Shown here: one piece after another, positions 1 through 64,000 of the stretch
Layout: every line of letters begins with the position of its first letter
Position numbering within the stretch: position 1 is the first letter of the stretch
NCBI RefSeq assembly: GCF_029309905.1
Contig: NZ_JARBJP010000001.1
Span: 186,001 to 250,000, forward strand
Reading direction: 5' to 3'
Origin: Brytella acorum
Lineage (GTDB): Bacteria > Pseudomonadota > Alphaproteobacteria > Acetobacterales > Acetobacteraceae
DNA: 64,000 nt
Translations under genes and position numbers: made by a program
The notes under the pieces: generated by a model
Told to the model about the DNA's origin: nothing
Database searches by the model: none
The model's input: only the letters and a program-made list of their open reading frames with translations

Positions 1-1347
1 GCACGGTGGGCCGAAGATTGGAGTTGGCTGAAAGACCGCAAGCGGCAGGAAGATGTCTTCGACCGGCTGAAATTCGTGCGTCTGACGCCGGATGGAACCC
101 ACTATGTCACGTTCAGCGGCGAGGAGCGTCTGCGGGGCTTTTACGACAGTCATCCCCAACTCGGCGTCCAGAGACCCGGCCGGGCCTTTCGGCTGCTGCT
201 GCGCAGTGTCTATGGCGCGGATGTCCATCTCGGTACGCATGTGCGGCTGTATGCGGAAATCGCCAACGGTGCCGCTGGTGGGTCCAATTACTATGGCTAT
301 GATGGATATCAGCGCTCCCGGCTCGACCTTCAGCAGGCCTTCATCGAAATCAGGACGCAGGTCAAAGGCGCGCGGACCGGCCTCATGATCGGACGCCAGT
401 TCTTCATCGACTCTCCGCCCTATGTTCTTTCGGTCCGGGACCTGCCGAATATTGCCCAGAGCTGGAACGGCATGCGCGGCTATGCGGTCTGGGATCGTCT
501 TCGACTGGATGCATTCGGGCTTTTACGCACCGATCCCGCGCCCACGGGCGTTTTTGCCAACGAGGCGGACTGGCATACCCGGCTATGGGGCGCTTATGCG
601 AGCTACGCTCTGCCAAATTTCGTCGTGAAAGGCAGAAAATCCCGCCTTTATCTCGACGGCTTTTATTACGGTTATCTGTACCGTGGCAGCATCAGCGCGA
701 CGTCCTCCGCCTATGGCATTCAATATGGTGCGACGCATCGTGATACCCTCGGCACGCGCCTCTGGGGAACGTTGGGTGCATGCGACGTCAGTATGGGCGG
801 TCTTTATCAAAGAGGTGTGTTTCGGCCCGAAGGAGGCGGACAACGTCCCATCCGCGCCTACGCTCTGAATGGGACGTTGTCCTATTCACTCGATCACCTG
901 TTCGGAAAGCCGGCGATCGGCGTGCAGGCCGATCTGTTTTCCGGTGGGGACCGCAGTCGGCGAACCATCGGGACCTACGCGGCGCCTTACTACAACGCGC
1001 CTTTTTATAACGATATCACGACCTATCTCGGCCCGCAGAACAAGATCGGCCTGGGTCCGGTGGCGCGCTGGAAGCCCCATAAAAGACTGATCTTTCGTCT
1101 TCATGTGCCGGTTTTCTGGCGTGCGGCGAAGCGCGACGATCTGTACGGGGTCACGAAGGTCTATGATTTCCGGAACATCCTGGGCCGCTTCACGGGAACC
1201 GTGCCGCAGCTTGAATTGGGCGTTTCGCTGACGCGGCATCTGACCTGGACGCATGATGTCGCCGCCGTCATCGGATCGAACGGACTGCACCAGGCCGGGG
1301 CGAAGGATGGTCAGTTCTATATGCAGACGCTCGATTTCAGGTTCTGA
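1..1347 (+). CDS. Alginate export family outer-membrane porin, 5' end outside window
   Basis: The reading frame is open from base 1, so the gene starts before the window. The first visible residues (RWAEDWSWLKD, then FVRLTP and YVTFSGEERLRGFY) match the N-terminal region of mature AlgE/alginate-export-family beta-barrels. The rest is aromatic-rich, alternating barrel sequence that ends in DFRF, a C-terminal Phe typical of outer-membrane proteins. Family members are 18-strand porins for alginate or other anionic or aromatic substrates, and the substrate here cannot be told. The neighbours give no polysaccharide synthesis genes. The stop codon sits inside a perfect hairpin, which is listed separately. 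The family call is fairly sure and the substrate is unknown. Confidence 0.8.
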   Translation, partial: ARWAEDWSWLKDRKRQEDVFDRLKFVRLTPDGTHYVTFSGEERLRGFYDSHPQLGVQRPGRAFRLLLRSVYGADVHLGTHVRLYAEIANGAAGGSNYYGYDGYQRSRLDLQQAFIEIRTQVKGARTGLMIGRQFFIDSPPYVLSVRDLPNIAQSWNGMRGYAVWDRLRLDAFGLLRTDPAPTGVFANEADWHTRLWGAYASYALPNFVVKGRKSRLYLDGFYYGYLYRGSISATSSAYGIQYGATHRDTLGTRLWGTLGACDVSMGGLYQRGVFRPEGGGQRPIRAYALNGTLSYSLDHLFGKPAIGVQADLFSGGDRSRRTIGTYAAPYYNAPFYNDITTYLGPQNKIGLGPVARWKPHKRLIFRLHVPVFWRAAKRDDLYGVTKVYDFRNILGRFTGTVPQLELGVSLTRHLTWTHDVAAVIGSNGLHQAGAKDGQFYMQTLDFRF

Positions 1348-1356
1348 AATCGAGCG
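1328..1356 (+). terminator. Stem-loop terminator overlapping the porin stop codon
   Basis: A perfect 13-bp inverted repeat with a 3-base loop (GTT) spans 1328-1356 and is followed by a T-rich tail (GTTTGTCTCTTGTTT). The right arm contains the TGA stop of the porin gene, so terminator and coding end are fused. Confidence 0.75.
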
Positions 1357-1405
1357 TTTGTCTCTTGTTTCAGGCCCGCTGATATGGGCTGGAAAAGCCG
1401 GAATC

Positions 1406-1783
1406 TCAGTGTTTGAGTTCGTCAGGCACCTTGCCGCCATTCTCGGCCAGCTTCTGCCAGACCTGCTTGATGAGCCAGACATTCATCGTCGCAGTATCGT
1501 CCGTGCTGCCCGTGTAATGCAGTTCGCCCGCAAGCTGCTTGCGGGATTCGAGCGAGCTGTCCAGGCCAAGCAGCTTGAGCAGATCGACGATCGACTGACG
1601 CCAGTTGAGGTTCTGTCCGTTCTTGGCCGCCAGATCCGTCAGGATGGCATTGACATCGACCGGCGCGGCTGGAGCCGCCGTCGGCGCAGCGCTCGTTGCG
1701 ACTGGAGCGGTTCCAGCCGTAGCCGGTGTCGCGGCTTCGGCATGGCCAAAAATCTTGGACATGATCGTGCTGAAGATGCTCAT
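1406..1783 (-). CDS. DUF3597 domain protein
   Basis: This encodes 125 residues. The start is the ATG at 1783, with AGGGGA about 8 bases upstream. An earlier in-frame start would add a basic, unlikely N-terminus. The protein opens with SIFSTIMSKIFG, runs through an Ala/Pro/Thr-rich linker (about residues 15-45), and ends in a conserved helical domain with NWRQSIVDLLKLLGLDSS and KVPDELKH, which is the DUF3597 pattern. That family has no known function but contains helical repeats reminiscent of LysM-linked stress proteins. The gene lies downstream of ahcY on the same strand, separated by 112 bases. Family assignment is good and the role is unknown. Confidence 0.8.
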   Translation of the reverse strand: MSIFSTIMSKIFGHAEAATPATAGTAPVATSAAPTAAPAAPVDVNAILTDLAAKNGQNLNWRQSIVDLLKLLGLDSSLESRKQLAGELHYTGSTDDTATMNVWLIKQVWQKLAENGGKVPDELKH

Positions 1784-1810
1784 GGACGGTTTCCCCTGTT
1801 GCTTGAGGAC

Positions 1811-1832
1811 GCCCCGACCCTGACGGCGGGGC
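1811..1832 (-). terminator. Possible hairpin downstream of ahcY
   Basis: GCCCCG and CGGGGC face each other across a 10-base loop between ahcY and the DUF3597 gene. There is no U-run on the minus strand, so it may only slow transcription or stabilise the 3' end. Confidence 0.3.
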
Positions 1833-1895
1833 ATCCATGCCCGTTCCTAAAGCGTGAAGTGGCGCTGCGTTCCGTATCGCCGCGCCCCATCAGGC

Positions 1896-3200
1896 TCAGT
1901 AGCGGTATTCTTCGTGCTTGAACGGGCCGTTTTCCGGCACGTTGATATAGGACGCCTGTTCGGGAGACAGTTTCGTCAGGGTTGCGCCGACCTTGGCGAG
2001 ATGCAGGGCCGCGACCTTCTCGTCAAGCTTCTTGGGCAGGACATAGACCTTCTTGTCATACTGACCCGGCTTCGCCGTCCAGAGTTCGATCTGGGCGAGC
2101 GTCTGGTTGGTGAAGGAGGCGGACATGACGAAGGACGGGTGACCCGTCGCGTTGCCGAGATTCACGAGGCGTCCTTCGGAGAGCAGAATGATGCGCTTGC
2201 CATCGGGGAATTCGACCTCGTCGACCTGCGGCTTCACATTGTCCCACTTGAAATTACGCAGGCCGCTGACCTGAATCTCGCTGTCAAAATGGCCGATGTT
2301 GCACACGATTGCGCGGTGCTTCATCGCGCGCATGTCGTCCACCGTGATGACGTCGATATTGCCGGTTGCGGTCACGAAGATATCGCCACGCGGCGCGGCG
2401 TCTTCCATCGTGACGACCTCGTAGCCTTCCATCGCGGCCTGGAGCGCGCAGATCGGATCGACCTCCGTCACCAGGACGCGACAGCCCGCATTGCGCAGCG
2501 AGGCGGCCGAACCCTTGCCCACGTCGCCGTAACCGGCCACGACCGCGACTTTGCCGGCCATCATGACGTCCGTGCCGCGGCGGATGGCGTCCACGAGGCT
2601 CTCGCGGCAGCCATAGAGGTTGTCGAACTTGGACTTCGTAACGCTGTCATTGACGTTGATGGCCGGAACCAGGAGTTCACCCTTGCGCGCCATATCCCAG
2701 AGACGATGTACGCCCGTGGTCGTCTCTTCGGAAATGCCGCGCACATCGGCGAGCATCGCTGGGTATTTGTCGTGCATGATCTGGGTGAGGTCGCCACCAT
2801 CATCGAGGATCATGTTCGGCGTCCAGCCGTCCGGTCCCTTGATGGTCTGCTCGATGCACCACCAGAACTCTTCTTCCGACAGGCCTTTCCAGGCGAAAAC
2901 GGAAATCCCGGCGGCCGCGATGGCGGCGGCGGCCTGATCCTGCGTGGAGAAGATGTTGCAGGACGACCAGCGAACCGTCGCGCCGAGCGCGATCAGCGTT
3001 TCGATCAGCACGGCCGTCTGGATGGTCATATGCAGACAGCCGGCGATGCGCGCGCCTTTCAAAGGCTGGCTGGCGCCGAATTCCTCGCGCAGCGCCATCA
3101 GACCCGGCATTTCGCCCTCGGCGATGGAGATTTCCTTCCGCCCCCATTCGGCCAGAGAGAAATCGCGAACCTTGTAGTCGGACTGGTCTGTAACGGTCAT
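1896..3200 (-). CDS. ahcY: Adenosylhomocysteinase (S-adenosyl-L-homocysteine hydrolase)
   Basis: This cytosolic NAD-dependent enzyme splits S-adenosylhomocysteine into adenosine and homocysteine, removing the product inhibitor of methyltransferases in the methionine cycle. It has 434 residues with the family hallmarks in order: [16 protein letters not shown] near the N-terminus, [16 protein letters not shown] in the catalytic part, the dinucleotide fold [13 protein letters not shown], and the C-terminal tail ending KHEEYRY, the family's typical end. The start at 3200 (MTVTDQ) fits homologues. An in-frame ATG 57 bases upstream would read through the leader hairpin. No clear Shine-Dalgarno is visible except AAGGC inside that leader. 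The identification is secure. Confidence 0.97.
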
Positions 3201-3207
3201 GTCTGAA

Positions 3208-3245
3208 GCCTTGGCTGCCACTCGATGGCGGCAGGGTATAAAGGC
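3208..3245 (-). promoter_or_regulatory. Two-stem leader hairpin just before ahcY
   Basis: On the minus strand an outer stem GCCTT/AAGGC encloses an inner stem CTGCC/GGCAG with loop GCCATCGAGT. The structure ends 7 bases before the ahcY start. The right outer arm AAGGC is the only Shine-Dalgarno-like element, so folding would hide it. It does not match the SAH, SAM-II or SAM/SAH riboswitch consensus as I remember them. The structure is seen in the sequence; the regulatory role is inferred. Confidence 0.45.
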
Positions 3246-3343
3246 AACGACCGTCATGCGCCAGTATCACGTTGGTCCGGCAGCGTGCCGGAACGGTTTT
3301 CAGTCGACCGTCCGGCCGCTCGGGTTGTCGGGGAACATAAGGT

Positions 3344-3682
3344 TTATCTGGGTCCGTTATCGGTCGTGGCAGGAGGCACGGTTACCCTGTTGGGTTCGTC
3401 CTGCTGCGTGATGGGAAGGCGCTTGGAGCGCTTGCCGGTATGCACGACATGCCTCGGCTTGGCGGCGGGCGCCGGGTCGGGCTGTTCCTTCGCCTGGTTG
3501 GGATAAGTCGTGTTCTGGTTGGTGGGATTCCCCGGATGGTCTTTCTGTGCCTGGATTTCGGCCTTCATCGCCGGGCTGGTGGCGTCAGGCTGGGGCGCAG
3601 GTGGTGTATTGGTCTGGGCAATTGCGGGCGTCGCGAGCGCAATTGTTGCGATGGTCAGTGCGATTTTGCCAACGTTTTTCAT
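3344..3682 (-). CDS. Small secreted proline-rich protein, unknown function
   Basis: This encodes 112 residues starting at ATG 3682, with GAAGGA about 7 bases upstream. Residues 1-23 (MKNVGKIALTIATIALATPA and IAQ) form a clear Sec signal peptide with an A-x-A-like cleavage site. The mature part is low-complexity and hydrophilic, rich in Pro, Thr, Gln and Lys (TPPAPQPDATSPAMKAE, KPRHVVHTGKRSKRLP), and has no cysteine. It is probably a periplasmic, disordered protein. It lies upstream of ahcY on the same strand, separated by 143 bases. I recognise no family. Confidence 0.6.
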   Translation of the reverse strand: MKNVGKIALTIATIALATPAIAQTNTPPAPQPDATSPAMKAEIQAQKDHPGNPTNQNTTYPNQAKEQPDPAPAAKPRHVVHTGKRSKRLPITQQDEPNRVTVPPATTDNGPR

Positions 3683-3949
3683 GGATGATTCCTTCCCCGA
3701 ATGGGTTCGCCGCGCGGCACCGTCTTTCATCACCGAACCTCGCGGAATTGCTGGGATTCAACAGGCGTGGCAGTGGAAGGTTGCCTAAAAGCTCATATTT
3801 TGTTGCATCAGAGGTTGCCTGAGCCGAACACCCATGCCACTCCTAGCCAGCTTCTCCGCGCGCCCTGACGATCCTGGTCATCATGGCGCTGGGCGAGGTT
3901 TTCAGCCCTTGGTTTCGTTTTCCGGTTGATGGAAAGGATGGAGGTCGCC

Positions 3950-5023
3950 ATGCAGGGTTCGCATGTGTCCGTGCCGCTCAGCCTGCTTCCCGAACCGGGA
4001 GACGAGGCGCGTTCCGGTCTGCGTAACGGGCTTGTATGGGCTATACGCGCGCGTCCCGGTGAAGATCCGACAGCACTGTCCCAGACGGAAATCGAAACGA
4101 TTCTCGATGATGCGACGCCGCTGTCCAACTGGCCGCGTGTCGCCGAAAGCTGGGTCTGGCTTCATTTCGATACGGTCCATAGTGCCGCCCGCGCGCAGGT
4201 CGCGGCCATGCCCTGCCTCCCGGAAGAAGTGCGCACCATGCTCGCCGAGACCGAATACGGCGTCATGATCGACGCCGTGCCGGGGCTGGTCTGGGGTGTG
4301 ATGCCGGCGTTCGACGATGTGCTGTCGGAAGACGATCGTGAAATCTGCGCATGGCGTTTCGCCATGCGTCCGGATCTCCTCATCACCACGCGACGAAATC
4401 CGGTTCCCGTTCTGGGTGCGGCCTATCGCAGCCTGCGCGGCGACGCCGTGCCTCGCAGCCCGGCCGGTATCATCGATCGGGCCATGCGGGAATTCACCAG
4501 CACGGTGCGACGTCAGATCGGTCAGCTCGACGATGAGCTGGACCGTGCAGAAGATGCGCTCCTGATCGTCGAGCGCAGGACCGACCTCGGACATCTGAGC
4601 GGGATCGTCGGAAAAGTGCGGCGTCGCGTGACCGAACTGCGTCGCGTGGTCGTCCCCGTGGACCATGCACTGCGTGATGATGAACTGGATCTGCCGTCCT
4701 GGGCCGAGGACGAGTTGCGCGATCGAACTGAACGACAGGTCCATGCGGCTCTCGACGATCTTCTCGCGCTCCAGGACCGCGGCCGCTCGCTCCAGGACGA
4801 ACTTGCCTCGTCACAGGCGGAAGAAACGAATAGACGGCTCTATATCGTCTCTGTTGCGACGACCCTCATGCTACCCGCCACATTCGTCACAGGCTTCTTC
4901 GGCATGAACACAGGCGGCATGTTTCTGGCGCAGGGCGGACTGGGCACCGTGGCCGCAGGTGTGATCTGCGGTCTCGCCATGCTCGCGACCTGGGTGTTTT
5001 TCAAGATTTCCCGCCTGCTTTAA
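3950..5023 (+). CDS. zntB: CorA-family zinc transporter, ZntB type
   Basis: This is an inner-membrane divalent-cation channel/transporter of the CorA superfamily. It has a large N-terminal cytoplasmic domain (about residues 1-290) that ends in a long charged helix (VRRQIGQLDDELDRAEDALL, ELASSQAEETNRRLYI). Two C-terminal membrane helices follow. The first ends in the signature FFGMNTGG, and GMN with TGG is the ZntB variant, as opposed to the YGMNF-MPE form of CorA. I chose ATG 3950 because GGAGG lies 5 bases before it; in-frame TTG/ATG codons at 3926-3938 lack a site. The predicted length is 357 residues. ZntB proteins are usually proton-coupled zinc importers, but the direction here is not shown. 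Confidence 0.85.
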   Translation: MQGSHVSVPLSLLPEPGDEARSGLRNGLVWAIRARPGEDPTALSQTEIETILDDATPLSNWPRVAESWVWLHFDTVHSAARAQVAAMPCLPEEVRTMLAETEYGVMIDAVPGLVWGVMPAFDDVLSEDDREICAWRFAMRPDLLITTRRNPVPVLGAAYRSLRGDAVPRSPAGIIDRAMREFTSTVRRQIGQLDDELDRAEDALLIVERRTDLGHLSGIVGKVRRRVTELRRVVVPVDHALRDDELDLPSWAEDELRDRTERQVHAALDDLLALQDRGRSLQDELASSQAEETNRRLYIVSVATTLMLPATFVTGFFGMNTGGMFLAQGGLGTVAAGVICGLAMLATWVFFKISRLL

Positions 5024-5034
5024 AGAGGTCACTA

Positions 5035-6900
5035 TTATTGCGGTTGCCTTTCTTTTTGGTATGTCTCCAAAAGAGCGGCCCAAGCCTGCTTTATCCGTAG
5101 CGGTTCTTTCGAGTTCTGAACGATAGACGCAGTTTCTTTAACTAATGCTTCGATATTTTGAGCGAAGTAATCTTTTACACGATCTTCGGCTTTCTTAATA
5201 TCGGGGATGCTGCGTAAAAATGAGATTTCCTTCTTGAGAGCGGGGATAAAAGGCTCCAATCTCTTGTCTGGAAGAGTATTGTTTTTATCAAAAAAATCTA
5301 TGAAGGGTTGAATAAATCTTATTTCATATGATTTTTTCATGCTGAAATTTTTGGTGTCACCGCGGGGACGACTATGCTTCCATACATATTCCTCAAGGGA
5401 CTTATGGAAATAGTGCGCTATCCATGCATTTTTCTCACCTAATTCGCTTAGATGAGGCGCTTTGGACAGTTCGGTGTGTAGTATTTTTCCATCTGTATCG
5501 AAAGTACGATGAGATCGCTGGAAAGCCCAGTGCGGATTATGGGCGTGACAGAAAGATGCAAGTCGAGTCTGAAATGCTGTTTTGACGAGAAGGTTTTGCG
5601 GAGGTTCTCTGCGCTGAAACCGACTGATCATGGGTTGCGCGTCGTGCGAGGTTTTACCATCTGGGGTCATCATCACCCATGAAAATGCGATCCCGTCTGC
5701 GCCGCGAGCATCTTGCAGGTCAAAAAAAGTTCTTATTTCTGTGTAGAAATTAAAATCGAGGGCTAAAAACTCATCCAAATCTATGACTAGGGTCCATTGA
5801 TAGTCAAGCATTTGTGGTAGATTTGCCATTGCTGCGCCATAGGCTTTGCGCTGGATTTGTATGGGAGATTCTGGATTTGTATCAACCCACGTTATTATTC
5901 CGTTCGCTGATAGGGCTTGGAGAAGTTCATCGGATCGATCCATGTTGCTGTTTGAACAGATAAATATATGATCAAAACCGATTGCTCTATGCCACGCGAT
6001 CCACTCAAGTAAATATATACCTTCATCTCGGGCGGTCGCCAGAATGCAGGATTGCTTTCGTGATTTGATGAGGCGACGCATTTGTGACCACAGAGCGTAT
6101 CCCAACGGAGGTGGACGGCTATGACCGTAATCGAGTTCGCCAAAAAAATCTGTCGAGCCGTCTAATTTTAGCGAATTAATATGGTATCTTTTTTTATTCC
6201 ATTCAACGAGTTGGGGTATCGATTCTCTTATCCAATAATCGTCCTGTATTGATGTTTTAAGAGCAGCTAACGTTACGCTATTTTTTAATAAAATTTCGCC
6301 AAAGTTTTGCATTTCATCGCGAGATAGAAGGCGTAAGAAGGCAGGAAGCAGTGCATGCTTCTCATAATTAGTCGCGCTTTCAAGCCACCTGGATAGGGAT
6401 TTCGCACTTATGTCATTGCTAACAAATTCAGAAATAGATTTCACGTAAGAAGACTGTATCTCATCCATATTTTCTATGGGATGAAATCTGAATTTCTCCC
6501 ACCGAGAAATGTGCGGACGATTACATGAAATAGGGGCATCGGAATTGTCGTGGGGGGAACACACATAATGATCCCACAATGGATGCCGCAAGGCAATTTC
6601 ATCTTCTGTGCCAGCTCGCAGGAGATGATAAGACATAACTGGCCTCGGGAGTGCATTGTCGCCAGCAAAGGAAATTTCGAATGATTTTTTTTTTGTTAAA
6701 ATAAATGCCACGTCTGGACGTTTCTTGCATTGTATTAAAATACAACGGTGAAGATTTTCGTTTGATTCAAAAGTCGATATAACTTTTTTGGTATTTATAT
6801 CATAAGATATAAATCTACCTCTAAAATCTATTATGTAATTCGCACTAATTTTTTCATGAAAATTATCATAATTTTTTCGGAAAAAGTTTAAAAAAGACAT
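5035..6900 (-). CDS. Glycosyltransferase family 2-like protein (Glyco_tranf_2_4 type), AT-rich
   Basis: This encodes 621 residues. The N-terminal half (about 1-280) is unrecognised. The second half is a family 2-type nucleotide-sugar fold: CILATARDEGIYLLEWIAWH, a short strand with FICSNSNMD, and the metal-binding DLDEF, the pattern of PF13704 transferases often found in surface-polysaccharide loci. It is cytosolic, with no signal peptide or membrane helix. Base use is strikingly different from the neighbours: long A/T runs, ATA and TTA codons, and non-GC third positions, most extreme in the first 250 bases. The gene lies 18 bases downstream of nagA on the same strand, so it may be read from the nagA promoter. 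Horizontal origin is inferred from composition. Acceptor and donor are unknown. Confidence 0.75.
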   Translation of the reverse strand: MSFLNFFRKNYDNFHEKISANYIIDFRGRFISYDINTKKVISTFESNENLHRCILIQCKKRPDVAFILTKKKSFEISFAGDNALPRPVMSYHLLRAGTEDEIALRHPLWDHYVCSPHDNSDAPISCNRPHISRWEKFRFHPIENMDEIQSSYVKSISEFVSNDISAKSLSRWLESATNYEKHALLPAFLRLLSRDEMQNFGEILLKNSVTLAALKTSIQDDYWIRESIPQLVEWNKKRYHINSLKLDGSTDFFGELDYGHSRPPPLGYALWSQMRRLIKSRKQSCILATARDEGIYLLEWIAWHRAIGFDHIFICSNSNMDRSDELLQALSANGIITWVDTNPESPIQIQRKAYGAAMANLPQMLDYQWTLVIDLDEFLALDFNFYTEIRTFFDLQDARGADGIAFSWVMMTPDGKTSHDAQPMISRFQRREPPQNLLVKTAFQTRLASFCHAHNPHWAFQRSHRTFDTDGKILHTELSKAPHLSELGEKNAWIAHYFHKSLEEYVWKHSRPRGDTKNFSMKKSYEIRFIQPFIDFFDKNNTLPDKRLEPFIPALKKEISFLRSIPDIKKAEDRVKDYFAQNIEALVKETASIVQNSKEPLRIKQAWAALLETYQKERQPQ

Positions 6901-6918
6901 TTTACTCTCTGAATTTAT

Positions 6919-8058
6919 TTATATTGTATGAATGCTTTTGAAAATCTCGACTTGTCCACGGAGGTGAATCGATTCTGGTATCAACTCTTCATCCATAACG
7001 ACAAAATCCGCCAATTTCCCAACCGCAATCGCCCCCCGATCATGCAGGCCAAGATAACGCGCGGCATTCGTGCTTACGAGGCGGGCGGCTTGTGGGAGCG
7101 AAGCGCCGTTCCGGACGGCATTGCGCAACGCCACGTCCAGCGTGAGAACGCTTCCCGCCAGTGACCCGCCGGGGAGGCGCACGACACCATCGCGGATCAT
7201 CACGTCCTGACCGCCGAGCTGGCTGGGACCGTCCGGAAGGCCGGTGCCGCGCATGGCATCGGTCACGAAAAGCAGACGGTTGCCCATCATGCGTGAGGCG
7301 AGGCGGAACGTCGCGGGATGAACGTGATGCGTGTCGAAGATCATCTCCGCATAGGCTTCGTCGCTGCACATGAGCGCCGTCACAGGGCCGGGATTGCGTC
7401 CCTCGATCGGCGACATGGCGTTGAAAAGATGCGTCCCGCCGGGGATGCCGCCAGCCGTGCAGATCGCGCAGATCGCCTTCGTCGCGCCTTCATAATCGGT
7501 TGTGGTATGGCCGAGGCTGACCCGGACGCCGGCTTTTGAAAACGCCGTGATCGCTGTGTCGGCATGCTCAAGCTCAGGTGCGAGCGTGACGACGCGCACA
7601 CATCCGGCCTCGATCGCTGCGGCCACCAGGTCGGGCCGGGGCGCGACCGGGAACGGAGGCTGCGCGCCGAGCTTGTGGGGGCTGACGAACGGTCCTTCGA
7701 GGTGAGCGCCGTGTATGCGCGGACCTCCCGGAACGCCACGCTCCATAACGGTCGCGATGTTGCGGAGTGCGACCATTACGTCGTCCCACGGCCGGGTGAT
7801 GGTGGTGGGCAGGATGGTCGTGGTTCCATGCCGGAGATGAAAACGGGCGAGGGTTTCGATCGCCTCGATCCCGTCCATGGTGTCCGCGCCGTCCCCGCCA
7901 TGAACATGTGTGTCGATAAAGCCGGGGAGAATGTAACGCCGCGGGGCGTCCGGCAGGGGCGTGATGGTTTCGATATGGGAGCCAAAGGTGATACGGCCGG
8001 GAAGCACACGGTCCGGCAGAACGATCTGCCCGTCGAGTTGTCCGGTCGGAGTCATCAT
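6919..8058 (-). CDS. nagA: N-acetylglucosamine-6-phosphate deacetylase
   Basis: This cytosolic amidohydrolase turns GlcNAc-6-P into glucosamine-6-P plus acetate during amino-sugar or cell-wall recycling. It has 379 residues. Visible metal and active-site motifs are DTHVHGGDG (HxH), HLEGPF, GGTHLFNAM (His), FVTDAM (catalytic Asp) and the C-terminal LADFVVMD of the composite beta-sandwich. The start ATG ATG at 8058 is preceded by AAGGAAG. No nagB, nagC or PTS genes are nearby. The upstream neighbour is the divergent ackA, whose enzyme can handle acetate, but a link is speculative. Confidence 0.93.
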   Translation of the reverse strand: MMTPTGQLDGQIVLPDRVLPGRITFGSHIETITPLPDAPRRYILPGFIDTHVHGGDGADTMDGIEAIETLARFHLRHGTTTILPTTITRPWDDVMVALRNIATVMERGVPGGPRIHGAHLEGPFVSPHKLGAQPPFPVAPRPDLVAAAIEAGCVRVVTLAPELEHADTAITAFSKAGVRVSLGHTTTDYEGATKAICAICTAGGIPGGTHLFNAMSPIEGRNPGPVTALMCSDEAYAEMIFDTHHVHPATFRLASRMMGNRLLFVTDAMRGTGLPDGPSQLGGQDVMIRDGVVRLPGGSLAGSVLTLDVALRNAVRNGASLPQAARLVSTNAARYLGLHDRGAIAVGKLADFVVMDEELIPESIHLRGQVEIFKSIHTI

Positions 8059-8277
8059 ATCTTCCTTTGGAATGCGGCTGACCCGCCTTTATTGCAGGAC
8101 GTGCGAACACGTTAAGCGGCTCTGGCGTATGTGACAATCGCAACCGGGCGCGTCGAGGGATCGTCTTTCTCAAATAGACCTCTCGAAGACGGGAACGTCC
8201 TGCGACTTGACTTGGGTCAAGGTCAGGTCTCGGGTCTTTGCCCATGATGCGACGGCGCGACATAAGGGATTGATCTC

Positions 8278-9477
8278 ATGCCCCAGCAGGTTTCAGGCGC
8301 GATTCTGGTGCTGAACGCCGGTTCTTCGAGCGTGAAGTTCGCCCTTTTCGCTGACGGAGGGGCGCAGGCTTCCCGTCTTGTCTCCGGCGAACTGGAAGGG
8401 ATTGGCGAGCGCGCCAGACTGAAGGCCCATGACGCGCAGGGGCAAGTTCTGGTCGACAGGGATCTGGCTCCGGGCGCTGACGACGATGCGCATGACGTTG
8501 CGATGAAGGCGCTCATGGAGTGGCTTGAAACCAGGATCGGGCTGGAGGCCGTGCTCGCGGTGGGGCACCGGGTCGTGCATGGCGGTCCCGATTTCGTCAG
8601 TCCGGTCCTAATTGATGATGAAGTGTTTAGTCAGTTGGAAAAACTGACGTCTCTTTCGCCGCTGCATCAACCGGCCTGCCTGGGGCCTGTGCGTGCGCTG
8701 CGGCGCGCCTATCCCGCTCTCGTGCAGGTTGCCTGTTTCGATACGGCGTTTCATCGCACCATGCCCGCCGTGGCCCAGGCTCTCCCTTTGGCTGCGGCCT
8801 ATGCGCGCAAAGGCGTGCGGCGATATGGTTTTCACGGCCTGTCTTACGAACATATCGCCCGATGCCTCAGCCGAAACCACCGCGAGCTCGCCGGTGCGCG
8901 CGTTCTTGCCGCGCATGTGGGCAACGGGGCGAGCCTTTGTGCCCTGCGACACGGCGTCAGCATCGAGACCACCATGGGTTTCTCGGTGCTGGACGGTCTC
9001 GTCATGGGCACCCGGACGGGCGCGATCGATCCTGGCGTTCTTCTCTACATGCTCCGCCAGGAGAACATGACGCCAGCGGCGGTTGAGGACGTTCTCTATC
9101 ATCAGGGAGGGCTTCTGGGCGTATCCGGTCTGTCGGGAGACATGCGTACCCTGCGGGAGCATCCCCATGATCCGGCCGTGCGTATGGCTCTCGATCTGGC
9201 CGTCTATCGTTTTGTCCAGCAGGCCGGAATGATGATCTCGGCGTTACAGGGGCTCGATGGTATCGTTTTCACCGGCGGCATCGGCGAGCATGACGCACAG
9301 TTCCGCCGGGATGTCTGCGCCCATCTCGCCTGGCTCGGCGTTACGCTCGACGTGGCGGCGAACGCCGCGCATCGTTCACTGATTTCCGCGCCGGAAAGCG
9401 CCGTGAAGGTGCTCGTGATTCCGGCGGACGAAGAAGCCTCCATTCATCGCCATGTTCTTGCGTGTATCGAGACATGA
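8278..9477 (+). CDS. ackA: Acetate kinase
   Basis: This cytosolic enzyme interconverts acetyl phosphate and acetate with ADP/ATP. It has 399 residues, normal family length, with the first ASKHA-fold signature VLNAGSSSVKFALF, the catalytic-region FDTAFHRTMP, RRYGFHGLSYEH, and the adenine-binding FTGGIGEHD. AAGGGA lies 8 bases before the start. xfp begins 40 bases downstream on the same strand. Together they form the phosphoketolase branch, in which xfp makes acetyl phosphate and ackA makes ATP and acetate from it. This pairing is common in acetic acid bacteria. Confidence 0.96.
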   Translation: MPQQVSGAILVLNAGSSSVKFALFADGGAQASRLVSGELEGIGERARLKAHDAQGQVLVDRDLAPGADDDAHDVAMKALMEWLETRIGLEAVLAVGHRVVHGGPDFVSPVLIDDEVFSQLEKLTSLSPLHQPACLGPVRALRRAYPALVQVACFDTAFHRTMPAVAQALPLAAAYARKGVRRYGFHGLSYEHIARCLSRNHRELAGARVLAAHVGNGASLCALRHGVSIETTMGFSVLDGLVMGTRTGAIDPGVLLYMLRQENMTPAAVEDVLYHQGGLLGVSGLSGDMRTLREHPHDPAVRMALDLAVYRFVQQAGMMISALQGLDGIVFTGGIGEHDAQFRRDVCAHLAWLGVTLDVAANAAHRSLISAPESAVKVLVIPADEEASIHRHVLACIET

Positions 9478-9517
9478 TGCCGCGCCCGGACAGGCTCGCA
9501 ACTGAGGATCGACAGCG

Positions 9518-11887
9518 ATGACCACGCAACAGACCCCGCTTTCCGCTCAGGAACTTGCGCTCTTCAACAAATGGTGGGGGGCTGCGAACTACCTTTCGGT
9601 GGCGCAGATCTATCTCCTCGCCAACCCGCTGCTACGCGAAAATCTGACGCTGGAGCAGACGAAGCCCCGACTGCTGGGGCATTGGGGCACGACGCCCGGC
9701 CTGAACTTTCTCTATCTCCATCTCAACCGCATCATACGCGAACAGAAGAAAAGCATCCTGTTCGTCGCGGGGCCTGGCCATGGCGCGCCCGGCGTCGTCG
9801 CCAGTACCTATCTTGAAGGCACCTATACGGAATATTTTCCCGAGGTGACGCAGGATTTTGAAGGGCTTGAGCGGCTCGTCAAGCAGTTTTCCTTCCCCGG
9901 CGGTATTCCGAGCCATGCCGCGCCCACGACGCCAGGTTCCATTCATGAGGGTGGAGAACTCGGTTATTCGCTGTCGCACGCCTTCGGGGCGGTCTTCGAC
10001 AATCCGGACCTGATCGCCGCATGTGTAGTGGGGGATGGCGAGGCGGAAACGGGGCCTTTGGCCACGTCCTGGCACAGCAACAAATTTCTCAATCCGGCCA
10101 CAGATGGCGCCGTTCTGCCGATCCTGCACCTCAACGGATACAAGATCGCCAATCCCACCGTGCTGGCGCGAATCTCGTCCGACGAACTCTTGGCGCTGTT
10201 CAGGGGCTATGGTTACACGCCGATTCTCGTCGAGGGACACGAGCCGGATCTCATGCACCAGAAAATGGCCGTGGCCATGGATCAGGCCTTCGCGTCGATC
10301 ACGGCCATCCAGAAAAAGGCGCGCGAAACCGGCGATCTGACGCGTCCGCTCTGGCCCATGATCATCATGCGCAGCCCGAAGGGCTGGACCGGCCCAAAAA
10401 CCGTGGATGGCCTGCGCACCGAAGGATACTGGCGTTCGCATCAGGTGCCCTTCTCGGATCTCACGAAGCCCGGTCATCTGGAGCTGCTCGGCGAGTGGCT
10501 GCGGAGCTACAAACCCGAAACGCTCTTTGACGAGAAAGGCACGCTCCTGCCGGAAATCCGGGCGCTGGCGCCGCATGGCGAGTTGCGGATGAGCGCCAAT
10601 CCGCACGCCAATGGCGGTGCCCTCAAGAGGCCGCTGCGCCTGCCCGATATCAAGGATTATGCTGTCAGTGTGACGTCGCCCGGCGGTGTGAACGGCGAGA
10701 GTACGCGCGTTCTCGGCACCTGGCTGCGCGATGTGATGCGCGACAATCTCGCCAGCCGGAACTTCCGCGTCTGGTCGCCCGACGAGAACAACTCCAACCG
10801 TCTGGGCGCGGTGCTGGACGCCACGCCGCGCGCCTGGGACGCCGAAACTTTCGATTATGACGACCATCTCGCGCCCGATGGCCACGTCATGGAAATCCTC
10901 AGCGAGCACACCTGCCAGGGTTGGCTCGAAGGCTATCTGCTGACCGGAAGACACGGCTTTTTCTCGTGCTACGAAGCCTTCATCCATATCGTGGATTCCA
11001 TGGTCAACCAGCATGCGAAATGGCTCAAGACCGCCAAGGAAGTGCCGTGGCGGCGTCCCATCGCGTCGCTGAACTATCTGCTGACGTCCCATGTCTGGCG
11101 GCAGGACCATAACGGGTTCAGCCATCAGGACCCCGGCTTCATCGACCATGTGATCAACAAGAAGGCCGACATCGCGCGCGTCTATCTGCCGCCGGATGCC
11201 AATACGCTGCTCTGGGTGACGCAGCATTGCCTGAAAAGCTGGGACCGCGTGAACGTCATCGTGGCGGGCAAGCAGCCGGAGCCCCAATGGCTGAGCATGG
11301 ACGCCGCGATCAAGCACTGCAAGCAGGGCATAGGCATGTGGGAGTGGGCGAGCAACGATGAGGGCAGCGAGCCGGATCTCGTCATGGCCTGCGCGGGGGA
11401 CGTTCCGACCCTGGAGACGCTGGCCGCCGTCTCGATCCTGCGTCATCACGTGCCCGATCTGAAAATCCGCGTCGTGAACGTCGTCGATCTCCTGACGATG
11501 ATGTCGCATGACCAGCATCCGCATGGCCTCGAGGATGCCGAGTTCGATAGCCTGTTCACGCTCGACAAGCCCGTCATCTTCGCGTTCCATGGCTATCCTC
11601 AGCTTATTCACAAGCTGATCTACAAACGGATCAACGCGCGCAACTTCCATGTGCATGGCTTCCGCGAGGAAGGCACGACCACCACGCCGTTCGACATGAC
11701 GGTGCTGAACCATCTGGATCGTTACCATCTCGTCCTCAACGCCGTACGCCGGGTGCCGAAACTGGCCGACCGGGCGGCCTACGCGGCGCAGGCCGTCCGC
11801 GACAAACTCGTCGAGCATCGACTGTATGTGGATGCGCATGGCGAGGACATGCCCGAGATCCGGGATTGGAAATGGCTTGAGAAATAA
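9518..11887 (+). CDS. xfp: Xylulose-5-phosphate/fructose-6-phosphate phosphoketolase
   Basis: This thiamine-diphosphate enzyme splits xylulose-5-P or fructose-6-P with phosphate to acetyl phosphate plus glyceraldehyde-3-P or erythrose-4-P. It has 789 residues, the full family length. The N-terminal XFP domain shows [17 protein letters not shown] and [20 protein letters not shown]. ThDP-binding [20 protein letters not shown], the Pyr-domain [23 protein letters not shown] and [18 protein letters not shown] follow. The start ATG at 9518 has GAGGA at about 10 bases. It forms an operon with ackA. Xfp has been reported to contribute to sugar and acetate metabolism in acetic acid bacteria. The identification is secure. 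Confidence 0.97.
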
Positions 11888-11900
11888 CGGATTACCGGCG

Positions 11901-11924
11901 TCCGGGCCATGTCATCGGCCCGGA
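11901..11924 (+). terminator. Hairpin after xfp
   Basis: TCCGGGCC and GGCCCGGA form a perfect 8-bp stem with an 8-base loop, 13 bases after the xfp stop and between convergent genes. There is no T-run, so termination may be weak or Rho-assisted. Confidence 0.5.
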
Positions 11925-11972
11925 TAACGCGAAACGGTGCCGGATTTCAGGGCGGTCATGCCCCCACGTTCC

Positions 11973-12446
11973 TCACCGCGCGTGCGCGGCGGGGCGAACG
12001 GGCGTGTACTGGGCGTGGACGATTTCCCATGTCTCGCCCGTCCCGTTCCTGCGAAGTCGGCCGGCGAAGCTGCCGATCATCACGCGCTCGACGAGCGGCG
12101 TGTCCTCTTTCTGTCCGGGAGGACGAAACCGGAAGGTAAGGCGAAAGCAGACCACGGAAGACGTGACGTCGTCGTGGCTGGCGAGGCGTTCCAGTGGGGA
12201 AAGCGTGACCGGAACCCAGTGCTCCGGCGCGTAGAAAGACAGGACCGCCTGTCGCGTATCCAGATCTCCGACGGGAGAGATCTCCGTATAGTCGGGGGCC
12301 ATGAACGCCGCCATGGCGGCGGGATCGAAGCGCGTCTCCGCAGAAAGGAAGCGCTCGACCGTATCTTCAAAACGTGGCGCGGCCTGAACCGGCGATGGAA
12401 GAACCGCGATGCCGATGACGGTCACCGTCGCGAGAAGATGTTTCAT
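11973..12446 (-). CDS. Secreted SnoaL-like (NTF2-fold) protein
   Basis: This encodes 157 residues from ATG 12446. Residues 1-22 (MKHLLATVTVIGIAVLPSPV then QAA) make a Sec signal peptide. The mature part has the NTF2/SnoaL layout: a helix FEDTVERFLSAETRFDPAAM, then MAPDYTEISPVGDLDTRQAV, then a beta-sheet core (VVCFRLTFRF, WEIVHAQYTP). Such domains are used as small enzymes or binding scaffolds, and no catalytic residues can be named. The 131-base gap to plsC upstream makes a separate promoter likely. Fold assignment is moderate and function is unknown. Confidence 0.65.
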   Translation of the reverse strand: MKHLLATVTVIGIAVLPSPVQAAPRFEDTVERFLSAETRFDPAAMAAFMAPDYTEISPVGDLDTRQAVLSFYAPEHWVPVTLSPLERLASHDDVTSSVVCFRLTFRFRPPGQKEDTPLVERVMIGSFAGRLRRNGTGETWEIVHAQYTPVRPAAHAR

Positions 12447-12578
12447 AGGATGAGAGACCCCGGTTCCAACGATCGCGGCATACGCACTCACCCGATCATC
12501 TCTCGGACGAACTATAGGGCGGGAACCCGGAGTGACCAGTGACCTCTGTCACCTCCAGAAGGTGACGGACCGCTCTCT

Positions 12579-13601
12579 TTATGGCGTCCGGGACTGGTTT
12601 TCCGCGTTCTGGCGCAGCAGTGCGGCTCCTTCCGCGACCGCTTTCCACGCGGCGTTGGAGAGCGCCTTGCGACTGGGAAAGTCATGCGGGTCCAGCGGCG
12701 GATGGAGCAGGATGGTGGCGCGCTTGGAGCCGCGCTTGAGGAACTGCCAGACATGGGGACCGAGATCCATGTCGCCGTACCACGCAAAGACGGGGCGCTG
12801 CGCACGATGGACGGGCAGCCCTTCGAGCCGGTCATAGACGAGTGAAACGGGCTGGATCAGAGGTGTCAGACCTGGCGGATAGGAGGGCATCAGTTCTTCC
12901 GAGCCCTTGGGAAGGCGGGGCAGTTTTGCGATCGCGAAGAAGGTGGACATGAACGGCAGGACGCGTGACCCGTCCGAAGACGTGCCTTCCGGGAACAGGA
13001 CAAGGTTGTCGCCGGTGGCCAGTCGCGTAATCATTTCATCGCGCTCACGGCCCGTCGTGGAACGGTTGCGCGAAACGAAAATCGTCCGGCCGATTTTCGA
13101 AATCAGCCCCATGATGGGCCATTTTTCGATGTCGCCCTTGGCGACGAAGACGGAATAAAGTTTCGCGCCCAGGACTGGAATATCGAGCCAGGAGGAGTGG
13201 TTCGACACATAAATGACCGGGCGTTCCCCCTGGGCGCGCCGACTGGCGCCTCCCACCGTTCCGGCGGGTTTGCCGATCATCTGTACGCGCAAGTCGAGCA
13301 GTAGACACATGCCGCGCCAGATATGGCGCGTCCAGCGGATCTTGGACACACCGGGAACCGGGAGAAGGCAGGCTTCGAAACCGACGGAGAGCGGCACCCA
13401 GATGACCACGCCCGCGAGACGGCCCGCGGCCTGAAGGCTCGCGCTCAGTCTCGACAGGCCCCTCGGGGCCGTTTCGAGACCGGCGGGAGCCGCTTGTTCG
13501 ACTGGCAGGGATTTCTTTAGGGACTTCTCTCTGGCACCGGGGGCTCTGTCTCGCCTTGCAGGGCGTGCCGCGTCTCGGAGACGGATAGAATCTGCAATCA
13601 T
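12579..13601 (-). CDS. plsC: 1-acyl-sn-glycerol-3-phosphate acyltransferase (PlsC family)
   Basis: This membrane-associated acyltransferase is likely to make phosphatidic acid from lysophosphatidic acid. It has about 340 residues from the start at 13601. Acyltransferase blocks are present in order: NHSSWLDIPVLG (HX4D motif NHSSWLD), GRTIFVSRNR, and LVLFPEGTSSDG (FPEGTS). A hydrophobic N-terminal stretch (LAGVVIWVPLSVGFEACLLP) is a likely membrane anchor. The first 45 residues are basic and Pro/Ala-rich. It lies 58 bases downstream of oxyR on the same strand and may be co-transcribed. A short run of G on the coding strand lies just before the start and may serve as the ribosome site. An ornithine-lipid acyltransferase is the main alternative. 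Confidence 0.82.
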   Translation of the reverse strand: MIADSIRLRDAARPARRDRAPGAREKSLKKSLPVEQAAPAGLETAPRGLSRLSASLQAAGRLAGVVIWVPLSVGFEACLLPVPGVSKIRWTRHIWRGMCLLLDLRVQMIGKPAGTVGGASRRAQGERPVIYVSNHSSWLDIPVLGAKLYSVFVAKGDIEKWPIMGLISKIGRTIFVSRNRSTTGRERDEMITRLATGDNLVLFPEGTSSDGSRVLPFMSTFFAIAKLPRLPKGSEELMPSYPPGLTPLIQPVSLVYDRLEGLPVHRAQRPVFAWYGDMDLGPHVWQFLKRGSKRATILLHPPLDPHDFPSRKALSNAAWKAVAEGAALLRQNAENQSRTP

Positions 13602-13659
13602 AAGTGATCCATACCCCCCCGACGCGGCCTTCACAATGCTACAGTTCTTCAAAGTGATA

Positions 13660-14586
13660 TTACGTCGGATGCGACGCCACGCATCCCGTGGGCGTGTGGT
13701 CGCGCAGGAACGAAGCAAATTCCGCGAAGGCGGTGCCGCGCGGATCCGTTGCGCGCCATACGAGGCCGATCGAACGTTCGGCCTCCGCGAGAGGACGGAT
13801 GGTCACGAGATCCTGCAGGGTTTCCCGGTGACGGAGGGCCAGTTCGGGGATGAGCGAATAGCCTTCGCCCGCGCCGATCATATGCCACAGCATTTCCAGA
13901 CTCGTCGCGAGGCGTTGCTGCCGACTGGTCGTCATGCCGCACAGCGCGAGGGCCTGATCGCGCAGGCAGTGTCCCTCTTCGAGCAACAACAGATCCGGAC
14001 CGTCGAGATCCTCGAGTCGGATATCGCGCATTTCGGCACGGGGATGGGTGCGCGGAAAAACCGCCACGAAAGGCTCGTCGAAAAGCGGCGCCGCCTGAAA
14101 GACATCGTCTCGAACGGGCAATGCTGCAATTACCAGATCCAGTTCGTTATCGCGCAGGCGACGGAGCAGCCCCTCCGTCAGGCCCTCGGTGAGTTGCAGG
14201 GTGAGTTGAGGATAATCCCGACGCAGAAGCGGCAGCAGACCGGGAATATAATAGGGTGCGAGTGTGGCGATGATTCCGATGCGGAGCCGCCCGTCGAGCG
14301 CGCCCGTCTGCGCGCGCGCGTGTTCGATCAGGGCGCGCGCGGCGGCGAGAACTTCACGACACAGGGCGATCAGCCGAACGCCGTCAGGCGTCGGCGCGAC
14401 ATGCCGACGCGAACGCTCGAACAGGGTGACATCGAGCAGAGCCTCGAGCTTGCGGACCTGTTCCGACAGACCGGCCTGACTTACGCCGCAACGTTCGGCC
14501 GCGCGGGAGAAGTTGCGCAGGTCATCAACGGCCACCACATATTCGATGTCGCGCAGGGACAGTCCTGCCAATGGGATATAGGGCAT
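13660..14586 (-). CDS. oxyR: OxyR-type LysR-family peroxide sensor
   Basis: This cytosolic regulator of peroxide defence has 308 residues. An N-terminal winged helix (YVVAVDDLRNFSRAAERCGV, then a recognition helix SQAGLSEQVRKLE) is followed by the periplasmic-binding-like domain. The redox switch is visible: GHCLRDQALALC, with the two cysteines nine residues apart, exactly as in E. coli Cys199/Cys208. The gene is divergent from ahpC, its classic target, with a 149-base intergenic region that holds an inverted repeat. OxyR usually also represses itself from the same operator. Call strength is high thanks to the cysteine pair and the context. Confidence 0.93.
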   Translation of the reverse strand: MPYIPLAGLSLRDIEYVVAVDDLRNFSRAAERCGVSQAGLSEQVRKLEALLDVTLFERSRRHVAPTPDGVRLIALCREVLAAARALIEHARAQTGALDGRLRIGIIATLAPYYIPGLLPLLRRDYPQLTLQLTEGLTEGLLRRLRDNELDLVIAALPVRDDVFQAAPLFDEPFVAVFPRTHPRAEMRDIRLEDLDGPDLLLLEEGHCLRDQALALCGMTTSRQQRLATSLEMLWHMIGAGEGYSLIPELALRHRETLQDLVTIRPLAEAERSIGLVWRATDPRGTAFAEFASFLRDHTPTGCVASHPT

Positions 14587-14625
14587 GTCTGATAGATAAT
14601 ATCAGCGCACGAAAAATGAAAGAAA

Positions 14626-14651
14626 GGTTATGCCTATAACCCATATTGACA
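14626..14651 (+). promoter_or_regulatory. Candidate OxyR operator and -35 box for ahpC
   Basis: A perfect palindrome GGTTAT-GCCT-ATAACC (14626-14641) lies 4 bases before TTGACA (14646-14651), a consensus -35 element. A second ATAG/ATC-type half motif (GATAGATAATATC) lies about 25 bases upstream. This spacing suits a LysR activator placed next to the polymerase. No clear -10 is seen. Operator identity is inferred from position. Confidence 0.5.
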
Positions 14652-14735
14652 GGAACTGTTTTGCGATACGTCCATTCTCGTGGGAAAGATCTCCCCGGTC
14701 GCAACAGCGGCAAGAACCCTCAAGGAGAGTTACCG

Positions 14736-15299
14736 ATGGTTACCATCAACTCGTCGATCAAGCCTTTTTCCGCCGACGCCTATCATAACGGCAAGTTCGT
14801 GAAGGTTTCGGATGCGGACCTGAAGGGCAAGTGGTCGGTCGTCTTCTTTTACCCCGCCGATTTCACGTTCGTCTGCCCCACCGAACTCGAAGATCTCGCG
14901 GAGAACTACGCGACGTTCCAGAAGCTGGGCGTCGAGATCTATTCCGTCTCCACCGACAAGCATTTCACGCACAAGGCGTGGCATGACACGTCGCCTGCGA
15001 TCGGCAAGATCCAGTACGTCATGGTCGGTGATCCGACAGCCGAAATCGCGCGCAACTTCGGCGTTCTGATTGAGGAAGCCGGTCTCGCCAATCGCGGGAC
15101 GTTCCTGATCGATCCGGAAGGCAAGATCCAGTACATCGAGATCACCGCAGGCGGCGTCGGACGCAGCGCCACCGAACTTCTCGAGAAGATCCAGTCGGCT
15201 CAGTACGTCGCCTCGCATCCCGGCGAAGTCTGCCCCGCGAAGTGGAAAGAAGGCAGCGAAACTCTCAAGCCTTCGCTCGACCTGGTTGGCAAGATCTGA
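14736..15299 (+). CDS. ahpC: Alkyl hydroperoxide reductase C, 2-Cys peroxiredoxin
   Basis: This cytosolic peroxiredoxin reduces H2O2 and organic peroxides. It has 187 residues, standard for bacterial AhpC. The peroxidatic cysteine is in [12 protein letters not shown] and the resolving one in GEVCPAKW near the C-terminus. The start at 14736 is preceded by AAGGAGAG. It is transcribed away from oxyR; its reductase ahpF follows after 195 bases, with a terminator-like hairpin in between, so ahpC probably has a surplus monocistronic message. The identification is secure. Confidence 0.97.
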
Positions 15300-15316
15300 T
15301 CGATCTTCCGACCACG

Positions 15317-15338
15317 CGCGGAACCTTCGGGTTCCGCG
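15317..15338 (+). terminator. Terminator-like hairpin between ahpC and ahpF
   Basis: A perfect 9-bp stem CGCGGAACC/GGTTCCGCG with a TTCG tetraloop, followed by TTTCCC, lies 17 bases after the ahpC stop. The stable tetraloop and short T-run suggest partial termination. Confidence 0.6.
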
Positions 15339-15391
15339 TTTCCCGCCCGTTCAAAGGGTTAGGGGTGCCTGTTCGATAGCGCGACCTCGCC

Positions 15392-15417
15392 CCGTACTGT
15401 CGAGGCCGTACTGTCGA
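15392..15417 (+). repeat. Tandem 12-bp direct repeat upstream of ahpF
   Basis: CCGTACTGTCGA occurs at 15392-15403 and again at 15406-15417, a 14-base period. GTTCGATAG at 15371-15379 is a near-inverse of CTGTCGAAC at the end of the second copy. It could be an operator or the footprint of a local duplication. Confidence 0.5.
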
Positions 15418-15494
15418 ACACGCATCGGAAACCGGATCACGACCCGGAGACATAAACCGATCGCGGAAAACCCCGATCGCAGGAAATCAATGCC

Positions 15495-17069
15495 ATGCTC
15501 GATACGGATATCAAGGAACAACTGCGCGGTTACCTAACAAGGCTCGTGCAGCCCGTCAGTCTCGTCGCCTCTTCGGATGGTTCGGCCAAGGCGCAGGAGA
15601 TGGTGGCTCTTCTCAACGAAATCGCCACCCTGTCGGACAAGGTCAGTGTGCGGGAGGACGGGCAGGCTTCGCGTCGCCCCTCCTTTCGCATCGAGCGCGC
15701 GGACGGCGCCGTCGGCGTCACGTTTGCCGCCATTCCGCTGGGTCACGAATTCACATCCCTGGTTCTGGCGCTCCTTCAGGTGGGCGGCTATCCGCCCAAG
15801 CTGTCGGACGAAGCGGCAGCCCAGGTCAGAAATCTGACGGGCACGTATGAGTTCGAGCTTTTCGTCTCGCTGTCCTGTCAGAACTGCCCCGATGTGGTGC
15901 AGGCGCTCAATGCCATGAGCGTGCTCAACCCGAACATTCACGTCACCACCATCGATGGCGCGCTCTTCCAGGACGAGGTGGCCGCTCGCCAGATCATGTC
16001 GGTTCCGCAGGTGTTCCTGAACGGAACCCTGTTCGGATCGGGCCGGATGGATGCCGAGCAGATCATCGGCAAGCTCGATAGCGGTGCCGCGGCGAAAGCG
16101 GCTGAGAAGCTTGCCGAGAAAAAGCCCTTCGACGTGCTGATCGTCGGCGCCGGTCCGGCCGGTGCCGCCGCTGCGATCTACGATGCGCGCAAGGGATTGC
16201 GTACGGGTATTCTTGGCGAACGGTTCGGCGGCCAGATCCTCGATACGGCGGCGATCGAGAATTTCATCTCGGTTCCCGAAACCGAAGGGCCGCAGCTGGC
16301 CGCAGCGCTGGAGCGTCATGTCCGTTCCTACGACGTGGATGTGATCACCGGACAGTTGGGCAAGGCGCTCGTGCCGGCCTCGCAGGTCGGGGGGCTTCAT
16401 GAACTCAGGCTCGAGAGCGGTGCGTCGCTTCACGCGAAGACGCTTATTCTCGCGCCGGGCGCGCGCTGGCGGCACATGAACGTTCCGGGCGAGGACGAAT
16501 ATCGTAACCGGGGCGTGGCTTATTGCCCGCATTGTGACGGCCCGCTCTTCAAAGGCAAGCGCGTGGCCGTGGTCGGTGGTGGCAATAGCGGCGTCGAGGC
16601 GGCGATCGATCTCGCCGGTCTCGTCGAACATGTGACGCTCATCGAGTTCATGGAAAATCTCCGCGCTGACGAAATCCTGCAGGCCAAGCTGCGTAATCTG
16701 CCCAACGTCACGGTCATTACGCATGCACAGACGACGGAAGTCACCGGAGACGGGCAGAAGGTGACGGGGCTGGTTTATCGTGATCGTGCGTCGGGCGAGA
16801 CGCACACCGTCACGCTGGCGGGCATCTTCGTGCAGATCGGTCTGGTGCCGAACACCGAATGGCTGCGTGGCGTCGTCGAACTGACAGATCGTGGCGAGAT
16901 CATCGTCAACGCCCATGGGGCGACCTCCGTGTCGGGCGTGTTCGCCGCGGGGGACGCCACCACGACACCATATAAGCAGATCATCATCGCGACGGGAGAA
17001 GGGGCCAAGGCAGCACTCTCGGCGTTCGATTATCTGATTCGTCTACCGGTCGTACAGGAAGCGGCCTGA
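15495..17069 (+). CDS. ahpF: Alkyl hydroperoxide reductase subunit F
   Basis: This flavoprotein passes electrons from NADH to AhpC. It has 524 residues, the family's usual size. The N-terminal tandem thioredoxin folds (about 1-200) carry the redox motif SCQNCPD. The thioredoxin-reductase-like part follows: FAD-binding [20 protein letters not shown], the second redox pair [13 protein letters not shown]-binding [14 protein letters not shown], and [16 protein letters not shown] at the FAD domain end. Both CxxC motifs are intact. It probably uses its own weak promoter as well as read-through from ahpC. The identification is secure. Confidence 0.97.
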
Positions 17070-17084
17070 TCCAGGGGAAAGAGG

Positions 17085-17103
17085 AGGCGGCTGTCAGCCG
17101 CCT
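17085..17103. terminator. Bidirectional hairpin between ahpF and rsmA
   Basis: AGGCGGC/GCCGCCT makes a perfect 7-bp stem with loop TGTCA between convergent genes. Its right part overlaps the end of rsmA. The flanks are purine- and pyrimidine-rich but lack a long T-run. Confidence 0.5.
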
Positions 17104-17939
17104 TCCAGGGTCAGTTCCGCCAGCCGTGCGAATTCCGCGACATCGAGTGTTTCGCCCCGACGCGTCGGATCGATTCCGGCGCGTTCGAGGAGCGCCTCGC
17201 CGCCCGCGCTCTTGATGGAGGATCGCAGCATTTTCCGCCGCTGACCGAAAGCAAGGGCCGTAAGGCGCTCCATCGCCCTGAACAGACGGGGCTCCGGTTG
17301 CGTGGCATGCGGAATGAGGCTGACCACCGCCGAGTGGACCTTGGGCGGCGGCGAAAAAGCTTCGGGCGGAATGCGCATGACCAAATGACATGACGTACAC
17401 CACTGAGCGAGCACGGCCAGCCGCCCATAAGCGCCTGTGCCGGGGGCCGCGCATATCCGCTCGCCCACTTCCATCTGGAACATGAGCGTCAGGCGCTCCC
17501 ACCGGGCGGCCTGTCGAAGCCAGCCGATCAGCAGGGGCGTGCCGACATTGTAAGGAAGATTGGCGACGATCTGGCGCGGAGCGGGACACAGCGTCGCCGC
17601 GTCGAGGGCCATCGCGTCGGCCTGCACGATCGTCAGGCGTCCGGGATACCAGGCGGCGAGTTCGTCCAGCAGGGGCCACGCCCGGGCGTCGATCTCGACC
17701 GCGTGGACCTGCTCGGCGGGCGTGTTGAGAAGCGCGCGGGTCAGACCGCCGGGCCCGGGGCCGATTTCCACGACATGACGACCGCGCAGATCTCCGGCCA
17801 GTCCGGCAATCCGGGCCGTGATCCCCGGATCCAGCAGAAAGTGCTGGCCCAACGCCTTTCTGGCATCGAGGCCGTGTGCCCGAATGGTCTCGCCCAGACT
17901 CGGCAGACCGACGGGTACCTGTTCTCCGTTAAAGCTCAC
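17094..17939 (-). CDS. rsmA: 16S rRNA (adenine1518-N6/adenine1519-N6)-dimethyltransferase
   Basis: KsgA/RsmA dimethylates two adjacent adenines near the 3' end of 16S rRNA late in 30S assembly. It has 281 residues with a GTG start. Motifs in order are KALGQHFLLDPGI, the SAM-binding VVEIGPGPGGLTRALL, ADAM and the catalytic NLPYNV; the C-terminal helical domain contains ALAFGQRRKMLRSSIK. It is the last gene of the lptF-lptG-lptD-surA-rsmA run, 10 bases after surA. In many proteobacteria pdxA sits between surA and rsmA; it is absent here. The identification is secure. Confidence 0.95.
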   Translation of the reverse strand: MSFNGEQVPVGLPSLGETIRAHGLDARKALGQHFLLDPGITARIAGLAGDLRGRHVVEIGPGPGGLTRALLNTPAEQVHAVEIDARAWPLLDELAAWYPGRLTIVQADAMALDAATLCPAPRQIVANLPYNVGTPLLIGWLRQAARWERLTLMFQMEVGERICAAPGTGAYGRLAVLAQWCTSCHLVMRIPPEAFSPPPKVHSAVVSLIPHATQPEPRLFRAMERLTALAFGQRRKMLRSSIKSAGGEALLERAGIDPTRRGETLDVAEFARLAELTLEGG

Positions 17940-17949
17940 GATACGACGT

Positions 17950-19518
17950 TCAAGACGGCTTTTTGCCGGCGTTCCCGTTCAGAATGGCGGATTTGTCGCC
18001 ATTCGCCGGTTTTTCGTCGGTGCCCTTTGCCTTGGCGTCGTCCGTATCGCTCGCCGCGTTGGTCTCGCTTTTGGCTTTGTTGTCCGGCATGAACGCCGTC
18101 GCCGCCGGACGCATCTGGATGATGGAGCGTCGTTCGAGATCACGTGTGAGCTGTCGCGAAGCCTGCTCGACACGCTCGTTCAGCAGACCATCCGCGATTT
18201 CACTCGGCGTCTCCTGCGCGAGGTTCTTCTGATCGCGCGAGCATACCATCAGGATGGCGATGCCTTCGCCCGATACGATGGGCCGACTGAGCTGATTGGG
18301 CTGGAGATGCTCTATGATGTCGCGCATCTGTGCGGGCACGCGGTCGAGAATGAGCGGCCCGGGATCGCTCGGATGTTTCGTATCCATGCCGAGCGACGTG
18401 TTGAGAGCCGCCACCTGGTCGCAGCTATGCAGCGTCTTGGCGGCGCTCGTGGCGCGTTCGAGCTGCTGCTTCTGCTGGTCGGTCGGAGCCTGCGGATTGA
18501 GGGGAGCGTCAAACGGAAAGAAAGCCTGACGCACGCTGACGACGGTGGCGTTCTGATGACCCACGGTACGTTTGGCGGCGACGGTCGCGATCACGAAACC
18601 ACCCGGCACGCGGATGGGATTGGAAATCGCGCCGATCGGCATTGCCTTGACGATCTGCGCCACCGGCGGATCGAGGCTGTCTTCCTGCACCCAGCCCATG
18701 GTGCCGCCGTTCAGAGCCGTCTGGGACTGCGAGAACTGGGCGGCGACGATCGGGAAGGGCGCGCCCTCGCGCAGCTGGCCGATGATGGTCTTGGTGAATT
18801 CGAGTTCGTTCTCGTCATGGCGCGGATCGGCCACGGGAATGAAGATCTCGCTGACGTTGTATTGCGCACGGCCTTCCTCGGCGCGCAGGGCGGCTTCACG
18901 CTGGGTGATCTGCTGGGCCGTGATGCGACCCGATTCCGAGATCTGTTCGCGCAGGACCTGCATCCAGCCGATCTGCACGCGGATCTGGTCGATCAGGGTC
19001 GTCAGCGCCACACCGTCCATGCTCAGGCGGTCGCGCAGGGCGTTCTTGGGCATGCCGTTGCGCTGTTCGATCCCGGCGATCGCGTTGGCGATCTGCTCGG
19101 GCGGGATGTTGATATGCCGCTTGAGAATTTCCTGCGTCTTGATCCGTTCATCGATCAGCTGGTGAACGATCTGCGGGCGCATGCGCTTCATCAGCTCGGG
19201 GCTGATGGAAAGGCCGGTCGACAGGGCGAACAGCTTGCCGCGATTATCGACCTCGCGTTCGGTCAGAACCTGACCGTTGACGACGGCGATGATCTGATCT
19301 TCCGGCGGAGCCTCAGGGGCCGTGGCCTTGCTCTTTCCCGCGGCATGTGTGGCCGCGTGCCGTGCTCCATGGGAATGGGACGGCGCCGCGATGGCGGACT
19401 GGGCCAGAAACAATCCGGCCATGAGGCCGGTCGAAGCTGTCAGCAGGCGGCTAAGGGCGGCCTGGCGCCCTGGAGCTGGCGGCCGACCGCGAACGGCGGC
19501 GTGGTCGATAGGGGTCAT
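17950..19518 (-). CDS. surA: SurA-type periplasmic peptidyl-prolyl isomerase/chaperone
   Basis: This is a periplasmic chaperone for outer-membrane proteins such as LptD. It has 522 residues from ATG 19518. Parts in order are an export signal (LLTASTGLMAGLFLAQSAIA), a SurA N-terminal chaperone region (DQIIAVVNGQVLTEREVDNR to about residue 190), one recognisable parvulin domain (about 210-310: VSEIFIPVADPRHDENELEF, FSQSQTALNGGTMGWV), a second degenerate PPIase-like region, and a long charged, low-complexity tail (about 475-522, rich in Asp, Lys and Ala). The tail is longer than in E. coli SurA (428 residues). It follows lptD by 10 bases, fitting a dedicated OMP-assembly role. Confidence 0.9.
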   Translation of the reverse strand: MTPIDHAAVRGRPPAPGRQAALSRLLTASTGLMAGLFLAQSAIAAPSHSHGARHAATHAAGKSKATAPEAPPEDQIIAVVNGQVLTEREVDNRGKLFALSTGLSISPELMKRMRPQIVHQLIDERIKTQEILKRHINIPPEQIANAIAGIEQRNGMPKNALRDRLSMDGVALTTLIDQIRVQIGWMQVLREQISESGRITAQQITQREAALRAEEGRAQYNVSEIFIPVADPRHDENELEFTKTIIGQLREGAPFPIVAAQFSQSQTALNGGTMGWVQEDSLDPPVAQIVKAMPIGAISNPIRVPGGFVIATVAAKRTVGHQNATVVSVRQAFFPFDAPLNPQAPTDQQKQQLERATSAAKTLHSCDQVAALNTSLGMDTKHPSDPGPLILDRVPAQMRDIIEHLQPNQLSRPIVSGEGIAILMVCSRDQKNLAQETPSEIADGLLNERVEQASRQLTRDLERRSIIQMRPAATAFMPDNKAKSETNAASDTDDAKAKGTDEKPANGDKSAILNGNAGKKPS

Positions 19519-19528
19519 GAAGGGTCCG

Positions 19529-21889
19529 TCAGCCGTTGATTCCGAATGTGCCAATCGTCTTGAACGTGAAATTGAACAGCACGGTCGTATTCCGCTGCTG
19601 GCCACCGATCGACGTATATTGCTTGATCACGAAGATGTCCAAACCGAAGCAGTCGTTGTTATAGCCGAGATCGCCGCCCAGGCTGACGAACTCCTTGCGC
19701 TTCAGGGCTCGTCGGCCGAAGACCGACACATGATATTCATGCCAGCGCGAGGAAATTCCAGCCGAAAGCTCGCTGATGGGCTTGTAATAGACGTCCGGCG
19801 GCGTGCTTCGGGCGTAATAATAATAAGGCGTGACAGGCTCGTAGACATAGCCGCCATTGACGTGGAAAAGCTCCGTGCCGGTGCTGATCAGGCCCTCGCC
19901 GTAATCCATCCGGTTTTTCCACGGATTATAGCGACCGCGTGCCGTGAGGTCGACGAAACGTGATGGTGAGATCCGTATGCGTCCCACCGGGTCCGACACG
20001 TGATGGTCGAGGCCGGAATAGGCGGGCATGTTGCGCGTGATGTGCTCCTGAAGGCTCTCGCCGACGAGCAGATCGACCACATGTCCGTTCCAGATCCAGT
20101 TGCTGTGAATGCCGACATTGCCGCGTAGACCGCCGTCGAGACGATCCGTTCCGAGATAGCGATTGAGCGAAAACAGCGTTGAGTCGGTGAATTCGTAGCC
20201 CAGACTGTCTTCGTTGGGCATGTTGTCGCGTTCGCTATAGCCCGTGTTGGGCGCGTAGATCGCCTGCACGATGGGTTCGAGGATCTGCGAGCCATGACCC
20301 TTGGCGAACGTGCGCAGGAACGGCCAGTTGAGCTTCAGGGCAATGGTCGGCAGAACCTGCCCGGTCGTATGGGAACGGCTGCTCTCATAGAAAAGCGGCT
20401 GCTGGTAGAGGTGACTGCCGTGATAAAGCGTTGAGTCGAGGCGCAGCGTCAGGAGCCATTGCTGGCCCAGCTTGTTGTGGAACGGCCTGTCCCAGTTCAT
20501 CTGTAGTTCGCCACGCTGGTCGCGGGCGCCGGTCGGGCGGTAGACGTTGAAATCCGTCGTATGGGCCGAGAACGTGCCTCCTAGCGCATCGGGGCGTCCC
20601 TGGAAGTCATAGGTCAGTCGCGGCAGGACGAAAGGCAGATCCGAATCGCGGATTGTGCCCTGGTTGAGGCCCTGGAAGAAGCTCGTATCGAGCTTGGTAT
20701 ATGAACCTACACCGAAACCTTCGAGATACGCGGTCGAATTCAGAAACTCGTTGCCGTAACCGGTGATGCGGTAATCGCGCATGTAATTGGCTGACGAGGC
20801 GAGATTAAGGTTCAGACCGGCGCGCCAGTGATCATCAATGGCGAATTGCGCGGAACCCCGCACATAGCCCTGAATACCGTGGTTGCCAGCGGAGCCGACG
20901 TCGTTGCCGAACGTATTCGTGTAGCGGCTCTCGCCATGGGTATCGTAGGCGATGGCGCCCGTGAAATTGATATTGCCGAAATTCAGCGCGTTCCGATACT
21001 GGCCGCTGAGCTGCGGTCCGGTTCGACTGGCGACCAGAAGCTGCGCGGTCAGATCCTGCTGCTGGTCGATGGCCCAGAAATACGGGATCGTGATATAGGT
21101 GCCGAGATAGCGGTCATGCGGGCTGATGCCGGGAATCAGGAAACCGCTCTGACGTTTGACCGTGGGGTCCGTCATCGAGAAAACCGGGAAATAGATGACG
21201 GGAATGCCGAGCATGTCCAGCCAGCCATGCTCGAACTCGATACGGTGATGCTCGACGTCATGCGTGCCGTTATAGGCCCGGATCTGCCAGAACGGCGGCA
21301 GAAGGCGGTTCGTTTCGCAGATCTGGCAGGCCGTATAGATCACGTGACTCAGGTCGTTGACCTTGCCTTCCGTGCGGCGCATGCCATTGGCGGCGATCTT
21401 CGCATTGTCTTCCATCCGCATGTAGATCGCGGTGCCGATCCCGTCATGCATGCCGTTCGAAAGTTCGAGATAGTCGGCATAGGTCGCGGTGCCGTCCGGA
21501 TCGACGACGGCCACGTGCCCCGATGCCGCCATGACTCCGGTATTGCGGTCATAGGTGATCTTGTCCGCCCGCAGGGCGTGGTCGCCCTGCCAGACCTGTA
21601 CGTTGCCGGACCATGTGACCAGTCCCGTCTTTTCGTACTGTTCGTGGTCGGCCAGATAGGTGACCGGGTCGGACGGCTTGCCTGGGGCTCCGATATTCAT
21701 CTTCGGACCCGTGGTGCGTGTCTGTGCCGCATGGGCCGAGCCGCTCAGCCCCAGCCCGCTTGTCCCCAGCCCGGCCAGCCCCATTCCGGTCGTTCCCAGC
21801 CCGGTCGCGCCAGCGAGGACCGACGCCGCCAGCCATAAGGATCGACGCGGAGGTGCGGCTGTGCTTTTCACGCGGCGCGGGTTCGACAT
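19529..21889 (-). CDS. lptD: LPS-assembly protein LptD
   Basis: This is the outer-membrane barrel that inserts lipopolysaccharide into the outer leaflet. It has 786 residues from ATG 21889, which overlaps the lptG stop as ATGA. The N-terminus has a signal with an unusual Gly/Leu/Thr-rich repeat (GLGTTGMGLAGLGTSGLGLS). The OstA beta-jellyroll region (about 70-220) and the large C-terminal barrel follow, including PVIYFPVFSMTDPTVKRQSG, a strongly conserved LptD segment. Cysteines lie at YTACQICETN and in the C-terminal NNDCFGLD, consistent with inter-domain disulfides. It lies in an operon with its chaperone surA and the transporter permeases lptF/G. Confidence 0.95.
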   Translation of the reverse strand: MSNPRRVKSTAAPPRRSLWLAASVLAGATGLGTTGMGLAGLGTSGLGLSGSAHAAQTRTTGPKMNIGAPGKPSDPVTYLADHEQYEKTGLVTWSGNVQVWQGDHALRADKITYDRNTGVMAASGHVAVVDPDGTATYADYLELSNGMHDGIGTAIYMRMEDNAKIAANGMRRTEGKVNDLSHVIYTACQICETNRLLPPFWQIRAYNGTHDVEHHRIEFEHGWLDMLGIPVIYFPVFSMTDPTVKRQSGFLIPGISPHDRYLGTYITIPYFWAIDQQQDLTAQLLVASRTGPQLSGQYRNALNFGNINFTGAIAYDTHGESRYTNTFGNDVGSAGNHGIQGYVRGSAQFAIDDHWRAGLNLNLASSANYMRDYRITGYGNEFLNSTAYLEGFGVGSYTKLDTSFFQGLNQGTIRDSDLPFVLPRLTYDFQGRPDALGGTFSAHTTDFNVYRPTGARDQRGELQMNWDRPFHNKLGQQWLLTLRLDSTLYHGSHLYQQPLFYESSRSHTTGQVLPTIALKLNWPFLRTFAKGHGSQILEPIVQAIYAPNTGYSERDNMPNEDSLGYEFTDSTLFSLNRYLGTDRLDGGLRGNVGIHSNWIWNGHVVDLLVGESLQEHITRNMPAYSGLDHHVSDPVGRIRISPSRFVDLTARGRYNPWKNRMDYGEGLISTGTELFHVNGGYVYEPVTPYYYYARSTPPDVYYKPISELSAGISSRWHEYHVSVFGRRALKRKEFVSLGGDLGYNNDCFGLDIFVIKQYTSIGGQQRNTTVLFNFTFKTIGTFGING

Positions 21890-23052
21890 CAACCGTCCTC
21901 CAGATGCAACAGAAGCGCGACGGCGAGACACAGTCCCGCTCCCGTCGGCGCCCACGCCGCCAGAACGGGCGGCAGCGCCCCCGACTCGCCAAACTGGGCG
22001 GCGACCTTCGAGACGGTGAATAGCGCAAACCCCGCCGCAACGCCCGATCCGATCATGCGCGCGACGCCGCCGCGACGGGTCGGCCGCATGGAGAAGCCCG
22101 CCGAGACGAGCGCCATGGTCCCCGCCAGGATCGGTAGCGCCAGCAGGGTCTGGAAGTGCAGGCGCTGGCGGATCGACGAGAATCCCGACCGCTCCAGAAG
22201 GCGGATGAAACCGGGCAATGTCCAGACGGACATGGTCTCGGGGGAAGCAAAGCTCTGTTCGACACGGCGAAGCGTCAGGTTCGTCGGCAGGGTATAGTCT
22301 CCGATCCGGACTGGGAGATGGTTCGGCATGATGGAACTGGCTTCTGCAAGTTGCCAGGCATGGTTCGCAAGCAGACCGTGGGGAGACTCGATTCGAAGAA
22401 CGAGATGATCATGATCGTCGATCCGAAAGACGCTCACATTGTCGATATGAAGCACGCCGTCAATCTGATGGACATCGCGCGCATGGAGAATGGCGACGCC
22501 GTGCTCGCCGGAGACGCTGTCCATCTGCCGGACCCACAAGGCGCCCCCGTTCAGCATGAGGGGACCGCCCCCCGTGCGCAGATAGGTTTCATCCAGCAGT
22601 TCCGCCCTGCGATACATCGCTGACGAAAGCGGCGACAGGCCCGCGGTTGCGAAGGCGCCGATCATCAGCGCGCAGGCCAGGGGGGCCGCGAGAAACTGCC
22701 AGGCGGAAATGCCGCTCGCCCGCGCGACGATCAGTTCGGATGAACGCGTCAGTCGCCAGAAGCAGATGATCCCTCCGAGCAGGACGCCGAAGGGCAGGAT
22801 CATGATGATGAAATACGGAATGTGAAACAGCGCGATTTTCGACACGAGACTCGTGGGGACGTTCGGTCTCGTGGCGACGCGACGCAGCAGGTCGATGAAG
22901 TCGAACAGGGACACGAGGCCCGAGAGCGCCATGATCATCGCGATGACCGAAAGCATGAACTGGCGTGCGATATAGAGCGATAGCGTGACGGGTACGCCGC
23001 GTCGATGCGCGGCGGCGGCGCGGCGAAGGCGTGTGGTCATGGAATGCGTCAT
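21889..23052 (-). CDS. lptG: LPS export ABC transporter permease LptG
   Basis: This inner-membrane subunit of LptB2FG extracts LPS from the inner membrane. It has 387 residues: two N-terminal membrane helices (SLYIARQFMLSVIAMIMALS onwards), the conserved RLTRSSELIVARASGIS segment that contacts LptB, a periplasmic beta-jellyroll (about 150-280), then helices near the C-terminus (RQRLHFQTLLALPILAGTMA). It overlaps lptD by 1 base and follows lptF after 4 bases, so the three are probably translationally coupled. LptB and LptC are not in this window. Confidence 0.92.
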   Translation of the reverse strand: MTHSMTTRLRRAAAAHRRGVPVTLSLYIARQFMLSVIAMIMALSGLVSLFDFIDLLRRVATRPNVPTSLVSKIALFHIPYFIIMILPFGVLLGGIICFWRLTRSSELIVARASGISAWQFLAAPLACALMIGAFATAGLSPLSSAMYRRAELLDETYLRTGGGPLMLNGGALWVRQMDSVSGEHGVAILHARDVHQIDGVLHIDNVSVFRIDDHDHLVLRIESPHGLLANHAWQLAEASSIMPNHLPVRIGDYTLPTNLTLRRVEQSFASPETMSVWTLPGFIRLLERSGFSSIRQRLHFQTLLALPILAGTMALVSAGFSMRPTRRGGVARMIGSGVAAGFALFTVSKVAAQFGESGALPPVLAAWAPTGAGLCLAVALLLHLEDG

Positions 23053-23056
23053 GACT

Positions 23057-24229
23057 TCAGCTTCGTTCCATCGATCGACCGCGGTCCGACCAGCGCTCCC
23101 GGATCTCGTCGCGGAACAGCAGGAAAGCGCAGATCAAGGCGGGGACGATGGATATCAGCCACATCAGGGGGACGAGACGAAGGTTCCGTCCGGCGAGGTT
23201 CTGAAGCATCAGGGAAAAAGCCAGCAGTCCGACGACGGACATCACGGCTCCGAAGGGCCGCGTGAAATTCCCATGTCGGGAAAACACGCCCCCCACGGCC
23301 GCGAAAAGACCGATCATCGAGAACGAGAACGCCGTCAGTGGCGACGTCAGGCGACGCCATGCCTCCACGGCGAATTTGCCTCGATCCCGCACGGGCACTT
23401 CGTCGAGGTCGGGATGCAGAAGCTCACGGATCGACATTTCGGCCGGATCGCGTTCCTGACGATCACCGTTCTTCCCCGATACGAGGTCGACCGTATTGCG
23501 CTTGAAGCTCAGGACGTTCAGGCGACCGGTCTTGTGATCGATCACCTGGCGGGACCCGTTGTTGAGCACGACCCGGGGCTGGCCGTTCACGACGACGATC
23601 GAGCCGTGTTCGGCAAGGATCGTGGTGTGAGCGTCGGGATCCCGGTCATCTTCCACCAGCACGCCATGCAGTTCACCGTCACTGTCCCGCTTGCGGATAT
23701 AAACCGTCATATTGGGCGGAATGGTCGTGAAAACGCCATCCTGCAGCATGAACGCGGCCATTCTGTTGCGGATCTGGAATTCATAGCGGTGAAACGCATG
23801 GTACGTGGTCGGCACGATCCAAATGTTGAGAATGTAGCACAGCAGGGTCGAAAACAGGGCCACGATGAGAGCCGGGCGGGAAATCTGCAGGGGCGACAGG
23901 CCAGCGGCGCGCATGACGGTCATTTCGCGATCAGTGACCAGTCTCTGACAGGTGAACAATATGACCAGAAACGTCGTGATCGGCAGGATGATCGCCACGA
24001 ATCCGGGAGCCAGGAGCGATGTCAGGCCCAGGAACGTGCGAAGCGATAGCCCCCGCTGTACGACCAGGGACACGAATTTGAGCGACTGCATCAGCCAGAT
24101 CAGCGCCACCGCGCCACCGGTCATCGCCGCCAGAGCGATGAGCATCTGGCGGATCACATAGTGATCGAGAAGAGGACGCCGCAGGAGACCGGTGAGCGAG
24201 CGGGATACGGAAGGGGCCGAAGAAGGCAT
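23057..24229 (-). CDS. lptF: LPS export ABC transporter permease LptF
   Basis: This is the partner permease of LptG. It has 390 residues with the LptF/YjgP pattern: DHYVIRQMLIALAAMTGGAV, LKFVSLVVQRGLSLRTFLGL, the coupling segment LVTDREMTVMRAAGLSPLQI, a periplasmic jellyroll (about 140-280), and C-terminal helices PLTAFSFSMIGLFAAVGGVF. It is the first gene of the operon, and the 84 bases before it must carry the promoter. No clear promoter boxes are seen there. Confidence 0.92.
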   Translation of the reverse strand: MPSSAPSVSRSLTGLLRRPLLDHYVIRQMLIALAAMTGGAVALIWLMQSLKFVSLVVQRGLSLRTFLGLTSLLAPGFVAIILPITTFLVILFTCQRLVTDREMTVMRAAGLSPLQISRPALIVALFSTLLCYILNIWIVPTTYHAFHRYEFQIRNRMAAFMLQDGVFTTIPPNMTVYIRKRDSDGELHGVLVEDDRDPDAHTTILAEHGSIVVVNGQPRVVLNNGSRQVIDHKTGRLNVLSFKRNTVDLVSGKNGDRQERDPAEMSIRELLHPDLDEVPVRDRGKFAVEAWRRLTSPLTAFSFSMIGLFAAVGGVFSRHGNFTRPFGAVMSVVGLLAFSLMLQNLAGRNLRLVPLMWLISIVPALICAFLLFRDEIRERWSDRGRSMERS

Positions 24230-24313
24230 GCATGTTCTCTAGCGTCGCGGCGCGCGCCACAAAAGGCGCAAATGAGGGTCTTCTCCGCAACGCGGGGTTT
24301 GACAGGCGGTCGA

Positions 24314-25741
24314 TCAGTTAACCGGCAGGACTTTGCCAGGATTAAGGCGCCCCTCCGGATCGAACGCGGCCTTGATGCGGCGCATGAGGGCGAGCTCCGC
24401 GCCGCCGCGCCACGTTTCCATCATATCCGTCTTCAGCTGGCCGACGCCATGTTCGGCGGAAAAGGAGCCGTCCAGGTCATGGACGATCTCATGGATGGCA
24501 TGGGTGAGTGTCTTGCCCTCGCGAAGAAAGACATCGGCCCCCATGCCTTCCGGCTGCACGAGATTGAAATGAATATTGCCATCCCCGACATGACCGAACG
24601 GCGCGATCCGCACGTCGGGCATGAGGGCGCGGCACGCGGCCGTCGCTTTGTCCAGCAAGGTCGGCACGGCTGGGACGGAGACAGAAATATCGTGTTTGAT
24701 CGACGCCCCGGCGAGGCGCTGGGATTCCGACTGTTCCTCGCGCAGACGCCAGAGCATCGCCACCTGGGACGAGGATTCCGCGACCACCGCATCGACGGCG
24801 ACCTCGCCCTCAAGGGCTTCCTCAAGCGCGCTTTCGAGCGTTGCGCGCAGGCTGGAATCCTGTCCCGCGAGTTCCACCAGAACATAGCACGGCGCGCGTT
24901 CCGAAAGCGGGAAGGTCAGTCCTTCCACATATTGCAGGGCGATCTCCATGGCCGTGCCGGATATATATTCAAAAGCTTCCAGCACATCGCCCGCGCGCTT
25001 CCGGAAAATATCGAACAGGCGCAGAACGCTCGCATCGTCCGGCAACGCGCATAGGGCGACCTCCCTGACCGCCAGCGCGGGACGCAGCTTCAGGCGCACC
25101 CGTGTGATGATCGCAAGCGTCCCTTCCGATCCCACGAGCAGCTGGCGTAGCGCATACCCGGTATTGTCCTTGCGCAACGAGCGCAGCAGGTCGAGCCGCG
25201 TGCCATCCACGAGCACGGCTTCGAGACCGGCCACCAGGTCGCGCGCCGAGCCGTAGCGGAGCGCCTTGCTGCCGCCCGCATTGGTGGCGACGATGCCGCC
25301 CAGCTGCGCCGAGCCTTCCGAGGCGATGGACAGCGGCAGAACCATGCCCGCATGGGCGGCCGCGTCCTGCGCGCTGGCCAGCGTCGCGCCCGCCTCCGCC
25401 AGCAGCGTGCCATCCGTGCGATCCACCGGGCCGAGCGCTTTCATGCGTGACAGGGAGACGACGACATTCAGTCCCCGATCGTCCGGTGTGGCACCGCCGC
25501 ACAGACCAGTATTGCCGCCCTGCGGCACGACGTTCACGGGGGGCACATGGGCGGCGCAGAGCTTCAGCGCATCACTCAGCGCCTGCGTGTCAGCAGGGCG
25601 CAGCACCGCGATGGCGCGGCCAGAGAACAGCCTGCGCCAGTCCTGACAGTACGGACCGATCTGATCGGGGTTGGTCAGCAGACCGTGAGGGCCGAGACAT
25701 GCGGCCAACTGGGTCAGGAGATGGGCTTGGCTGTCCGACAC
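24314..25741 (-). CDS. FAD-binding D-2-hydroxyacid dehydrogenase (GlcD/D2HGDH-like)
   Basis: This encodes 475 residues with a GTG start. The VAO/PCMH FAD fold is visible: VNVVPQGGNTGLCGGATP, SEGSAQLGGIVATNAGGSKALRYGSARD, and LVGSEGTLAIITRVRLKLRP. It is followed by the FAD-oxidase C-terminal domain with metal-ligand-type RIAPFGHVGDGNIHFNLVQP and SFSAEHGVGQLK. This architecture oxidises D-2-hydroxyacids (D-lactate, D-2-hydroxyglutarate or glycolate) and passes electrons to a membrane or ETF acceptor. The substrate cannot be decided. No FeS partner (glcF) is adjacent. It is a monocistronic-looking gene. Confidence 0.88.
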   Translation of the reverse strand: MSDSQAHLLTQLAACLGPHGLLTNPDQIGPYCQDWRRLFSGRAIAVLRPADTQALSDALKLCAAHVPPVNVVPQGGNTGLCGGATPDDRGLNVVVSLSRMKALGPVDRTDGTLLAEAGATLASAQDAAAHAGMVLPLSIASEGSAQLGGIVATNAGGSKALRYGSARDLVAGLEAVLVDGTRLDLLRSLRKDNTGYALRQLLVGSEGTLAIITRVRLKLRPALAVREVALCALPDDASVLRLFDIFRKRAGDVLEAFEYISGTAMEIALQYVEGLTFPLSERAPCYVLVELAGQDSSLRATLESALEEALEGEVAVDAVVAESSSQVAMLWRLREEQSESQRLAGASIKHDISVSVPAVPTLLDKATAACRALMPDVRIAPFGHVGDGNIHFNLVQPEGMGADVFLREGKTLTHAIHEIVHDLDGSFSAEHGVGQLKTDMMETWRGGAELALMRRIKAAFDPEGRLNPGKVLPVN

Positions 25742-25800
25742 GACGTGTCCTCTTGGCGGGCGGGAAAGAAAAAGCGGCGGGCGTGGTCTGGCGTCAATGT

Positions 25801-26355
25801 CTAGCGCAGATAGAGAGAGCGATCGATCTGTGAGCGCGGCGCATTGAGGGAGTGGACAACCTGCGTCGCCGCCACGCCGAGCAGAATGCCCACCCCGCAG
25901 GCCATCCAGATCACCGCCATGCGTGGCCCGGACGCTTTTGCGCCCTGTTGCGCATGAAGAGCCGCCTGAACTTCGGCGCGCGAGGCACGGGTCTGGTTGA
26001 GTTCCGCGCGCAGCCCCTCGATGCGGGCGCGGCTCGAACGCAGTTCAAGGTCCATTTGCCGCAGATCTTCCGTCAGAGCCATCAGCCTCTGGCGGTTTTC
26101 GACGGTGTCCCGCGACGACGTGCCCTGTCGGCTGGTGCCCGAGCGCGTGCCTGTGGCTTTGGCGCGTGGTTTGGGCGGCTCCGGAGCGATCGCCACGAAG
26201 AGATTTTTCAGCGCTCCGGCCGTGATCGTATTGCGTCTGGCGCGGTGACGCAGCGCCTGCAGGGCCGTGGCCGCCTGTCCTTCCTGCTCGTCGAGGACGA
26301 GCGCCAGGATGTCGGACAGGACCTTGAGTTCCTTGGGGTCGATCTGGGAGGACAT
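25801..26355 (-). CDS. Uncharacterised coiled-coil protein with a C-terminal membrane helix
   Basis: This encodes 184 residues from ATG 26355, which overlaps the upstream tsaC stop (ATGA). Residues 1-60 are helical (DPKELKVLSDILALVLDEQE), the middle is basic and Thr/Ser-rich, residues about 95-145 form a coiled coil (RQRLMALTEDLRQMDLELRS, RARIEGLRAELNQTRASRAE), and one membrane span lies near the C-terminus (MAVIWMACGVGILLGVAATQ). I do not recognise a family. Tight coupling to tsaC and cysQ suggests co-expression only. Confidence 0.6.
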   Translation of the reverse strand: MSSQIDPKELKVLSDILALVLDEQEGQAATALQALRHRARRNTITAGALKNLFVAIAPEPPKPRAKATGTRSGTSRQGTSSRDTVENRQRLMALTEDLRQMDLELRSSRARIEGLRAELNQTRASRAEVQAALHAQQGAKASGPRMAVIWMACGVGILLGVAATQVVHSLNAPRSQIDRSLYLR

Positions 26356-27374
26356 CAGCCGATGGAATCGGCGAGGTCGTCGTCGTCCCCTTCGGCGTCC
26401 GGCATCGTCGGACGTGGTGCCGACGCGCGGCGCAGGCGATCGAGAATCGCCAGACCCAGCCCGTGGCGCGGCACGGACATGGCGGCGATATCGCGCAGCC
26501 CACGACGAACGCCTTCGCTGTCGAGGAAGCGCAGACCCGCGAAGAGACGCGCGGCGGCTTCTTCGAGATCGCCTTTTTCGCTGAGATTCCACGTCAGTCC
26601 CGCGCCGGAAAGCGCGGGGCCAAAGGCGAGCAGCGCCTCGTCAGCCTCGACGTGTTCGGCATTCAGGCGCACGGGCAGCGACGGCGCGTAATGCGACGAC
26701 ATCAACCCCGGTGAAACCGGTCGCTTGCTGGCGTAGTCATCGGCATGACGGATTTTGCCGCAGATGGCTTCGAGCTGTTCGAGCGTGATCCCGCCCGGCC
26801 GCAGCAGGGTGGGCGTGGCCCGACTCAGATCCAGGACGGTGCTTTCCACGCCGACCGTGCAGGGGCCGGAATCCAGGATCGCGTCGATCCGGCCTTCCAG
26901 TCCACGCAGAACGTGAAAAGCATCCGAAGGGCTCACGCCTCCGGACGGGTTCGCGGACGGGGCCGCGATCGGAAGGGCCGTCTCGGCCAGAAGCCTGCGG
27001 GCGACCTCGCTGCTCGGCACGCGCAGGGCCAGCGTGTTCAGTCCGGCGGCGGCGAGGTCGCAGATGGTCGCATGCGGGCCGCGCGGGAGCACCAGCGTCA
27101 GCGGGCCAGGCCAGAAGAGATCGGCAAGTCTGCGCGCCAGATCATGGGCCTCGACCTGCGCGAAGGCATGTTCGGCATCCGGAAAATGATTGATGAGGGG
27201 ATTGAAGCGAGGACGGTTCTTGGCGGCGAAAATCCGCGCGACCGCCGCATCGGACGTGGCGTCCGCGCCGAGCCCGTAGACGGTTTCGGTGCCGAAGGCG
27301 ACCAGCCGCCCCGCCCGCAGCAGCGCGGCCGCATGGGCGATGCCCGCATCGTCGGATTTCAGGATCTCGGTCAT
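26355..27374 (-). CDS. tsaC: L-threonylcarbamoyladenylate synthase (Sua5 type)
   Basis: This makes threonylcarbamoyl-AMP for the t6A37 tRNA modification. It has 339 residues from ATG 27374, which overlaps the cysQ stop as ATGA. The YrdC domain (about 1-205) has LVAFGTETVYGLGADA, FAAKNRPRFNPLINHF, LFWPGPLTLVLPR, APSANPSGGVSPSD and GVESTVLDLS. A C-terminal Sua5 domain (about 235-335) makes it the long Sua5 form rather than short TsaC; the link contains SPGLMSSHYAP, the Sua5 gate-type motif. The acidic tail DAEGDDDDLAD is unusual. The identification is secure. Confidence 0.93.
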   Translation of the reverse strand: MTEILKSDDAGIAHAAALLRAGRLVAFGTETVYGLGADATSDAAVARIFAAKNRPRFNPLINHFPDAEHAFAQVEAHDLARRLADLFWPGPLTLVLPRGPHATICDLAAAGLNTLALRVPSSEVARRLLAETALPIAAPSANPSGGVSPSDAFHVLRGLEGRIDAILDSGPCTVGVESTVLDLSRATPTLLRPGGITLEQLEAICGKIRHADDYASKRPVSPGLMSSHYAPSLPVRLNAEHVEADEALLAFGPALSGAGLTWNLSEKGDLEEAAARLFAGLRFLDSEGVRRGLRDIAAMSVPRHGLGLAILDRLRRASAPRPTMPDAEGDDDDLADSIG

Positions 27375-28210
27375 GATGTACGATCGTTCTCCGCGGATCC
27401 GCCCTTTCTCCGATCCGCACACGTCCGGCCGTGGCAGAAGAAGGGCGGGTTGCGCCAGTCAGGCTTGCCGTATTGCAGAGGCGCGCCCGTTTCGTCCAGC
27501 ACCACCCCACCGGCGGCTTCGACGATGGCCTGCGGCGCGGCCGTATCCCATTCCATGGTCGGCCCGAGGCGCGGATAGAAATCCGCGGCGCCCTCGGCCA
27601 CGCGCGCGAATTTCGCAGCGGAGCCGATATTCCCGAGCGATGCGACTTTCCGTCCCGCGAGCCATGCCTTGAGGCGCGGGTCGTCGGCATAATGACGGGA
27701 CGCCAGGATGCGCAACCCGTCCGGTCCGGGGACAACGGCGTGAATGGCCGACGTCCCCGACGGGTCCGTGCGCTGCGCGCCACCACCGACGATGCCCGTA
27801 TAAAGCTGGTGGTAGGCGGGAATGGCCATGGCCCCGAGAACCGCGCGACCTCCGCGGACCAGCCCGATATTGACGGTGAAATCGTCGCGTCCCGCCGCGA
27901 ATTCGCGCGTCCCGTCGAGAGGGTCCACGAGCCAGTAGACGGCCGAAGGAGCCGTTCTGATTCCGGCCGCGACTTCTTCCTCGCCGATGGCCGGAATTCC
28001 GGGCGTTTCCGCGCGCAGTCCGGCCAGAATATGCCGCTCGGCCGCATGGTCGGCTTCGGTGACGGGCGACGTGTCGGATTTGATGTGCGTATCGAAACCG
28101 CGCGCGCGGATTTCACGAATGATTTCGGCGGCTTCATTGGCCAGACGCGCGGCAAGGGCGAGCAGTGCACGGTCGTCGTGGTCAGGTCGGGAGGAAGGCG
28201 AGAGAGTCAT
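27371..28210 (-). CDS. cysQ: 3'(2'),5'-bisphosphate nucleotidase (CysQ, inositol monophosphatase family)
   Basis: This removes 3'-phosphoadenosine 5'-phosphate, the by-product of sulfate assimilation and phosphopantetheinyl transfer. It has 279 residues. The family metal-binding motifs are intact: IGEEEV, WLVDPLDGTREFAAG (DPLDGT) and EWDTAAPQAIVEAAGG. It is the first gene of a three-gene minus-strand run with overlapping starts (cysQ, tsaC, coiled-coil protein). A related inositol phosphatase is the alternative, but the REF segment after the DPLDGT motif fits CysQ. Confidence 0.88.
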   Translation of the reverse strand: MTLSPSSRPDHDDRALLALAARLANEAAEIIREIRARGFDTHIKSDTSPVTEADHAAERHILAGLRAETPGIPAIGEEEVAAGIRTAPSAVYWLVDPLDGTREFAAGRDDFTVNIGLVRGGRAVLGAMAIPAYHQLYTGIVGGGAQRTDPSGTSAIHAVVPGPDGLRILASRHYADDPRLKAWLAGRKVASLGNIGSAAKFARVAEGAADFYPRLGPTMEWDTAAPQAIVEAAGGVVLDETGAPLQYGKPDWRNPPFFCHGRTCADRRKGGSAENDRTS

Positions 28211-28311
28211 GTTTTCGGCTTACCGCAACTTCCCCAGCGCGTCATGGCGTAATATCGCATGCAGGATGATGAGAACCTGTTCGCCTTGTCTGTGCCTATC
28301 CCGCCCGCGTC

Positions 28312-29241
28312 ATGTCCGCCATGCGTGAGGGGCGGTTCGCGATTGCCTCCGGAAGCGCGCGCTCCGGCGCGCTTTTCGTCGCGGGCGCGGCATTCCTGTG
28401 GAGCTGCGGCGGTCTCTTCGTGCGGATGGCGGGGCTGGACGCCTGGACGACGACCTTCTGGCGCTCCCTGTTCGCGCTGCTCTCCCTGCTGGTCGTCGCC
28501 TTCATGCAGCATGGCCGTGCGACACCGCTGAAGCTGGCGCGGATCGGCGCGCAGGGATGTGTATCGGCCGCTCTGACCACGACGTCGACGATTGCCTATA
28601 TTTTCGCCCTGAGACTGACCACCGTCGCCAATGTGATGACGGTCTATGCCGCGATGCCGTTTCTCGTGACGATCGTCGCGTATTTCTGGCTCGGAGAACG
28701 CGTTTCGAAGCGGTTCATTGGTGCTGGACTCATCGCCATGGCCGGAATTTCCATCATGGTGGGCGGGGCGTCGTCCGTGCGCGACATCCAGGGGCTGGCC
28801 ATGAGCCTTCTGATGACGCTGACCTTCGCGCTGCTTCTGGTTCATGCCCGTCGTTATCCGGGCGTGGACATGACGGTGGCCAATGTTTTCACCAATCTTT
28901 TCTGCGTTCTCGTGGCTTTTCCGTTTGCCCGGCACGGCCTGCCGTCTCCGCATGCGTTGATGGCCTGCGCCCTGTTCGGCGTGTTTTCGAGCGGGGTCGC
29001 CTATACGCTGTTTCTGGTGGGCGGCCGCCTCATTCCCTCGGCCGAGGCGGCGCTGCTGTCGCTTCTCGATGTGGCGCTGGGGCCGCTCTGGGTCTGGCTG
29101 GTTTACGATGAACGACCGGACAGGCAGGTCCTGACGGGCGGTGGGCTGGTTGTGGGCGCCGTCGTTTTCCATCTCGTCGGAAAGCTACCGCGCGGAAAGC
29201 GCCGAGAGGTCGAAAATTCGGAGAGACCGAGAAAAACCTGA
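28312..29241 (+). CDS. DMT-superfamily (EamA) transporter
   Basis: This is an inner-membrane protein of 309 residues with about ten predicted helices in two EamA repeats (FVAGAAFLWSCGGLFVRMAG start; second repeat about 165-290). Characteristic segments are FWRSLFALLSLL, YAAMPFLVTIVAYFWLGERV and ALLSLLDVALGPLWVWL. Family members export metabolites or amino acids; the substrate is unknown. It is divergent from cysQ across 101 bases and convergent with the TSUP gene. Confidence 0.85.
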   Translation: MSAMREGRFAIASGSARSGALFVAGAAFLWSCGGLFVRMAGLDAWTTTFWRSLFALLSLLVVAFMQHGRATPLKLARIGAQGCVSAALTTTSTIAYIFALRLTTVANVMTVYAAMPFLVTIVAYFWLGERVSKRFIGAGLIAMAGISIMVGGASSVRDIQGLAMSLLMTLTFALLLVHARRYPGVDMTVANVFTNLFCVLVAFPFARHGLPSPHALMACALFGVFSSGVAYTLFLVGGRLIPSAEAALLSLLDVALGPLWVWLVYDERPDRQVLTGGGLVVGAVVFHLVGKLPRGKRREVENSERPRKT

Positions 29242-29289
29242 CGGGTCGAAAGACGCGAGCAGGAGAAGAATCCGGGGCTCCAGGCGTGA

Positions 29290-30069
29290 TCAGAGCAGGC
29301 GGGCGCCGACGACGGTCAGCACGGTCGCGAGAACGCCGCGCTGGATACGCTCGCTGACCCGTCCCACGCACAGGCTGCCCAGAACGATGCCGGGGATGGA
29401 GCCGGTCAGGAGGGAGGTCAGCAGCAACGTGTTGACGTCTCCCATGGCCCAGTGACCCATTCCGGCGATCAGCGTCAGCGGCACCGCATGGGCGATGTCC
29501 GATCCGACGATCGTGGCCGTGGGCAGCTTGGGGTATAGCAGGAGAAGCACGACCATGCCGATCGCTCCCGCGCCGACGGAAGAGATCGAGACCATGATGC
29601 CCAATGCGAGGCCGAAGAGGACGGTGACGATATGCGTCGTGTTTTCGCTCATCCTTCCGGCCTTGTGGCGCGACCAGTCCTGGAGTTGTCTGCGAAACAG
29701 GATGCTGGGCGCGGTGACAAGAAGGGCCACGCCGAGAGACAGGGTGATGAGGCGGGAGGCGTCGCGTGAGGGCGATCCGAAATGATGCAGCAGCGCCAGC
29801 GTCAGGAGCGTGCCGGGAATGCTGCCCGATGCCAGCCGCAGCACGACGCGCCAGTTCACGGAGCCCCGACGCCCATGTACGATGGTGCCCACGCTTTTTG
29901 TCACGGCGGCGTAGAGCAGATCTGTGCCGACAGCGCTCAGCGGATGAACCTTGAAGACGAGAATCAGCAGGGGCGTCATCAGCGAGCCACCGCCAACGCC
30001 CGTCATGCCGACCAGAAAACCGACGCAGAGACCGGACAGGACATAAAGAGGCTGGAAAAAATCTGGCAT
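29290..30069 (-). CDS. TSUP/TauE-SafE family permease
   Basis: This encodes 259 residues with about eight membrane helices and the duplicated TauE/SafE pattern: GLCVGFLVGMTGVGGGSLMT in the first half and ISSVGAGAIGMVVLLLLYPK in the second, each with the Gly-rich re-entrant-like motif. The family moves sulfite, sulfoacetate or other small anions across the inner membrane; the substrate is unknown. Sulfur-related cysQ is nearby, but on a different transcription unit. Confidence 0.83.
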   Translation of the reverse strand: MPDFFQPLYVLSGLCVGFLVGMTGVGGGSLMTPLLILVFKVHPLSAVGTDLLYAAVTKSVGTIVHGRRGSVNWRVVLRLASGSIPGTLLTLALLHHFGSPSRDASRLITLSLGVALLVTAPSILFRRQLQDWSRHKAGRMSENTTHIVTVLFGLALGIMVSISSVGAGAIGMVVLLLLYPKLPTATIVGSDIAHAVPLTLIAGMGHWAMGDVNTLLLTSLLTGSIPGIVLGSLCVGRVSERIQRGVLATVLTVVGARLL

Positions 30070-30170
30070 CGAGACGGGCGCTTTCGGATTCAGAACGACA
30101 GAAAATGGTGTTGTTTCTCTCTTTCTGTCAATTTACAAAATTGACGAACAGTATGAAACAAACAACTCTG

Positions 30171-30176
30171 TATAAT
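30171..30176 (+). promoter_or_regulatory. Possible -10 box (TATAAT) upstream of pepA
   Basis: A consensus TATAAT lies 95 bases before the pepA start in an AT-rich 60-base island. The nearest good -35 (TTGACG at 30141) is 24 bases away, which is too far for a standard sigma70 spacing, so the assignment is weak. Confidence 0.3.
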
Positions 30177-30270
30177 TGTTATTTTTTGTAAGCCTTGTCA
30201 GTCCCGTGAGCGGGGCGGATAATCTGAATGCCCGTCCAGGCCCGCTCTCTTCAAAAGGCGATCTCGTTTC

Positions 30271-31767
30271 ATGCTCGATATTTCGATTCAGTCTCCTCTT
30301 TCCCTGCCGTCGGACGACACGACCGACCTCGCGCCGCTGTCGCTCGCCGTACTCGTCGGTTCGAAAGACGGGCTGGCGGGAACGCTGATCGACTCGCTCG
30401 ACATGCTGACGTCCGGCGCGTTGCGGCGCGCGGCCTCGCTGGGCGAGTTTACGGGCAAGGCCGAGCAGAGCTGCACGCTGCTTGCGCCAGGTGCCGCCAT
30501 CGCGCGGCTGGTGCTGGTGGGATACGGAGACGCGCCTTCCGCAACCGCGATCGAAGCCGCCGGGGCGACGGCGGCGCGCGCCCTGGCGAAGGCGGAGCGC
30601 GCGCATCTCGTGGTGGTGGGCGAGGGCGCGCCGCTGGCCGCGCATGCCGCCTATGGCGCGTTCCTGTCGCAATATCGTTTCGACCTCTACCGGACGCAGA
30701 AGGACGACAAGGCGGCCCGCCTCGAGGCGCTGGCTGTTCACGTGCATGACGTGGCTTCCGTACAGACGGCGTGGGCGGATCTGAACGCGGTGGCCGAGGG
30801 CGTGATCCGGGCCCGCGATTTCGTGAGCGAGCCGCCAAACGTTCTGACCCCTCCGGTTTTCGCGCAGCGGATCGAAGCCCTGCGCGATCTGGGCGTGGAT
30901 GTGGAAATTCTGGACGCGGCCGCTTTGCGGGAGCTTGGATTTGGTGCGCTTCTGGGCGTGGCCCAGGGCAGCGAGGCCGAGGCGCGCATGGTCGTCATGC
31001 GCTGGAAAGGCGAGCAGCCCGATGCCGCGCCGATGGCGTTCATCGGCAAGGGCGTCACGTTCGATTCCGGTGGAATATCCATCAAGCCCGCCGCGGGCAT
31101 GGAAGAAATGAAGACCGATATGGCGGGTGCCGCAACCGTCGTGGGTCTCCTCGAAGCGCTCGCGCGTCGCAAGGCGAAAGCCCATGTCGTGGGCCTTGTC
31201 GGGCTCGTGGAGAACATGCTTTCCGGCATCGCCCAGCGCCCTGGCGATGTCGTGACCAGCTATTCCGGCCAGACGATCGAAGTGCTGAATACGGATGCCG
31301 AAGGCCGCCTCGTGCTGGCCGATGTGCTGGCTTATGCGAAAGAGCGTTTCAAACCCGTCTCGATGGTCGATCTCGCGACGTTGACCGGTGCGATCGTGGT
31401 CAGTCTCGGCACGGAGCGGGCCGGGCTGTTCAGCAATGATGACGCGCTGGCGGGCGATCTGTTCGCACGCGGCGAGGAGGTCGGCGAAGCTTTGTGGCGC
31501 ATGCCGATGGGCAAGGCTTATGACAGGCTCCTGCGCTCCGACATCGCCGATATGAAGAATATCGGTGGCCGTCCCGGCGGCTCCATCACGGCGGCACAGT
31601 TCCTTGCGCGCTTCGTCGGCACGACGCCATGGGCGCATCTTGATATCGCGGGCGTCGCGTGGCGCGGCGACGCCGGACCGATCGGACCGAAAGGCGCTTC
31701 CGGCTTCGGCGTTCGCCTGCTCGACGCCTATGTGCGTCAGAAGGAAGGCGCGACCGGCGCCGCATGA
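30271..31767 (+). CDS. pepA: Leucyl aminopeptidase (M17 family)
   Basis: This cytosolic dizinc/manganese aminopeptidase removes N-terminal residues from peptides. It has 498 residues. The N-terminal macro-like domain (about 1-165) is variable. The catalytic domain shows FIGKGVTFDSGGISIKP (Lys and Asp ligands), KTDMAGAATVVG, NTDAEGRLVLADVL (the M17 signature) and MVDLATLTGAIVVSLG. It overlaps holC by ATGA. In enterobacteria pepA can also bind DNA, which is not testable here. The identification is secure. Confidence 0.95.
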   Translation: MLDISIQSPLSLPSDDTTDLAPLSLAVLVGSKDGLAGTLIDSLDMLTSGALRRAASLGEFTGKAEQSCTLLAPGAAIARLVLVGYGDAPSATAIEAAGATAARALAKAERAHLVVVGEGAPLAAHAAYGAFLSQYRFDLYRTQKDDKAARLEALAVHVHDVASVQTAWADLNAVAEGVIRARDFVSEPPNVLTPPVFAQRIEALRDLGVDVEILDAAALRELGFGALLGVAQGSEAEARMVVMRWKGEQPDAAPMAFIGKGVTFDSGGISIKPAAGMEEMKTDMAGAATVVGLLEALARRKAKAHVVGLVGLVENMLSGIAQRPGDVVTSYSGQTIEVLNTDAEGRLVLADVLAYAKERFKPVSMVDLATLTGAIVVSLGTERAGLFSNDDALAGDLFARGEEVGEALWRMPMGKAYDRLLRSDIADMKNIGGRPGGSITAAQFLARFVGTTPWAHLDIAGVAWRGDAGPIGPKGASGFGVRLLDAYVRQKEGATGAA

Positions 31768-32216
31768 CGGAAATCGGGTTCTATCACCTGACCCGAAGCA
31801 CCGTCATCGAGGCGATGCCGCAACTGCTGGGGCGCACGCTTTCCTCCGGCCAGCGGGCCGTCATCCGCTGCGTCGATGTCGCGGCGGTCAAGGCGCTGGA
31901 TGCGGCGCTGTGGCAGGTCAGGGATCCGGTCTGGCTGCCGCATGGAAGCGCGGCGCTTGGACACGGACCGCGCCAGCCGATATGGCTGACCGCCGGAGAC
32001 GATGTGCCCAATGACGCGTCGTTTCTGTTTCTGCTCGATGGGGGGGCTGCGGAGGATCTCGATCGCTTCACGCGCGTCTTCGACCTCTTCGACGGTGGCG
32101 ACGAGGCGGCGGTCGGCCGCGCGCGCGCGCGGTGGAGTCGGGCAAAGAAGGAGGGTCATGCGCTGACATATTGGCAACAGCAGTCTCAGGGCTGGCGCAG
32201 GGCGCACCAGGCCTGA
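31764..32216 (+). CDS. holC: DNA polymerase III subunit chi
   Basis: HolC links the clamp loader to single-strand-binding protein. It has 150 residues from ATG 31764, overlapping the pepA stop. Hallmarks are EIGFYHLTRSTVIEAMPQLL at the N-terminus, ALWQVRDPVWLPHG, QPIWLTAGDDVPN, and WSRAKKEGHALTYWQQ at the C-terminus. The pepA-holC order is conserved widely in proteobacteria and supports the call. Confidence 0.9.
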   Translation: MTEIGFYHLTRSTVIEAMPQLLGRTLSSGQRAVIRCVDVAAVKALDAALWQVRDPVWLPHGSAALGHGPRQPIWLTAGDDVPNDASFLFLLDGGAAEDLDRFTRVFDLFDGGDEAAVGRARARWSRAKKEGHALTYWQQQSQGWRRAHQA

Positions 32217-32290
32217 CACAATACATTCGACACTACCGTGATCTTCAGGGATGACGAGACGAGCGATGCCCGATCGGCGGGGCGACGTAA

Positions 32291-33154
32291 ATGGGACGGA
32301 ATGAACCGGGCATGGATGAAACGCGGTGGGCACAGGACATGACAATGCAGGCGGACGAGCCGCCGCCCGATGCGTTTCAGCGCGACGCGGCGAGACCCCG
32401 CCGCGCGCCCGGTCGCATGCCCGGAGGAGAGCCGCAGTCCATGTGGCGCGTCATTGGTGAGAGCCTGCGTGACACCGTCGGTCTGATGCGAAGCCATCCG
32501 CGCGCCGTCCTGGCGCTGCTGGTCGTCGAACTGGTGCTCGGTCTCGCGCAATACGCTTTGACGGGAAACAGCAAGGGGTCCGATCTTCCGTTCCTCTCGG
32601 CGATGGTCGCCCAGCTGATTTCGCTGGTGTTCACCTTCCGCTTCTGTGCCGCGCTCATGGGCATCGACCACCCGCAGAGCCTGCCGCGGGTCGTGTGGAT
32701 GCGTCTGCTCGGCTGGGGGATATTCTGCGTTCTTCTCGGCGAGGTCGGCATGGTTTCGCTCCTGCCTGTGCCTCTCCCCGCTCTCGTGACGTCGGTGCTC
32801 GTTCTGGGGGCAGCCTATTTCCAGCTTCGTCTCATGCCCCTCTATCCGGCCCTGATGCAGTGGCAGGACTGGCCCGGCATCGATCGTGTGTGGGTGCCCT
32901 CGCGCGGTTTCGTCCTTCCGCTCATCGGCTGCATTCTCGCTGTTTTCCTGCCGATAACGATCGTCGTCATGGGTGTCCTGATGGCGTTGAATGGCGGCGC
33001 ATCGACCAACGATCCTGTCGCGGCGACGGCCCATTTGCAGAAGGTGCTCGCCCCGCTGCTGCCCGCCCTCGTGGTGGGGGAAGCTTTCGTGGCTGCCTGG
33101 ATGGTTCTTTTTTCTTCCGCTCTGCGTGTCCGGTTGTTCCGCCGGATCGCCTGA
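32291..33154 (+). CDS. Uncharacterised multi-pass membrane protein
   Basis: This encodes up to 287 residues. The first 50 are hydrophilic and Pro/Arg-rich (the start could equally be the ATG at 32312 or 32339). About six membrane helices follow (AVLALLVVELVLGLAQYALT, then FCVLLGEVGMVSLLPVPLPA, then FVLPLIGCILAVFLPITIVV). There are no motifs I can name. It lies 74 bases after holC. Coding is supported by its length, codon bias and hydrophobic pattern. Confidence 0.55.
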   Translation: MGRNEPGMDETRWAQDMTMQADEPPPDAFQRDAARPRRAPGRMPGGEPQSMWRVIGESLRDTVGLMRSHPRAVLALLVVELVLGLAQYALTGNSKGSDLPFLSAMVAQLISLVFTFRFCAALMGIDHPQSLPRVVWMRLLGWGIFCVLLGEVGMVSLLPVPLPALVTSVLVLGAAYFQLRLMPLYPALMQWQDWPGIDRVWVPSRGFVLPLIGCILAVFLPITIVVMGVLMALNGGASTNDPVAATAHLQKVLAPLLPALVVGEAFVAAWMVLFSSALRVRLFRRIA

Positions 33155-33287
33155 TGTCCAAGGGAGACGCTGGTGCATCCGGCCCGGTGATGATCGTTAT
33201 GACGAACCCCGCTGTGAACGATTCGCGGCGTCGGACGCTTTCTCCTGTAGCCAATAAATTCCGATGGTTGTGACAGGAGAGAATGCA

Positions 33288-34133
33288 ATGAAGGATGTAG
33301 AGCTACGCTCCGGCGTGACGCTCCCGGCCCTGGGCATGGGGACATGGAATCTCGGGGATTCGGCTGCACGTCGCGAAGAAGAAATTCTCAGTCTCCAGCG
33401 CGGTCTCGATGCCGGTCTGAGGGTGATCGATACCGCTGAAATGTATGGGGACGGGCGGTCGGAATCCCTCGTGGGCGAGGCCATCGCGGGCCGGCGCGAC
33501 GATGTGTTCCTGGTCGACAAGGTGCTCCCCTCCAATGCGTCCTTCGATGGCGTGCAGGACCGTTGCCGCGCCGCGCTGCGTCGACTGGATACGGATCGGA
33601 TCGATCTCTATCTCCTGCACTGGCGGGGCCGTTACGCGCTGGAAGAGACGGTGCGCGGCATGGAGCAGTTGCAGGCGGACGGCCTCATCGTGGACTGGGG
33701 CGTGTCGAATTTCGATGTCGATGACATGGAAGAGCTCGGCCGCGTTACGGATACGTGCTCTGTGAATCAAATCCTCTACAGTCTCGAATATCGCGGCACG
33801 GAATTCGATCTTCTCGACGCCGATCAACGCAGCGGCGTGGTGACGATGGCGTATTCGCCGCTCGGGCAGGGCGGAGATCTCCTGACGGATGAGGCTCTGA
33901 TCGATGTGGCGTCTCGTCATGAAACGACCGCCGGTCCCGCGACCACGGCGCAGGTCGCTCTCGCCTGGGTTCTGCGCCGTCCGAACGTTCTCGCCATTCC
34001 CAAGGCCGGGTCCGTCCGGCATATGGAAGAGAATATCCTGGCCACCCAGATCACCCTGTCGGACGAAGATCTGGCATTGCTCGACCGTGCGTTTCCGCCG
34101 CCCCGACGCAAGACCCCTCTCGCCATGATCTGA
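33288..34133 (+). CDS. Aldo/keto reductase
   Basis: This is an NADPH-dependent TIM-barrel oxidoreductase of 281 residues from ATG 33288, with AGGAGAG 6 bases upstream. The catalytic tetrad is visible: Asp and Tyr in VIDTAEMYGDGRSE, Lys in FLVDKV, and His in YLLHWRG. C-terminal cofactor-site residues appear as IPKAGSVRHMEENI. The family acts on a wide range of aldehydes and ketones, and the subgroup resembles YdbC/2,5-diketogluconate reductase-like proteins. The substrate is undecided. It stands alone upstream of the Hyf-like operon on the same strand. Confidence 0.9.
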   Translation: MKDVELRSGVTLPALGMGTWNLGDSAARREEEILSLQRGLDAGLRVIDTAEMYGDGRSESLVGEAIAGRRDDVFLVDKVLPSNASFDGVQDRCRAALRRLDTDRIDLYLLHWRGRYALEETVRGMEQLQADGLIVDWGVSNFDVDDMEELGRVTDTCSVNQILYSLEYRGTEFDLLDADQRSGVVTMAYSPLGQGGDLLTDEALIDVASRHETTAGPATTAQVALAWVLRRPNVLAIPKAGSVRHMEENILATQITLSDEDLALLDRAFPPPRRKTPLAMI

Positions 34134-34237
34134 ACGGCATGGGATAATCGCGGCGTTTTCCCGCCTTTATTCTCCCAGATGTCCGGAACCCTGTCCTGTC
34201 TCTCTCGCCACTTCTCGTCGCGCTTGTCGCATTACCA

Positions 34238-35671
34238 TTGGGGCGGATGGCCGTCGCGTATGTCCGCTGGCCCTCCGCAAAGGGCGAGATCGCGACGAGG
34301 GTTCTGGGAGGGGCGCATCTCGCTGTGTGTCTGTGGAGCGTGGGGTGCGGGGCGGACATACACGCTGGTATCCTCGTTCTCGATCCCTTCGTCGCGGCAT
34401 TCGAATGCCTTCTGGCGCTGCGAAGCCTGAATGCGCGACCGGCGGGTCTCCCGGCTCCTATGCTCGGCGCGCTGTCCCTTCTGGTCCAGCCAGGGCCGCT
34501 TCAGGCCCTGCTGGCGGGGCTGGGCCTGGCGATGGGACGGAGCGAGGTTGCCGCAGCCTTCACGGGATGGCGGGGCGCGGTCCGGCTGGTCGCGCTGATC
34601 CTGCTGGGGGTGGTGGCTCCCGGGACGATGCTCGCGCCGATCGTCGGGCTGGTGGCTTTCCTGACATTCGCACCGTGCGAGCCGCTTCTCGGCAGTGCCT
34701 TCCTGCTCCTGTTCACGATATCCGCGCCAGCGTTCTGGGTGCCGTCGCTTATCTGCGGTTTCGGCGTTCTGGCGCTGGCCCCCCGGCAGATCCTGCTTTC
34801 GGCCAGCGAAGCGCCGGTTCTCATGGCGCTTGGAGTGGCGCTGGCGGCGCGTCGGGCCGATCTCGCCGAGACATCTCTGGCGGCGTTTGAGGCGTTCTTC
34901 CTTTTCCTCGGGAACCATGCGGTGCGCGCGGAGGCGTCGGGACGGCCCGTTCTGCTCATGGATTCGGTTCTTCCAGGCGCCGCCGGGTTCCTGCCTTTCT
35001 GGCTCGCATTGCACGCCGTATGCGGCCTCGCGGCGGCCCTGACCAACTGGATCGCGGGAGCACTGGTCGTCGGACTTGCGCTCGGCATCGCCGCGGTTCA
35101 ACGCAGCCGGTCCATCTGGCTGAAGATGTTCGCGCCACATGGATTGGGGCATGACGGCATCCGGCTGTCCCTTCTGGCGGGGATCGCGGCTTTCCCCGGT
35201 GCGTTCTTCATGCTGTTGCGGGCTCCTCTCGAAAGGCTGAGTGGCGCGAGCCCGGCGGGGCTGTCGGCGCATGGAGGCGCGTTTCAGGCTCCGGGCCGGA
35301 TGATGACCGCGTTGTGGATGATTCCGGGTGGCGACGGCGCGCGCTGGTATCCCGGCGTGGCGACCCTGTTTCTTTTCGTCATCTGCGGCCTCCTGACGAG
35401 CGGTCGCGGCATTGCGTCGGCCCGTCCGTCGATGGTGGTCGATTCCGTCATTCTCTCTGTCGGACATCGGGGCGGCGCGTTCAGTTTCGGCCAGCGCCGT
35501 TTCATGGCGAGGGCGCGCCGCTGGGCCGCGCACGGGCGGCAATGGCTGGGCGGCGCCGCCCGATATCCCCTCACCGCCGTCGGCGGTCGTGCCACGTCCT
35601 CCGCCCATCGTCTCGCGCTCTGGCTGCTGCTTGTCGCGCTTGGTCTTGCGGCCATCGGATGGGAAGGCTGA
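34238..35671 (+). CDS. HyfB-like (Mrp antiporter/NuoL-M-derived) membrane subunit, divergent
   Basis: This encodes 477 residues with more than ten hydrophobic segments. The assignment rests on gene order (first of B-C-E-F-G) and on the C-terminal layout (a long loop with basic residues, then a final helix HRLALWLLLVALGLAAIGWE) typical of HyfB. Classical HyfB has about 670 residues with Lys and His motifs in antiporter helices; I cannot find a KxGxxPFHxWLP or HALFK counterpart, so ion pumping is doubtful. The called TTG start is uncertain: the frame stays open and hydrophobic back to TAA 34145 (including LLVALVALPLG) but has no ATG or GTG there. The stop overlaps the next start. Alternative: an unrelated multi-pass protein. 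Confidence 0.6.
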   Translation: MGRMAVAYVRWPSAKGEIATRVLGGAHLAVCLWSVGCGADIHAGILVLDPFVAAFECLLALRSLNARPAGLPAPMLGALSLLVQPGPLQALLAGLGLAMGRSEVAAAFTGWRGAVRLVALILLGVVAPGTMLAPIVGLVAFLTFAPCEPLLGSAFLLLFTISAPAFWVPSLICGFGVLALAPRQILLSASEAPVLMALGVALAARRADLAETSLAAFEAFFLFLGNHAVRAEASGRPVLLMDSVLPGAAGFLPFWLALHAVCGLAAALTNWIAGALVVGLALGIAAVQRSRSIWLKMFAPHGLGHDGIRLSLLAGIAAFPGAFFMLLRAPLERLSGASPAGLSAHGGAFQAPGRMMTALWMIPGGDGARWYPGVATLFLFVICGLLTSGRGIASARPSMVVDSVILSVGHRGGAFSFGQRRFMARARRWAAHGRQWLGGAARYPLTAVGGRATSSAHRLALWLLLVALGLAAIGWEG

Positions 35672-36576
35672 TGGCGCTCGTTGTCGCATGGCTCACCGAA
35701 GTTGTGCAGCTTGCGCTGCTCGCCCTGCTGGCGCCCTTTCTGGTGGATGTGATGTCCATGGCGGCCGCCGTTCTGTCCGGCGCGCGGATGTCCGTCCCCG
35801 GGGAGCGCTGGCGCCAGATCGCGACGGGGTGGAGAGGGCCTTGCGAACCGCAGGGAGCCGGTCCGGCATGGGCGGCCTGCGCGCTGTCGGGCGGCGCACT
35901 GGCCATCACACCCCTGATCAGCGTGGATATGGCCGGAGCTTCCCTGGCGGACCCTCTGGCGATCGGCCTGCTCCTGCTTGGCGCGCGTGCCGTCTGCTGG
36001 CAGAGGGCGTTCGGGGCCGGATGCGTCTGGCGACGCGATCGTGAGGCGCAGCGTCAGGTCGCCATTCAGTGGCGGATGTGCGGATGGATCGTGCCTGTCC
36101 TGGGGCTCGTCAGCGCCTTGATGGCCATCGGCCTGCCCGGAGCAGCCGGTCTGGCGGGGCTGGCGCGCGACCTGCATGTTCAGGCCGCGCCCGCGCTCGT
36201 CGGCGCTCTGGTTTTCGCGGCCCTCGCGCTGGGCGTTCTTCTCGGGCCGCAATTCCTGGATGCCGCCAGTTTCGAAGTCCTGCTTCCGGAGGCGGAAGGC
36301 CGTCTGCGCGCGATGTTCCGATACAGCCAGGATCTGGCATCCTGCGGCTGGCTTCTTCTCATCGGCGATCTCATGCTGCCGGGCCTTCCGGATGGAGCGA
36401 CGCTGTCGATCCCTGGCATGCTGATGGCGTGGGTGGCCGCGCCTGTTCGGCTCGTGCTGGTCGCGGGAGTTTTGGGTGTCGGCATGGTGTTCCTCAGGGG
36501 CGACGTGCGTCGCCCCGCCGTGGCGTTGGCGGGGGCCGCCATCATTCTCGTTCTGTCGGGGCGGTTCGCCTCATGA
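35671..36576 (+). CDS. HyfC/NuoH-like membrane subunit of the hydrogenase-related complex
   Basis: This encodes 301 residues starting at ATG 35671, 1 base inside the previous stop (TGATG). The N-terminus LVQLALLALLAPFL-type (here VVQLALLALLAPFLVDVMSM) matches HyfC/NuoH, as does the helix pattern. The loop that carries conserved acids in NuoH/HyfC is recognisable but altered (FEVLLPEAEGRLRAMFRYSQ): two of the glutamates remain, while the ETGR-P-D-NP part has become GPQFLDAAS. In complex I this subunit lines the quinone chamber. It anchors the soluble G/I module to the membrane by analogy. Confidence 0.75.
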   Translation: MALVVAWLTEVVQLALLALLAPFLVDVMSMAAAVLSGARMSVPGERWRQIATGWRGPCEPQGAGPAWAACALSGGALAITPLISVDMAGASLADPLAIGLLLLGARAVCWQRAFGAGCVWRRDREAQRQVAIQWRMCGWIVPVLGLVSALMAIGLPGAAGLAGLARDLHVQAAPALVGALVFAALALGVLLGPQFLDAASFEVLLPEAEGRLRAMFRYSQDLASCGWLLLIGDLMLPGLPDGATLSIPGMLMAWVAAPVRLVLVAGVLGVGMVFLRGDVRRPAVALAGAAIILVLSGRFAS

Positions 36577-37115
36577 CGGTGCTGTTCGGGTTTCTGCTTC
36601 TCGTGTCCTGTCTGGCCATCGGACGTGACGGTCGTGTGCTCCCTCTGCATGGATTCTGCACGGCCCTGTGCATCGCCTTCTGCGGACAGGGGCCTGTCGC
36701 CGTCGCGGCCCTCGTGGCGGCGCTCGGCGGCAGTCTCTCGGCGTGGATGGGACTGCGTCGTTTTGCGCCGGAACGCATGGACGGGACCGGGGTGCTCTCT
36801 CCCGTCGTCATGGCCGCGGCGGGTGGAATGGTTCTGGTGTTCCTGCTGGCGCTTTCCGCCGTTCCGGGGCTGCCGGTTCTGTTCGCGGCGGCGGTGGTGC
36901 TGGTCGGATTGTGTGGCGCCGTCCTGTCGGTGCCGCTTCTCCAGTTCGCCGCGATGTTCTGCGGTGTGGATGGTCTTTTTCTGCTCGCAGGCTGCGTGCA
37001 GAGCGGATTGCTTCTGGCGGCGGCGGTGATCGTCTGGGGATCCCTGGCCGTCCTCGGGGTGTGGCTTCTGCCGCGTCTGGCATGGCTGCGAACGGAGACA
37101 CCTGACGATGTTTAG
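36573..37115 (+). CDS. HyfE-like small membrane subunit
   Basis: This encodes 180 residues from ATG 36573, overlapping the previous stop (ATGA). There are five or so short hydrophobic helices with few charges (MTVLFGFLLLVSCLAIGRDG at the start, VLLAAAVIVWGSLAVLGVWL-type end). HyfE (about 216 residues) is a NuoK-related protein and is often as featureless; the call relies mainly on size, topology and position between HyfC- and HyfF-like genes. It overlaps the next gene by 8 bases. Confidence 0.65.
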   Translation: MTVLFGFLLLVSCLAIGRDGRVLPLHGFCTALCIAFCGQGPVAVAALVAALGGSLSAWMGLRRFAPERMDGTGVLSPVVMAAAGGMVLVFLLALSAVPGLPVLFAAAVVLVGLCGAVLSVPLLQFAAMFCGVDGLFLLAGCVQSGLLLAAAVIVWGSLAVLGVWLLPRLAWLRTETPDDV

Positions 37116-38265
37116 TGCCGTGCTCCGGGCCGGAACATCTGGCTTCTCCTTGCTGCTCGTCCCCTGCTGGCCGCTTCTGGCGGGCTTCCTCCTGTTGCTC
37201 CTGCCTCGCGATCAGACGAATGTCGCGGGTCGGTTCCTGGCGGCTTCCGGCCTCGTCGTGGCGGCACTTTTCACGCCGTTCATGCCCGAACAGGACGTTC
37301 TGTCGGACGTCGTGCGTCTGCTGGCCGCTTCCATCCCCTTTCTCGCCTGGCGCGACGGTCTCGGTCGCGCGGCGGCCGTCGTGCCGTTTTTCGCGACATC
37401 CTGCGTCATGCTGGCCCTGACCGTGCATCAGGTTCTCGCGGTGGTGGCACTTCTCGGCCTCGCTTCGGCGTTTCTCGCCTTGTATGACGCCGCCGGAGCC
37501 GTGCGGGCGCGCAGCGCCTGGGAGACGGCCCAGCTCCGCGTCGCCGGTGTGATGATGGCCCTGCTCGGCGCGACGTTCACGACGCTGTCCGCGACGGCGG
37601 TGGGAAGCGGGACCCTGCGTACGGGCGATCTCCTGCTCTCGGTGGGGCTGTGTCTCATCGCCGGGCTCGGGCATGTCCCGGCGCCGCCGCCTGCGGGACG
37701 GCCAGCACTCCTGGATATCCTGCCGCGTCTGGGCGCCAGCGCGCTCATGCTGCGACTGCCGGCGCATGACGTGACGGATGCCGTCTTTCTGGCCCTGGGG
37801 CTGGTGACGCTGTGGCTTTGCGCCTTTCGGCAGCGCGCCGGGGGCGCCCTGTTCGCCGCGATGATGGCGCTCTGCGCGGGCGCGTCCGGAGGAGGGGGAT
37901 CTGATCGTGGCATGGCGGCGGAAAGTCCCGTGCTCGTGGCGGGGCTGCTTTTCTGCATCGCCGCCACCGCGCTTGCGACGGAACGCATCGACGATCGTCA
38001 ACGCGCCTGGATGGAAACCGCCCAGCCACCGAGCCCGCTGTTCATGGGCAGTCTGCTGTTGCTGGCGGAACTGCTGCCCGGACATCCCCTGATGGCGGCC
38101 CTGATCCTTGGCGGCCTCGGCCTGCAGGTCGCCCGTGCCGGTCCGGGCGACTGGCCCCGGCGGATGGACAGGGCGGATCTGATGTTCTGGGGGCTGGTTC
38201 TGGTCGGGCTGCTCTCTCCCCTGCTTCTCCTGTGGCCGCTCGCTCTGGCCTGGCATCCTTCATGA
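37108..38265 (+). CDS. HyfF-like antiporter-derived membrane subunit, shortened
   Basis: This encodes 385 residues with about eleven helices. The region AWETAQLRVAGVMMALLGAT resembles the HyfF/NuoN segment before the central helices. E. coli HyfF has about 526 residues. Where active members carry a lysine followed by PFHxWLPDAH, this protein reads IAGLGHVPAPPPAGRPALLD, keeping only an echo of the His/Pro pattern. A His-Ala-Lys motif near the C-terminus is not seen. Proton translocation is therefore doubtful, though the gene is intact and in register with its neighbours (8-base overlap before, 4-base after). Confidence 0.65.
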   Translation: MFSAVLRAGTSGFSLLLVPCWPLLAGFLLLLLPRDQTNVAGRFLAASGLVVAALFTPFMPEQDVLSDVVRLLAASIPFLAWRDGLGRAAAVVPFFATSCVMLALTVHQVLAVVALLGLASAFLALYDAAGAVRARSAWETAQLRVAGVMMALLGATFTTLSATAVGSGTLRTGDLLLSVGLCLIAGLGHVPAPPPAGRPALLDILPRLGASALMLRLPAHDVTDAVFLALGLVTLWLCAFRQRAGGALFAAMMALCAGASGGGGSDRGMAAESPVLVAGLLFCIAATALATERIDDRQRAWMETAQPPSPLFMGSLLLLAELLPGHPLMAALILGGLGLQVARAGPGDWPRRMDRADLMFWGLVLVGLLSPLLLLWPLALAWHPS

Positions 38266-39671
38266 GCGCGGACCGTTCCGAGGTGCTCGTGATGAGGGAG
38301 GCCATCCTTGCCGGCGAGCGGATCGCGCCCCGCCATTTCGCTCTCGACGAGGCGCAGTGGGAGCGCATGGTTCACGCCCGGGCGCCGCTGTGGTTTCTGG
38401 CGCACTGGTGCGACGCGGGTCGGGCCTATGCCCTGTTTCTCGATGGCGACCAGCCGGTCATGGCCAGTACGCCGATGGTCGAGGGGCGATATCTGGCTCT
38501 GTCGAAAACAGTACCAGCCGCGGCGTGGTCCGAGCGTATGGCGCAGGATCTCTGGGATGCGCGGCCCATGTTCGCGCGGGACGTACGATCCTTGCTGGAC
38601 ATGGGGGGATGGGTGCACTCGGCGCCGCTTTCATCGCGTCGCGCGCCCGGGAGCCCCCCGAGAGCCTGTTGCCCGGAAGACGAACCCTTCGGCGACGCGA
38701 CGGGACCGGTCGTCCTGACGGATCGCGACATGACGTTCGGGCTGTCGCATCGCGGGCTGGTCCAGCGCATGCTGGGATTGTCGCCCGGCGAGGGGTTGCG
38801 GCATGTCGGGCGGATTTCCTCCGGCGGGTTCGTGGCTCACGCTCTGGCCTATTGCCGGGCCGTGGAAGCCGCCATTGGCGGCTCCGTGCCGCCGGAGGGG
38901 CGTGATGGCCGGATCGTCCTGTCCGAGATCGAACGCATTTCCGTCCATCTGGACGATCTCGCCAGGGTCGCGACACTGGCCGATGCGGGATTGCTGGCGA
39001 CCCATGCGACGCTCGCCCGGGAGACGATCGCCGATCTCTGCGTCCGTCACGGGGCTACCCGCAGACTGACGGACGTCATCGCACCGGAAGGTATCGCGCC
39101 GGGTATCGAGGTTCGCGAACTGGCCGACGCCGTGATGGAACTCGTCCGGACGCGACTGCCGGACTGGCACCTTCTGCATGAAGGTGCCGCGTTCCGTTTG
39201 CGTCACGTGGGCGTCCTGGAGGCTACGAGAGTCACGTCCCTGGCCATCGGCGGGCTCCCGGCGCGCGCGACCGGTCGTTCGTTCGATCTGCGCCAGCGCG
39301 AGGACGATCCACGTTACGGCGCGGGTCGCGCCGGGTCGCTCACGGAAGGCGATGCGCTGGCGCGCGGGCGTTTGCGGTTGCGCGAAATACGGGATTCGGT
39401 CCGGCGTCTCGAACGCGTAACGTCGGATTTCGGTGTCTCGTGGGAGGATGGCCGTCAGCGGGTGAATGTCGGCGAGGGCATTGGCGCGGTGGAAGGGGCC
39501 AGGGGAGACGTGTGGTGCTGGGTGCGTCTGGTGGATGACAGGATCGACGGTTTCCATCTGCGGGACGGCGCGTTCAGCCTGGCTCCGGCCCTGGGGCGGC
39601 TCGTCGGCGGGGCGGACGCGGAACTCGTCCTGGCGTCCTTTGGTTTTTCGGCGGCCTCGGCGGCGGGTTGA
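38262..39671 (+). CDS. HyfG-like large subunit (NuoC-NuoD fusion) without NiFe ligands
   Basis: This encodes 469 residues from ATG 38262 (ATGA overlap). Residues 1-120 are the NuoC-like part (RAYALFLDGDQPVMAST, GRYLALSKTVPAAAWSERM). Residues 140-469 are the NuoD/NiFe-like part (LSHRGLVQRMLGLSPGEGLR, ALAYCRAVEAAIGGSVPPEG, LSEIERISVHLDDLARVATL). Active enzymes have CGICG where this has SSGGF at about 186-190, and DPCxxCTxR near the C-terminus where it has ASFGFSAAS (last 13 residues). All four NiFe cysteines are missing, so hydrogenase chemistry is excluded. It is soluble and would pair with the HyfI-like protein. Related Cys-less large subunits are known in group 4 / Ehr-type complexes. Confidence 0.85.
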   Translation: MSADRSEVLVMREAILAGERIAPRHFALDEAQWERMVHARAPLWFLAHWCDAGRAYALFLDGDQPVMASTPMVEGRYLALSKTVPAAAWSERMAQDLWDARPMFARDVRSLLDMGGWVHSAPLSSRRAPGSPPRACCPEDEPFGDATGPVVLTDRDMTFGLSHRGLVQRMLGLSPGEGLRHVGRISSGGFVAHALAYCRAVEAAIGGSVPPEGRDGRIVLSEIERISVHLDDLARVATLADAGLLATHATLARETIADLCVRHGATRRLTDVIAPEGIAPGIEVRELADAVMELVRTRLPDWHLLHEGAAFRLRHVGVLEATRVTSLAIGGLPARATGRSFDLRQREDDPRYGAGRAGSLTEGDALARGRLRLREIRDSVRRLERVTSDFGVSWEDGRQRVNVGEGIGAVEGARGDVWCWVRLVDDRIDGFHLRDGAFSLAPALGRLVGGADAELVLASFGFSAASAAG

Positions 39672-39768
39672 TGGCCGTCGGGACCCTGATCTGACGACGG
39701 TTCCATCTTTCAGAATTCCGATCTGATATCGTAATGTGCCAGTCGCATAATATCCTGCTCGCGGAAGG

Positions 39769-40455
39769 CTATGAACGCGCCGGGTGCTCATGCCGGTAGA
39801 GGGCGTAGGACAGCAGCGTTTTCGCGTCCGTCATTCCGATTTTGGGGATGTCGTCGAGCGCCATGACCCGCACTTCAATAAATTCATGCTCGGCCTTGTT
39901 GCCGGTCCGGCGTCCTTCGAGGGAGCGGATGAGTTCCGGCGAAGCTTCCATTTCAGCGGCGAAAAGAGAAATGGCCTCGTCACAGCCGCCTGGCGACGTC
40001 CAGGTCGTCGCGAGGTGGATGAGTTGTTCTTCGCGCACGTGCAGGTCGGTCCCGATTTCCTCGCCGAGCTCCCGCAGTGCGGTGCTGTCGAAACTGCCAT
40101 CGTCCACCATCCCCGCTGGCAGGGAGAGCAGGTCGGCCTTGCCGATGGGCAGACGGGCTTCGCATGTCAGCACCGTCCGGTCCGGTAAGCCCGGACACTT
40201 CAGCACGACGAGGATCGAGGCCGAATCTCCGCGCAGGAAGGCATATTCCGGAAGAACCTGTCCGTCATGCAAAGCCTCCGCCTCCACGAAAATGAAGCCC
40301 ACACGGCGTCCGAACATGCCGACGTCGCGCACATGAACCGAGCGGAGCTGGAAGGCTGTCCGGGTGCGTTCCAGCCAGCGTCTGAAATGGCTGGCGTTGC
40401 GGACGGCGTCATGCTGATCCTTCGGAATGGTCGAGGCGAAAATGATATTCATCAT
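39769..40455 (-). CDS. NUDIX hydrolase, ADP-ribose-pyrophosphatase-like
   Basis: This encodes 228 residues from ATG 40455 (a second ATG follows directly), with AAAGCCAGG upstream. The NUDIX helix is LPAGMVDDGSFDSTALRELG and EEIG. The REL-EE-G part with the metal-binding glutamates is intact, but the upstream Gly-x5-Glu part is altered (no Glu after DDG) and one residue shorter. The preceding strand order and LPAG fit ADP-ribose pyrophosphatases. The N-terminal 90 residues (FVEAEALHDGQVLPEYAFLR) are family-typical. It lies antisense between the large- and small-subunit genes of the Hyf-like complex. The substrate is inferred, not shown. Confidence 0.8.
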   Translation of the reverse strand: MMNIIFASTIPKDQHDAVRNASHFRRWLERTRTAFQLRSVHVRDVGMFGRRVGFIFVEAEALHDGQVLPEYAFLRGDSASILVVLKCPGLPDRTVLTCEARLPIGKADLLSLPAGMVDDGSFDSTALRELGEEIGTDLHVREEQLIHLATTWTSPGGCDEAISLFAAEMEASPELIRSLEGRRTGNKAEHEFIEVRVMALDDIPKIGMTDAKTLLSYALYRHEHPARS

Positions 40456-40459
40456 GCCT

Positions 40460-40495
40460 GGCTTTCTTTGGTGGCTTTCTTCCGGTTGTCCGGTT
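40460..40495. repeat. Paired direct repeats in the NUDIX/HyfI-like promoter region
   Basis: GGCTTTCTT appears at 40460 and 40473 (period 13), followed directly by CCGGTT at 40482 and 40490 (period 8). They sit just upstream of the NUDIX start and in the 173-base divergent region shared with the HyfI-like gene. They may be operator half-sites; this is weakly supported. Confidence 0.35.
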
Positions 40496-40628
40496 CTCGA
40501 CGGAAACGTACAACGAAGCCGGTGTCGCGGGGCGCTGCGTGAGGTTCCGTTCTGGCATACTGTCTTGGAATCGTCATCGACGCTTGCGAGGCATGATTTA
40601 TAACGTCGCGCATGGAGGTGCATCTCGG

Positions 40629-41114
40629 GTGTCATGGTTGCGGGCATGGTTTGATGCGAGAGCCTGGCGGCGGCCCCAGAACTGGCCGCGCGCGCCGCGT
40701 CCGCTGTCGCTCTACGCCGTGCAGGCCGGAGGATGCGATGGGTGCGCGGCGGAGGTCGCGGCCCTGCGTGAGGGGGGGGCTTATGATCTCGCGCCTCTCG
40801 GCCTGCGTTTCGTGGCCACGCCCCACGATGCGGAACTGCTTGTCGTGACAGGCAGCATCACGCGGGCTTCGGTGCCCTGGCTCATGCGCTGGTGGGATGA
40901 GATGCCGATGCCCAAGGGCCTGGTGGCGATCGGGGATTGCGCCGTAAGTGGTGGGATCGCGGGCGAAAACTATGCGACGTTGTCCGGTGTCATGGCGGCG
41001 CGTCTCCCGGGCGTTGCGCAATGCGACATGACCTTGCGCGGTTGTCCGCCGCCGCCCGATGAGATCCTGCGCGGTCTCCTGATGCTGGCCGCGGGCAAGG
41101 TCGTCAGCGCGTGA
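40629..41114 (+). CDS. HyfI/NuoB-like small subunit with intact [4Fe-4S] ligands
   Basis: This encodes 161 residues if started at GTG 40629 (GGAGG 10 bases upstream); an in-frame ATG at 40593 would add 12 residues. All four cysteines for the proximal (N2-type) cluster are present: Cys36 and Cys39 in AGGCDGCAAE, Cys104 in IGDCAVSGG, and Cys139 in RGCPPPPDEIL. The flavodoxin-like core LLVVTGSITR is also conserved. It is the natural partner of the HyfG-like protein but is separated from it by the antisense NUDIX gene. Its stop overlaps the next gene (GTGA). Confidence 0.88.
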   Translation: MSWLRAWFDARAWRRPQNWPRAPRPLSLYAVQAGGCDGCAAEVAALREGGAYDLAPLGLRFVATPHDAELLVVTGSITRASVPWLMRWWDEMPMPKGLVAIGDCAVSGGIAGENYATLSGVMAARLPGVAQCDMTLRGCPPPPDEILRGLLMLAAGKVVSA

Positions 41115-41992
41115 ATGCGGTCCGCTCGGAACTCGTGGCGGTGCTGATCGCGGTCGATGACGGCGTGCCGATGGTGCTGACGCTGGAGGGCGGACGCGCG
41201 CTGCCCTCCGGACCGCTGGAAACCGCGCATCGCTCTCTTCAGACCGGCATGCGCCTGTGGGTCGAGCGTCAGACCGGGCACCGGCTGGGGCATGTGGAAC
41301 AGCTTTACACATTTGCCGACACGCCGGACCGCCATGAATCGCGGACCATCCGCATCTCCTACATGGCTCTGACGCGCATCGGCATTGCGCCCGAGGGCTG
41401 GAAAAGCTGGTACGCCTATTTTCCGTGGGAAGATCGCAGCACGATCGAAGGACGCATGGCTCTTGCGGGCGCGCGCGCCCGTCTCGACGCCTGGGCGAAA
41501 TCCGCTCGCGACCTTGAAAAGATCAAGGCGCGCATTGACCAGACATTCGGCACGGAGGGCGGCGCATGGGATGATGAGCGGGTCCTGCAACGCTACGAAT
41601 TGTTATGGGAGGCGGGGCTGGTCGCGGAATCGCGCGCAGCCACGGGAAGCGTTGTCGCGGGTGAAGCGATGGTGCGGGACCACCGGCGCATTCTGGCGAC
41701 GGCGATGACGCGCCTGCGCGCGAAAATCCGCTATCGGCCGGTGATTTTCGAACTCATGCCCGAAGCGTTTACGTTTCTCGAATTGCAGCGCACCGTGGAA
41801 GCCGTGGCCGGTCAGGAAATGCACAAGCAGAATTTTCGGCGACTGATACAGCAGCAGCAACTCGTGGAAGAAACCACGGAACTGTCGCGCGAAGGACCCG
41901 GCCGTCCCGCGCGCCTGTTCCGGTTCCGCCGTGAAATCATTGGCGACCGCCAGGCCGCCGGTTCGAAACTGCCACTGATGCGATCTGTCTAG
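41111..41992 (+). CDS. NrtR/NAD-regulator-like protein (NUDIX-like domain plus winged helix)
   Basis: This encodes 293 residues with a GTG start overlapping the HyfI-like stop by 4 bases. Residues 1-150 resemble a NUDIX fold but the NUDIX box is gone (PLETAHRSLQTGMRLWVERQ has none of the catalytic Glu pattern), as in NrtR regulators, where the domain senses ADP-ribose or related NAD metabolites. The C-terminal part (about 205-285: FTFLELQRTVEAVAGQEMHK, NFRRLIQQQQLVEETTELSR, GRPARLFRFRREII) matches the NrtR winged helix. The likely role is a transcription factor for NAD metabolism or for the adjacent complex. Targets are unknown. Confidence 0.72.
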   Translation: MNAVRSELVAVLIAVDDGVPMVLTLEGGRALPSGPLETAHRSLQTGMRLWVERQTGHRLGHVEQLYTFADTPDRHESRTIRISYMALTRIGIAPEGWKSWYAYFPWEDRSTIEGRMALAGARARLDAWAKSARDLEKIKARIDQTFGTEGGAWDDERVLQRYELLWEAGLVAESRAATGSVVAGEAMVRDHRRILATAMTRLRAKIRYRPVIFELMPEAFTFLELQRTVEAVAGQEMHKQNFRRLIQQQQLVEETTELSREGPGRPARLFRFRREIIGDRQAAGSKLPLMRSV

Positions 41993-42062
41993 AAACCCCG
42001 TTTTATCACCCACCCTAATCCGACCATATGAACCCGTCCGGCCGGATGATGATCGAGAGACT

Positions 42063-44186
42063 TCAGCGCCGCGTCTCGCCGGGCACTTTCAGGATCGCGC
42101 AGAGGCCCGGCGTTTCATGGACGAACTCGAGCGAACCTTTGAGGCTTTGAACGATCGCGCGCATCATGCGGGTGCCAAACCCCTCATGGGTTTTCATGGA
42201 GAGTACGCCGCGGTCCGAAACCTTGAGGGTCAACACATCCGCGTCGGTCGCGAGCGCGATCCCGATCGGGCCTGCCTTCCCGTCATAGGCGTATTTGGTG
42301 ACGTTGATGACAAGCTCGGTCGTCACAAGTCCGATATGGATCGCGCGATCGGCGGACATCAGGGTGGGCTCGAGGATCAGCGTCAACTCGTTGCGCCATT
42401 GCGGCCCGATGGCGCCGCACAGTTCTTCGCACAGTTCGCGGATATAGTGCGACAGTTCGATCTGGCCATCGTTGCCGTCCTGATGGAGCCGACGGTGGAC
42501 GAGCCCGATCGCGGAAATGCGGCGTTGCGCCTCGGCCAGGGAGTCCGCCGTGTCGGCCGAGTTCGCGCTTTTGGCTTGCAGGGTAAGAAACGAAGCCACG
42601 AGCTGGAGACTGTTCTGGACGCGATGATTGACCTCGTGAATGAGAAAATCCTTCTGTTTCAGAAGCCGTTCTCTTTCTTCAAGGGCGATTTCCAGACGCT
42701 GGTTTAATTCCCGCTGCTGGATGGCGTGTCCATGTTCACGAAAATACTGGCGCAGAAGAACGGCCCCCTGGATCTCATCGCTCGTCCAGGGCGAGGCATG
42801 GTCGCGCACGGTATGCCTGCGGACGGCGATTCCGTCTCTGGATCGATCGACGTCATCCGCTTCGGGAGTAATGTCCTCCGAGGGAAGCGTCACCCATTTC
42901 AGATGACGCAGACGCTCGCCGCGCATCCATATGATGACGGTTTCGGGGTGGGGCAAGGTAATCGCGAGAACGCCGCTGGCCACCTGAGCGTAGTTTTGCG
43001 CGGGTGGATAGAGTGACGGCAGCATGGACGTCACGAACATGCCGGCGGAAGCCTCTTTCCGAACGCGTTCGGAAAGTTTGCGCAGCTGCGTCTGATCGGG
43101 ACATTGTCCGAACGTATGGACACGATCGTTTTCAATGACGGCAAGACCGTTCGAGCGAAACAGGGTGCGCAGTTCGCTGGCGATGGCCCCGCCGACATCA
43201 GCGCCGGGAAGATCGGAATTGAACCGGGTTTCAATTTTCTCGATGGCGCGGCGGATGCGAAGACGCTCGCGATAGGTCGCGGTTTCTTCCTTGATCCGGA
43301 TCTGGCGCGACATCACGCCTGTCAGCACCTGACAGGCCATGCGGGTATCGAGATCCATCAGTCGTGGCGTCGCATGATGGCATAAAACAAGGCCCCACAA
43401 TCGCCCATCGACCACGATGGAAATGGTCGCGCAACCACGAACGCCCATCGCGCCGAGATGCTTTGCCCAACCCGGTGTGGTGGCCCGGATTCCGATCTGG
43501 TCGAGATCGACCGTCGCCATCTCCTTCCCTGGGGGACGAAGGAACGCGGGGGCCGCCGCGACGTCGCCGATCGTACGTACAGGGTTGCGGATGCAGAGCA
43601 AACGGCCTTGTGCCGTGATGGTACTGGCGGGAAGATGAAGGCCGATGAGAGGCGGCAGTTTTGCGTTGCGGACTTCCCCGATGATCTCGCTGGAGCCATC
43701 GGATTCGAAGTGGCAGACCTCCACGCGGTCGTAGCCGGTCAGTCGGCGAAACCGGTCGGCGGCCATGATGGCGAGCGTATGGATGTCGGATGCGCTCTCC
43801 AGCGCCGTGGCGTGGTCGTCGATCTCGCGCAGAACCTGACGTGCGGGCCGTTCTTCCGGGGGAAAAGGTTCCAGTTCGACGAGGAGCCACGCGCCGGACC
43901 GGACGGCGCGCGCGGCGAGACGTTCTCCGCCGGACGTTTTTATGATGTGGTCGTTGATGGCGGCCGGGGCATCGGTCGATGTCGCCAAGTCCGGCAGCGA
44001 CAGAAGAGCCGCGAGCGGCTGGCCGAGCCATTGGACTGACAGCGTGGCCTCGATCTCTCCCGCTCCGCCGCGCACGATCAGATCCTCGTCGGCCACAAGC
44101 AGCAATCCGTGCGCCTGGATGGCCTGTAGGAGAGGCTGCATGTCTGAGACGCGGTTTTCGGACGATCTTTTATGAGGCGTGCTCAC
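42063..44186 (-). CDS. Bacteriophytochrome-like histidine kinase lacking chromophore-site residues
   Basis: This encodes 707 residues (GTG 44186; ATG 44141 is an alternative). It has a PAS-GAF-PHY-HisKA_2/HATPase layout: PAS (about 15-110, IQAHGLLLVADED matching the IQPHG strand), GAF (about 130-295), PHY (about 315-490), H-box HEVNHRVQNSLQ with His521, N-box TTELVINVTKYAY and G-box GFGTRMMRAI. The N-terminal chromophore Cys is absent, PASDIP is PASTIT (186-191), the P-H-YL motif is TPGWAKHL (237-244), and the tongue PRxSF is SRDGI. CHH (269-271) remains. It is probably a soluble kinase that does not sense light. No response regulator is adjacent. Confidence 0.85.
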   Translation of the reverse strand: MSTPHKRSSENRVSDMQPLLQAIQAHGLLLVADEDLIVRGGAGEIEATLSVQWLGQPLAALLSLPDLATSTDAPAAINDHIIKTSGGERLAARAVRSGAWLLVELEPFPPEERPARQVLREIDDHATALESASDIHTLAIMAADRFRRLTGYDRVEVCHFESDGSSEIIGEVRNAKLPPLIGLHLPASTITAQGRLLCIRNPVRTIGDVAAAPAFLRPPGKEMATVDLDQIGIRATTPGWAKHLGAMGVRGCATISIVVDGRLWGLVLCHHATPRLMDLDTRMACQVLTGVMSRQIRIKEETATYRERLRIRRAIEKIETRFNSDLPGADVGGAIASELRTLFRSNGLAVIENDRVHTFGQCPDQTQLRKLSERVRKEASAGMFVTSMLPSLYPPAQNYAQVASGVLAITLPHPETVIIWMRGERLRHLKWVTLPSEDITPEADDVDRSRDGIAVRRHTVRDHASPWTSDEIQGAVLLRQYFREHGHAIQQRELNQRLEIALEERERLLKQKDFLIHEVNHRVQNSLQLVASFLTLQAKSANSADTADSLAEAQRRISAIGLVHRRLHQDGNDGQIELSHYIRELCEELCGAIGPQWRNELTLILEPTLMSADRAIHIGLVTTELVINVTKYAYDGKAGPIGIALATDADVLTLKVSDRGVLSMKTHEGFGTRMMRAIVQSLKGSLEFVHETPGLCAILKVPGETRR

Positions 44187-44373
44187 GCCTTACTGTCCAG
44201 AGCGAGAAGGCAACATGCGTTTTTCTCTTTCAAGGCGCGCACATAAATCGCACCCCAATGGCACATCATTATGTATGTAGCATGGAACAGACATGTCAAA
44301 TCACGTTGCCATCGGCGGCGGTATGGGTCATAGCGCGCCATCGCACATATCTGGGATAAAGAACGTTTAAGCA

Positions 44374-46704
44374 ATGATTTCTGTCCGAGCTTTCCGGCTT
44401 GTCGGCGCGGCGGGTCTCCTTGCAGCTTCGGGTCTCGACGCCGTGACCGGCACCGCGGCTCCGGTTCCCACGCAACATCGCGCCGTGCCATCAACGAAAA
44501 CGCGATCTCATCAGTCCGCTGCGAAACAGGCGAAAACGTCGGACAACCCCTCCAAAATCGTCGCCCATTCTGAATCCATAGAAGTCAGTGGCGTCCGGCG
44601 AGCGTTCACGCATCTCGCGGCCCAACATCTCGCCGATGCCGATACCCGACTGACGGGCGAGCGGTTGATCGAGCGCGGCGTGGTCGACCTGCGTGGCATG
44701 GAACGGGTCGCCCCCAATCTGACGATCCAGAGCATCAATGGCACGGCGTCGACGAATTTCTATCTGCGCGGCGTGGGGTTCAACGACTTCACCCAGAACA
44801 ACATGGCTCCGGTCCTCACATATTTCGATGATGTGCCCTTCGCCTATTCCACGATGGCCAACGGCCTCATGTTCGACCTCGAGGACGCGACCGTCACGCC
44901 CGGCCCAGTCGGGACGAAACATGGTCAGACCACGACGGGCGGCGAGGTCAGTTTTCGCACCAACGGTCCGACCGATCAGTTTCACTACGGCGCGCGCGAG
45001 GACATCGCGTCTTACGCCCGCAGCCGCAGTGAGGCTTACATATCAGGACCTCTGGCACGCGGGCTGAGCTTTCGGCTGGCAGGACAGGTGCAGAAAGGCG
45101 GCGGCTGGCAGACCGATCCGCTGAACGGGGCGCATCTTGGCGACGCCGATCTCTGGGCTTTGCGTGGCAAGCTGAAATGGGCTCCGGACTCCCATACGAC
45201 CGTGCTGCTCTCGGCGCATGTGGTGCAGGATGACAGCGAACTCGTCGGCGCCGTGCCGATTGCGAAACTGATCGGGAAGGGGCCGCTCCCCGAGGTGGGA
45301 TGGACGCAGACCGAATGGAACGTGCGGCCGCAATTCGCGGATCTGATCGGACGCAAGCGCGGGATCAAGCCGAGCGAGCATGACTGGTTCTGGGGCTGGG
45401 ATCTGCATATCGATCATGATTTTGGCATTGCCAAGATCAGCGCCATCAGCGCGTTCGAGACGGAACGCGAGGGCGAACTGTCGGATCAGGACGCCACGGC
45501 GCTCTCCCAGGCCGACGCCTACCGCACGATCGACGCGAACGTCTTTACCCAGGAGTTGCGTCTGGCGAGCGCGCATCCGCAGGACCGGTTGCAGTGGGTG
45601 GTGGGGGCGTTTTATCAGCGCAGTTTCATGAACCAGAGGTTTTTCTTCGATTATACGGATTATCGGCCAGCGCGCGGCTACATGCAGGCAACGACGTTCG
45701 GCATGAAGCAGGAAAGCGTCTCGGAATTCGGGCATCTCAGCTACAGGCTGCCGAAGAACGTCACCCTGTTCGCCGGATTGCTGCACGAACTCGATGATCG
45801 CTCGATTACCGGGCTTCAGTCTCAGATTTTCGGTCGAGAGACCATGAATTTCCATTCCGAAGGGACGTCTGTCTCCCAGTTCGCGGGGCAGGTCGGGGTT
45901 TCATGGCAGGCGCGCGACAATCTGCTCGTCTATTACAAGATGAGCCGCGGCTTCAAACCGGGTGGCTTCACAGCCAATAACACCCAGATCCAGGCTCAGC
46001 TCGATCCTTTCAGACCTGAAACCGTCCTGACATATGAGCTGGGTTTCAAGAGCGATCCGATCGCCAACGTCCTGCGGCTCAATGGCGCGGCGTTTTATAA
46101 CGATTTCCATAATCAGCAGATTCTCGGAACCGTCCTCATTCCCGATTTCGGCCCGCTCAGCCAGTTGACCAATGCACCGAAATCCGAAAGCTGGGGCTTC
46201 GAGGGCACGATTGACCTGCATCCGATCCGGCATCTGTTCCTGACGCAGAATTTCGGCTGGCAGCGGGGGAATTTTCAGAACTTTCCCACCGTCAATCGCG
46301 CGAAGACCAATGCGTACTACGCGTCGCATGGCGTGTGGAAAGCGATCGACGATAATTTCGCGGGCGTCGATAACGGTCAGCCGAAACTGACATTGAACGG
46401 ACAGGTGGACTGGCGACAGGCGATCAGTTCGCGTTACGGGATCGAATTCGGCCCCGACTGGAGTTATCGGGGCGCGCAGGCCATGACACCGGGCGGAACG
46501 GGCTTTTATCGGCTTCCGCCTTACTTTCTGCTGGGTGCGCACGTGACATTTCGTCCGTCTTCCGACCACTGGCAGATTACGCTTTATGCGTCGAATATTC
46601 TCAATCGTCATTATTACACGAGCGGCGGTCAGGCGACGACCAACTACTTCTATATTCCAGGTGCGCCACGTTACATTGGTGGTCGTATTTCCTGTGGTTT
46701 CTGA
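44374..46704 (+). CDS. TonB-dependent outer-membrane receptor
   Basis: This encodes 776 residues. The signal region (VRAFRLVGAAGLLAASGLDA) is followed by a Lys/Thr-rich linker; the plug (about 65-200) has GMERVAPNLTIQSINGTAST and TGGEVSFRTNG. The 22-strand barrel ends with PRYIGGRISCGF (terminal Phe). Barrel signatures such as YYKMSRGFKPGGFTAN place it in the iron-complex/siderophore-type group by similarity. A conventional TonB box is not obvious. The substrate is unknown. It is convergent with the M16 protease gene and divergent from the phytochrome-like kinase. Confidence 0.9.
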   Translation: MISVRAFRLVGAAGLLAASGLDAVTGTAAPVPTQHRAVPSTKTRSHQSAAKQAKTSDNPSKIVAHSESIEVSGVRRAFTHLAAQHLADADTRLTGERLIERGVVDLRGMERVAPNLTIQSINGTASTNFYLRGVGFNDFTQNNMAPVLTYFDDVPFAYSTMANGLMFDLEDATVTPGPVGTKHGQTTTGGEVSFRTNGPTDQFHYGAREDIASYARSRSEAYISGPLARGLSFRLAGQVQKGGGWQTDPLNGAHLGDADLWALRGKLKWAPDSHTTVLLSAHVVQDDSELVGAVPIAKLIGKGPLPEVGWTQTEWNVRPQFADLIGRKRGIKPSEHDWFWGWDLHIDHDFGIAKISAISAFETEREGELSDQDATALSQADAYRTIDANVFTQELRLASAHPQDRLQWVVGAFYQRSFMNQRFFFDYTDYRPARGYMQATTFGMKQESVSEFGHLSYRLPKNVTLFAGLLHELDDRSITGLQSQIFGRETMNFHSEGTSVSQFAGQVGVSWQARDNLLVYYKMSRGFKPGGFTANNTQIQAQLDPFRPETVLTYELGFKSDPIANVLRLNGAAFYNDFHNQQILGTVLIPDFGPLSQLTNAPKSESWGFEGTIDLHPIRHLFLTQNFGWQRGNFQNFPTVNRAKTNAYYASHGVWKAIDDNFAGVDNGQPKLTLNGQVDWRQAISSRYGIEFGPDWSYRGAQAMTPGGTGFYRLPPYFLLGAHVTFRPSSDHWQITLYASNILNRHYYTSGGQATTNYFYIPGAPRYIGGRISCGF

Positions 46705-46781
46705 CGTAATATGTCTGCTGGCGGACGGTCTGCCGGAAAAGCGCGCCGCCATGACGGGGCGTCGCATGGGGCACGCATCAC

Positions 46782-46946
46782 ATGGATGACAAGAACGACG
46801 TGGCGGATTTCGTCGCCGACCTGTCCGGGGATGCAGTTGAAGACGAGATGGAGAGTGGCAAACCCGCACGCTCCATTTCCCTTCAGCTTGCAGGCTTCGC
46901 CGTTTTGATGGGCATCATCCTGGCGGCGGTGTTCCTCCTGTTCTGA
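46782..46946 (+). CDS. Small single-pass membrane protein, 54 residues
   Basis: This is a short frame beginning with acidic MDDKNDVADFVADLSGDAVE, then a basic hinge GKPARS, then one strong membrane helix (LQLAGFAVLMGIILAAVFLL) to the stop at 46946. The amphipathic acidic head plus membrane anchor is a coherent protein pattern unlikely to arise by chance in a non-coding gap. No good Shine-Dalgarno is seen. It follows the TonB receptor by 77 bases on the same strand. Its function is unknown. Confidence 0.5.
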   Translation: MDDKNDVADFVADLSGDAVEDEMESGKPARSISLQLAGFAVLMGIILAAVFLLF

Positions 46947-47016
46947 GCGGGCGCGGCGCGCCTCCACGCTGATCGGCCGGAAGCGGCGTCGACCAGCGTT
47001 TCCGTTCGTCGGGTTG

Positions 47017-49755
47017 TCAGCGCGGGTTCGGACCGCGGACGATCTGGGCCAGAGCGTCCGGGCGAGCCCAGTGCCTGAACGCGCTGCGGATGGCGTCTGG
47101 CGTCATGGCGTAGATGGCATGGGCTTTGAGGTCCTGTTCGTTGAGCGGCAGGCCGAACGCGGTGAGGGACAGGTATTCTCCGGCTAGATCGTCGAAGCTG
47201 GCGCGGTCCATCGGAATTCCGCGCAGGATCAGGGCTTTGGCGTTGTCGATCTCGTCTTGTGTCGCAGGCTGCGTCTGCATGGCCCGCAGGTCGGAGATCG
47301 CCGCCGTCCCTGCCGGTCCGACCTTATCGGGGTCGGCGCCGAACGATATGACGAATGCGCCGCGATTTTGCGACCACTGGAAGGAACTGTTGGCCGAATA
47401 GGCATAGCCTGTGCGTACGCGCAGATCCTGCATCAGACGCGATGCGAAGCCTCTGCCCAAGATTTCGTTGCCCAGTTCGAGAGCAAACCGGTCGGGATTG
47501 TGGATGCCGCTATCGAGGCTCTCGACGAGAACGACGTCATCCTGAACACGGCCCGGATCGGCAATCACGGCATGGCTTGGCCTGCTGAGGGGACGGCCGG
47601 GCAGATCGACCTGAGGCGTCGGTCCTTCGGCTTTCCATCCGCCAAATCGGGCGGCGACCAGATCGCGCGCATGTTCGGGCGTGATGTCGCCCATGACCAC
47701 GATCGTCGTAAGTTCCGGGCGGTAGGCGTGATGATAATAGGCCATCACGTCCTGGAGGCTGATACGGGCGAGGCTGGCGGGCGTCGTCTCCCGCAGCGTG
47801 GCGTCATGCGGCGGGTTGACGGCGTGCTGGAGAGCCCGGCCAAACCGGTAGCCGGGTGACTGCATCACGCCCGGACGTCCGGCGATGGCCTGTTTTTTAA
47901 GGGTCTCGAACGCTTCCGCCGGGAAGGCCGGATCCAGCTCGTTATCGGCGAGCAGGGACAGGGTGGGCTCGAAGGCCGGCGTGAGGGCGCTCATGCCGAA
48001 GCCCGGACCAGCTGAGGCGTCCGCCGCCAGGGCATCCAGGGCGGCGGCGAGGTGCAGCCGGTCATGCGTATGGCTGCCGTAGAGGAACAGCCCGGCGGTC
48101 AGGCTCGCGACGCCTTCCTTGCCTGCCGGTTCTTCAAGATCGCCGTTCTGGCGAATGCGGCCGTAGAGTTTGATCGTATGGCTCACATGTTCCGGCTGGA
48201 CGAGGAGGCGCAGGCCGTTGGCGAGTGTGAACGCGGCGGGGAGCGGAGCGGCGGGAGGAATGGAGAGTGTTTGAAGTTCTTTTTGCGCCCAGTCCGGCAG
48301 CGCGACCGGTTTCGTCGGTGGAGAGATGAATTTCTCGGCCGCCTTGCCCTGAGCCGCGTCCGGATTGGGAGAGGCCGTCGGCGTGAGAATGCCCGTCAGC
48401 GCGTGCGCGGGATCGAGAACGCGTGCCGCCATCGCGTTGACCTGTTCCGTCGTGACGTGTCTGAAGCTGTCCACGAGTGCCGCGGGTGAGGCGGCGCCCG
48501 TCAGGGACAGTGTTGAAGCCCAGCTCTGGGTCAGGTCGGAAATACCATTGGCGTCGAATTCCAGATCGGCGATCTCCTTGCGTCTGGCAGCCTCCACAAG
48601 CTCCGGGCTGACGCCATGCGCCCGAATGTTCGCGAGAACGCCCCTGAGAGTCGCGAGGAGCTTCTGCGGATCTTCGCCCTTGGGAAATACGGCGAGAGCC
48701 AGGCCGCTGCCCGCGAAGGCCCGTGGGCTGTAGTCGAATTCGGTCGAGAGCGCCTTGCCCTGCGGAACGAGGGCAAACAGCGCGCCGCGCTGGCTGGCCA
48801 GAACGTCCGCGAGGATCTGGGCGACGGCGTAATCCGGATCGTGGGCGCCTGGCATCTGGAACGCGACCGTCAGGATGCCTGCGCCGAGATCGCTCTCGAG
48901 ATGCACGGTCTGCGCGGTGACCGGCTGGAGCCGTACGGGCATGCGCGCGGGGATGTGTCCCGCGGGGATGGCGCCGAACTGTGCCTTGACCTGTGTCAGG
49001 GTTAACGAGGGATCGACGTCGCCCACGATCAGAAGGATCGCGTTGTTGGGCTGGTACCAGCTGTCGTAGAAGCGGCGGAGGAGAGTGGCGTCCGTTTTCT
49101 CGAAGGATTCGCGCGTCCCGAGAGCGTCATGGGAATAGGGCGTTCCGGCGAACAGGATGGCGTTTTGCCGCACCAGATAGCGTTCGATGGGCGAGGAAAG
49201 ATCGCGCGAGACTTCCTGCTCGATCGCGCCGCGCTCATGGGCCCATTCTTCCGGAGCGATTTTCGCATGGCGCATCCGGTCGGCTTCCAGTCTGAGGAGA
49301 AGGCCGAGATTGGATGCCGGAGCCTGGAAATAGAACTGTGTGGCGTCCTCGGTCGTGAAGGCGTTGTTGTTGTCGCCGATCCGTGCGCTGATCGTCGAAA
49401 GCTGTTCGCGGCTGACATCGGACGTGCCGTTGAACATCATGTGTTCGAGAGCATGCGCCGTGCCGGGAAAACCTTCGGGAGCGGCGGTCGATCCGGCGAG
49501 ATAGATGATCTGCGTCTGCACCACGGGAGCCAGATGATCGGGCACGATGACGACGCGCAACCCGTTGGGAAGGGTAGTCCGCACGGCGCTGTCCATGGCG
49601 CTGGCGGCAGCGGGCGTCTGGGCCGATGATGATCGGGGCAGAACGGGCGCTGTCAGGAGAGCCGCGGAAAGGAGGAGCGCACGCAGGCGGCCGCCGCGCG
49701 ACCTCGTAAGGGAAATCGGGGACACCATCTTGAGCTCCGGGAAGTGTTGCATCAT
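47017..49755 (-). CDS. M16-family zinc metallopeptidase (PqqL/FusC-like, tandem)
   Basis: This encodes 912 residues with a signal peptide (RLRALLLSAALLTAPVLPRS, then SSAQ). There are two M16 halves. The first has the inverted zinc motif HALEH (in GTAHALEHMMFNGTSD) with downstream Glu in RGAIEQEVSRDL, and is catalytic. The second (about 470-912) lacks it and is structural, as in PqqL and FusC. Such periplasmic proteases degrade imported or misfolded peptides, and some cooperate with TonB receptors. It lies between two TonB receptor genes, converging with the first. The real role is unknown. Confidence 0.9.
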   Translation of the reverse strand: MMQHFPELKMVSPISLTRSRGGRLRALLLSAALLTAPVLPRSSSAQTPAAASAMDSAVRTTLPNGLRVVIVPDHLAPVVQTQIIYLAGSTAAPEGFPGTAHALEHMMFNGTSDVSREQLSTISARIGDNNNAFTTEDATQFYFQAPASNLGLLLRLEADRMRHAKIAPEEWAHERGAIEQEVSRDLSSPIERYLVRQNAILFAGTPYSHDALGTRESFEKTDATLLRRFYDSWYQPNNAILLIVGDVDPSLTLTQVKAQFGAIPAGHIPARMPVRLQPVTAQTVHLESDLGAGILTVAFQMPGAHDPDYAVAQILADVLASQRGALFALVPQGKALSTEFDYSPRAFAGSGLALAVFPKGEDPQKLLATLRGVLANIRAHGVSPELVEAARRKEIADLEFDANGISDLTQSWASTLSLTGAASPAALVDSFRHVTTEQVNAMAARVLDPAHALTGILTPTASPNPDAAQGKAAEKFISPPTKPVALPDWAQKELQTLSIPPAAPLPAAFTLANGLRLLVQPEHVSHTIKLYGRIRQNGDLEEPAGKEGVASLTAGLFLYGSHTHDRLHLAAALDALAADASAGPGFGMSALTPAFEPTLSLLADNELDPAFPAEAFETLKKQAIAGRPGVMQSPGYRFGRALQHAVNPPHDATLRETTPASLARISLQDVMAYYHHAYRPELTTIVVMGDITPEHARDLVAARFGGWKAEGPTPQVDLPGRPLSRPSHAVIADPGRVQDDVVLVESLDSGIHNPDRFALELGNEILGRGFASRLMQDLRVRTGYAYSANSSFQWSQNRGAFVISFGADPDKVGPAGTAAISDLRAMQTQPATQDEIDNAKALILRGIPMDRASFDDLAGEYLSLTAFGLPLNEQDLKAHAIYAMTPDAIRSAFRHWARPDALAQIVRGPNPR

Positions 49756-49856
49756 GGCTGGGGACTAAACCTCGCCTCCCTTCATCTGTCCATGCCGTCT
49801 CGCGCCGAGGCCAAAATGACGTGCGCCCGAGACCGCCGCGCGCTAAGGAACCCGAC

Positions 49857-50381
49857 ATGTCTATGATGGATCGTATCAACCAGGCCGATCTCTGGGTTCT
49901 CGACCGGCTGTTCCAGCCTTTGTCGGACCGCCTTCCCGAACGCTGGCCCGCCGTCGATATCGGCATGAGCCTGCAACTCGGGGCCGTGCTTTTCTATGGC
50001 GTGGCGATTGTTCTGCTCATCATGATGGGGGGGCAGAGTTTCAGCGACCAGATGCTGAGCGTCGTCCAGTGGTGTGTCGGGGCGGCTTTCTATTTCGGTC
50101 TGCACCGCATGCGTGCGCTGGTGAAGCCGGGACAGGCCAATCCGTTGCGTTTCATGCTGATGGGCGCGCGGCCTCTTTCCGTGCCGTTTCTCATCTTTTC
50201 ATTCTGGCAGCTTGAAACGGCGCCCATAGCGTTTCGCATGGCTCTATGGTTCATGACCCTGTCGGAGCTGGCATTTGTGACAGGATTGTATCTTATTTCC
50301 TGTCAGCCCCGTGCTCCAGGCTGGCGGAAAGACACAAAGAGACAAGAGGCACGGTCGCATCTTTCGGTAGTAAAAACTTAG
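49857..50381 (+). CDS. Uncharacterised four-helix membrane protein
   Basis: This encodes 174 residues from ATG 49857, with AAGGA 6 bases upstream. A hydrophilic N-terminus (MSMMDRINQADLWVLDRLFQ) precedes about four helices (LQLGAVLFYGVAIVLLIMMG, LRFMLMGARPLSVPFLIFSF, MALWFMTLSELAFVTGLYLI). The C-terminus is basic (WRKDTKRQEARSH). No family is recognised. A terminator follows. Confidence 0.55.
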   Translation: MSMMDRINQADLWVLDRLFQPLSDRLPERWPAVDIGMSLQLGAVLFYGVAIVLLIMMGGQSFSDQMLSVVQWCVGAAFYFGLHRMRALVKPGQANPLRFMLMGARPLSVPFLIFSFWQLETAPIAFRMALWFMTLSELAFVTGLYLISCQPRAPGWRKDTKRQEARSHLSVVKT

Positions 50382-50416
50382 ACAAAAAACTTATATACTT
50401 TGACACAAACAAGATA

Positions 50417-50450
50417 AAGGTCGGAAGCTTCGCGTAAAGCTCCGGCCCTT
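50417..50450 (+). terminator. Hairpin with T-rich tail after the four-helix membrane protein
   Basis: AAGGTCGG-A-AGCTT pairs with AAGCT-CCGGCCCTT across a 6-base loop (one bulge and one G-T pair), followed by CTTTGTTATT. It lies 36 bases after the preceding stop. Confidence 0.6.
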
Positions 50451-50553
50451 CTTTGTTATTGTGCTATTATTGCAACAGAGGAATGTTTGGATTTTCAGCA
50501 ACGTAAAATGACGGTTGATTCATAAAAGAGACATAAGCAGGTTATTGGTTACC

Positions 50554-50568
50554 GGCGCGTAACGCGCC
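50554..50568 (+). promoter_or_regulatory. 5'-leader hairpin before the large TonB receptor gene
   Basis: GGCGCG-TAA-CGCGCC, a perfect 6-bp stem, sits 28 bases before the receptor start in an otherwise AT-rich leader. It may be an operator or mRNA element; no T-run follows. Confidence 0.35.
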
Positions 50569-50596
50569 TACACCATCAGTTGGACACGACTGTCAT

Positions 50597-53500
50597 ATGA
50601 AAACAAACCTGCGACACCGCGACGTGACGACGCGCCATCGTCTCTCCAAGGTCGCCTTCCGGCTTTTCCTGCTGGGCGGGATTTCATACGCATCCTTCCC
50701 GGTTGACGGTGCGATGGCACAGACCAGTGCGGCTGGAACCACCCAAGCGCATAAGCATGTGGGCAAGAAGCACGTGGCGAGAAAGAAGGCGGCCAAGGCC
50801 TCGACGGCATCCAGCACGTCAACGACGGTCACGCCCGCCTCCTCGGCACCCGCCTCCGCTTCACCTGCGGCCGCTGGTTCGCAGACCGTGGCTACCACTA
50901 CGAGCAGCAAGACCGATGCCCTTTCGCATGATATCAGCGGAACGGGGACCGAGCAGATCGTTGTGACGGGGTCGCGCCTGTCCCATACGCGCCTGACGAA
51001 CGTCATGGCGGGCGTGACCGTGGATGCGGAGCAGCTTCGCAAGCGCGGCTATACGGATCTGGGTCTGGCGCTTCTGCGCGAAAATACCGCGTTCAGCGTT
51101 GGTAGCAACTCGCCGATCGGCTCGCAGGGCAGCTTCGGCGCTGGCCAGACCCTGATCAGCCTTCTGAACCTCGGTTCGCAGCGTAACCTGACACTGATCA
51201 ACGGCATGCGTATGGTCGGTGGCTCGACGGCCTCGATGTATGGCGCGAGTTCAGGCTCGGCCGTGGACGTCAGCACGATCCCGGTTTCGCTAATTTCGTC
51301 GATGGATACACGCCTTGGCGGCGCGGGCGCGGCCTATGGTGCTGACGCGGTCGCGGGTGTGACCAACTACATTCTCGACGACCATTTCAAGGGTGTCGAC
51401 TTTAACGCCCAGGGCAACTGGACACAGCGGCTTCAGGCGCCGCAGCAGCGGATTTCCTTCAAATACGGAACGTCGTTCGATCACGACAAGGGCGGCGTCG
51501 TCTTTGACGTCGAGTATCGCAATGCCGGGGGCATGCTGCAGAACGATCTCAAAGGTGTCACCGGTCGCGATGCGGTGACCTACGGTCGTCCGACCGTGGG
51601 CGATGTCAGCACCTCTGACTACACATATGTGTTGATGGCAAAGCGCCGCTTTACCGAGAATTCGGTCACCGGCATGCCGATGGTCAACGCAGCTTACGGG
51701 CATCTTCCTGTGGTTCCCGGCAATTCCAAGACGCTCGTGCCCGGAATGGCGACCGCCAATGGAATCGCTGGCGCGAATGGCGCGCCGCTGATGTTCAGTC
51801 AGGACGGCAAGTCGCTGGTTCCCTTTACGGCGGATGCGATGGTCTATGACTCCACGCATTCGATCGGTGGAAACGGCATTGCGCTGCAGGATTACACGCA
51901 GCTTTTCGCGCCGACCGACAAGCTGAATCTGACGCTTCTGGGTCATTACGACTTTACCCAGCATCTCCATGCGACATGGGAAGGCTGGTATGCGCGCGGA
52001 ACCGCGAGCAGCCAGGTCGGCCAAGGTACGTGGTCAACGCCACAGTTCGACAATCCGTTGACACCGAACCTGCCGGGTAATCCAAGCAGCTATTACACCG
52101 ATACGGTGGTGATCGGTGCTTACCAGCTCAGCACGAGCAACCCTTATCTCACTTCCGCCGAGCGTCAGACCATTCAGAGCGCCCTGGTCGCGGCTGGCAA
52201 AGACCCCAGCAAGTTCTATCTCGATCGCCTGAATCAGGATCTGGATGCCGGTCTGTATCAGACGACCGTCCAGATGTTCCGCTTTGCTGGCGGTCTGAAT
52301 GGCGATTTCGACGCTGTCGGCCGGAATTTCCAGTGGAGCCTGAAGGGCGAATACAGCCGGTATATGAACGATACCTGGACGCCTTCGATCGTGGTGCCGA
52401 ATCTGATCAACGCGCTCAACGCCACGACCGATGCCAGCGGGAACATTATTTGTGCGCCGGGCTACACGAGCGCGCCGATCAAAACGCGCAGTTCAACCTG
52501 CGCACCGCTGAATCCGTTTGGTTACAACCAGTTGACGCCTGCGGCTCGCGACTATGTCGTGGCTGATTCGCACGCGACGAACCAGAACGCGCAGCGTGAC
52601 CTCCAGGCTGAAATCCGCAGTACGGTTGTGCATCTGCCGGCTGGCGACGTGCGGTGGGATATCGGCTACGAGCATCGTCGCGAAAGCTACAACTTTCAGC
52701 CCGGGGCGTTCCTACAGGGCTGGAAGCAGGACGACGGTTCTTACCAACAGTACGGCAATTCCACCGTTATCTACCCTACGACGGGTTCATACCTGACGCA
52801 TGAAGCTTACGGCGAACTCGACGTGCCGCTGGTTTCGCCCAACATGCATCTGCCGGGTGCCTACAGCCTTTCGGCGCAGGCGAATGGCCGTTTCATCCAT
52901 AACAGCATGACCGGTAATTTCTGGACTTACATGTTCGGTGGTTCCTGGTGGCCGACCCGCGATTTCGGTCTGAGCGGCAACTATGCCCGTTCCGTGCGCA
53001 ATCCGTCCGTATCCGAACTATTCTCACCCGTGGGCACCGATTACGAAAGCGGAATCGACCCCTGCTCGACGGAAGGCATCACGCAAGGGCCAAATCCTGC
53101 AACGCGTGCGGCAAATTGTGCCAAGGCCGGGATCAAGCAGCCGTTCGATTCCAACTACAATTACTTCACGATCACAGGTCAGGCCGGCGGCAACCCTCAT
53201 CTCAAGAACGAGGTTTCGGACAGCTATACGGGTTCGCTCGAATTCATGCCGCATTTCGTGCCCGGCCTGGATTTCAAGGGCTCGTTTGTCGACGTAAAGA
53301 TCAAGAACGCCATCACGTCTCTGACTTCGCAGGATCTGATGGATGCGTGCTATGACTCGTCGTCCTACGGACCCAGCAATCCGTATTGCAGCGCTTTCAG
53401 TCGCGATTCGGGCGGCCAGGTCAACGGCTTTATGGCGGGTTACTACAATATCGCGCAGTATCACACGCAGGCGATGCAGGCCGATCTTCGTTACTATACG

Positions 53501-53944
53501 GCACTGTCGCGTTTCGGTCTTTCGGAGAACGCTGGCGAGATCGAACTGCATGCCAATTACATGCATTACATCAAGAGCAACCAGAGCTATCTCGGGAATA
53601 CCTATCAGCTGGTTGGCGATACAACCTCGCCGAGCGACAACGCGACGTTCAACCTGAACTATATGCACGGTCCGCTGTCCGTGCAGTGGCAGGCGATTTT
53701 CTACGGTCCCGCCAAATATGCGCTCCAGGTTCCTTCGTCTTCGTATCAGTTCAACAACCGTCCGGCCTACGCCTATCACAACGTCACGATCGGTTATGAA
53801 ATCACGAAGAACTTCAGCGCGAATTTCATGATCAACAATATCATGGACTCGCGTCCGAAATATCCGGGCACGGTCAGCCTGACGCGTTACTATGACGCTC
53901 TTCTCGGCCGCGCATTCGAGCTGTCGCTCGGCGCGCATTTCTGA
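50597..53944 (+). CDS. Large TonB-dependent receptor (1115 residues)
   Basis: The signal peptide (LFLLGGISYASFPVDGAMAQ) is followed by a 65-residue low-complexity linker of Lys, Ala, Ser and Thr (KKHVARKKAAKASTASSTST). Then come a TonB-box-like EQIVVTGSRL and the plug (about 135-290, LLNLGSQRNLTLINGMRMVG, GADAVAGVTNYILDD), and a 22-strand barrel ending ELSLGAHF. Extracellular loops carry Cys pairs (ICAPGYTSAPIKTRSSTCAP, DPCSTEGITQ, ANCAKAG). The size and plug resemble the large receptors for oligomers or vitamin-type ligands; the substrate is unknown. A strong terminator follows. Confidence 0.92.
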   Translation: MKTNLRHRDVTTRHRLSKVAFRLFLLGGISYASFPVDGAMAQTSAAGTTQAHKHVGKKHVARKKAAKASTASSTSTTVTPASSAPASASPAAAGSQTVATTTSSKTDALSHDISGTGTEQIVVTGSRLSHTRLTNVMAGVTVDAEQLRKRGYTDLGLALLRENTAFSVGSNSPIGSQGSFGAGQTLISLLNLGSQRNLTLINGMRMVGGSTASMYGASSGSAVDVSTIPVSLISSMDTRLGGAGAAYGADAVAGVTNYILDDHFKGVDFNAQGNWTQRLQAPQQRISFKYGTSFDHDKGGVVFDVEYRNAGGMLQNDLKGVTGRDAVTYGRPTVGDVSTSDYTYVLMAKRRFTENSVTGMPMVNAAYGHLPVVPGNSKTLVPGMATANGIAGANGAPLMFSQDGKSLVPFTADAMVYDSTHSIGGNGIALQDYTQLFAPTDKLNLTLLGHYDFTQHLHATWEGWYARGTASSQVGQGTWSTPQFDNPLTPNLPGNPSSYYTDTVVIGAYQLSTSNPYLTSAERQTIQSALVAAGKDPSKFYLDRLNQDLDAGLYQTTVQMFRFAGGLNGDFDAVGRNFQWSLKGEYSRYMNDTWTPSIVVPNLINALNATTDASGNIICAPGYTSAPIKTRSSTCAPLNPFGYNQLTPAARDYVVADSHATNQNAQRDLQAEIRSTVVHLPAGDVRWDIGYEHRRESYNFQPGAFLQGWKQDDGSYQQYGNSTVIYPTTGSYLTHEAYGELDVPLVSPNMHLPGAYSLSAQANGRFIHNSMTGNFWTYMFGGSWWPTRDFGLSGNYARSVRNPSVSELFSPVGTDYESGIDPCSTEGITQGPNPATRAANCAKAGIKQPFDSNYNYFTITGQAGGNPHLKNEVSDSYTGSLEFMPHFVPGLDFKGSFVDVKIKNAITSLTSQDLMDACYDSSSYGPSNPYCSAFSRDSGGQVNGFMAGYYNIAQYHTQAMQADLRYYTALSRFGLSENAGEIELHANYMHYIKSNQSYLGNTYQLVGDTTSPSDNATFNLNYMHGPLSVQWQAIFYGPAKYALQVPSSSYQFNNRPAYAYHNVTIGYEITKNFSANFMINNIMDSRPKYPGTVSLTRYYDALLGRAFELSLGAHF

Positions 53945-53968
53945 TCCTGATCAGAAGCACGAAAAAAA

Positions 53969-53986
53969 GGGGGCCATCTGGCCCCC
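53969..53986 (+). terminator. Strong intrinsic terminator after the large TonB receptor
   Basis: GGGGGCC-ATCT-GGCCCCC with a run of A before and TTTTTT after. It works on the plus strand and, thanks to the A-run, could also act on the minus strand. Confidence 0.9.
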
Positions 53987-54124
53987 TTTTTTGTTTCGGT
54001 CATGTCCGGCGAAGAGCCCTGAAAAGGGTTGTCCCTCGCGAATAACAGTAACATTCTGGTGCACGGGGTATGAAAAAGAACTCTGAAGATCTTTTTCACG
54101 CTTCTCCTATGTTCCGGAAATCCG

Positions 54125-54427
54125 TCATCTTTCTTTCATCCATCGGTCTCCGTTATGGCGGATCTGACAGATGAAGAAGCCCAGCAGGCCGCCCACGGCG
54201 CTGAGAGGGATCGCCCAGTAGGACGGTCCGAGTATAAGGATGGCAAGAAACGGACCGGCGGCGAAGCCGATCAGCGTCGCGACGAGTGCTTCGCGTCGCG
54301 TCGGGCCAAAATGACGCTCGACCCCGCAATGCGCGCAGATTTCAGCCGTCTGTCGGTTTTTTTGGAAGCACGCAGGACATAGTGAGAGCGTCTTGATTTC
54401 AGGCTCTCGCATGGCGATCGGACGCAT
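54125..54427 (-). CDS. Small membrane protein with an N-terminal zinc ribbon
   Basis: This encodes 100 residues (ATG 54427; ATG 54412 is possible). CPACFQ and CAHCG, 13 residues between the pairs, form a CxxC-x-CxxC zinc ribbon, then two helices (ALVATLIGFAAGPFLAILIL, YWAIPLSAVGGLLGFFICQI). No named family can be given. It may be a membrane-anchored regulator or assembly factor. It lies downstream of the ccm cluster on the same strand. Confidence 0.6.
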   Translation of the reverse strand: MRPIAMREPEIKTLSLCPACFQKNRQTAEICAHCGVERHFGPTRREALVATLIGFAAGPFLAILILGPSYWAIPLSAVGGLLGFFICQIRHNGDRWMKER

Positions 54428-54569
54428 CCGTGGAACAACTCCTTAAAGAGGCTGCATGGTATCGGCGCGGCGCGCATCTCGCGCAACGTGTCTTTTGCTG
54501 ACCATGCCGGTTTCGCAGTTGATGTCGGATGCCAGTTAATGTCGGATGATCGTGTTCAGGACGCGGTGA

Positions 54570-54953
54570 TCAGAACCAGCTCGTCGGATCAGGGATGGGA
54601 CGATTGTCGGACAGCAGCACGATCGCGCGGATGATCCGATAAAGCTGCCAGACCGCGAGGCCCATGAACAGGACGATGCCCACGCCGACGATCAGAAGAA
54701 CGCCCGCGACAAGGCTGACGCCAAGCGAGATCCAGAACGTCCGGATCATATAGGTCAGATGGGTCTCTTCGATCGTGCCGCGCGCTTCAGGCCGTTTGAG
54801 GTAGGCCAGAATCAGCGCGGCGATACCGGTCAGGCTGACGCTGACAAAGGCCAGCGCGCTCAGTCCGATCACGATCCATGTCCAGGTGCGGAGCGTCAGC
54901 CCGCCGCCCGAGGGGCTTCCCGAGCCGATCGAATCGAGGTCTCGTCCGCTCAT
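54570..54953 (-). CDS. DUF4870/Tic20-like membrane protein
   Basis: This encodes 127 residues. Three hydrophobic segments include WTWIVIGLSALAFVSVSLTG and SLVAGVLLIVGVGIVLFMGL, and the typical end WQLYRIIRAIVLLSDNRPIP is seen in DUF4870-type proteins. The function is unknown. It lies 48 bases after ccmI on the same strand, so it may be at the end of the ccm operon. Confidence 0.65.
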   Translation of the reverse strand: MSGRDLDSIGSGSPSGGGLTLRTWTWIVIGLSALAFVSVSLTGIAALILAYLKRPEARGTIEETHLTYMIRTFWISLGVSLVAGVLLIVGVGIVLFMGLAVWQLYRIIRAIVLLSDNRPIPDPTSWF

Positions 54954-55001
54954 GATGCCCGTCCTCTCAAGGGTCCGGCCCGTTCAAGGCTTCGGAGCCG
55001 G

Positions 55002-55739
55002 TTATTTCTGCTGGTGCTCGCCTTCCGCGATGCGCGCTTCCACAGCCATGCGCCAGGGCGCGTCTTTCGGGGCAGCGTCGATCGCCCGGCGGTAAAGGTC
55101 AAGGCTGTCGCCGCTGATATGACCGTCGCGTGCATTCTGCATTTCGGCGATATGCAGGGCGAGTTCCGGATTGAACTTCGCGTCGAGCGCCATGCGGAAA
55201 TCCTTGATGGCGGCGTCCGTCTGTCCGCGTTTCTCTTCAACCTGGGCCAGCAGGAAGTGGCCCTGCGCATAGCCGGGATCTCCCGGCTGGAGCTTGCTGA
55301 CGCTTTCGGTCAACTGGGCGATCAACCCCTTCATGGCAGGGTCCAGCGTCTCCTGTGCCGACACATGCGGCTGAGGCGGCATGAATGGATGGCCGTTGAC
55401 CATATAGAGGGCCAGTCCCGCGAGCGGTAAGGCCAGAACGACCGCGGCGATCTTGCCGCGCCCGCTGCCCTTGAGCGCCGCATCCGTCATGCGGTCGGCG
55501 GCCAGAAGACGGCGCTGCACTTCAAGCTTGGCGCTTTCGTATTCCTCAGGCGCAATCAAACCCAGTGAAAGGTCGCGCTCGATTTCGCTCATCTGGCCCT
55601 GATAGAGCACGAGCGCCGAACCGCGTTCTCCGGTGAGACCGGCGTCGGGTGTCAGGACGGTCTGGCGTTGACGGCGAAACGCCCAGAGCAGCGGAAGCAG
55701 CGCCAGCGCGCCGATCAGGAACAGTCCGAGCCAGGTCAT
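55002..55739 (-). CDS. ccmI: Cytochrome c maturation protein CcmI (CycH-like)
   Basis: This is a membrane-anchored apocytochrome c chaperone. It has 245 residues: two N-terminal helices (LGLFLIGALALLPLLWAFRR; IAAVVLALPLAGLALYMV) around a cytosolic loop (LVLYQGQMSEIERDLSLGLI), then periplasmic TPR repeats (about 130-240; ARIAEGE end). The second TPR part is shorter than in long CcmI proteins. It follows ccmH by 4 bases. It holds apocytochromes for haem attachment by the CcmF/H machinery. Confidence 0.88.
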   Translation of the reverse strand: MTWLGLFLIGALALLPLLWAFRRQRQTVLTPDAGLTGERGSALVLYQGQMSEIERDLSLGLIAPEEYESAKLEVQRRLLAADRMTDAALKGSGRGKIAAVVLALPLAGLALYMVNGHPFMPPQPHVSAQETLDPAMKGLIAQLTESVSKLQPGDPGYAQGHFLLAQVEEKRGQTDAAIKDFRMALDAKFNPELALHIAEMQNARDGHISGDSLDLYRRAIDAAPKDAPWRMAVEARIAEGEHQQK

Positions 55740-55743
55740 GAAT

Positions 55744-56232
55744 TCAAGAGTTTCCCGTCGCGTTCGAAAGCTCGGCGAGGCGGCGACGCTCCTCGTCGGT
55801 GAGTGGGGTGGGGGCCGTCTGGCGACGGCGCAGGGTCAGGGCGGCGATCGTCGCACCGACGAGCACGGCCAGAACCGGCATGGCCCAGAGGAGGAACGTT
55901 CCCAGCGTCAGGCGGGGCTGAAGACGAACGAAGTCGCCGTAGCGCGCCGTCATCCATTGCATGATCTGTTGATCGGATTCCCCCTGCGCCACGTGCTCGC
56001 GCACGACGTGGCGTAAATCGCGGGCGAGATCGGCGCTGCTGTCCTCGATGGATTCGTTCTGGCAGACGAGGCAGCGCAGTTGGGCGCCAATCGCCTCCGC
56101 GCGCTGTTCCTGTTTTTTGTCCGGCAGCATTTCGGATGGATCATCGACCGCCCAGGCCGGACCGGCCATGGCGAACAGCACGATGGCGACGATGATGCGG
56201 GCCTGTCGGGTGAAACGCGTGAGGCCGTCCAT
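55744..56232 (-). CDS. ccmH: Cytochrome c maturation protein CcmH
   Basis: This is a periplasmic, membrane-anchored thiol reductant for apocytochrome c. It has 162 residues from ATG 56232 (overlaps the ccmG stop). There is a signal anchor (IIVAIVLFAMAGPAWAVDD), the redox motif LRCLVCQN (LRCxxCQ), and a C-terminal helix FLLWAMPVLAVLVGATIAAL. It is the usual partner of CcmG and CcmI. Confidence 0.93.
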   Translation of the reverse strand: MDGLTRFTRQARIIVAIVLFAMAGPAWAVDDPSEMLPDKKQEQRAEAIGAQLRCLVCQNESIEDSSADLARDLRHVVREHVAQGESDQQIMQWMTARYGDFVRLQPRLTLGTFLLWAMPVLAVLVGATIAALTLRRRQTAPTPLTDEERRRLAELSNATGNS

Positions 56233-56792
56233 CAGCGCGCCGCCTTCATGCGGGGCGCGATCTTGCGGTTGAATGTCTCTTCGGTGATTTCCGCGGTCCC
56301 GTGCCATGCGATTTTGCCGCCGGGCAGGATCAGGAAGGTTTCGGGCACGCCGCTGACACCCCATTCGATCGCGGTCATGCCCGACTGGTCCAGTCCGACG
56401 CGCGTGAAGGGAGAACCGTCGCGGGCGACAAAGCGCGCCGCGTTTTCGGGTTTGTCCTTGTAGGCGATGCCCCAGAGCGGAACACGGGCTGCGATCCGCC
56501 GCAGCTCCGGCATTTCGGCGACGCAGGGGATACACCACGAAGCAAAGAAATTGAGCAGGACCGGCGCTGTCTGGGCGCGCAGATCGGCGGCGCCGAATCC
56601 TTCGCCCTGATCCGGCAGGCCCGGCAGGGTAAAGTCCGGCAGGGGGCGGTCGAGGATCGGCGCATTGATGGCGTGCGGGTCGAAACTGCCACGGCCCATG
56701 CCGCCCAGCATCTTCCAGAAACCGAGCCCCAGCACGCCGGCGCCCGCAATGGGAATGGCGGTCAGGAGGCGACGGCGCGTGAGATCGTTCAT
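56232..56792 (-). CDS. ccmG: Thiol:disulfide oxidoreductase CcmG (DsbE)
   Basis: This is an inner-membrane-anchored periplasmic thioredoxin-like protein of 186 residues. The anchor LLTAIPIAGAGVLGLGFWKM is followed by the active site FFASWCIPCVAEMPEL. The cis-Pro loop GVSGVPETFLI is intact. It reduces the CcmH/apocytochrome cysteines. It overlaps ccmF by 4 bases. Confidence 0.94.
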   Translation of the reverse strand: MNDLTRRRLLTAIPIAGAGVLGLGFWKMLGGMGRGSFDPHAINAPILDRPLPDFTLPGLPDQGEGFGAADLRAQTAPVLLNFFASWCIPCVAEMPELRRIAARVPLWGIAYKDKPENAARFVARDGSPFTRVGLDQSGMTAIEWGVSGVPETFLILPGGKIAWHGTAEITEETFNRKIAPRMKAAR

Positions 56793-58777
56793 GACGACAC
56801 GACGTCCTCGTTCATGTGGGCGGTGCGGCGCGCGGCGCCCACGCGCAGGCGCCGGTCAGAGAGGGAGAGAGCGCCGCCGATGGCCATGATCAGGCCGCCG
56901 AGCCACATCCAGGGTGCGAGCGGATTGTAATGAAGCCGCAGGACATAGGTCGCATCCGCGCCGGAGCCGTGCCGGTCGCCGATGACGGTGTAGAGATCCC
57001 AGAGCAGATTGGTGCGGATCGAAACTTCGGTCGTGGTCTGGTGCTGGGAAGCGAAGTCGCGTTTGGACGGGTGCATGACGGTTACGACATGCCCATGGCG
57101 GCTGATCTCGATATCCGCGATCATGGCGTGATAATTGGGGCCTTGCGCTTCATGGACGCCCAGCAGTTTCCACTGATAGCCCGCGAGCGTTTCGACCGCG
57201 CCGGGTTTGACCTCCACGATGGCGTGCTGGGCCTGCGACATGCCGCAAAGCCCCAGAACCGTCACGCCGACGCCGATATGCGCGAGCGCGGCGCCAAAAG
57301 CCGAGCGTGGCAGGGAGCGCGCCCGGGCGAGGCTATGCGAGAAACTGCCCGCGGAGACGCCAAGTCGCACCCAGAGATCCGTCACGCTGCCCGCGATCAC
57401 CCAGACCGCGCCGACCGCGCAGAGGATCGGCAACAGACCGCTCAGCGTCCAGCACGCAACACCCAGGGCGACCGTGGCGGCGAGGGCCGCGAAACGGAGC
57501 TTGCGCAGGAGCGGGCGCAGATGGGCGCGCTTCCAGGGGAGCAGCGTTCCGATCGCCATGGCGCCGAAGAGCGGCAGTGTCAGGGGGATTGTGGTCGCGT
57601 CGAAGAACGGCTTGCCGACGGAAATCGTTTTCCCGAACAGAAGCTGCATGAACGGCGGATACATTGTCCCGGTCACGACCACCGCGCAGATCGAGCACAG
57701 GAGAATGTTGTTCAGGACCAGCGAGCCTTCCCGCGAGAGCGGCGCGAACAGGCCGCCAGCCATGAGGCTCGGCGCGCGCCATGCGAACAGCAGGAGCGAG
57801 CCGCCGATGACGATGGCCAGAAGGCCAAGAATGAAAACGCCGCGCGCGGGATCGTTGGCGAAGGCATGAACGGAGTTCAGAATGCCCGAGCGCACGAGGA
57901 ACGTGCCGGACAGCGAGAATGAGAACGTCGCGATCGCCAGAAGGACGGTCCAGATCTTCAGCCCCTCGCGCTTCTCGACCACGATGGCCGAATGGACGAG
58001 CGCGGTGCCGGTCAGCCACGGAATGAGAGAGGCGTTTTCCACGGGGTCCCAGAACCAGTAGCCGCCCCAGCCGAGCACGTAGTACGACCACCACGAGCCC
58101 AGCGCGATCCCGCATGTCAGGAAGCACCACGCCGCCACGGCCCAGGGGCGGACCCAGCGGCCCCAGGCGGCATCGACGCGTCCTTCGAGCAGGGCGGCGA
58201 CCGCGAAGGAGAACGGCACGGCGAAACCGACATAGCCTGTGTAGAGAATGGGCGGATGGAAGGCGAGGCCGGGGTCCTGGAGCAGGGGGTTCATGCCCTG
58301 GCCGTCAGGAGGTACGGGCCAGACACGGGCGAACGGATCGGAGGTCAGCAGACAGAAAAGCTGGAAACCGGCGGAGACGCCCCCGAGCACGGCCAGCGCG
58401 CGCGCACGCAGGATGGCTGGCAGATTGCGCCCGAACGCGGCGACTGCGGCGCCGCAAAGACCGAGGATCAATGTCCAGAGCAGGACGGACCCCTCATGGT
58501 TTCCCCAGGTTCCGGTGATCTTGTAGAGCAGCGGCTTGGCGATGGACGAGTTGGCCGCGACGTTCTGGACCGAAAAATCGTCGTGGACCGCCGACCAGAC
58601 GAGACAGAAAAACGACAGTGCCAGCGCCACGAGCTGCGAGACGGCAAGCAGCGGGGCCATCGCGATCAGGCGGCGATCGTGTCGCGCCGCGCCGCGCAGA
58701 GGGATGATGAACTGGGCGAGGGCCAGCACGCAGGCGAGCGCGAGCGCGAAATGTCCTTCTTCGGGACCGAATATCAT
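56789..58777 (-). CDS. ccmF: Cytochrome c haem lyase subunit CcmF
   Basis: This is an inner-membrane haem-transfer protein of 662 residues and about fifteen helices. The tryptophan-rich haem-handling motif WWSYYVLGWGGYWFWDPVEN is present; conserved external histidines appear in GNHEGSVLLW and FHPPILYTGYVG. It takes haem from CcmE and, with CcmH, attaches it to CxxCH. It lies 7 bases before ccmE in the transcription direction. The identification is secure. Confidence 0.97.
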   Translation of the reverse strand: MIFGPEEGHFALALACVLALAQFIIPLRGAARHDRRLIAMAPLLAVSQLVALALSFFCLVWSAVHDDFSVQNVAANSSIAKPLLYKITGTWGNHEGSVLLWTLILGLCGAAVAAFGRNLPAILRARALAVLGGVSAGFQLFCLLTSDPFARVWPVPPDGQGMNPLLQDPGLAFHPPILYTGYVGFAVPFSFAVAALLEGRVDAAWGRWVRPWAVAAWCFLTCGIALGSWWSYYVLGWGGYWFWDPVENASLIPWLTGTALVHSAIVVEKREGLKIWTVLLAIATFSFSLSGTFLVRSGILNSVHAFANDPARGVFILGLLAIVIGGSLLLFAWRAPSLMAGGLFAPLSREGSLVLNNILLCSICAVVVTGTMYPPFMQLLFGKTISVGKPFFDATTIPLTLPLFGAMAIGTLLPWKRAHLRPLLRKLRFAALAATVALGVACWTLSGLLPILCAVGAVWVIAGSVTDLWVRLGVSAGSFSHSLARARSLPRSAFGAALAHIGVGVTVLGLCGMSQAQHAIVEVKPGAVETLAGYQWKLLGVHEAQGPNYHAMIADIEISRHGHVVTVMHPSKRDFASQHQTTTEVSIRTNLLWDLYTVIGDRHGSGADATYVLRLHYNPLAPWMWLGGLIMAIGGALSLSDRRLRVGAARRTAHMNEDVVSS

Positions 58778-58784
58778 CTGTCTG

Positions 58785-59375
58785 TCAGCTTCCGTTCGAG
58801 CCGTTGGATGCGGGGGCGCCGGAACCCTGTGCAGTGATTTTGCGGGCTTCGGTCCGGGTCATCGTGTCCCACTCCGCGGCACTCGGCGGCTTGCCGAAAC
58901 GCGGGTCCCATTTGCCGCTTTTCCGCAGGGCTTCCGCCACTTCCTTGGGCATGTAGGTCTCGTCATGCTTGGCGAGCACCTCGCTGGCGCGGAAAATACC
59001 ATCTTTCTGCATGGTGCCGAGCGCCACCACGCTCTGCCCTTCGCGGAACAGGTCAGGCAGGATGCCCGCGAAACGCACCGGAATGGCGGCCTGGCCGTCC
59101 GTCACCTCGAAGGCGTTGACCGGCGTGGTGCCCTCGGTGGTGCGGGCGAGCGATCCGGCGACGACCATGCCTCCGAGACGCACCGTCCGGTCTCCGGCGG
59201 GCGGATGATCCCTGAGCTGGGAGGGCGCCATGAAGAACACGATGTTCGACGAAAACGCGTTGAGCACGAGCGCCGTCGCGACGCCGAGACATCCCACGCA
59301 GGCGAGGACGAGCCAGAGTCGCCGCGTCTTGCGGGTCATGCCGCGTCGGCCACCTGTTCTGGTCGTGGTGATCAT
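58785..59375 (-). CDS. ccmE: Haem chaperone CcmE
   Basis: This is a membrane-anchored periplasmic haem carrier of 196 residues. The start at 59375 is favoured because it overlaps the ccmD stop (ATGA). The anchor WLVLACVGCLGVATALVL is followed by an OB-fold; the haem-binding histidine lies in LAKHDETYMP. The C-terminal tail is long and Ser/Asn/Gly-rich. It receives haem from CcmC. Confidence 0.95.
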   Translation of the reverse strand: MITTTRTGGRRGMTRKTRRLWLVLACVGCLGVATALVLNAFSSNIVFFMAPSQLRDHPPAGDRTVRLGGMVVAGSLARTTEGTTPVNAFEVTDGQAAIPVRFAGILPDLFREGQSVVALGTMQKDGIFRASEVLAKHDETYMPKEVAEALRKSGKWDPRFGKPPSAAEWDTMTRTEARKITAQGSGAPASNGSNGS

Positions 59376-59521
59376 GATGCGGTCCTGCGCTGGCGGGTGG
59401 TTTCGAGCATCGCCAGGCGACGACGCGCGCTGCGGAGACGCAGAACGGCCTGTAGCGAGAGAATCAGGACGCTTCCAAGAACGAGCCCGTAGGACGCGGC
59501 GATGTAAGGAAGATGGGTCAT
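59372..59521 (-). CDS. ccmD: Haem exporter subunit CcmD
   Basis: This encodes 49 residues. The pattern is typical of CcmD: HLPYIAASYGLVLGSVLILS membrane span, then an Arg-rich tail (RLRSARRRLAMLETTRQRRT). It begins inside the ccmC stop and ends inside the ccmE start. It helps release holo-CcmE from CcmABC. Easily missed because of its size. Confidence 0.88.
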   Translation of the reverse strand: MTHLPYIAASYGLVLGSVLILSLQAVLRLRSARRRLAMLETTRQRRTAS

Positions 59522-60306
59522 GCGGCGCGCTCCTGATCGGGCAGGCGACGCGTCATGAGCTGACGGGCGCGGCCTTCGAGAATGGCGGCATCGACCCTCG
59601 CGACGACCAGGGCGCCGAAACCGGCGGAAAAACCGATCATGCAGATGAAGAGGGGGGCGAGCATCGAGGTCGACATGGTGGGGGCGCTGGTCAGCGAGAT
59701 GCTGTCGGGCTGATGAAGCGTGTTCCACCAGTTGACGCTGTATTTGATGATCGGCAGGTCGACGGCGCCCGCGATCGCGAGCACGGCGGCCGCGCGATAG
59801 CCTCGCTGCGGTTCGTCAAAGGCATGGATCAGCGCGATATGACCGAGATAGAGGAAGAACAGGACGAGCACGGAAGTCAGGCGCGCGTCCCAGACCCACC
59901 ACGTACCCCACATCGGCTTGCCCCAGAGCGATCCCGTCGCGAGACACATCGCCGTGACGACCGCGCCGACGGGCCCGATCTCGACAGCGGCGAGGTCCGC
60001 CAGGGGATGGCGCCAGACAAGGGACAGAACGCCGCATACGGCAAGGGCGAGATAGCCGGAGGAAGCAAGGATCGCCATTGGGACGTGAATGTACATGATC
60101 CGCACGCTGTCGCCCTGCTGCCAGTCCGCGGGCGCGAACCACAGGCCCCATACGATGCCAACCGCGAGCGCGACGAGCGCGACGACCGTGAGCAGCGGCA
60201 GAAGCCAGCGTGAGAGACGCAGAAAGCGGCCCGGATTGGCGAAACGATGGAGAAAACTGCCCGCCGCCGAATTGGGAAGTGCCGTCAAGAAAATGTCCCC
60301 GGACAT
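59518..60306 (-). CDS. ccmC: Haem ABC-transporter-associated permease CcmC
   Basis: This encodes 262 residues from ATG 60306. Six helices carry the WWD domain MWGTWWVWDARLTSVLVL, haem-ligand histidines MYIHVPMAIL and a second H near VNWWNTLHQPDSI, and KYSVNWWN. It loads haem onto CcmE. It is the first gene of the cluster; ccmA and ccmB, usually upstream, are not here, since the next gene is a divergent EVE protein. Confidence 0.95.
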   Translation of the reverse strand: MSGDIFLTALPNSAAGSFLHRFANPGRFLRLSRWLLPLLTVVALVALAVGIVWGLWFAPADWQQGDSVRIMYIHVPMAILASSGYLALAVCGVLSLVWRHPLADLAAVEIGPVGAVVTAMCLATGSLWGKPMWGTWWVWDARLTSVLVLFFLYLGHIALIHAFDEPQRGYRAAAVLAIAGAVDLPIIKYSVNWWNTLHQPDSISLTSAPTMSTSMLAPLFICMIGFSAGFGALVVARVDAAILEGRARQLMTRRLPDQERAA

Positions 60307-60520
60307 GCAACCAAGGCCACCAGCATAGACTTTGATGCGTTTGGCCGCAAAATAATTGCCGGGCGGGTCGCCCGCGCCGCTGGCAGATAGGGCATTTCCG
60401 CCTCTTGTGATAGGCGATGACGGATTGTTGATCGCTTGCGAAGCGCGCATTCGCGCATGAGGGGCATCCCGCCGGATGCCCTTTCCGGCAGGGGACGGGA
60501 AATGACGAAGGAGAGCGGGC

Positions 60521-60940
60521 ATGGCCTACTGGCTGATCAAGTCTGAGCCGGAGGCATTTTCATGGGCGCAGCAGATGGCGAACGGGACGGAACCATGGAC
60601 CGGCGTACGTAATCATCAGGCCAAGAAGAATCTGGCGACCATGGAAATCGGGGACCGGGCGTTTTTCTATCACTCGGTGAGCGAGAAGCGAATCGTGGGC
60701 GTTGTCGAGGTGGTGAGGGTGGCCTATCCCGATCCGACGGCGCCGGAGGGCAGCGCGTGGGTCTGCACGGATATGCGCGCGGTGGGCGCCATGCCCCGCC
60801 CCGTGGCGCTCGCGGAGATCAAGGCGACACCCGATCTCCAGGATATCGCCCTTGTCAGGCAGTCGCGTCTGTCCGTCGTTCCTTTGACGCCGACTCAGTG
60901 GGACCGTCTCTGCGTCATGGGAGAGTGGGTGGATTCCTGA
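60521..60940 (+). CDS. EVE domain protein
   Basis: This encodes 139 residues with GAAGGAGAG before the start. The EVE (PUA-like) fold is evident: AYWLIKSEPEAFSW, WTGVRNHQAKKNL, IGDRAFFYHS, KRIVGVVEVVR, and LTPTQWDRLC at the end. EVE domains bind modified bases in DNA or RNA and occur both as housekeeping genes and next to restriction systems; no restriction gene is nearby. The exact role is unknown. Confidence 0.9.
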   Translation: MAYWLIKSEPEAFSWAQQMANGTEPWTGVRNHQAKKNLATMEIGDRAFFYHSVSEKRIVGVVEVVRVAYPDPTAPEGSAWVCTDMRAVGAMPRPVALAEIKATPDLQDIALVRQSRLSVVPLTPTQWDRLCVMGEWVDS

Positions 60941-60962
60941 TATCCCATCGGGTGTGAACAGT

Positions 60963-60980
60963 CTGTCACAAAACTATAAC
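60963..60980 (+). promoter_or_regulatory. Pho box upstream of pstS
   Basis: CTGTCAC-AAAA-CTATAAC is a good match to the PhoB consensus of two 7-base direct repeats separated by four A/T bases. It lies 89 bases before the pstS start, a normal distance. It implies induction by phosphate limitation through PhoB. Confidence 0.8.
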
Positions 60981-61068
60981 GCGGTGATGGGTGTTGCATG
61001 GAGGGCCGGGCCGCTAGAGGACAGGCGTCCGGCGAGACCGGCCCTATGACGAAGGACATGTTGGCATC

Positions 61069-62091
61069 ATGCGCTCAATCCGCATTTCTGCTCTGGCTTC
61101 CTGTGCTGCAGTGGCGTTTTCCGCCGTTGTCGGCCTGGCTGCGCCCGCCCATGCTGCTGGTCTGACCGGCGCTGGTTCAAGCTTTGCCGCACCGCTGTAC
61201 GGCGCATGGGGCGAGGCCATCAAGAAAGAGAACGGCTTCGAGGTCAATTACCAGAGCGTCGGGTCGGGAGCAGGCCAGAACCAGGTGATCGCCCGCACGG
61301 TCGATTTCGGTGCGTCCGACGCGCCGATGGCCCCCGCGAAGCTGGATGCCAACAAGCTTTACCAGTTCCCGACCGTGATGGGCGGCATCGTTGTCATCAT
61401 CAACCTGCCGGGCATTGCGCCGGGGCAGCTGAAGCTCGATGGCGCGACGCTGGCCGGTCTGTACGACGGCTCGATTTCTTCGTGGAACGATCCGAAGATC
61501 GCCGCTCTGAATCCGGGCGTGACGCTGCCGGATATGGATGTCGCGCCGGTGCACCGTGCGGATGCCTCGGGCACGACCTTCGTGTTCACATCCTATCTTT
61601 CCAAGGTTTCGGCGGCATGGAAGAGCAGCTTTGGCGCGGCGACTTCCGTTGCATGGAAGGGTGGCGCTGGCGCACGCGGGAATGACGGTGTCGCCGCCAG
61701 CGTCAAGACCACCGAAGGCGGTATCGGCTATGTCGAATATGCCTATGCCAGCCGTAACCACCTGAACATCGTTCAGCTCAAGGATCATGACGGAGCCTTC
61801 ATCGCTCCGACGCTGAACGCCTTCGCCGCGGCCGCCAAGAATGCGGACTGGGCCCATGCCGACCATTACGCTGTCGACCTGCTCGATACCGCAGGCGCGG
61901 GCGCATGGCCGATCGTTTCGGCGACGTTCGTTCTCGTGCCGACCGATCCCAAGAGCCCGGCGCAGGCCAAGGCCGTGCGTGAATTCTTCACATGGGGCCT
62001 GAACAAGGGCGATGTCGCCGCACAGCGCCTCGACTATGTCGTGCTTCCGTCGTCGGTCAAGGCGCAGATTCTTTCGCAGTGGCCGCAGTAA
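61069..62091 (+). CDS. pstS: Phosphate-binding protein PstS
   Basis: This is a periplasmic phosphate receptor of the PstSCAB ABC importer. It has 340 residues with signal peptide (SALASCAAVAFSAVVGLAAP, AHA). Motifs are TGAGSSFAAPLYGAWGEAIK, NYQSVGSGAGQNQVIARTVD, FGASDAPM, IVVIINLPGI and VHRADASGTTFVFTSYLS, all contributing phosphate ligands. Pho box upstream, but pstC, pstA, pstB and phoU are not adjacent; the next gene is an S9 peptidase. The transport partner genes must be elsewhere. Confidence 0.95.
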   Translation: MRSIRISALASCAAVAFSAVVGLAAPAHAAGLTGAGSSFAAPLYGAWGEAIKKENGFEVNYQSVGSGAGQNQVIARTVDFGASDAPMAPAKLDANKLYQFPTVMGGIVVIINLPGIAPGQLKLDGATLAGLYDGSISSWNDPKIAALNPGVTLPDMDVAPVHRADASGTTFVFTSYLSKVSAAWKSSFGAATSVAWKGGAGARGNDGVAASVKTTEGGIGYVEYAYASRNHLNIVQLKDHDGAFIAPTLNAFAAAAKNADWAHADHYAVDLLDTAGAGAWPIVSATFVLVPTDPKSPAQAKAVREFFTWGLNKGDVAAQRLDYVVLPSSVKAQILSQWPQ

Positions 62092-62160
62092 TCGACACCC
62101 GGCTTTCCGACCCGGTTTGCACAGCATAGCGGCTTGCAGCGGGTCTGGTAGATGACTAAG

Positions 62161-62207
62161 GCGGTTTGCGGAGGGTTCTGATGACCATACGCAAACCGCT
62201 TTTTTTT
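62161..62207 (+). terminator. Terminator-like hairpin containing the next gene's ribosome site and start codon
   Basis: A perfect 10-bp stem GCGGTTTGCG (62161-62170)/CGCAAACCGC (62190-62199) followed by eight T residues (62200-62207). The 19-base loop holds GGAGGG-like sequence at its start and the ATG at 62181 of the downstream peptidase. It looks like the intrinsic terminator of pstS, 70 bases after its stop. Confidence 0.7.
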
Positions 62208-64000
62208 ATGTCCGCTGCGAATCGTTCCGGATTGTTCCCCGATCGCATGGTCGCATGGCTGCTGACGGCGGCGACCGCACTGGCTCCTGCTTCCGGCCTT
62301 GCGGCCGCGCCTCTCATGGCTCCGGAATTTCTGACGGAGGTGAACGGCAAGCAGGCTCTGGACTGGGTCCATACGCGTGATGACCGGACACTTGCGGCGT
62401 TCCGGAAGAATCCTCTTTTCGGCGAATTCCAGAAGGCGTCCCTCGATATTCTGCAATCGACGGATCGCATTCCGATGCCTTCGCAGCATGGGGCATTCGT
62501 CTATAATTTCTGGCGGGATGCGTCGCATATCCGTGGTATCTGGCGCCGGACGGACGTCGCTTCCTATCGGACCGCGTCCCCGAAATGGACGGTCGTGCTG
62601 GATCTCGACGCTCTGGCGGCGCGCGAAAAGCGCAACTGGTTTCTGGGAAGCACGACCTGTCAGGAGCCCGGAGGCACACGTTGCCTGATCGGTCTTTCAG
62701 AAGGGGGCGAGGACGCCGAAACCTATCGGGAGTTTGACCTCGAAACACGCCAGTTCGTGAAGGGCGGTTTTTTTCTGCCTCACGCGAAGCAGGACGTAAG
62801 CTGGCTCGATGCCGATACGCTCCTGGTCAGCCGTCCGTGGACGCCGGATGAGGTCACGACGTCGTCTTATCCTTATATCGTCAAGAAGCTGGGACGTGGG
62901 CAGAAACTCGAAGACGCCACGCAGGTTTTCGCGGGTGTGAAGTCGGATATGTCGGTCGGTGGCGCCGTGCTTCACGACAGCGACGGTCATGTGTTGCCGA
63001 TGATCGTCAAGTTGCCGACTTTCTTCACTCGGCAGGTATATCGGCTGGATGGCGACAGGGCCGTCAAACTCGATCTTCCTGAAAAATCCGATAGCGCCGG
63101 TTATGTGCATGGTCGTCTGATTGTGCGTCTGAATCAGGAGTGGCGCGGTTTCGTCGCCGGTTCGGTCGTCGCGGTCGATCCCATGAAAGCGGATCTTGCC
63201 CCCGAACTTGTGGTCGCGCCCACCGCGCGCCAGACGATCGAGGGTGTCGGCGTCAGCCGTGATCGTCTGGTGATCTCGCTATACGACAATGTGCGCGGTC
63301 AGGCCTGGATCTACCGGATTGACGATCGTGGGCATTGGAACGGGCAAAGGCTGACCCTGCCCGAAAACGTATCGGTATCGGTCGTGGATAGCGATCTCGA
63401 GACCGACACGGCCTTCATAAGCGTGACGGGTTTCCTGACGCCGACCACGCTCTGGATGGTCGATACCGCGACCGGAGCCGCCGCGGCGATCAAGCACGCA
63501 CCGGCGCAGTTCGACACGACGGGCCTGATCGTCGAACAGCATGAGGCTCCGTCAACGGACGGGACGCTGATTCCCTATTTTGTCGTGCGTCGCAAGGACG
63601 CGCCGCTGAACGGAAAGAATCCCACGCTGCTTTATGCCTATGGCGGTTTCCAGGCTTCCATGACGCCGTATTATTCGGGGGTTCTGGGCAAGCTCTGGTT
63701 CGAACGTGGCGGCGTTTATGTTCTTGCCAACATTAGGGGCGGCGGTGAATTTGGACCGGCGTGGCATGACGCGGGTCTGAAGACGAAACGTCAGATCGTG
63801 TTCGATGATTTCGCTGCGGTGGGAAAAGACATCGTCGCCTGCCGGATCACGTCGCCGGACTATCTGGCCATCAAGGGTGGCTCCAATGGCGGGTTGCTGA
63901 TGGGTGTGGAGTTCACACAGCATCCCGATATGTGGAAGGCGGCGATCATTCAGGTGCCGTTGTTGGATATGCTCAACTACGAGACCATGTCGGCTGGCGC
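62181..64000 (+). CDS. Prolyl-oligopeptidase-family serine peptidase (S9), 3' end outside window
   Basis: The frame runs without a stop to the window edge (606+ residues visible). The start is either ATG 62181 (GGAGGG spacing 5) or ATG 62208 right after the T-run. A Sec signal follows (MVAWLLTAATALAPASGLAA). The N-terminal seven-bladed propeller region (about 40-390: SHIRGIWRRTDVASY, EFDLETRQFVKGGFFLPHAK) precedes the alpha/beta-hydrolase domain: TLLYAYGGFQ, the S9A oxyanion part YVLANIRGGGEFGPAWHDAG, and the nucleophile GGSNGGLLMG. It is therefore periplasmic or exported, unlike typical cytosolic POP. The catalytic Asp and His lie beyond the window. Confidence 0.9.
   Translation, partial: MTIRKPLFFMSAANRSGLFPDRMVAWLLTAATALAPASGLAAAPLMAPEFLTEVNGKQALDWVHTRDDRTLAAFRKNPLFGEFQKASLDILQSTDRIPMPSQHGAFVYNFWRDASHIRGIWRRTDVASYRTASPKWTVVLDLDALAAREKRNWFLGSTTCQEPGGTRCLIGLSEGGEDAETYREFDLETRQFVKGGFFLPHAKQDVSWLDADTLLVSRPWTPDEVTTSSYPYIVKKLGRGQKLEDATQVFAGVKSDMSVGGAVLHDSDGHVLPMIVKLPTFFTRQVYRLDGDRAVKLDLPEKSDSAGYVHGRLIVRLNQEWRGFVAGSVVAVDPMKADLAPELVVAPTARQTIEGVGVSRDRLVISLYDNVRGQAWIYRIDDRGHWNGQRLTLPENVSVSVVDSDLETDTAFISVTGFLTPTTLWMVDTATGAAAAIKHAPAQFDTTGLIVEQHEAPSTDGTLIPYFVVRRKDAPLNGKNPTLLYAYGGFQASMTPYYSGVLGKLWFERGGVYVLANIRGGGEFGPAWHDAGLKTKRQIVFDDFAAVGKDIVACRITSPDYLAIKGGSNGGLLMGVEFTQHPDMWKAAIIQVPLLDMLNYETMSAG

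Follow-up and report, generated by a model that had tools for sequence, protein, structure and literature searches.

A hydrogenase-4-like locus of Brytella acorum lacking NiFe ligands and most of the proton path, a candidate redox relay or sensor of acetic acid bacteria

The genes B, C, E, F, G and I of Brytella acorum encode relatives of the hydrogenase 4 subunits of the same letters. They were studied at positions 34238-41114 of a 64,000 nt stretch of contig NZ_JARBJP010000001.1 (the 64-kb window, Table 1). Judged by the alignments, loss of the NiFe ligands is already general among the compared relatives of this locus, and loss of the proton path is what sets the acetic-acid-bacterial branch apart. 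The parts, the losses, the conserved ligands in I, purifying selection and the retention in genomes without complex I can all be read from the sequences. Our preferred though tentative explanation is that B-C-E-F-G-I represent a vertically inherited, derived Ehr-type branch without proton pumping, most likely serving as a membrane-bound redox relay or sensor.

Table 1. Features of the locus, with positions counted within the window.
Feature	Position	Strand	Description	Basis
B	34238..35671	+	shrunken HyfB-like antiporter-type subunit, 477 aa; start uncertain	profile chain via intermediates
C	35671..36576	+	HyfC/NuoH-like membrane anchor, most path acids gone	profile match
E	36573..37115	+	HyfE-like membrane subunit without E159 and K68	profile chain
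F	37108..38265	+	shrunken HyfF-like antiporter-type subunit, 385 aa	profile chain
G	38262..39671	+	HyfG-like large subunit lacking NiFe ligands, 469 aa	Complex1_49kDa, alignment to HyfG/NuoCD
SSGG replacing CGIC in G	38817..38828	+		
GFSAAS replacing DPCYSC in G	39642..39659	+		
Nudix hydrolase gene separating G from I	39769..40647	-	membership in complex putative	NUDIX 4.7e-08
I	40593..41114	+	HyfI/NuoB-like small subunit, four [4Fe-4S] cysteines	Oxidored_q6 2.7e-21
NadQ/NrtR-like regulator	41111..41992	+	tie to complex putative	NrtR_WHD 4.1e-22

The preliminary description had taken the locus for an intact operon of six genes. B, C, E, F and G are indeed open reading frames throughout and are joined by overlaps (1 base at B/C, ATGA at C/E and F/G, 8 bases at E/F). 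I stands apart, starting 921 bases past the end of G. Since the Nudix gene on the minus strand intervenes and I overlaps the next gene by GTGA, it lies outside the B-C-E-F-G unit. The word intact holds for the reading frames but not for the machinery, which has lost proton-path residues. This loss in the membrane arm had been missed by the first reading. Some gene starts are uncertain. For B the first standard start codons in frame are TTG at 34238 and ATG at 34247, and the opening part of a hydrophobic stretch precedes both of them. For I, 40593 was used for numbering and GTG at 40629 is possible. The Nudix gene probably starts at about 40455 (judged by eye).

The family search that had been proposed for the six proteins succeeded in part. 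G and I match Pfam families (4e-10 for G), whereas B, C, E and F yield no Pfam match above the cut-off and no NCBIfam match; a single sub-threshold match to SLATT_1 (E 0.17) was seen for E. The identity of these four rests on a profile chain through intermediates built in the present analysis. The chain was needed because direct profile comparison of acetic-acid-bacterial with canonical subunits is weak for B (13.2% probability) and E (2.8%). The C profile reaches 7.1E-23 to the intermediates and 2.1E-12 to canonical HyfC. A PDB sequence search using the B profile returned nothing useful, and the best solved relative of G by profile is E. coli HycE (1.4e-47).

Alignment to E. coli HyfG places SSGG of G (residues 186-189) at the CGIC site and GFSAAS (from residue 461) at the DPCYSC site, in agreement with the earlier claim that all four NiFe cysteines are lost (0/4). 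None of the six cysteines of G lies within a CxxC. Without NiFe ligands, the earlier denial of NiFe binding and H2 evolution is supported, and H2 chemistry of the known kind would be excluded. As a special mark of this locus the loss does not stand: the NiFe cysteines are absent in 17/17 acetic-acid-bacterial genomes, in 40/40 fetched family relatives and in 20/20 relatives from 17 other alphaproteobacterial families (L103, L106, L112 and L121, with broken or cut frames, are left out of the named-row counts for G sites and membrane arm, L143, L144, L146 and L147 also of one comparison). Moreover, His and acids of the beta1-beta2 loop are absent from G in 17/17 acetic-acid-bacterial genomes (H190 in 0/17 rows), and alignment to NuoCD shows Ser in the window where complex I has Tyr. 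There is hence no indication of a quinone site like that of complex I; of the suggested redox or quinone-linked complex, a redox role is possible via the cluster of I. The canopy Arg of G is retained in only 3/10 intermediates, which counts against our explanation.

In the membrane arm the proton path was counted over 17 acetic-acid-bacterial genomes, the window included. B E142, K221, K252 and E407 as well as F E143, K232, H347 and E406 are found in 0/17 each, compared with at least 13/14 and 14/15 canonical rows for the same B and F sites. B and F are also shorter in these genomes, and E has lost its path residues E159 and K68. All 12 tested B and F path sites are intact in 18/20 relatives from other families. 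C departs from this pattern to some degree, as path acids are partly kept (D104 in 13/17, E213 in 7/17, E138 in 5/17), which counts against the preferred explanation. Single site losses are no proof of lost pumping, since E. coli HycC itself is described as lacking the TMH7 lysine (PMC9474812). With most of the proton path gone, energy coupling by the membrane arm appears unlikely. A still energy-coupled oxidoreductase moving ions by a route invisible from known residues could draw on a membrane arm that is whole in gene content, on D104 (mostly kept) and K/R270 of C, and on the new ionisable residues B H259, B D366 and C D233. B H259 occurs in 58/60 rows (50 genomes, 10 of them present twice) where 14/14 canonical rows have Gln. 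Such a route is nevertheless improbable, since the known path residues are missing from B, E and F, of which B and F are shortened as well.

The small subunit I carries the cluster cysteines C48, C51, C116 and C151 (counted from 40593), and all four are retained in 96/97 rows, which include repeat-fetched genomes and E. coli HyfI. A redox role through this conserved cluster is therefore possible. The exception is L066, a pump-dead relative in which three of the four are gone. This counts against our explanation, and by this sequence the cluster of I is not needed everywhere. I was present in 13/13 genomes searched and distant from G in 6/13.

The gene downstream of I matches NrtR_WHD and AraR_C only, with no NUDIX match. 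NadQ regulators (COG4111) are characterised by an NrtR-like C-terminal HTH, by an N-terminal part that lacks the ADP-ribose-binding domain, and by control over nad genes. It could be imagined that I forms an NAD-linked sensor together with this NadQ-like regulator and the Nudix hydrolase, acting in NAD homeostasis. The NadQ-like gene adjoins I in 7/13 genomes, in five of which I is distant from B-G, the Nudix gene adjoins I in 5/13, and the genome of the window has a perfect NadQ box just upstream of a nadA-like frame. Near the operon, however, there is no NadQ box (6 two-mismatch matches in the window versus 5.78 expected), no conserved palindrome was found upstream of I, in 6/13 genomes such a neighbour is missing from about 1.5 kb around I, and the adjacency may be inherited synteny. 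We thus regard an NAD-linked sensor as quite unlikely. Control of the operon by NadQ/NrtR is likewise not claimed, the NadQ-box matches in the window being at chance level.

The locus is common to acetic-acid-bacterial and intermediate genomes, and its nearest named relatives are Acidomonas, Asaia, Swaminathania and Gluconobacter, as expected for the acetic-acid-bacterial version that had been proposed. In the free G tree (outgroup NuoCD from residue 191, as NuoD) the pump-dead rows L051, L058 and L066 fall outside a clade of 24, while a single clade of all 27 pump-dead rows is not rejected (p-AU 0.666). A search of 289 genomes with the B profile matched the genome of the window only. It also missed the same-family genomes G040 and G121; because G040 (locus L067) carries a pump-dead B, this search shows no absence of pump loss elsewhere.

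The earlier view that the genes are under selection was borne out. In related genera the dN/dS medians range from 0.07 to 0.30 for every subunit tested, calculated on longest open frames, where wrong N-terminal extensions may raise dN, and with only 1 or 2 usable pairs in some small groups. These values bear on whether the locus is a functionless relic caught while decaying, in the manner of other Acetobacteraceae respiratory complexes termed deranged. Several facts would suit a relic: functional residues are lost wholesale, I has separated from B-G in several genomes, B diverges fast (mean column identity 27%), L066 lacks cluster cysteines, and a deranged bc1 is known from the same family (PMC10715153). 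Purifying selection on every subunit, the cysteines kept in I, the newly fixed residues in the membrane arm and the retention of the operon in genomes of about 2 Mb speak against it and make a relic rather unlikely. By analogy to the published proposal for the deranged bc1 complex and complex I (PMC10715153), the proteins might instead be a structural or assembly partner stabilising another respiratory complex. NuoF of complex I is absent in 8/17 operon-bearing genomes (that of the window has it, on another contig, C3), which rules out complex I as partner in those eight; other partners remain, and we hold a stabilising function of this kind to be unlikely overall.

In the redox relay or sensor that we favour, the six proteins would still assemble into one membrane complex, with the single [4Fe-4S] of I as its only redox centre. 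No HyfH/HyfA/NuoI-like frame was found in the window or beside the operons, except for one distant frame in L062. Lacking a HyfH/NuoI-like subunit, the cluster of I would trade electrons directly, either with a soluble partner or with a small molecule in the old cavity of G. The remodelled membrane arm may be a mere anchor, or a link to quinone, without energy coupling. Taken together we lean, with reserve, towards a lineage within the complex I superfamily which would have given up NiFe and quinone-site catalysis as well as ion translocation, rebuilt around one [4Fe-4S] for a new, non-energy-converting job. In acetic acid bacteria this could be, for example, the sensing of redox state or the relay of electrons. 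A pump-less lineage that keeps the cluster and the core of G splits the question of what cysteine-less group-4-like complexes do: however this branch serves its host, it need not do so by pumping ions. Literature describing the operon was not found by title or visible abstract among open-licence papers; the main text of PMC10715153 contains neither 'hyf' nor 'NiFe' and mentions hydrogenase a single time, as type 1. A knockout collection of Gluconobacter oxydans B58 is reported (PMC8602642), so that the function of the operon may be directly testable.

Compared to E. coli Hyf/Hyc, the locus has homologous subunits in the same order, HycE as best solved match of G, and the proximal [4Fe-4S] ligands of a group 4 [NiFe] hydrogenase in I. 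In contrast, both NiFe-binding CxxC pairs, the beta1-beta2 loop acids and the pump residues are lost, and the operon has no HyfA, HyfD or HyfH gene, the last encoding the ferredoxin-like subunit for electron input. A hyc-like, group-4-like operon for which no hydrogenase activity is known is Rv0082-Rv0087 of Mycobacterium tuberculosis. Complex I (NuoB, D, H, L/M/N) belongs to the same superfamily, as seen from Complex1_49kDa in G and Oxidored_q6 in I. The locus differs from it in that I has CxxC instead of tandem CC, that the quinone-site His and Tyr are missing (Ser at the NuoD Tyr position), that neither an NADH module nor NuoI is part of the operon, with no NuoI-like frame nearby, and that the operon occurs in 8 genomes without NuoF. 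The deranged bc1 of Acetobacteraceae is described as retained after loss of its Rieske cluster ligands (PMC10715153). Here, too, a respiratory complex is kept in the same family after metal-ligand loss, but I still has its cluster ligands, which adds a third kind to the Acetobacteraceae respiratory complexes that are deranged yet retained. The closest likeness is to Ehr, the energy-converting-hydrogenase-related complex, a group 4 hydrogenase relative without Ni/Fe ligands for which charge translocation by Mrp-antiporter-like subunits is the suspected function (PMC6349859). The kinship to Ehr noted earlier holds, as the group-4 relationship without Ni/Fe ligands is found here as well. Homologues of the Mrp-antiporter-like subunits are present too, but their path residues are lost, so that charge translocation by them is not indicated from sequence. 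Ehr-type operons of other Alphaproteobacteria (L177-L196) contain the same six subunits in 20/20 cases, I among them, have lost the NiFe cysteines in 20/20 and likewise have no HyfH-like frame nearby. They keep the 12 B and F path residues in 18/20, whereas the acetic-acid-bacterial branch has lost these residues and has shorter B and F.

The large subunit G encoded in the window retains none of the four NiFe cysteines: residues 186-189 (SSGG) align to CGIC of E. coli HyfG and the stretch from residue 461 (GFSAAS) to DPCYSC. This bears out the preliminary description, which had proposed a large subunit without NiFe ligands. CxxC was found in G of 0/40 fetched relatives from the family Acetobacteraceae. 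A lone Cys occurs at the second ligand position in one of ten intermediates, i.e. Acetobacteraceae loci bridging the acetic-acid-bacterial (AAB) loci and the canonical ones, which keep the pump residues. Beyond the family, 17 other families contributed 20 relatives (from the 23 non-family genomes giving strong matches), and these lack the ligands too, their four positions reading S, S/T, S/T and G. Going by these alignments, the NiFe loss is old. In contrast, the loss of the pump, meaning the ionisable residues of the membrane subunits, is the new point.

For B, C, E and F of the window Pfam gives nothing above cut-off and NCBIfam nothing. Profiles from 17 AAB genomes (window and L033-L048) were compared with intermediate subunits (L051, L055, L058, L061, L066, L067, L068, L070, L071; each subunit represented by 5 to 9 rows), and intermediate profiles with canonical subunits and E. 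coli Hyf.

Profile chain for the membrane subunits
Subunit	AAB to intermediate	Intermediate to canonical
B	7.1E-08	1.8E-59
C	7.1E-23	4.6E-47
E	3.2E-09	4.2E-11
F	7E-14	5.6E-26

Off-diagonal matches are weak, save those of intermediate B and F to each other's canonical counterpart (97.1% and 78.1%), which are expected because these are paralogues. In a direct comparison with canonical subunits, AAB profiles match for C (97.7%) and F (77.1%) but not for B (13.2%) or E (2.8%). Moreover, AAB and intermediate loci have neighbouring gene families in common (e.g. in 12 + 5 and 9 + 7 loci; by eye leucyl aminopeptidase, HolC, aldo/keto reductase, PssA and Psd), which canonical loci do not carry except for one family in one locus.

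Rows retaining the pump residues (Hyf numbering)
Site	Canonical	Intermediate	AAB	Remark
HyfB E142	14/14	0/9	0/17	
HyfB K221	14/14	0/9	0/17	
HyfB K252	14/14	0/9	0/17	Arg in 4 AAB
HyfB H344	13/14	0/9	0/17	Asp in 8 AAB
HyfB H348	14/14	0/9	1/17	window itself; alignment unsure
HyfB K352	13/14	0/9	1/17	
HyfB E407	13/14	0/9	0/17	
HyfF E143	15/15	1/8	0/17	
HyfF K232	15/15	0/8	0/17	
HyfF H343	14/15	0/8	0/17	
HyfF H347	15/15	0/8	0/17	
HyfF K351	14/15	0/8	0/17	
HyfF E406	14/15	0/8	0/17	
HyfC E146	10/10	2/9	0/17	
HyfC D203	10/10	4/9	1/17	
HyfC E210	10/10	1/9	0/17	
HyfC E282	10/10	0/9	1/17	
HyfE E159	11/11	0/5	0/17	
HyfE K68	11/11	0/5	0/17	

An opposite trend is seen in AAB C, where D104 is retained in 13/17 (Glu in 3), E213 in 7/17 and E138 in 5/17, and position K270 is Arg or Lys in 16/17; HyfB D78 persists in 11/17. 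No loss at the 12 tested B and F sites is seen in 18 of the 20 other-family relatives, the exceptions being L186 (Gln at F H343) and L189 (Asn at B K252; short B frame). L189 belongs to a very small genome (0.9 Mb) in which both the cysteine-less complex and its pump residues persist. In E. coli formate hydrogenlyase, according to the accessible text of PMC9474812, mutating HycD E138 or E199/E201/E203 lowers H2 production by 98-99%, and HycC natively has no TMH7 Lys. The AAB antiporter-type subunits are also shorter: B has a median of 459 vs 675.5 aa in canonical rows, F a median of 379 vs 483-526 aa in canonical rows once over-long open frames are set aside. Hydropathy peaks number 10 vs 15 in B and 10 vs 13 in F (window itself 13 and 8).

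A G-like match at E<=1e-10 occurs in 124/150 sampled family genomes; 14 others give weaker matches, probably NuoD, and 12 none. Holders include Acidomonas, Asaia, Swaminathania, Gluconobacter, Neokomagataea, Saccharibacter, Tanticharoenia, Bombella and Parasaccharibacter, while Acetobacter and Komagataeibacter are absent among the 66 loci of a pattern-based search. Four MAGs labelled Asaia bogorensis (L152, L154, L156, L157) have a G only 31-34% identical to that of the window vs 46-50% in true Asaia, and these labels look wrong. In the G tree a single clade (100/99) unites the 17 AAB rows with 7 intermediate ones. The free tree places L051, L058 and L066 elsewhere, but a clade of all 27 rows is tolerated by the topology test (p-AU 0.666).

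Features in the window and related loci
Feature	Location	Strand	Remark
B, C, E, F, G	window 34238-39671		open frames, one direction, mutually overlapping
Start region of B	window 34140-34250		no ATG for B upstream of hydrophobic stretch open in B frame
I	window 40593-41114		small subunit with [4Fe-4S] cysteines
I and NadQ/NrtR-like gene	window 40593-41992		joined by GTGA overlap
Sensor histidine kinase-like frame	window 42063-44186	minus	bacteriophytochrome type, by eye
Perfect NadQ box	L198 1501-1517 (G000:C4:237715-237731)		window's genome, just upstream of nadA-like frame
HyfB-like match	L065 784-2920		split between two frames that overlap; frameshift possible

Six genes had been described as one unit. 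This holds for B, C, E, F and G; I lies outside, with a minus-strand Nudix gene between G and I. Either the start codon of B is unusual or B is frameshifted. I was located in 13/13 genomes searched, in 6 of them far from G. Within ~1.5 kb it is adjoined by a NadQ/NrtR-like gene in 7/13 (named are the window, L073-L078 and L085) and by a Nudix gene in 5/13, a neighbourhood persisting in five genomes with I away from B-G. No perfect NadQ box was found near the window operon, and the proximity may be synteny only.

In 96/97 rows I retains the complete set of four cluster cysteines. The exception, L066 (a pump-dead intermediate), has lost three of them; it is possibly a further stage of derangement and, of all single results, speaks most strongly against the cluster being needed. 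Among the 17 AAB G sequences, HyfG R485 is kept in 16/17 and E461, R416, R420, H219 and E279 each in 17/17, loop residues H190, D194, E195 and H198 each in 0/17. Canopy D515 is likewise 0/17, with Asn there already in all 34 pump-keeping rows. Newly fixed positions (conserved in at least 54/60 rows) include B H259 (58/60; Gln in 14/14 canonical rows), B D366 (56/60), C R298 (58/60) and E P167 (60/60). That the operon is a relic is disfavoured by dN/dS medians of 0.07-0.30 across Gluconobacter (17 rows), Asaia/Swaminathania (6, without I), Bombella (7) and three groups of 4, 2 and 2 rows. A HyfH/HyfA/NuoI-like frame (E<=1e-4) was found neither in the window nor near the operons of 126 loci tested, except for a single one in L062, >4 kb beyond the operon.

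Judged from sequence, H2 chemistry of the known kind is not predicted for the complex, and neither a pump nor a linked ferredoxin is visible. Because the cluster ligands and the core of G are conserved, we argue for a redox task or redox-dependent state, and a role as relay or sensor is our favoured inference. Stabilisation of complex I as its role is excluded for the 8 of the 17 operon-bearing genomes that have no NuoF.

Among titles and visible abstracts of the open-licence literature we found no description of this operon. Deranged bc1 and COX1-like proteins are reported in Acetobacteraceae (PMC10715153), the accessible passages of which do not treat this operon. Energy-converting-hydrogenase-related (Ehr) complexes are, in the accessible part of PMC6349859, described as being without Ni/Fe ligands; their suspected function is charge translocation via Mrp-like subunits, coupled to redox reactions. 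The AAB complex appears to be a derived branch of these, equally without Ni/Fe ligands, in which charge translocation through the Mrp-like subunits has very probably been lost.
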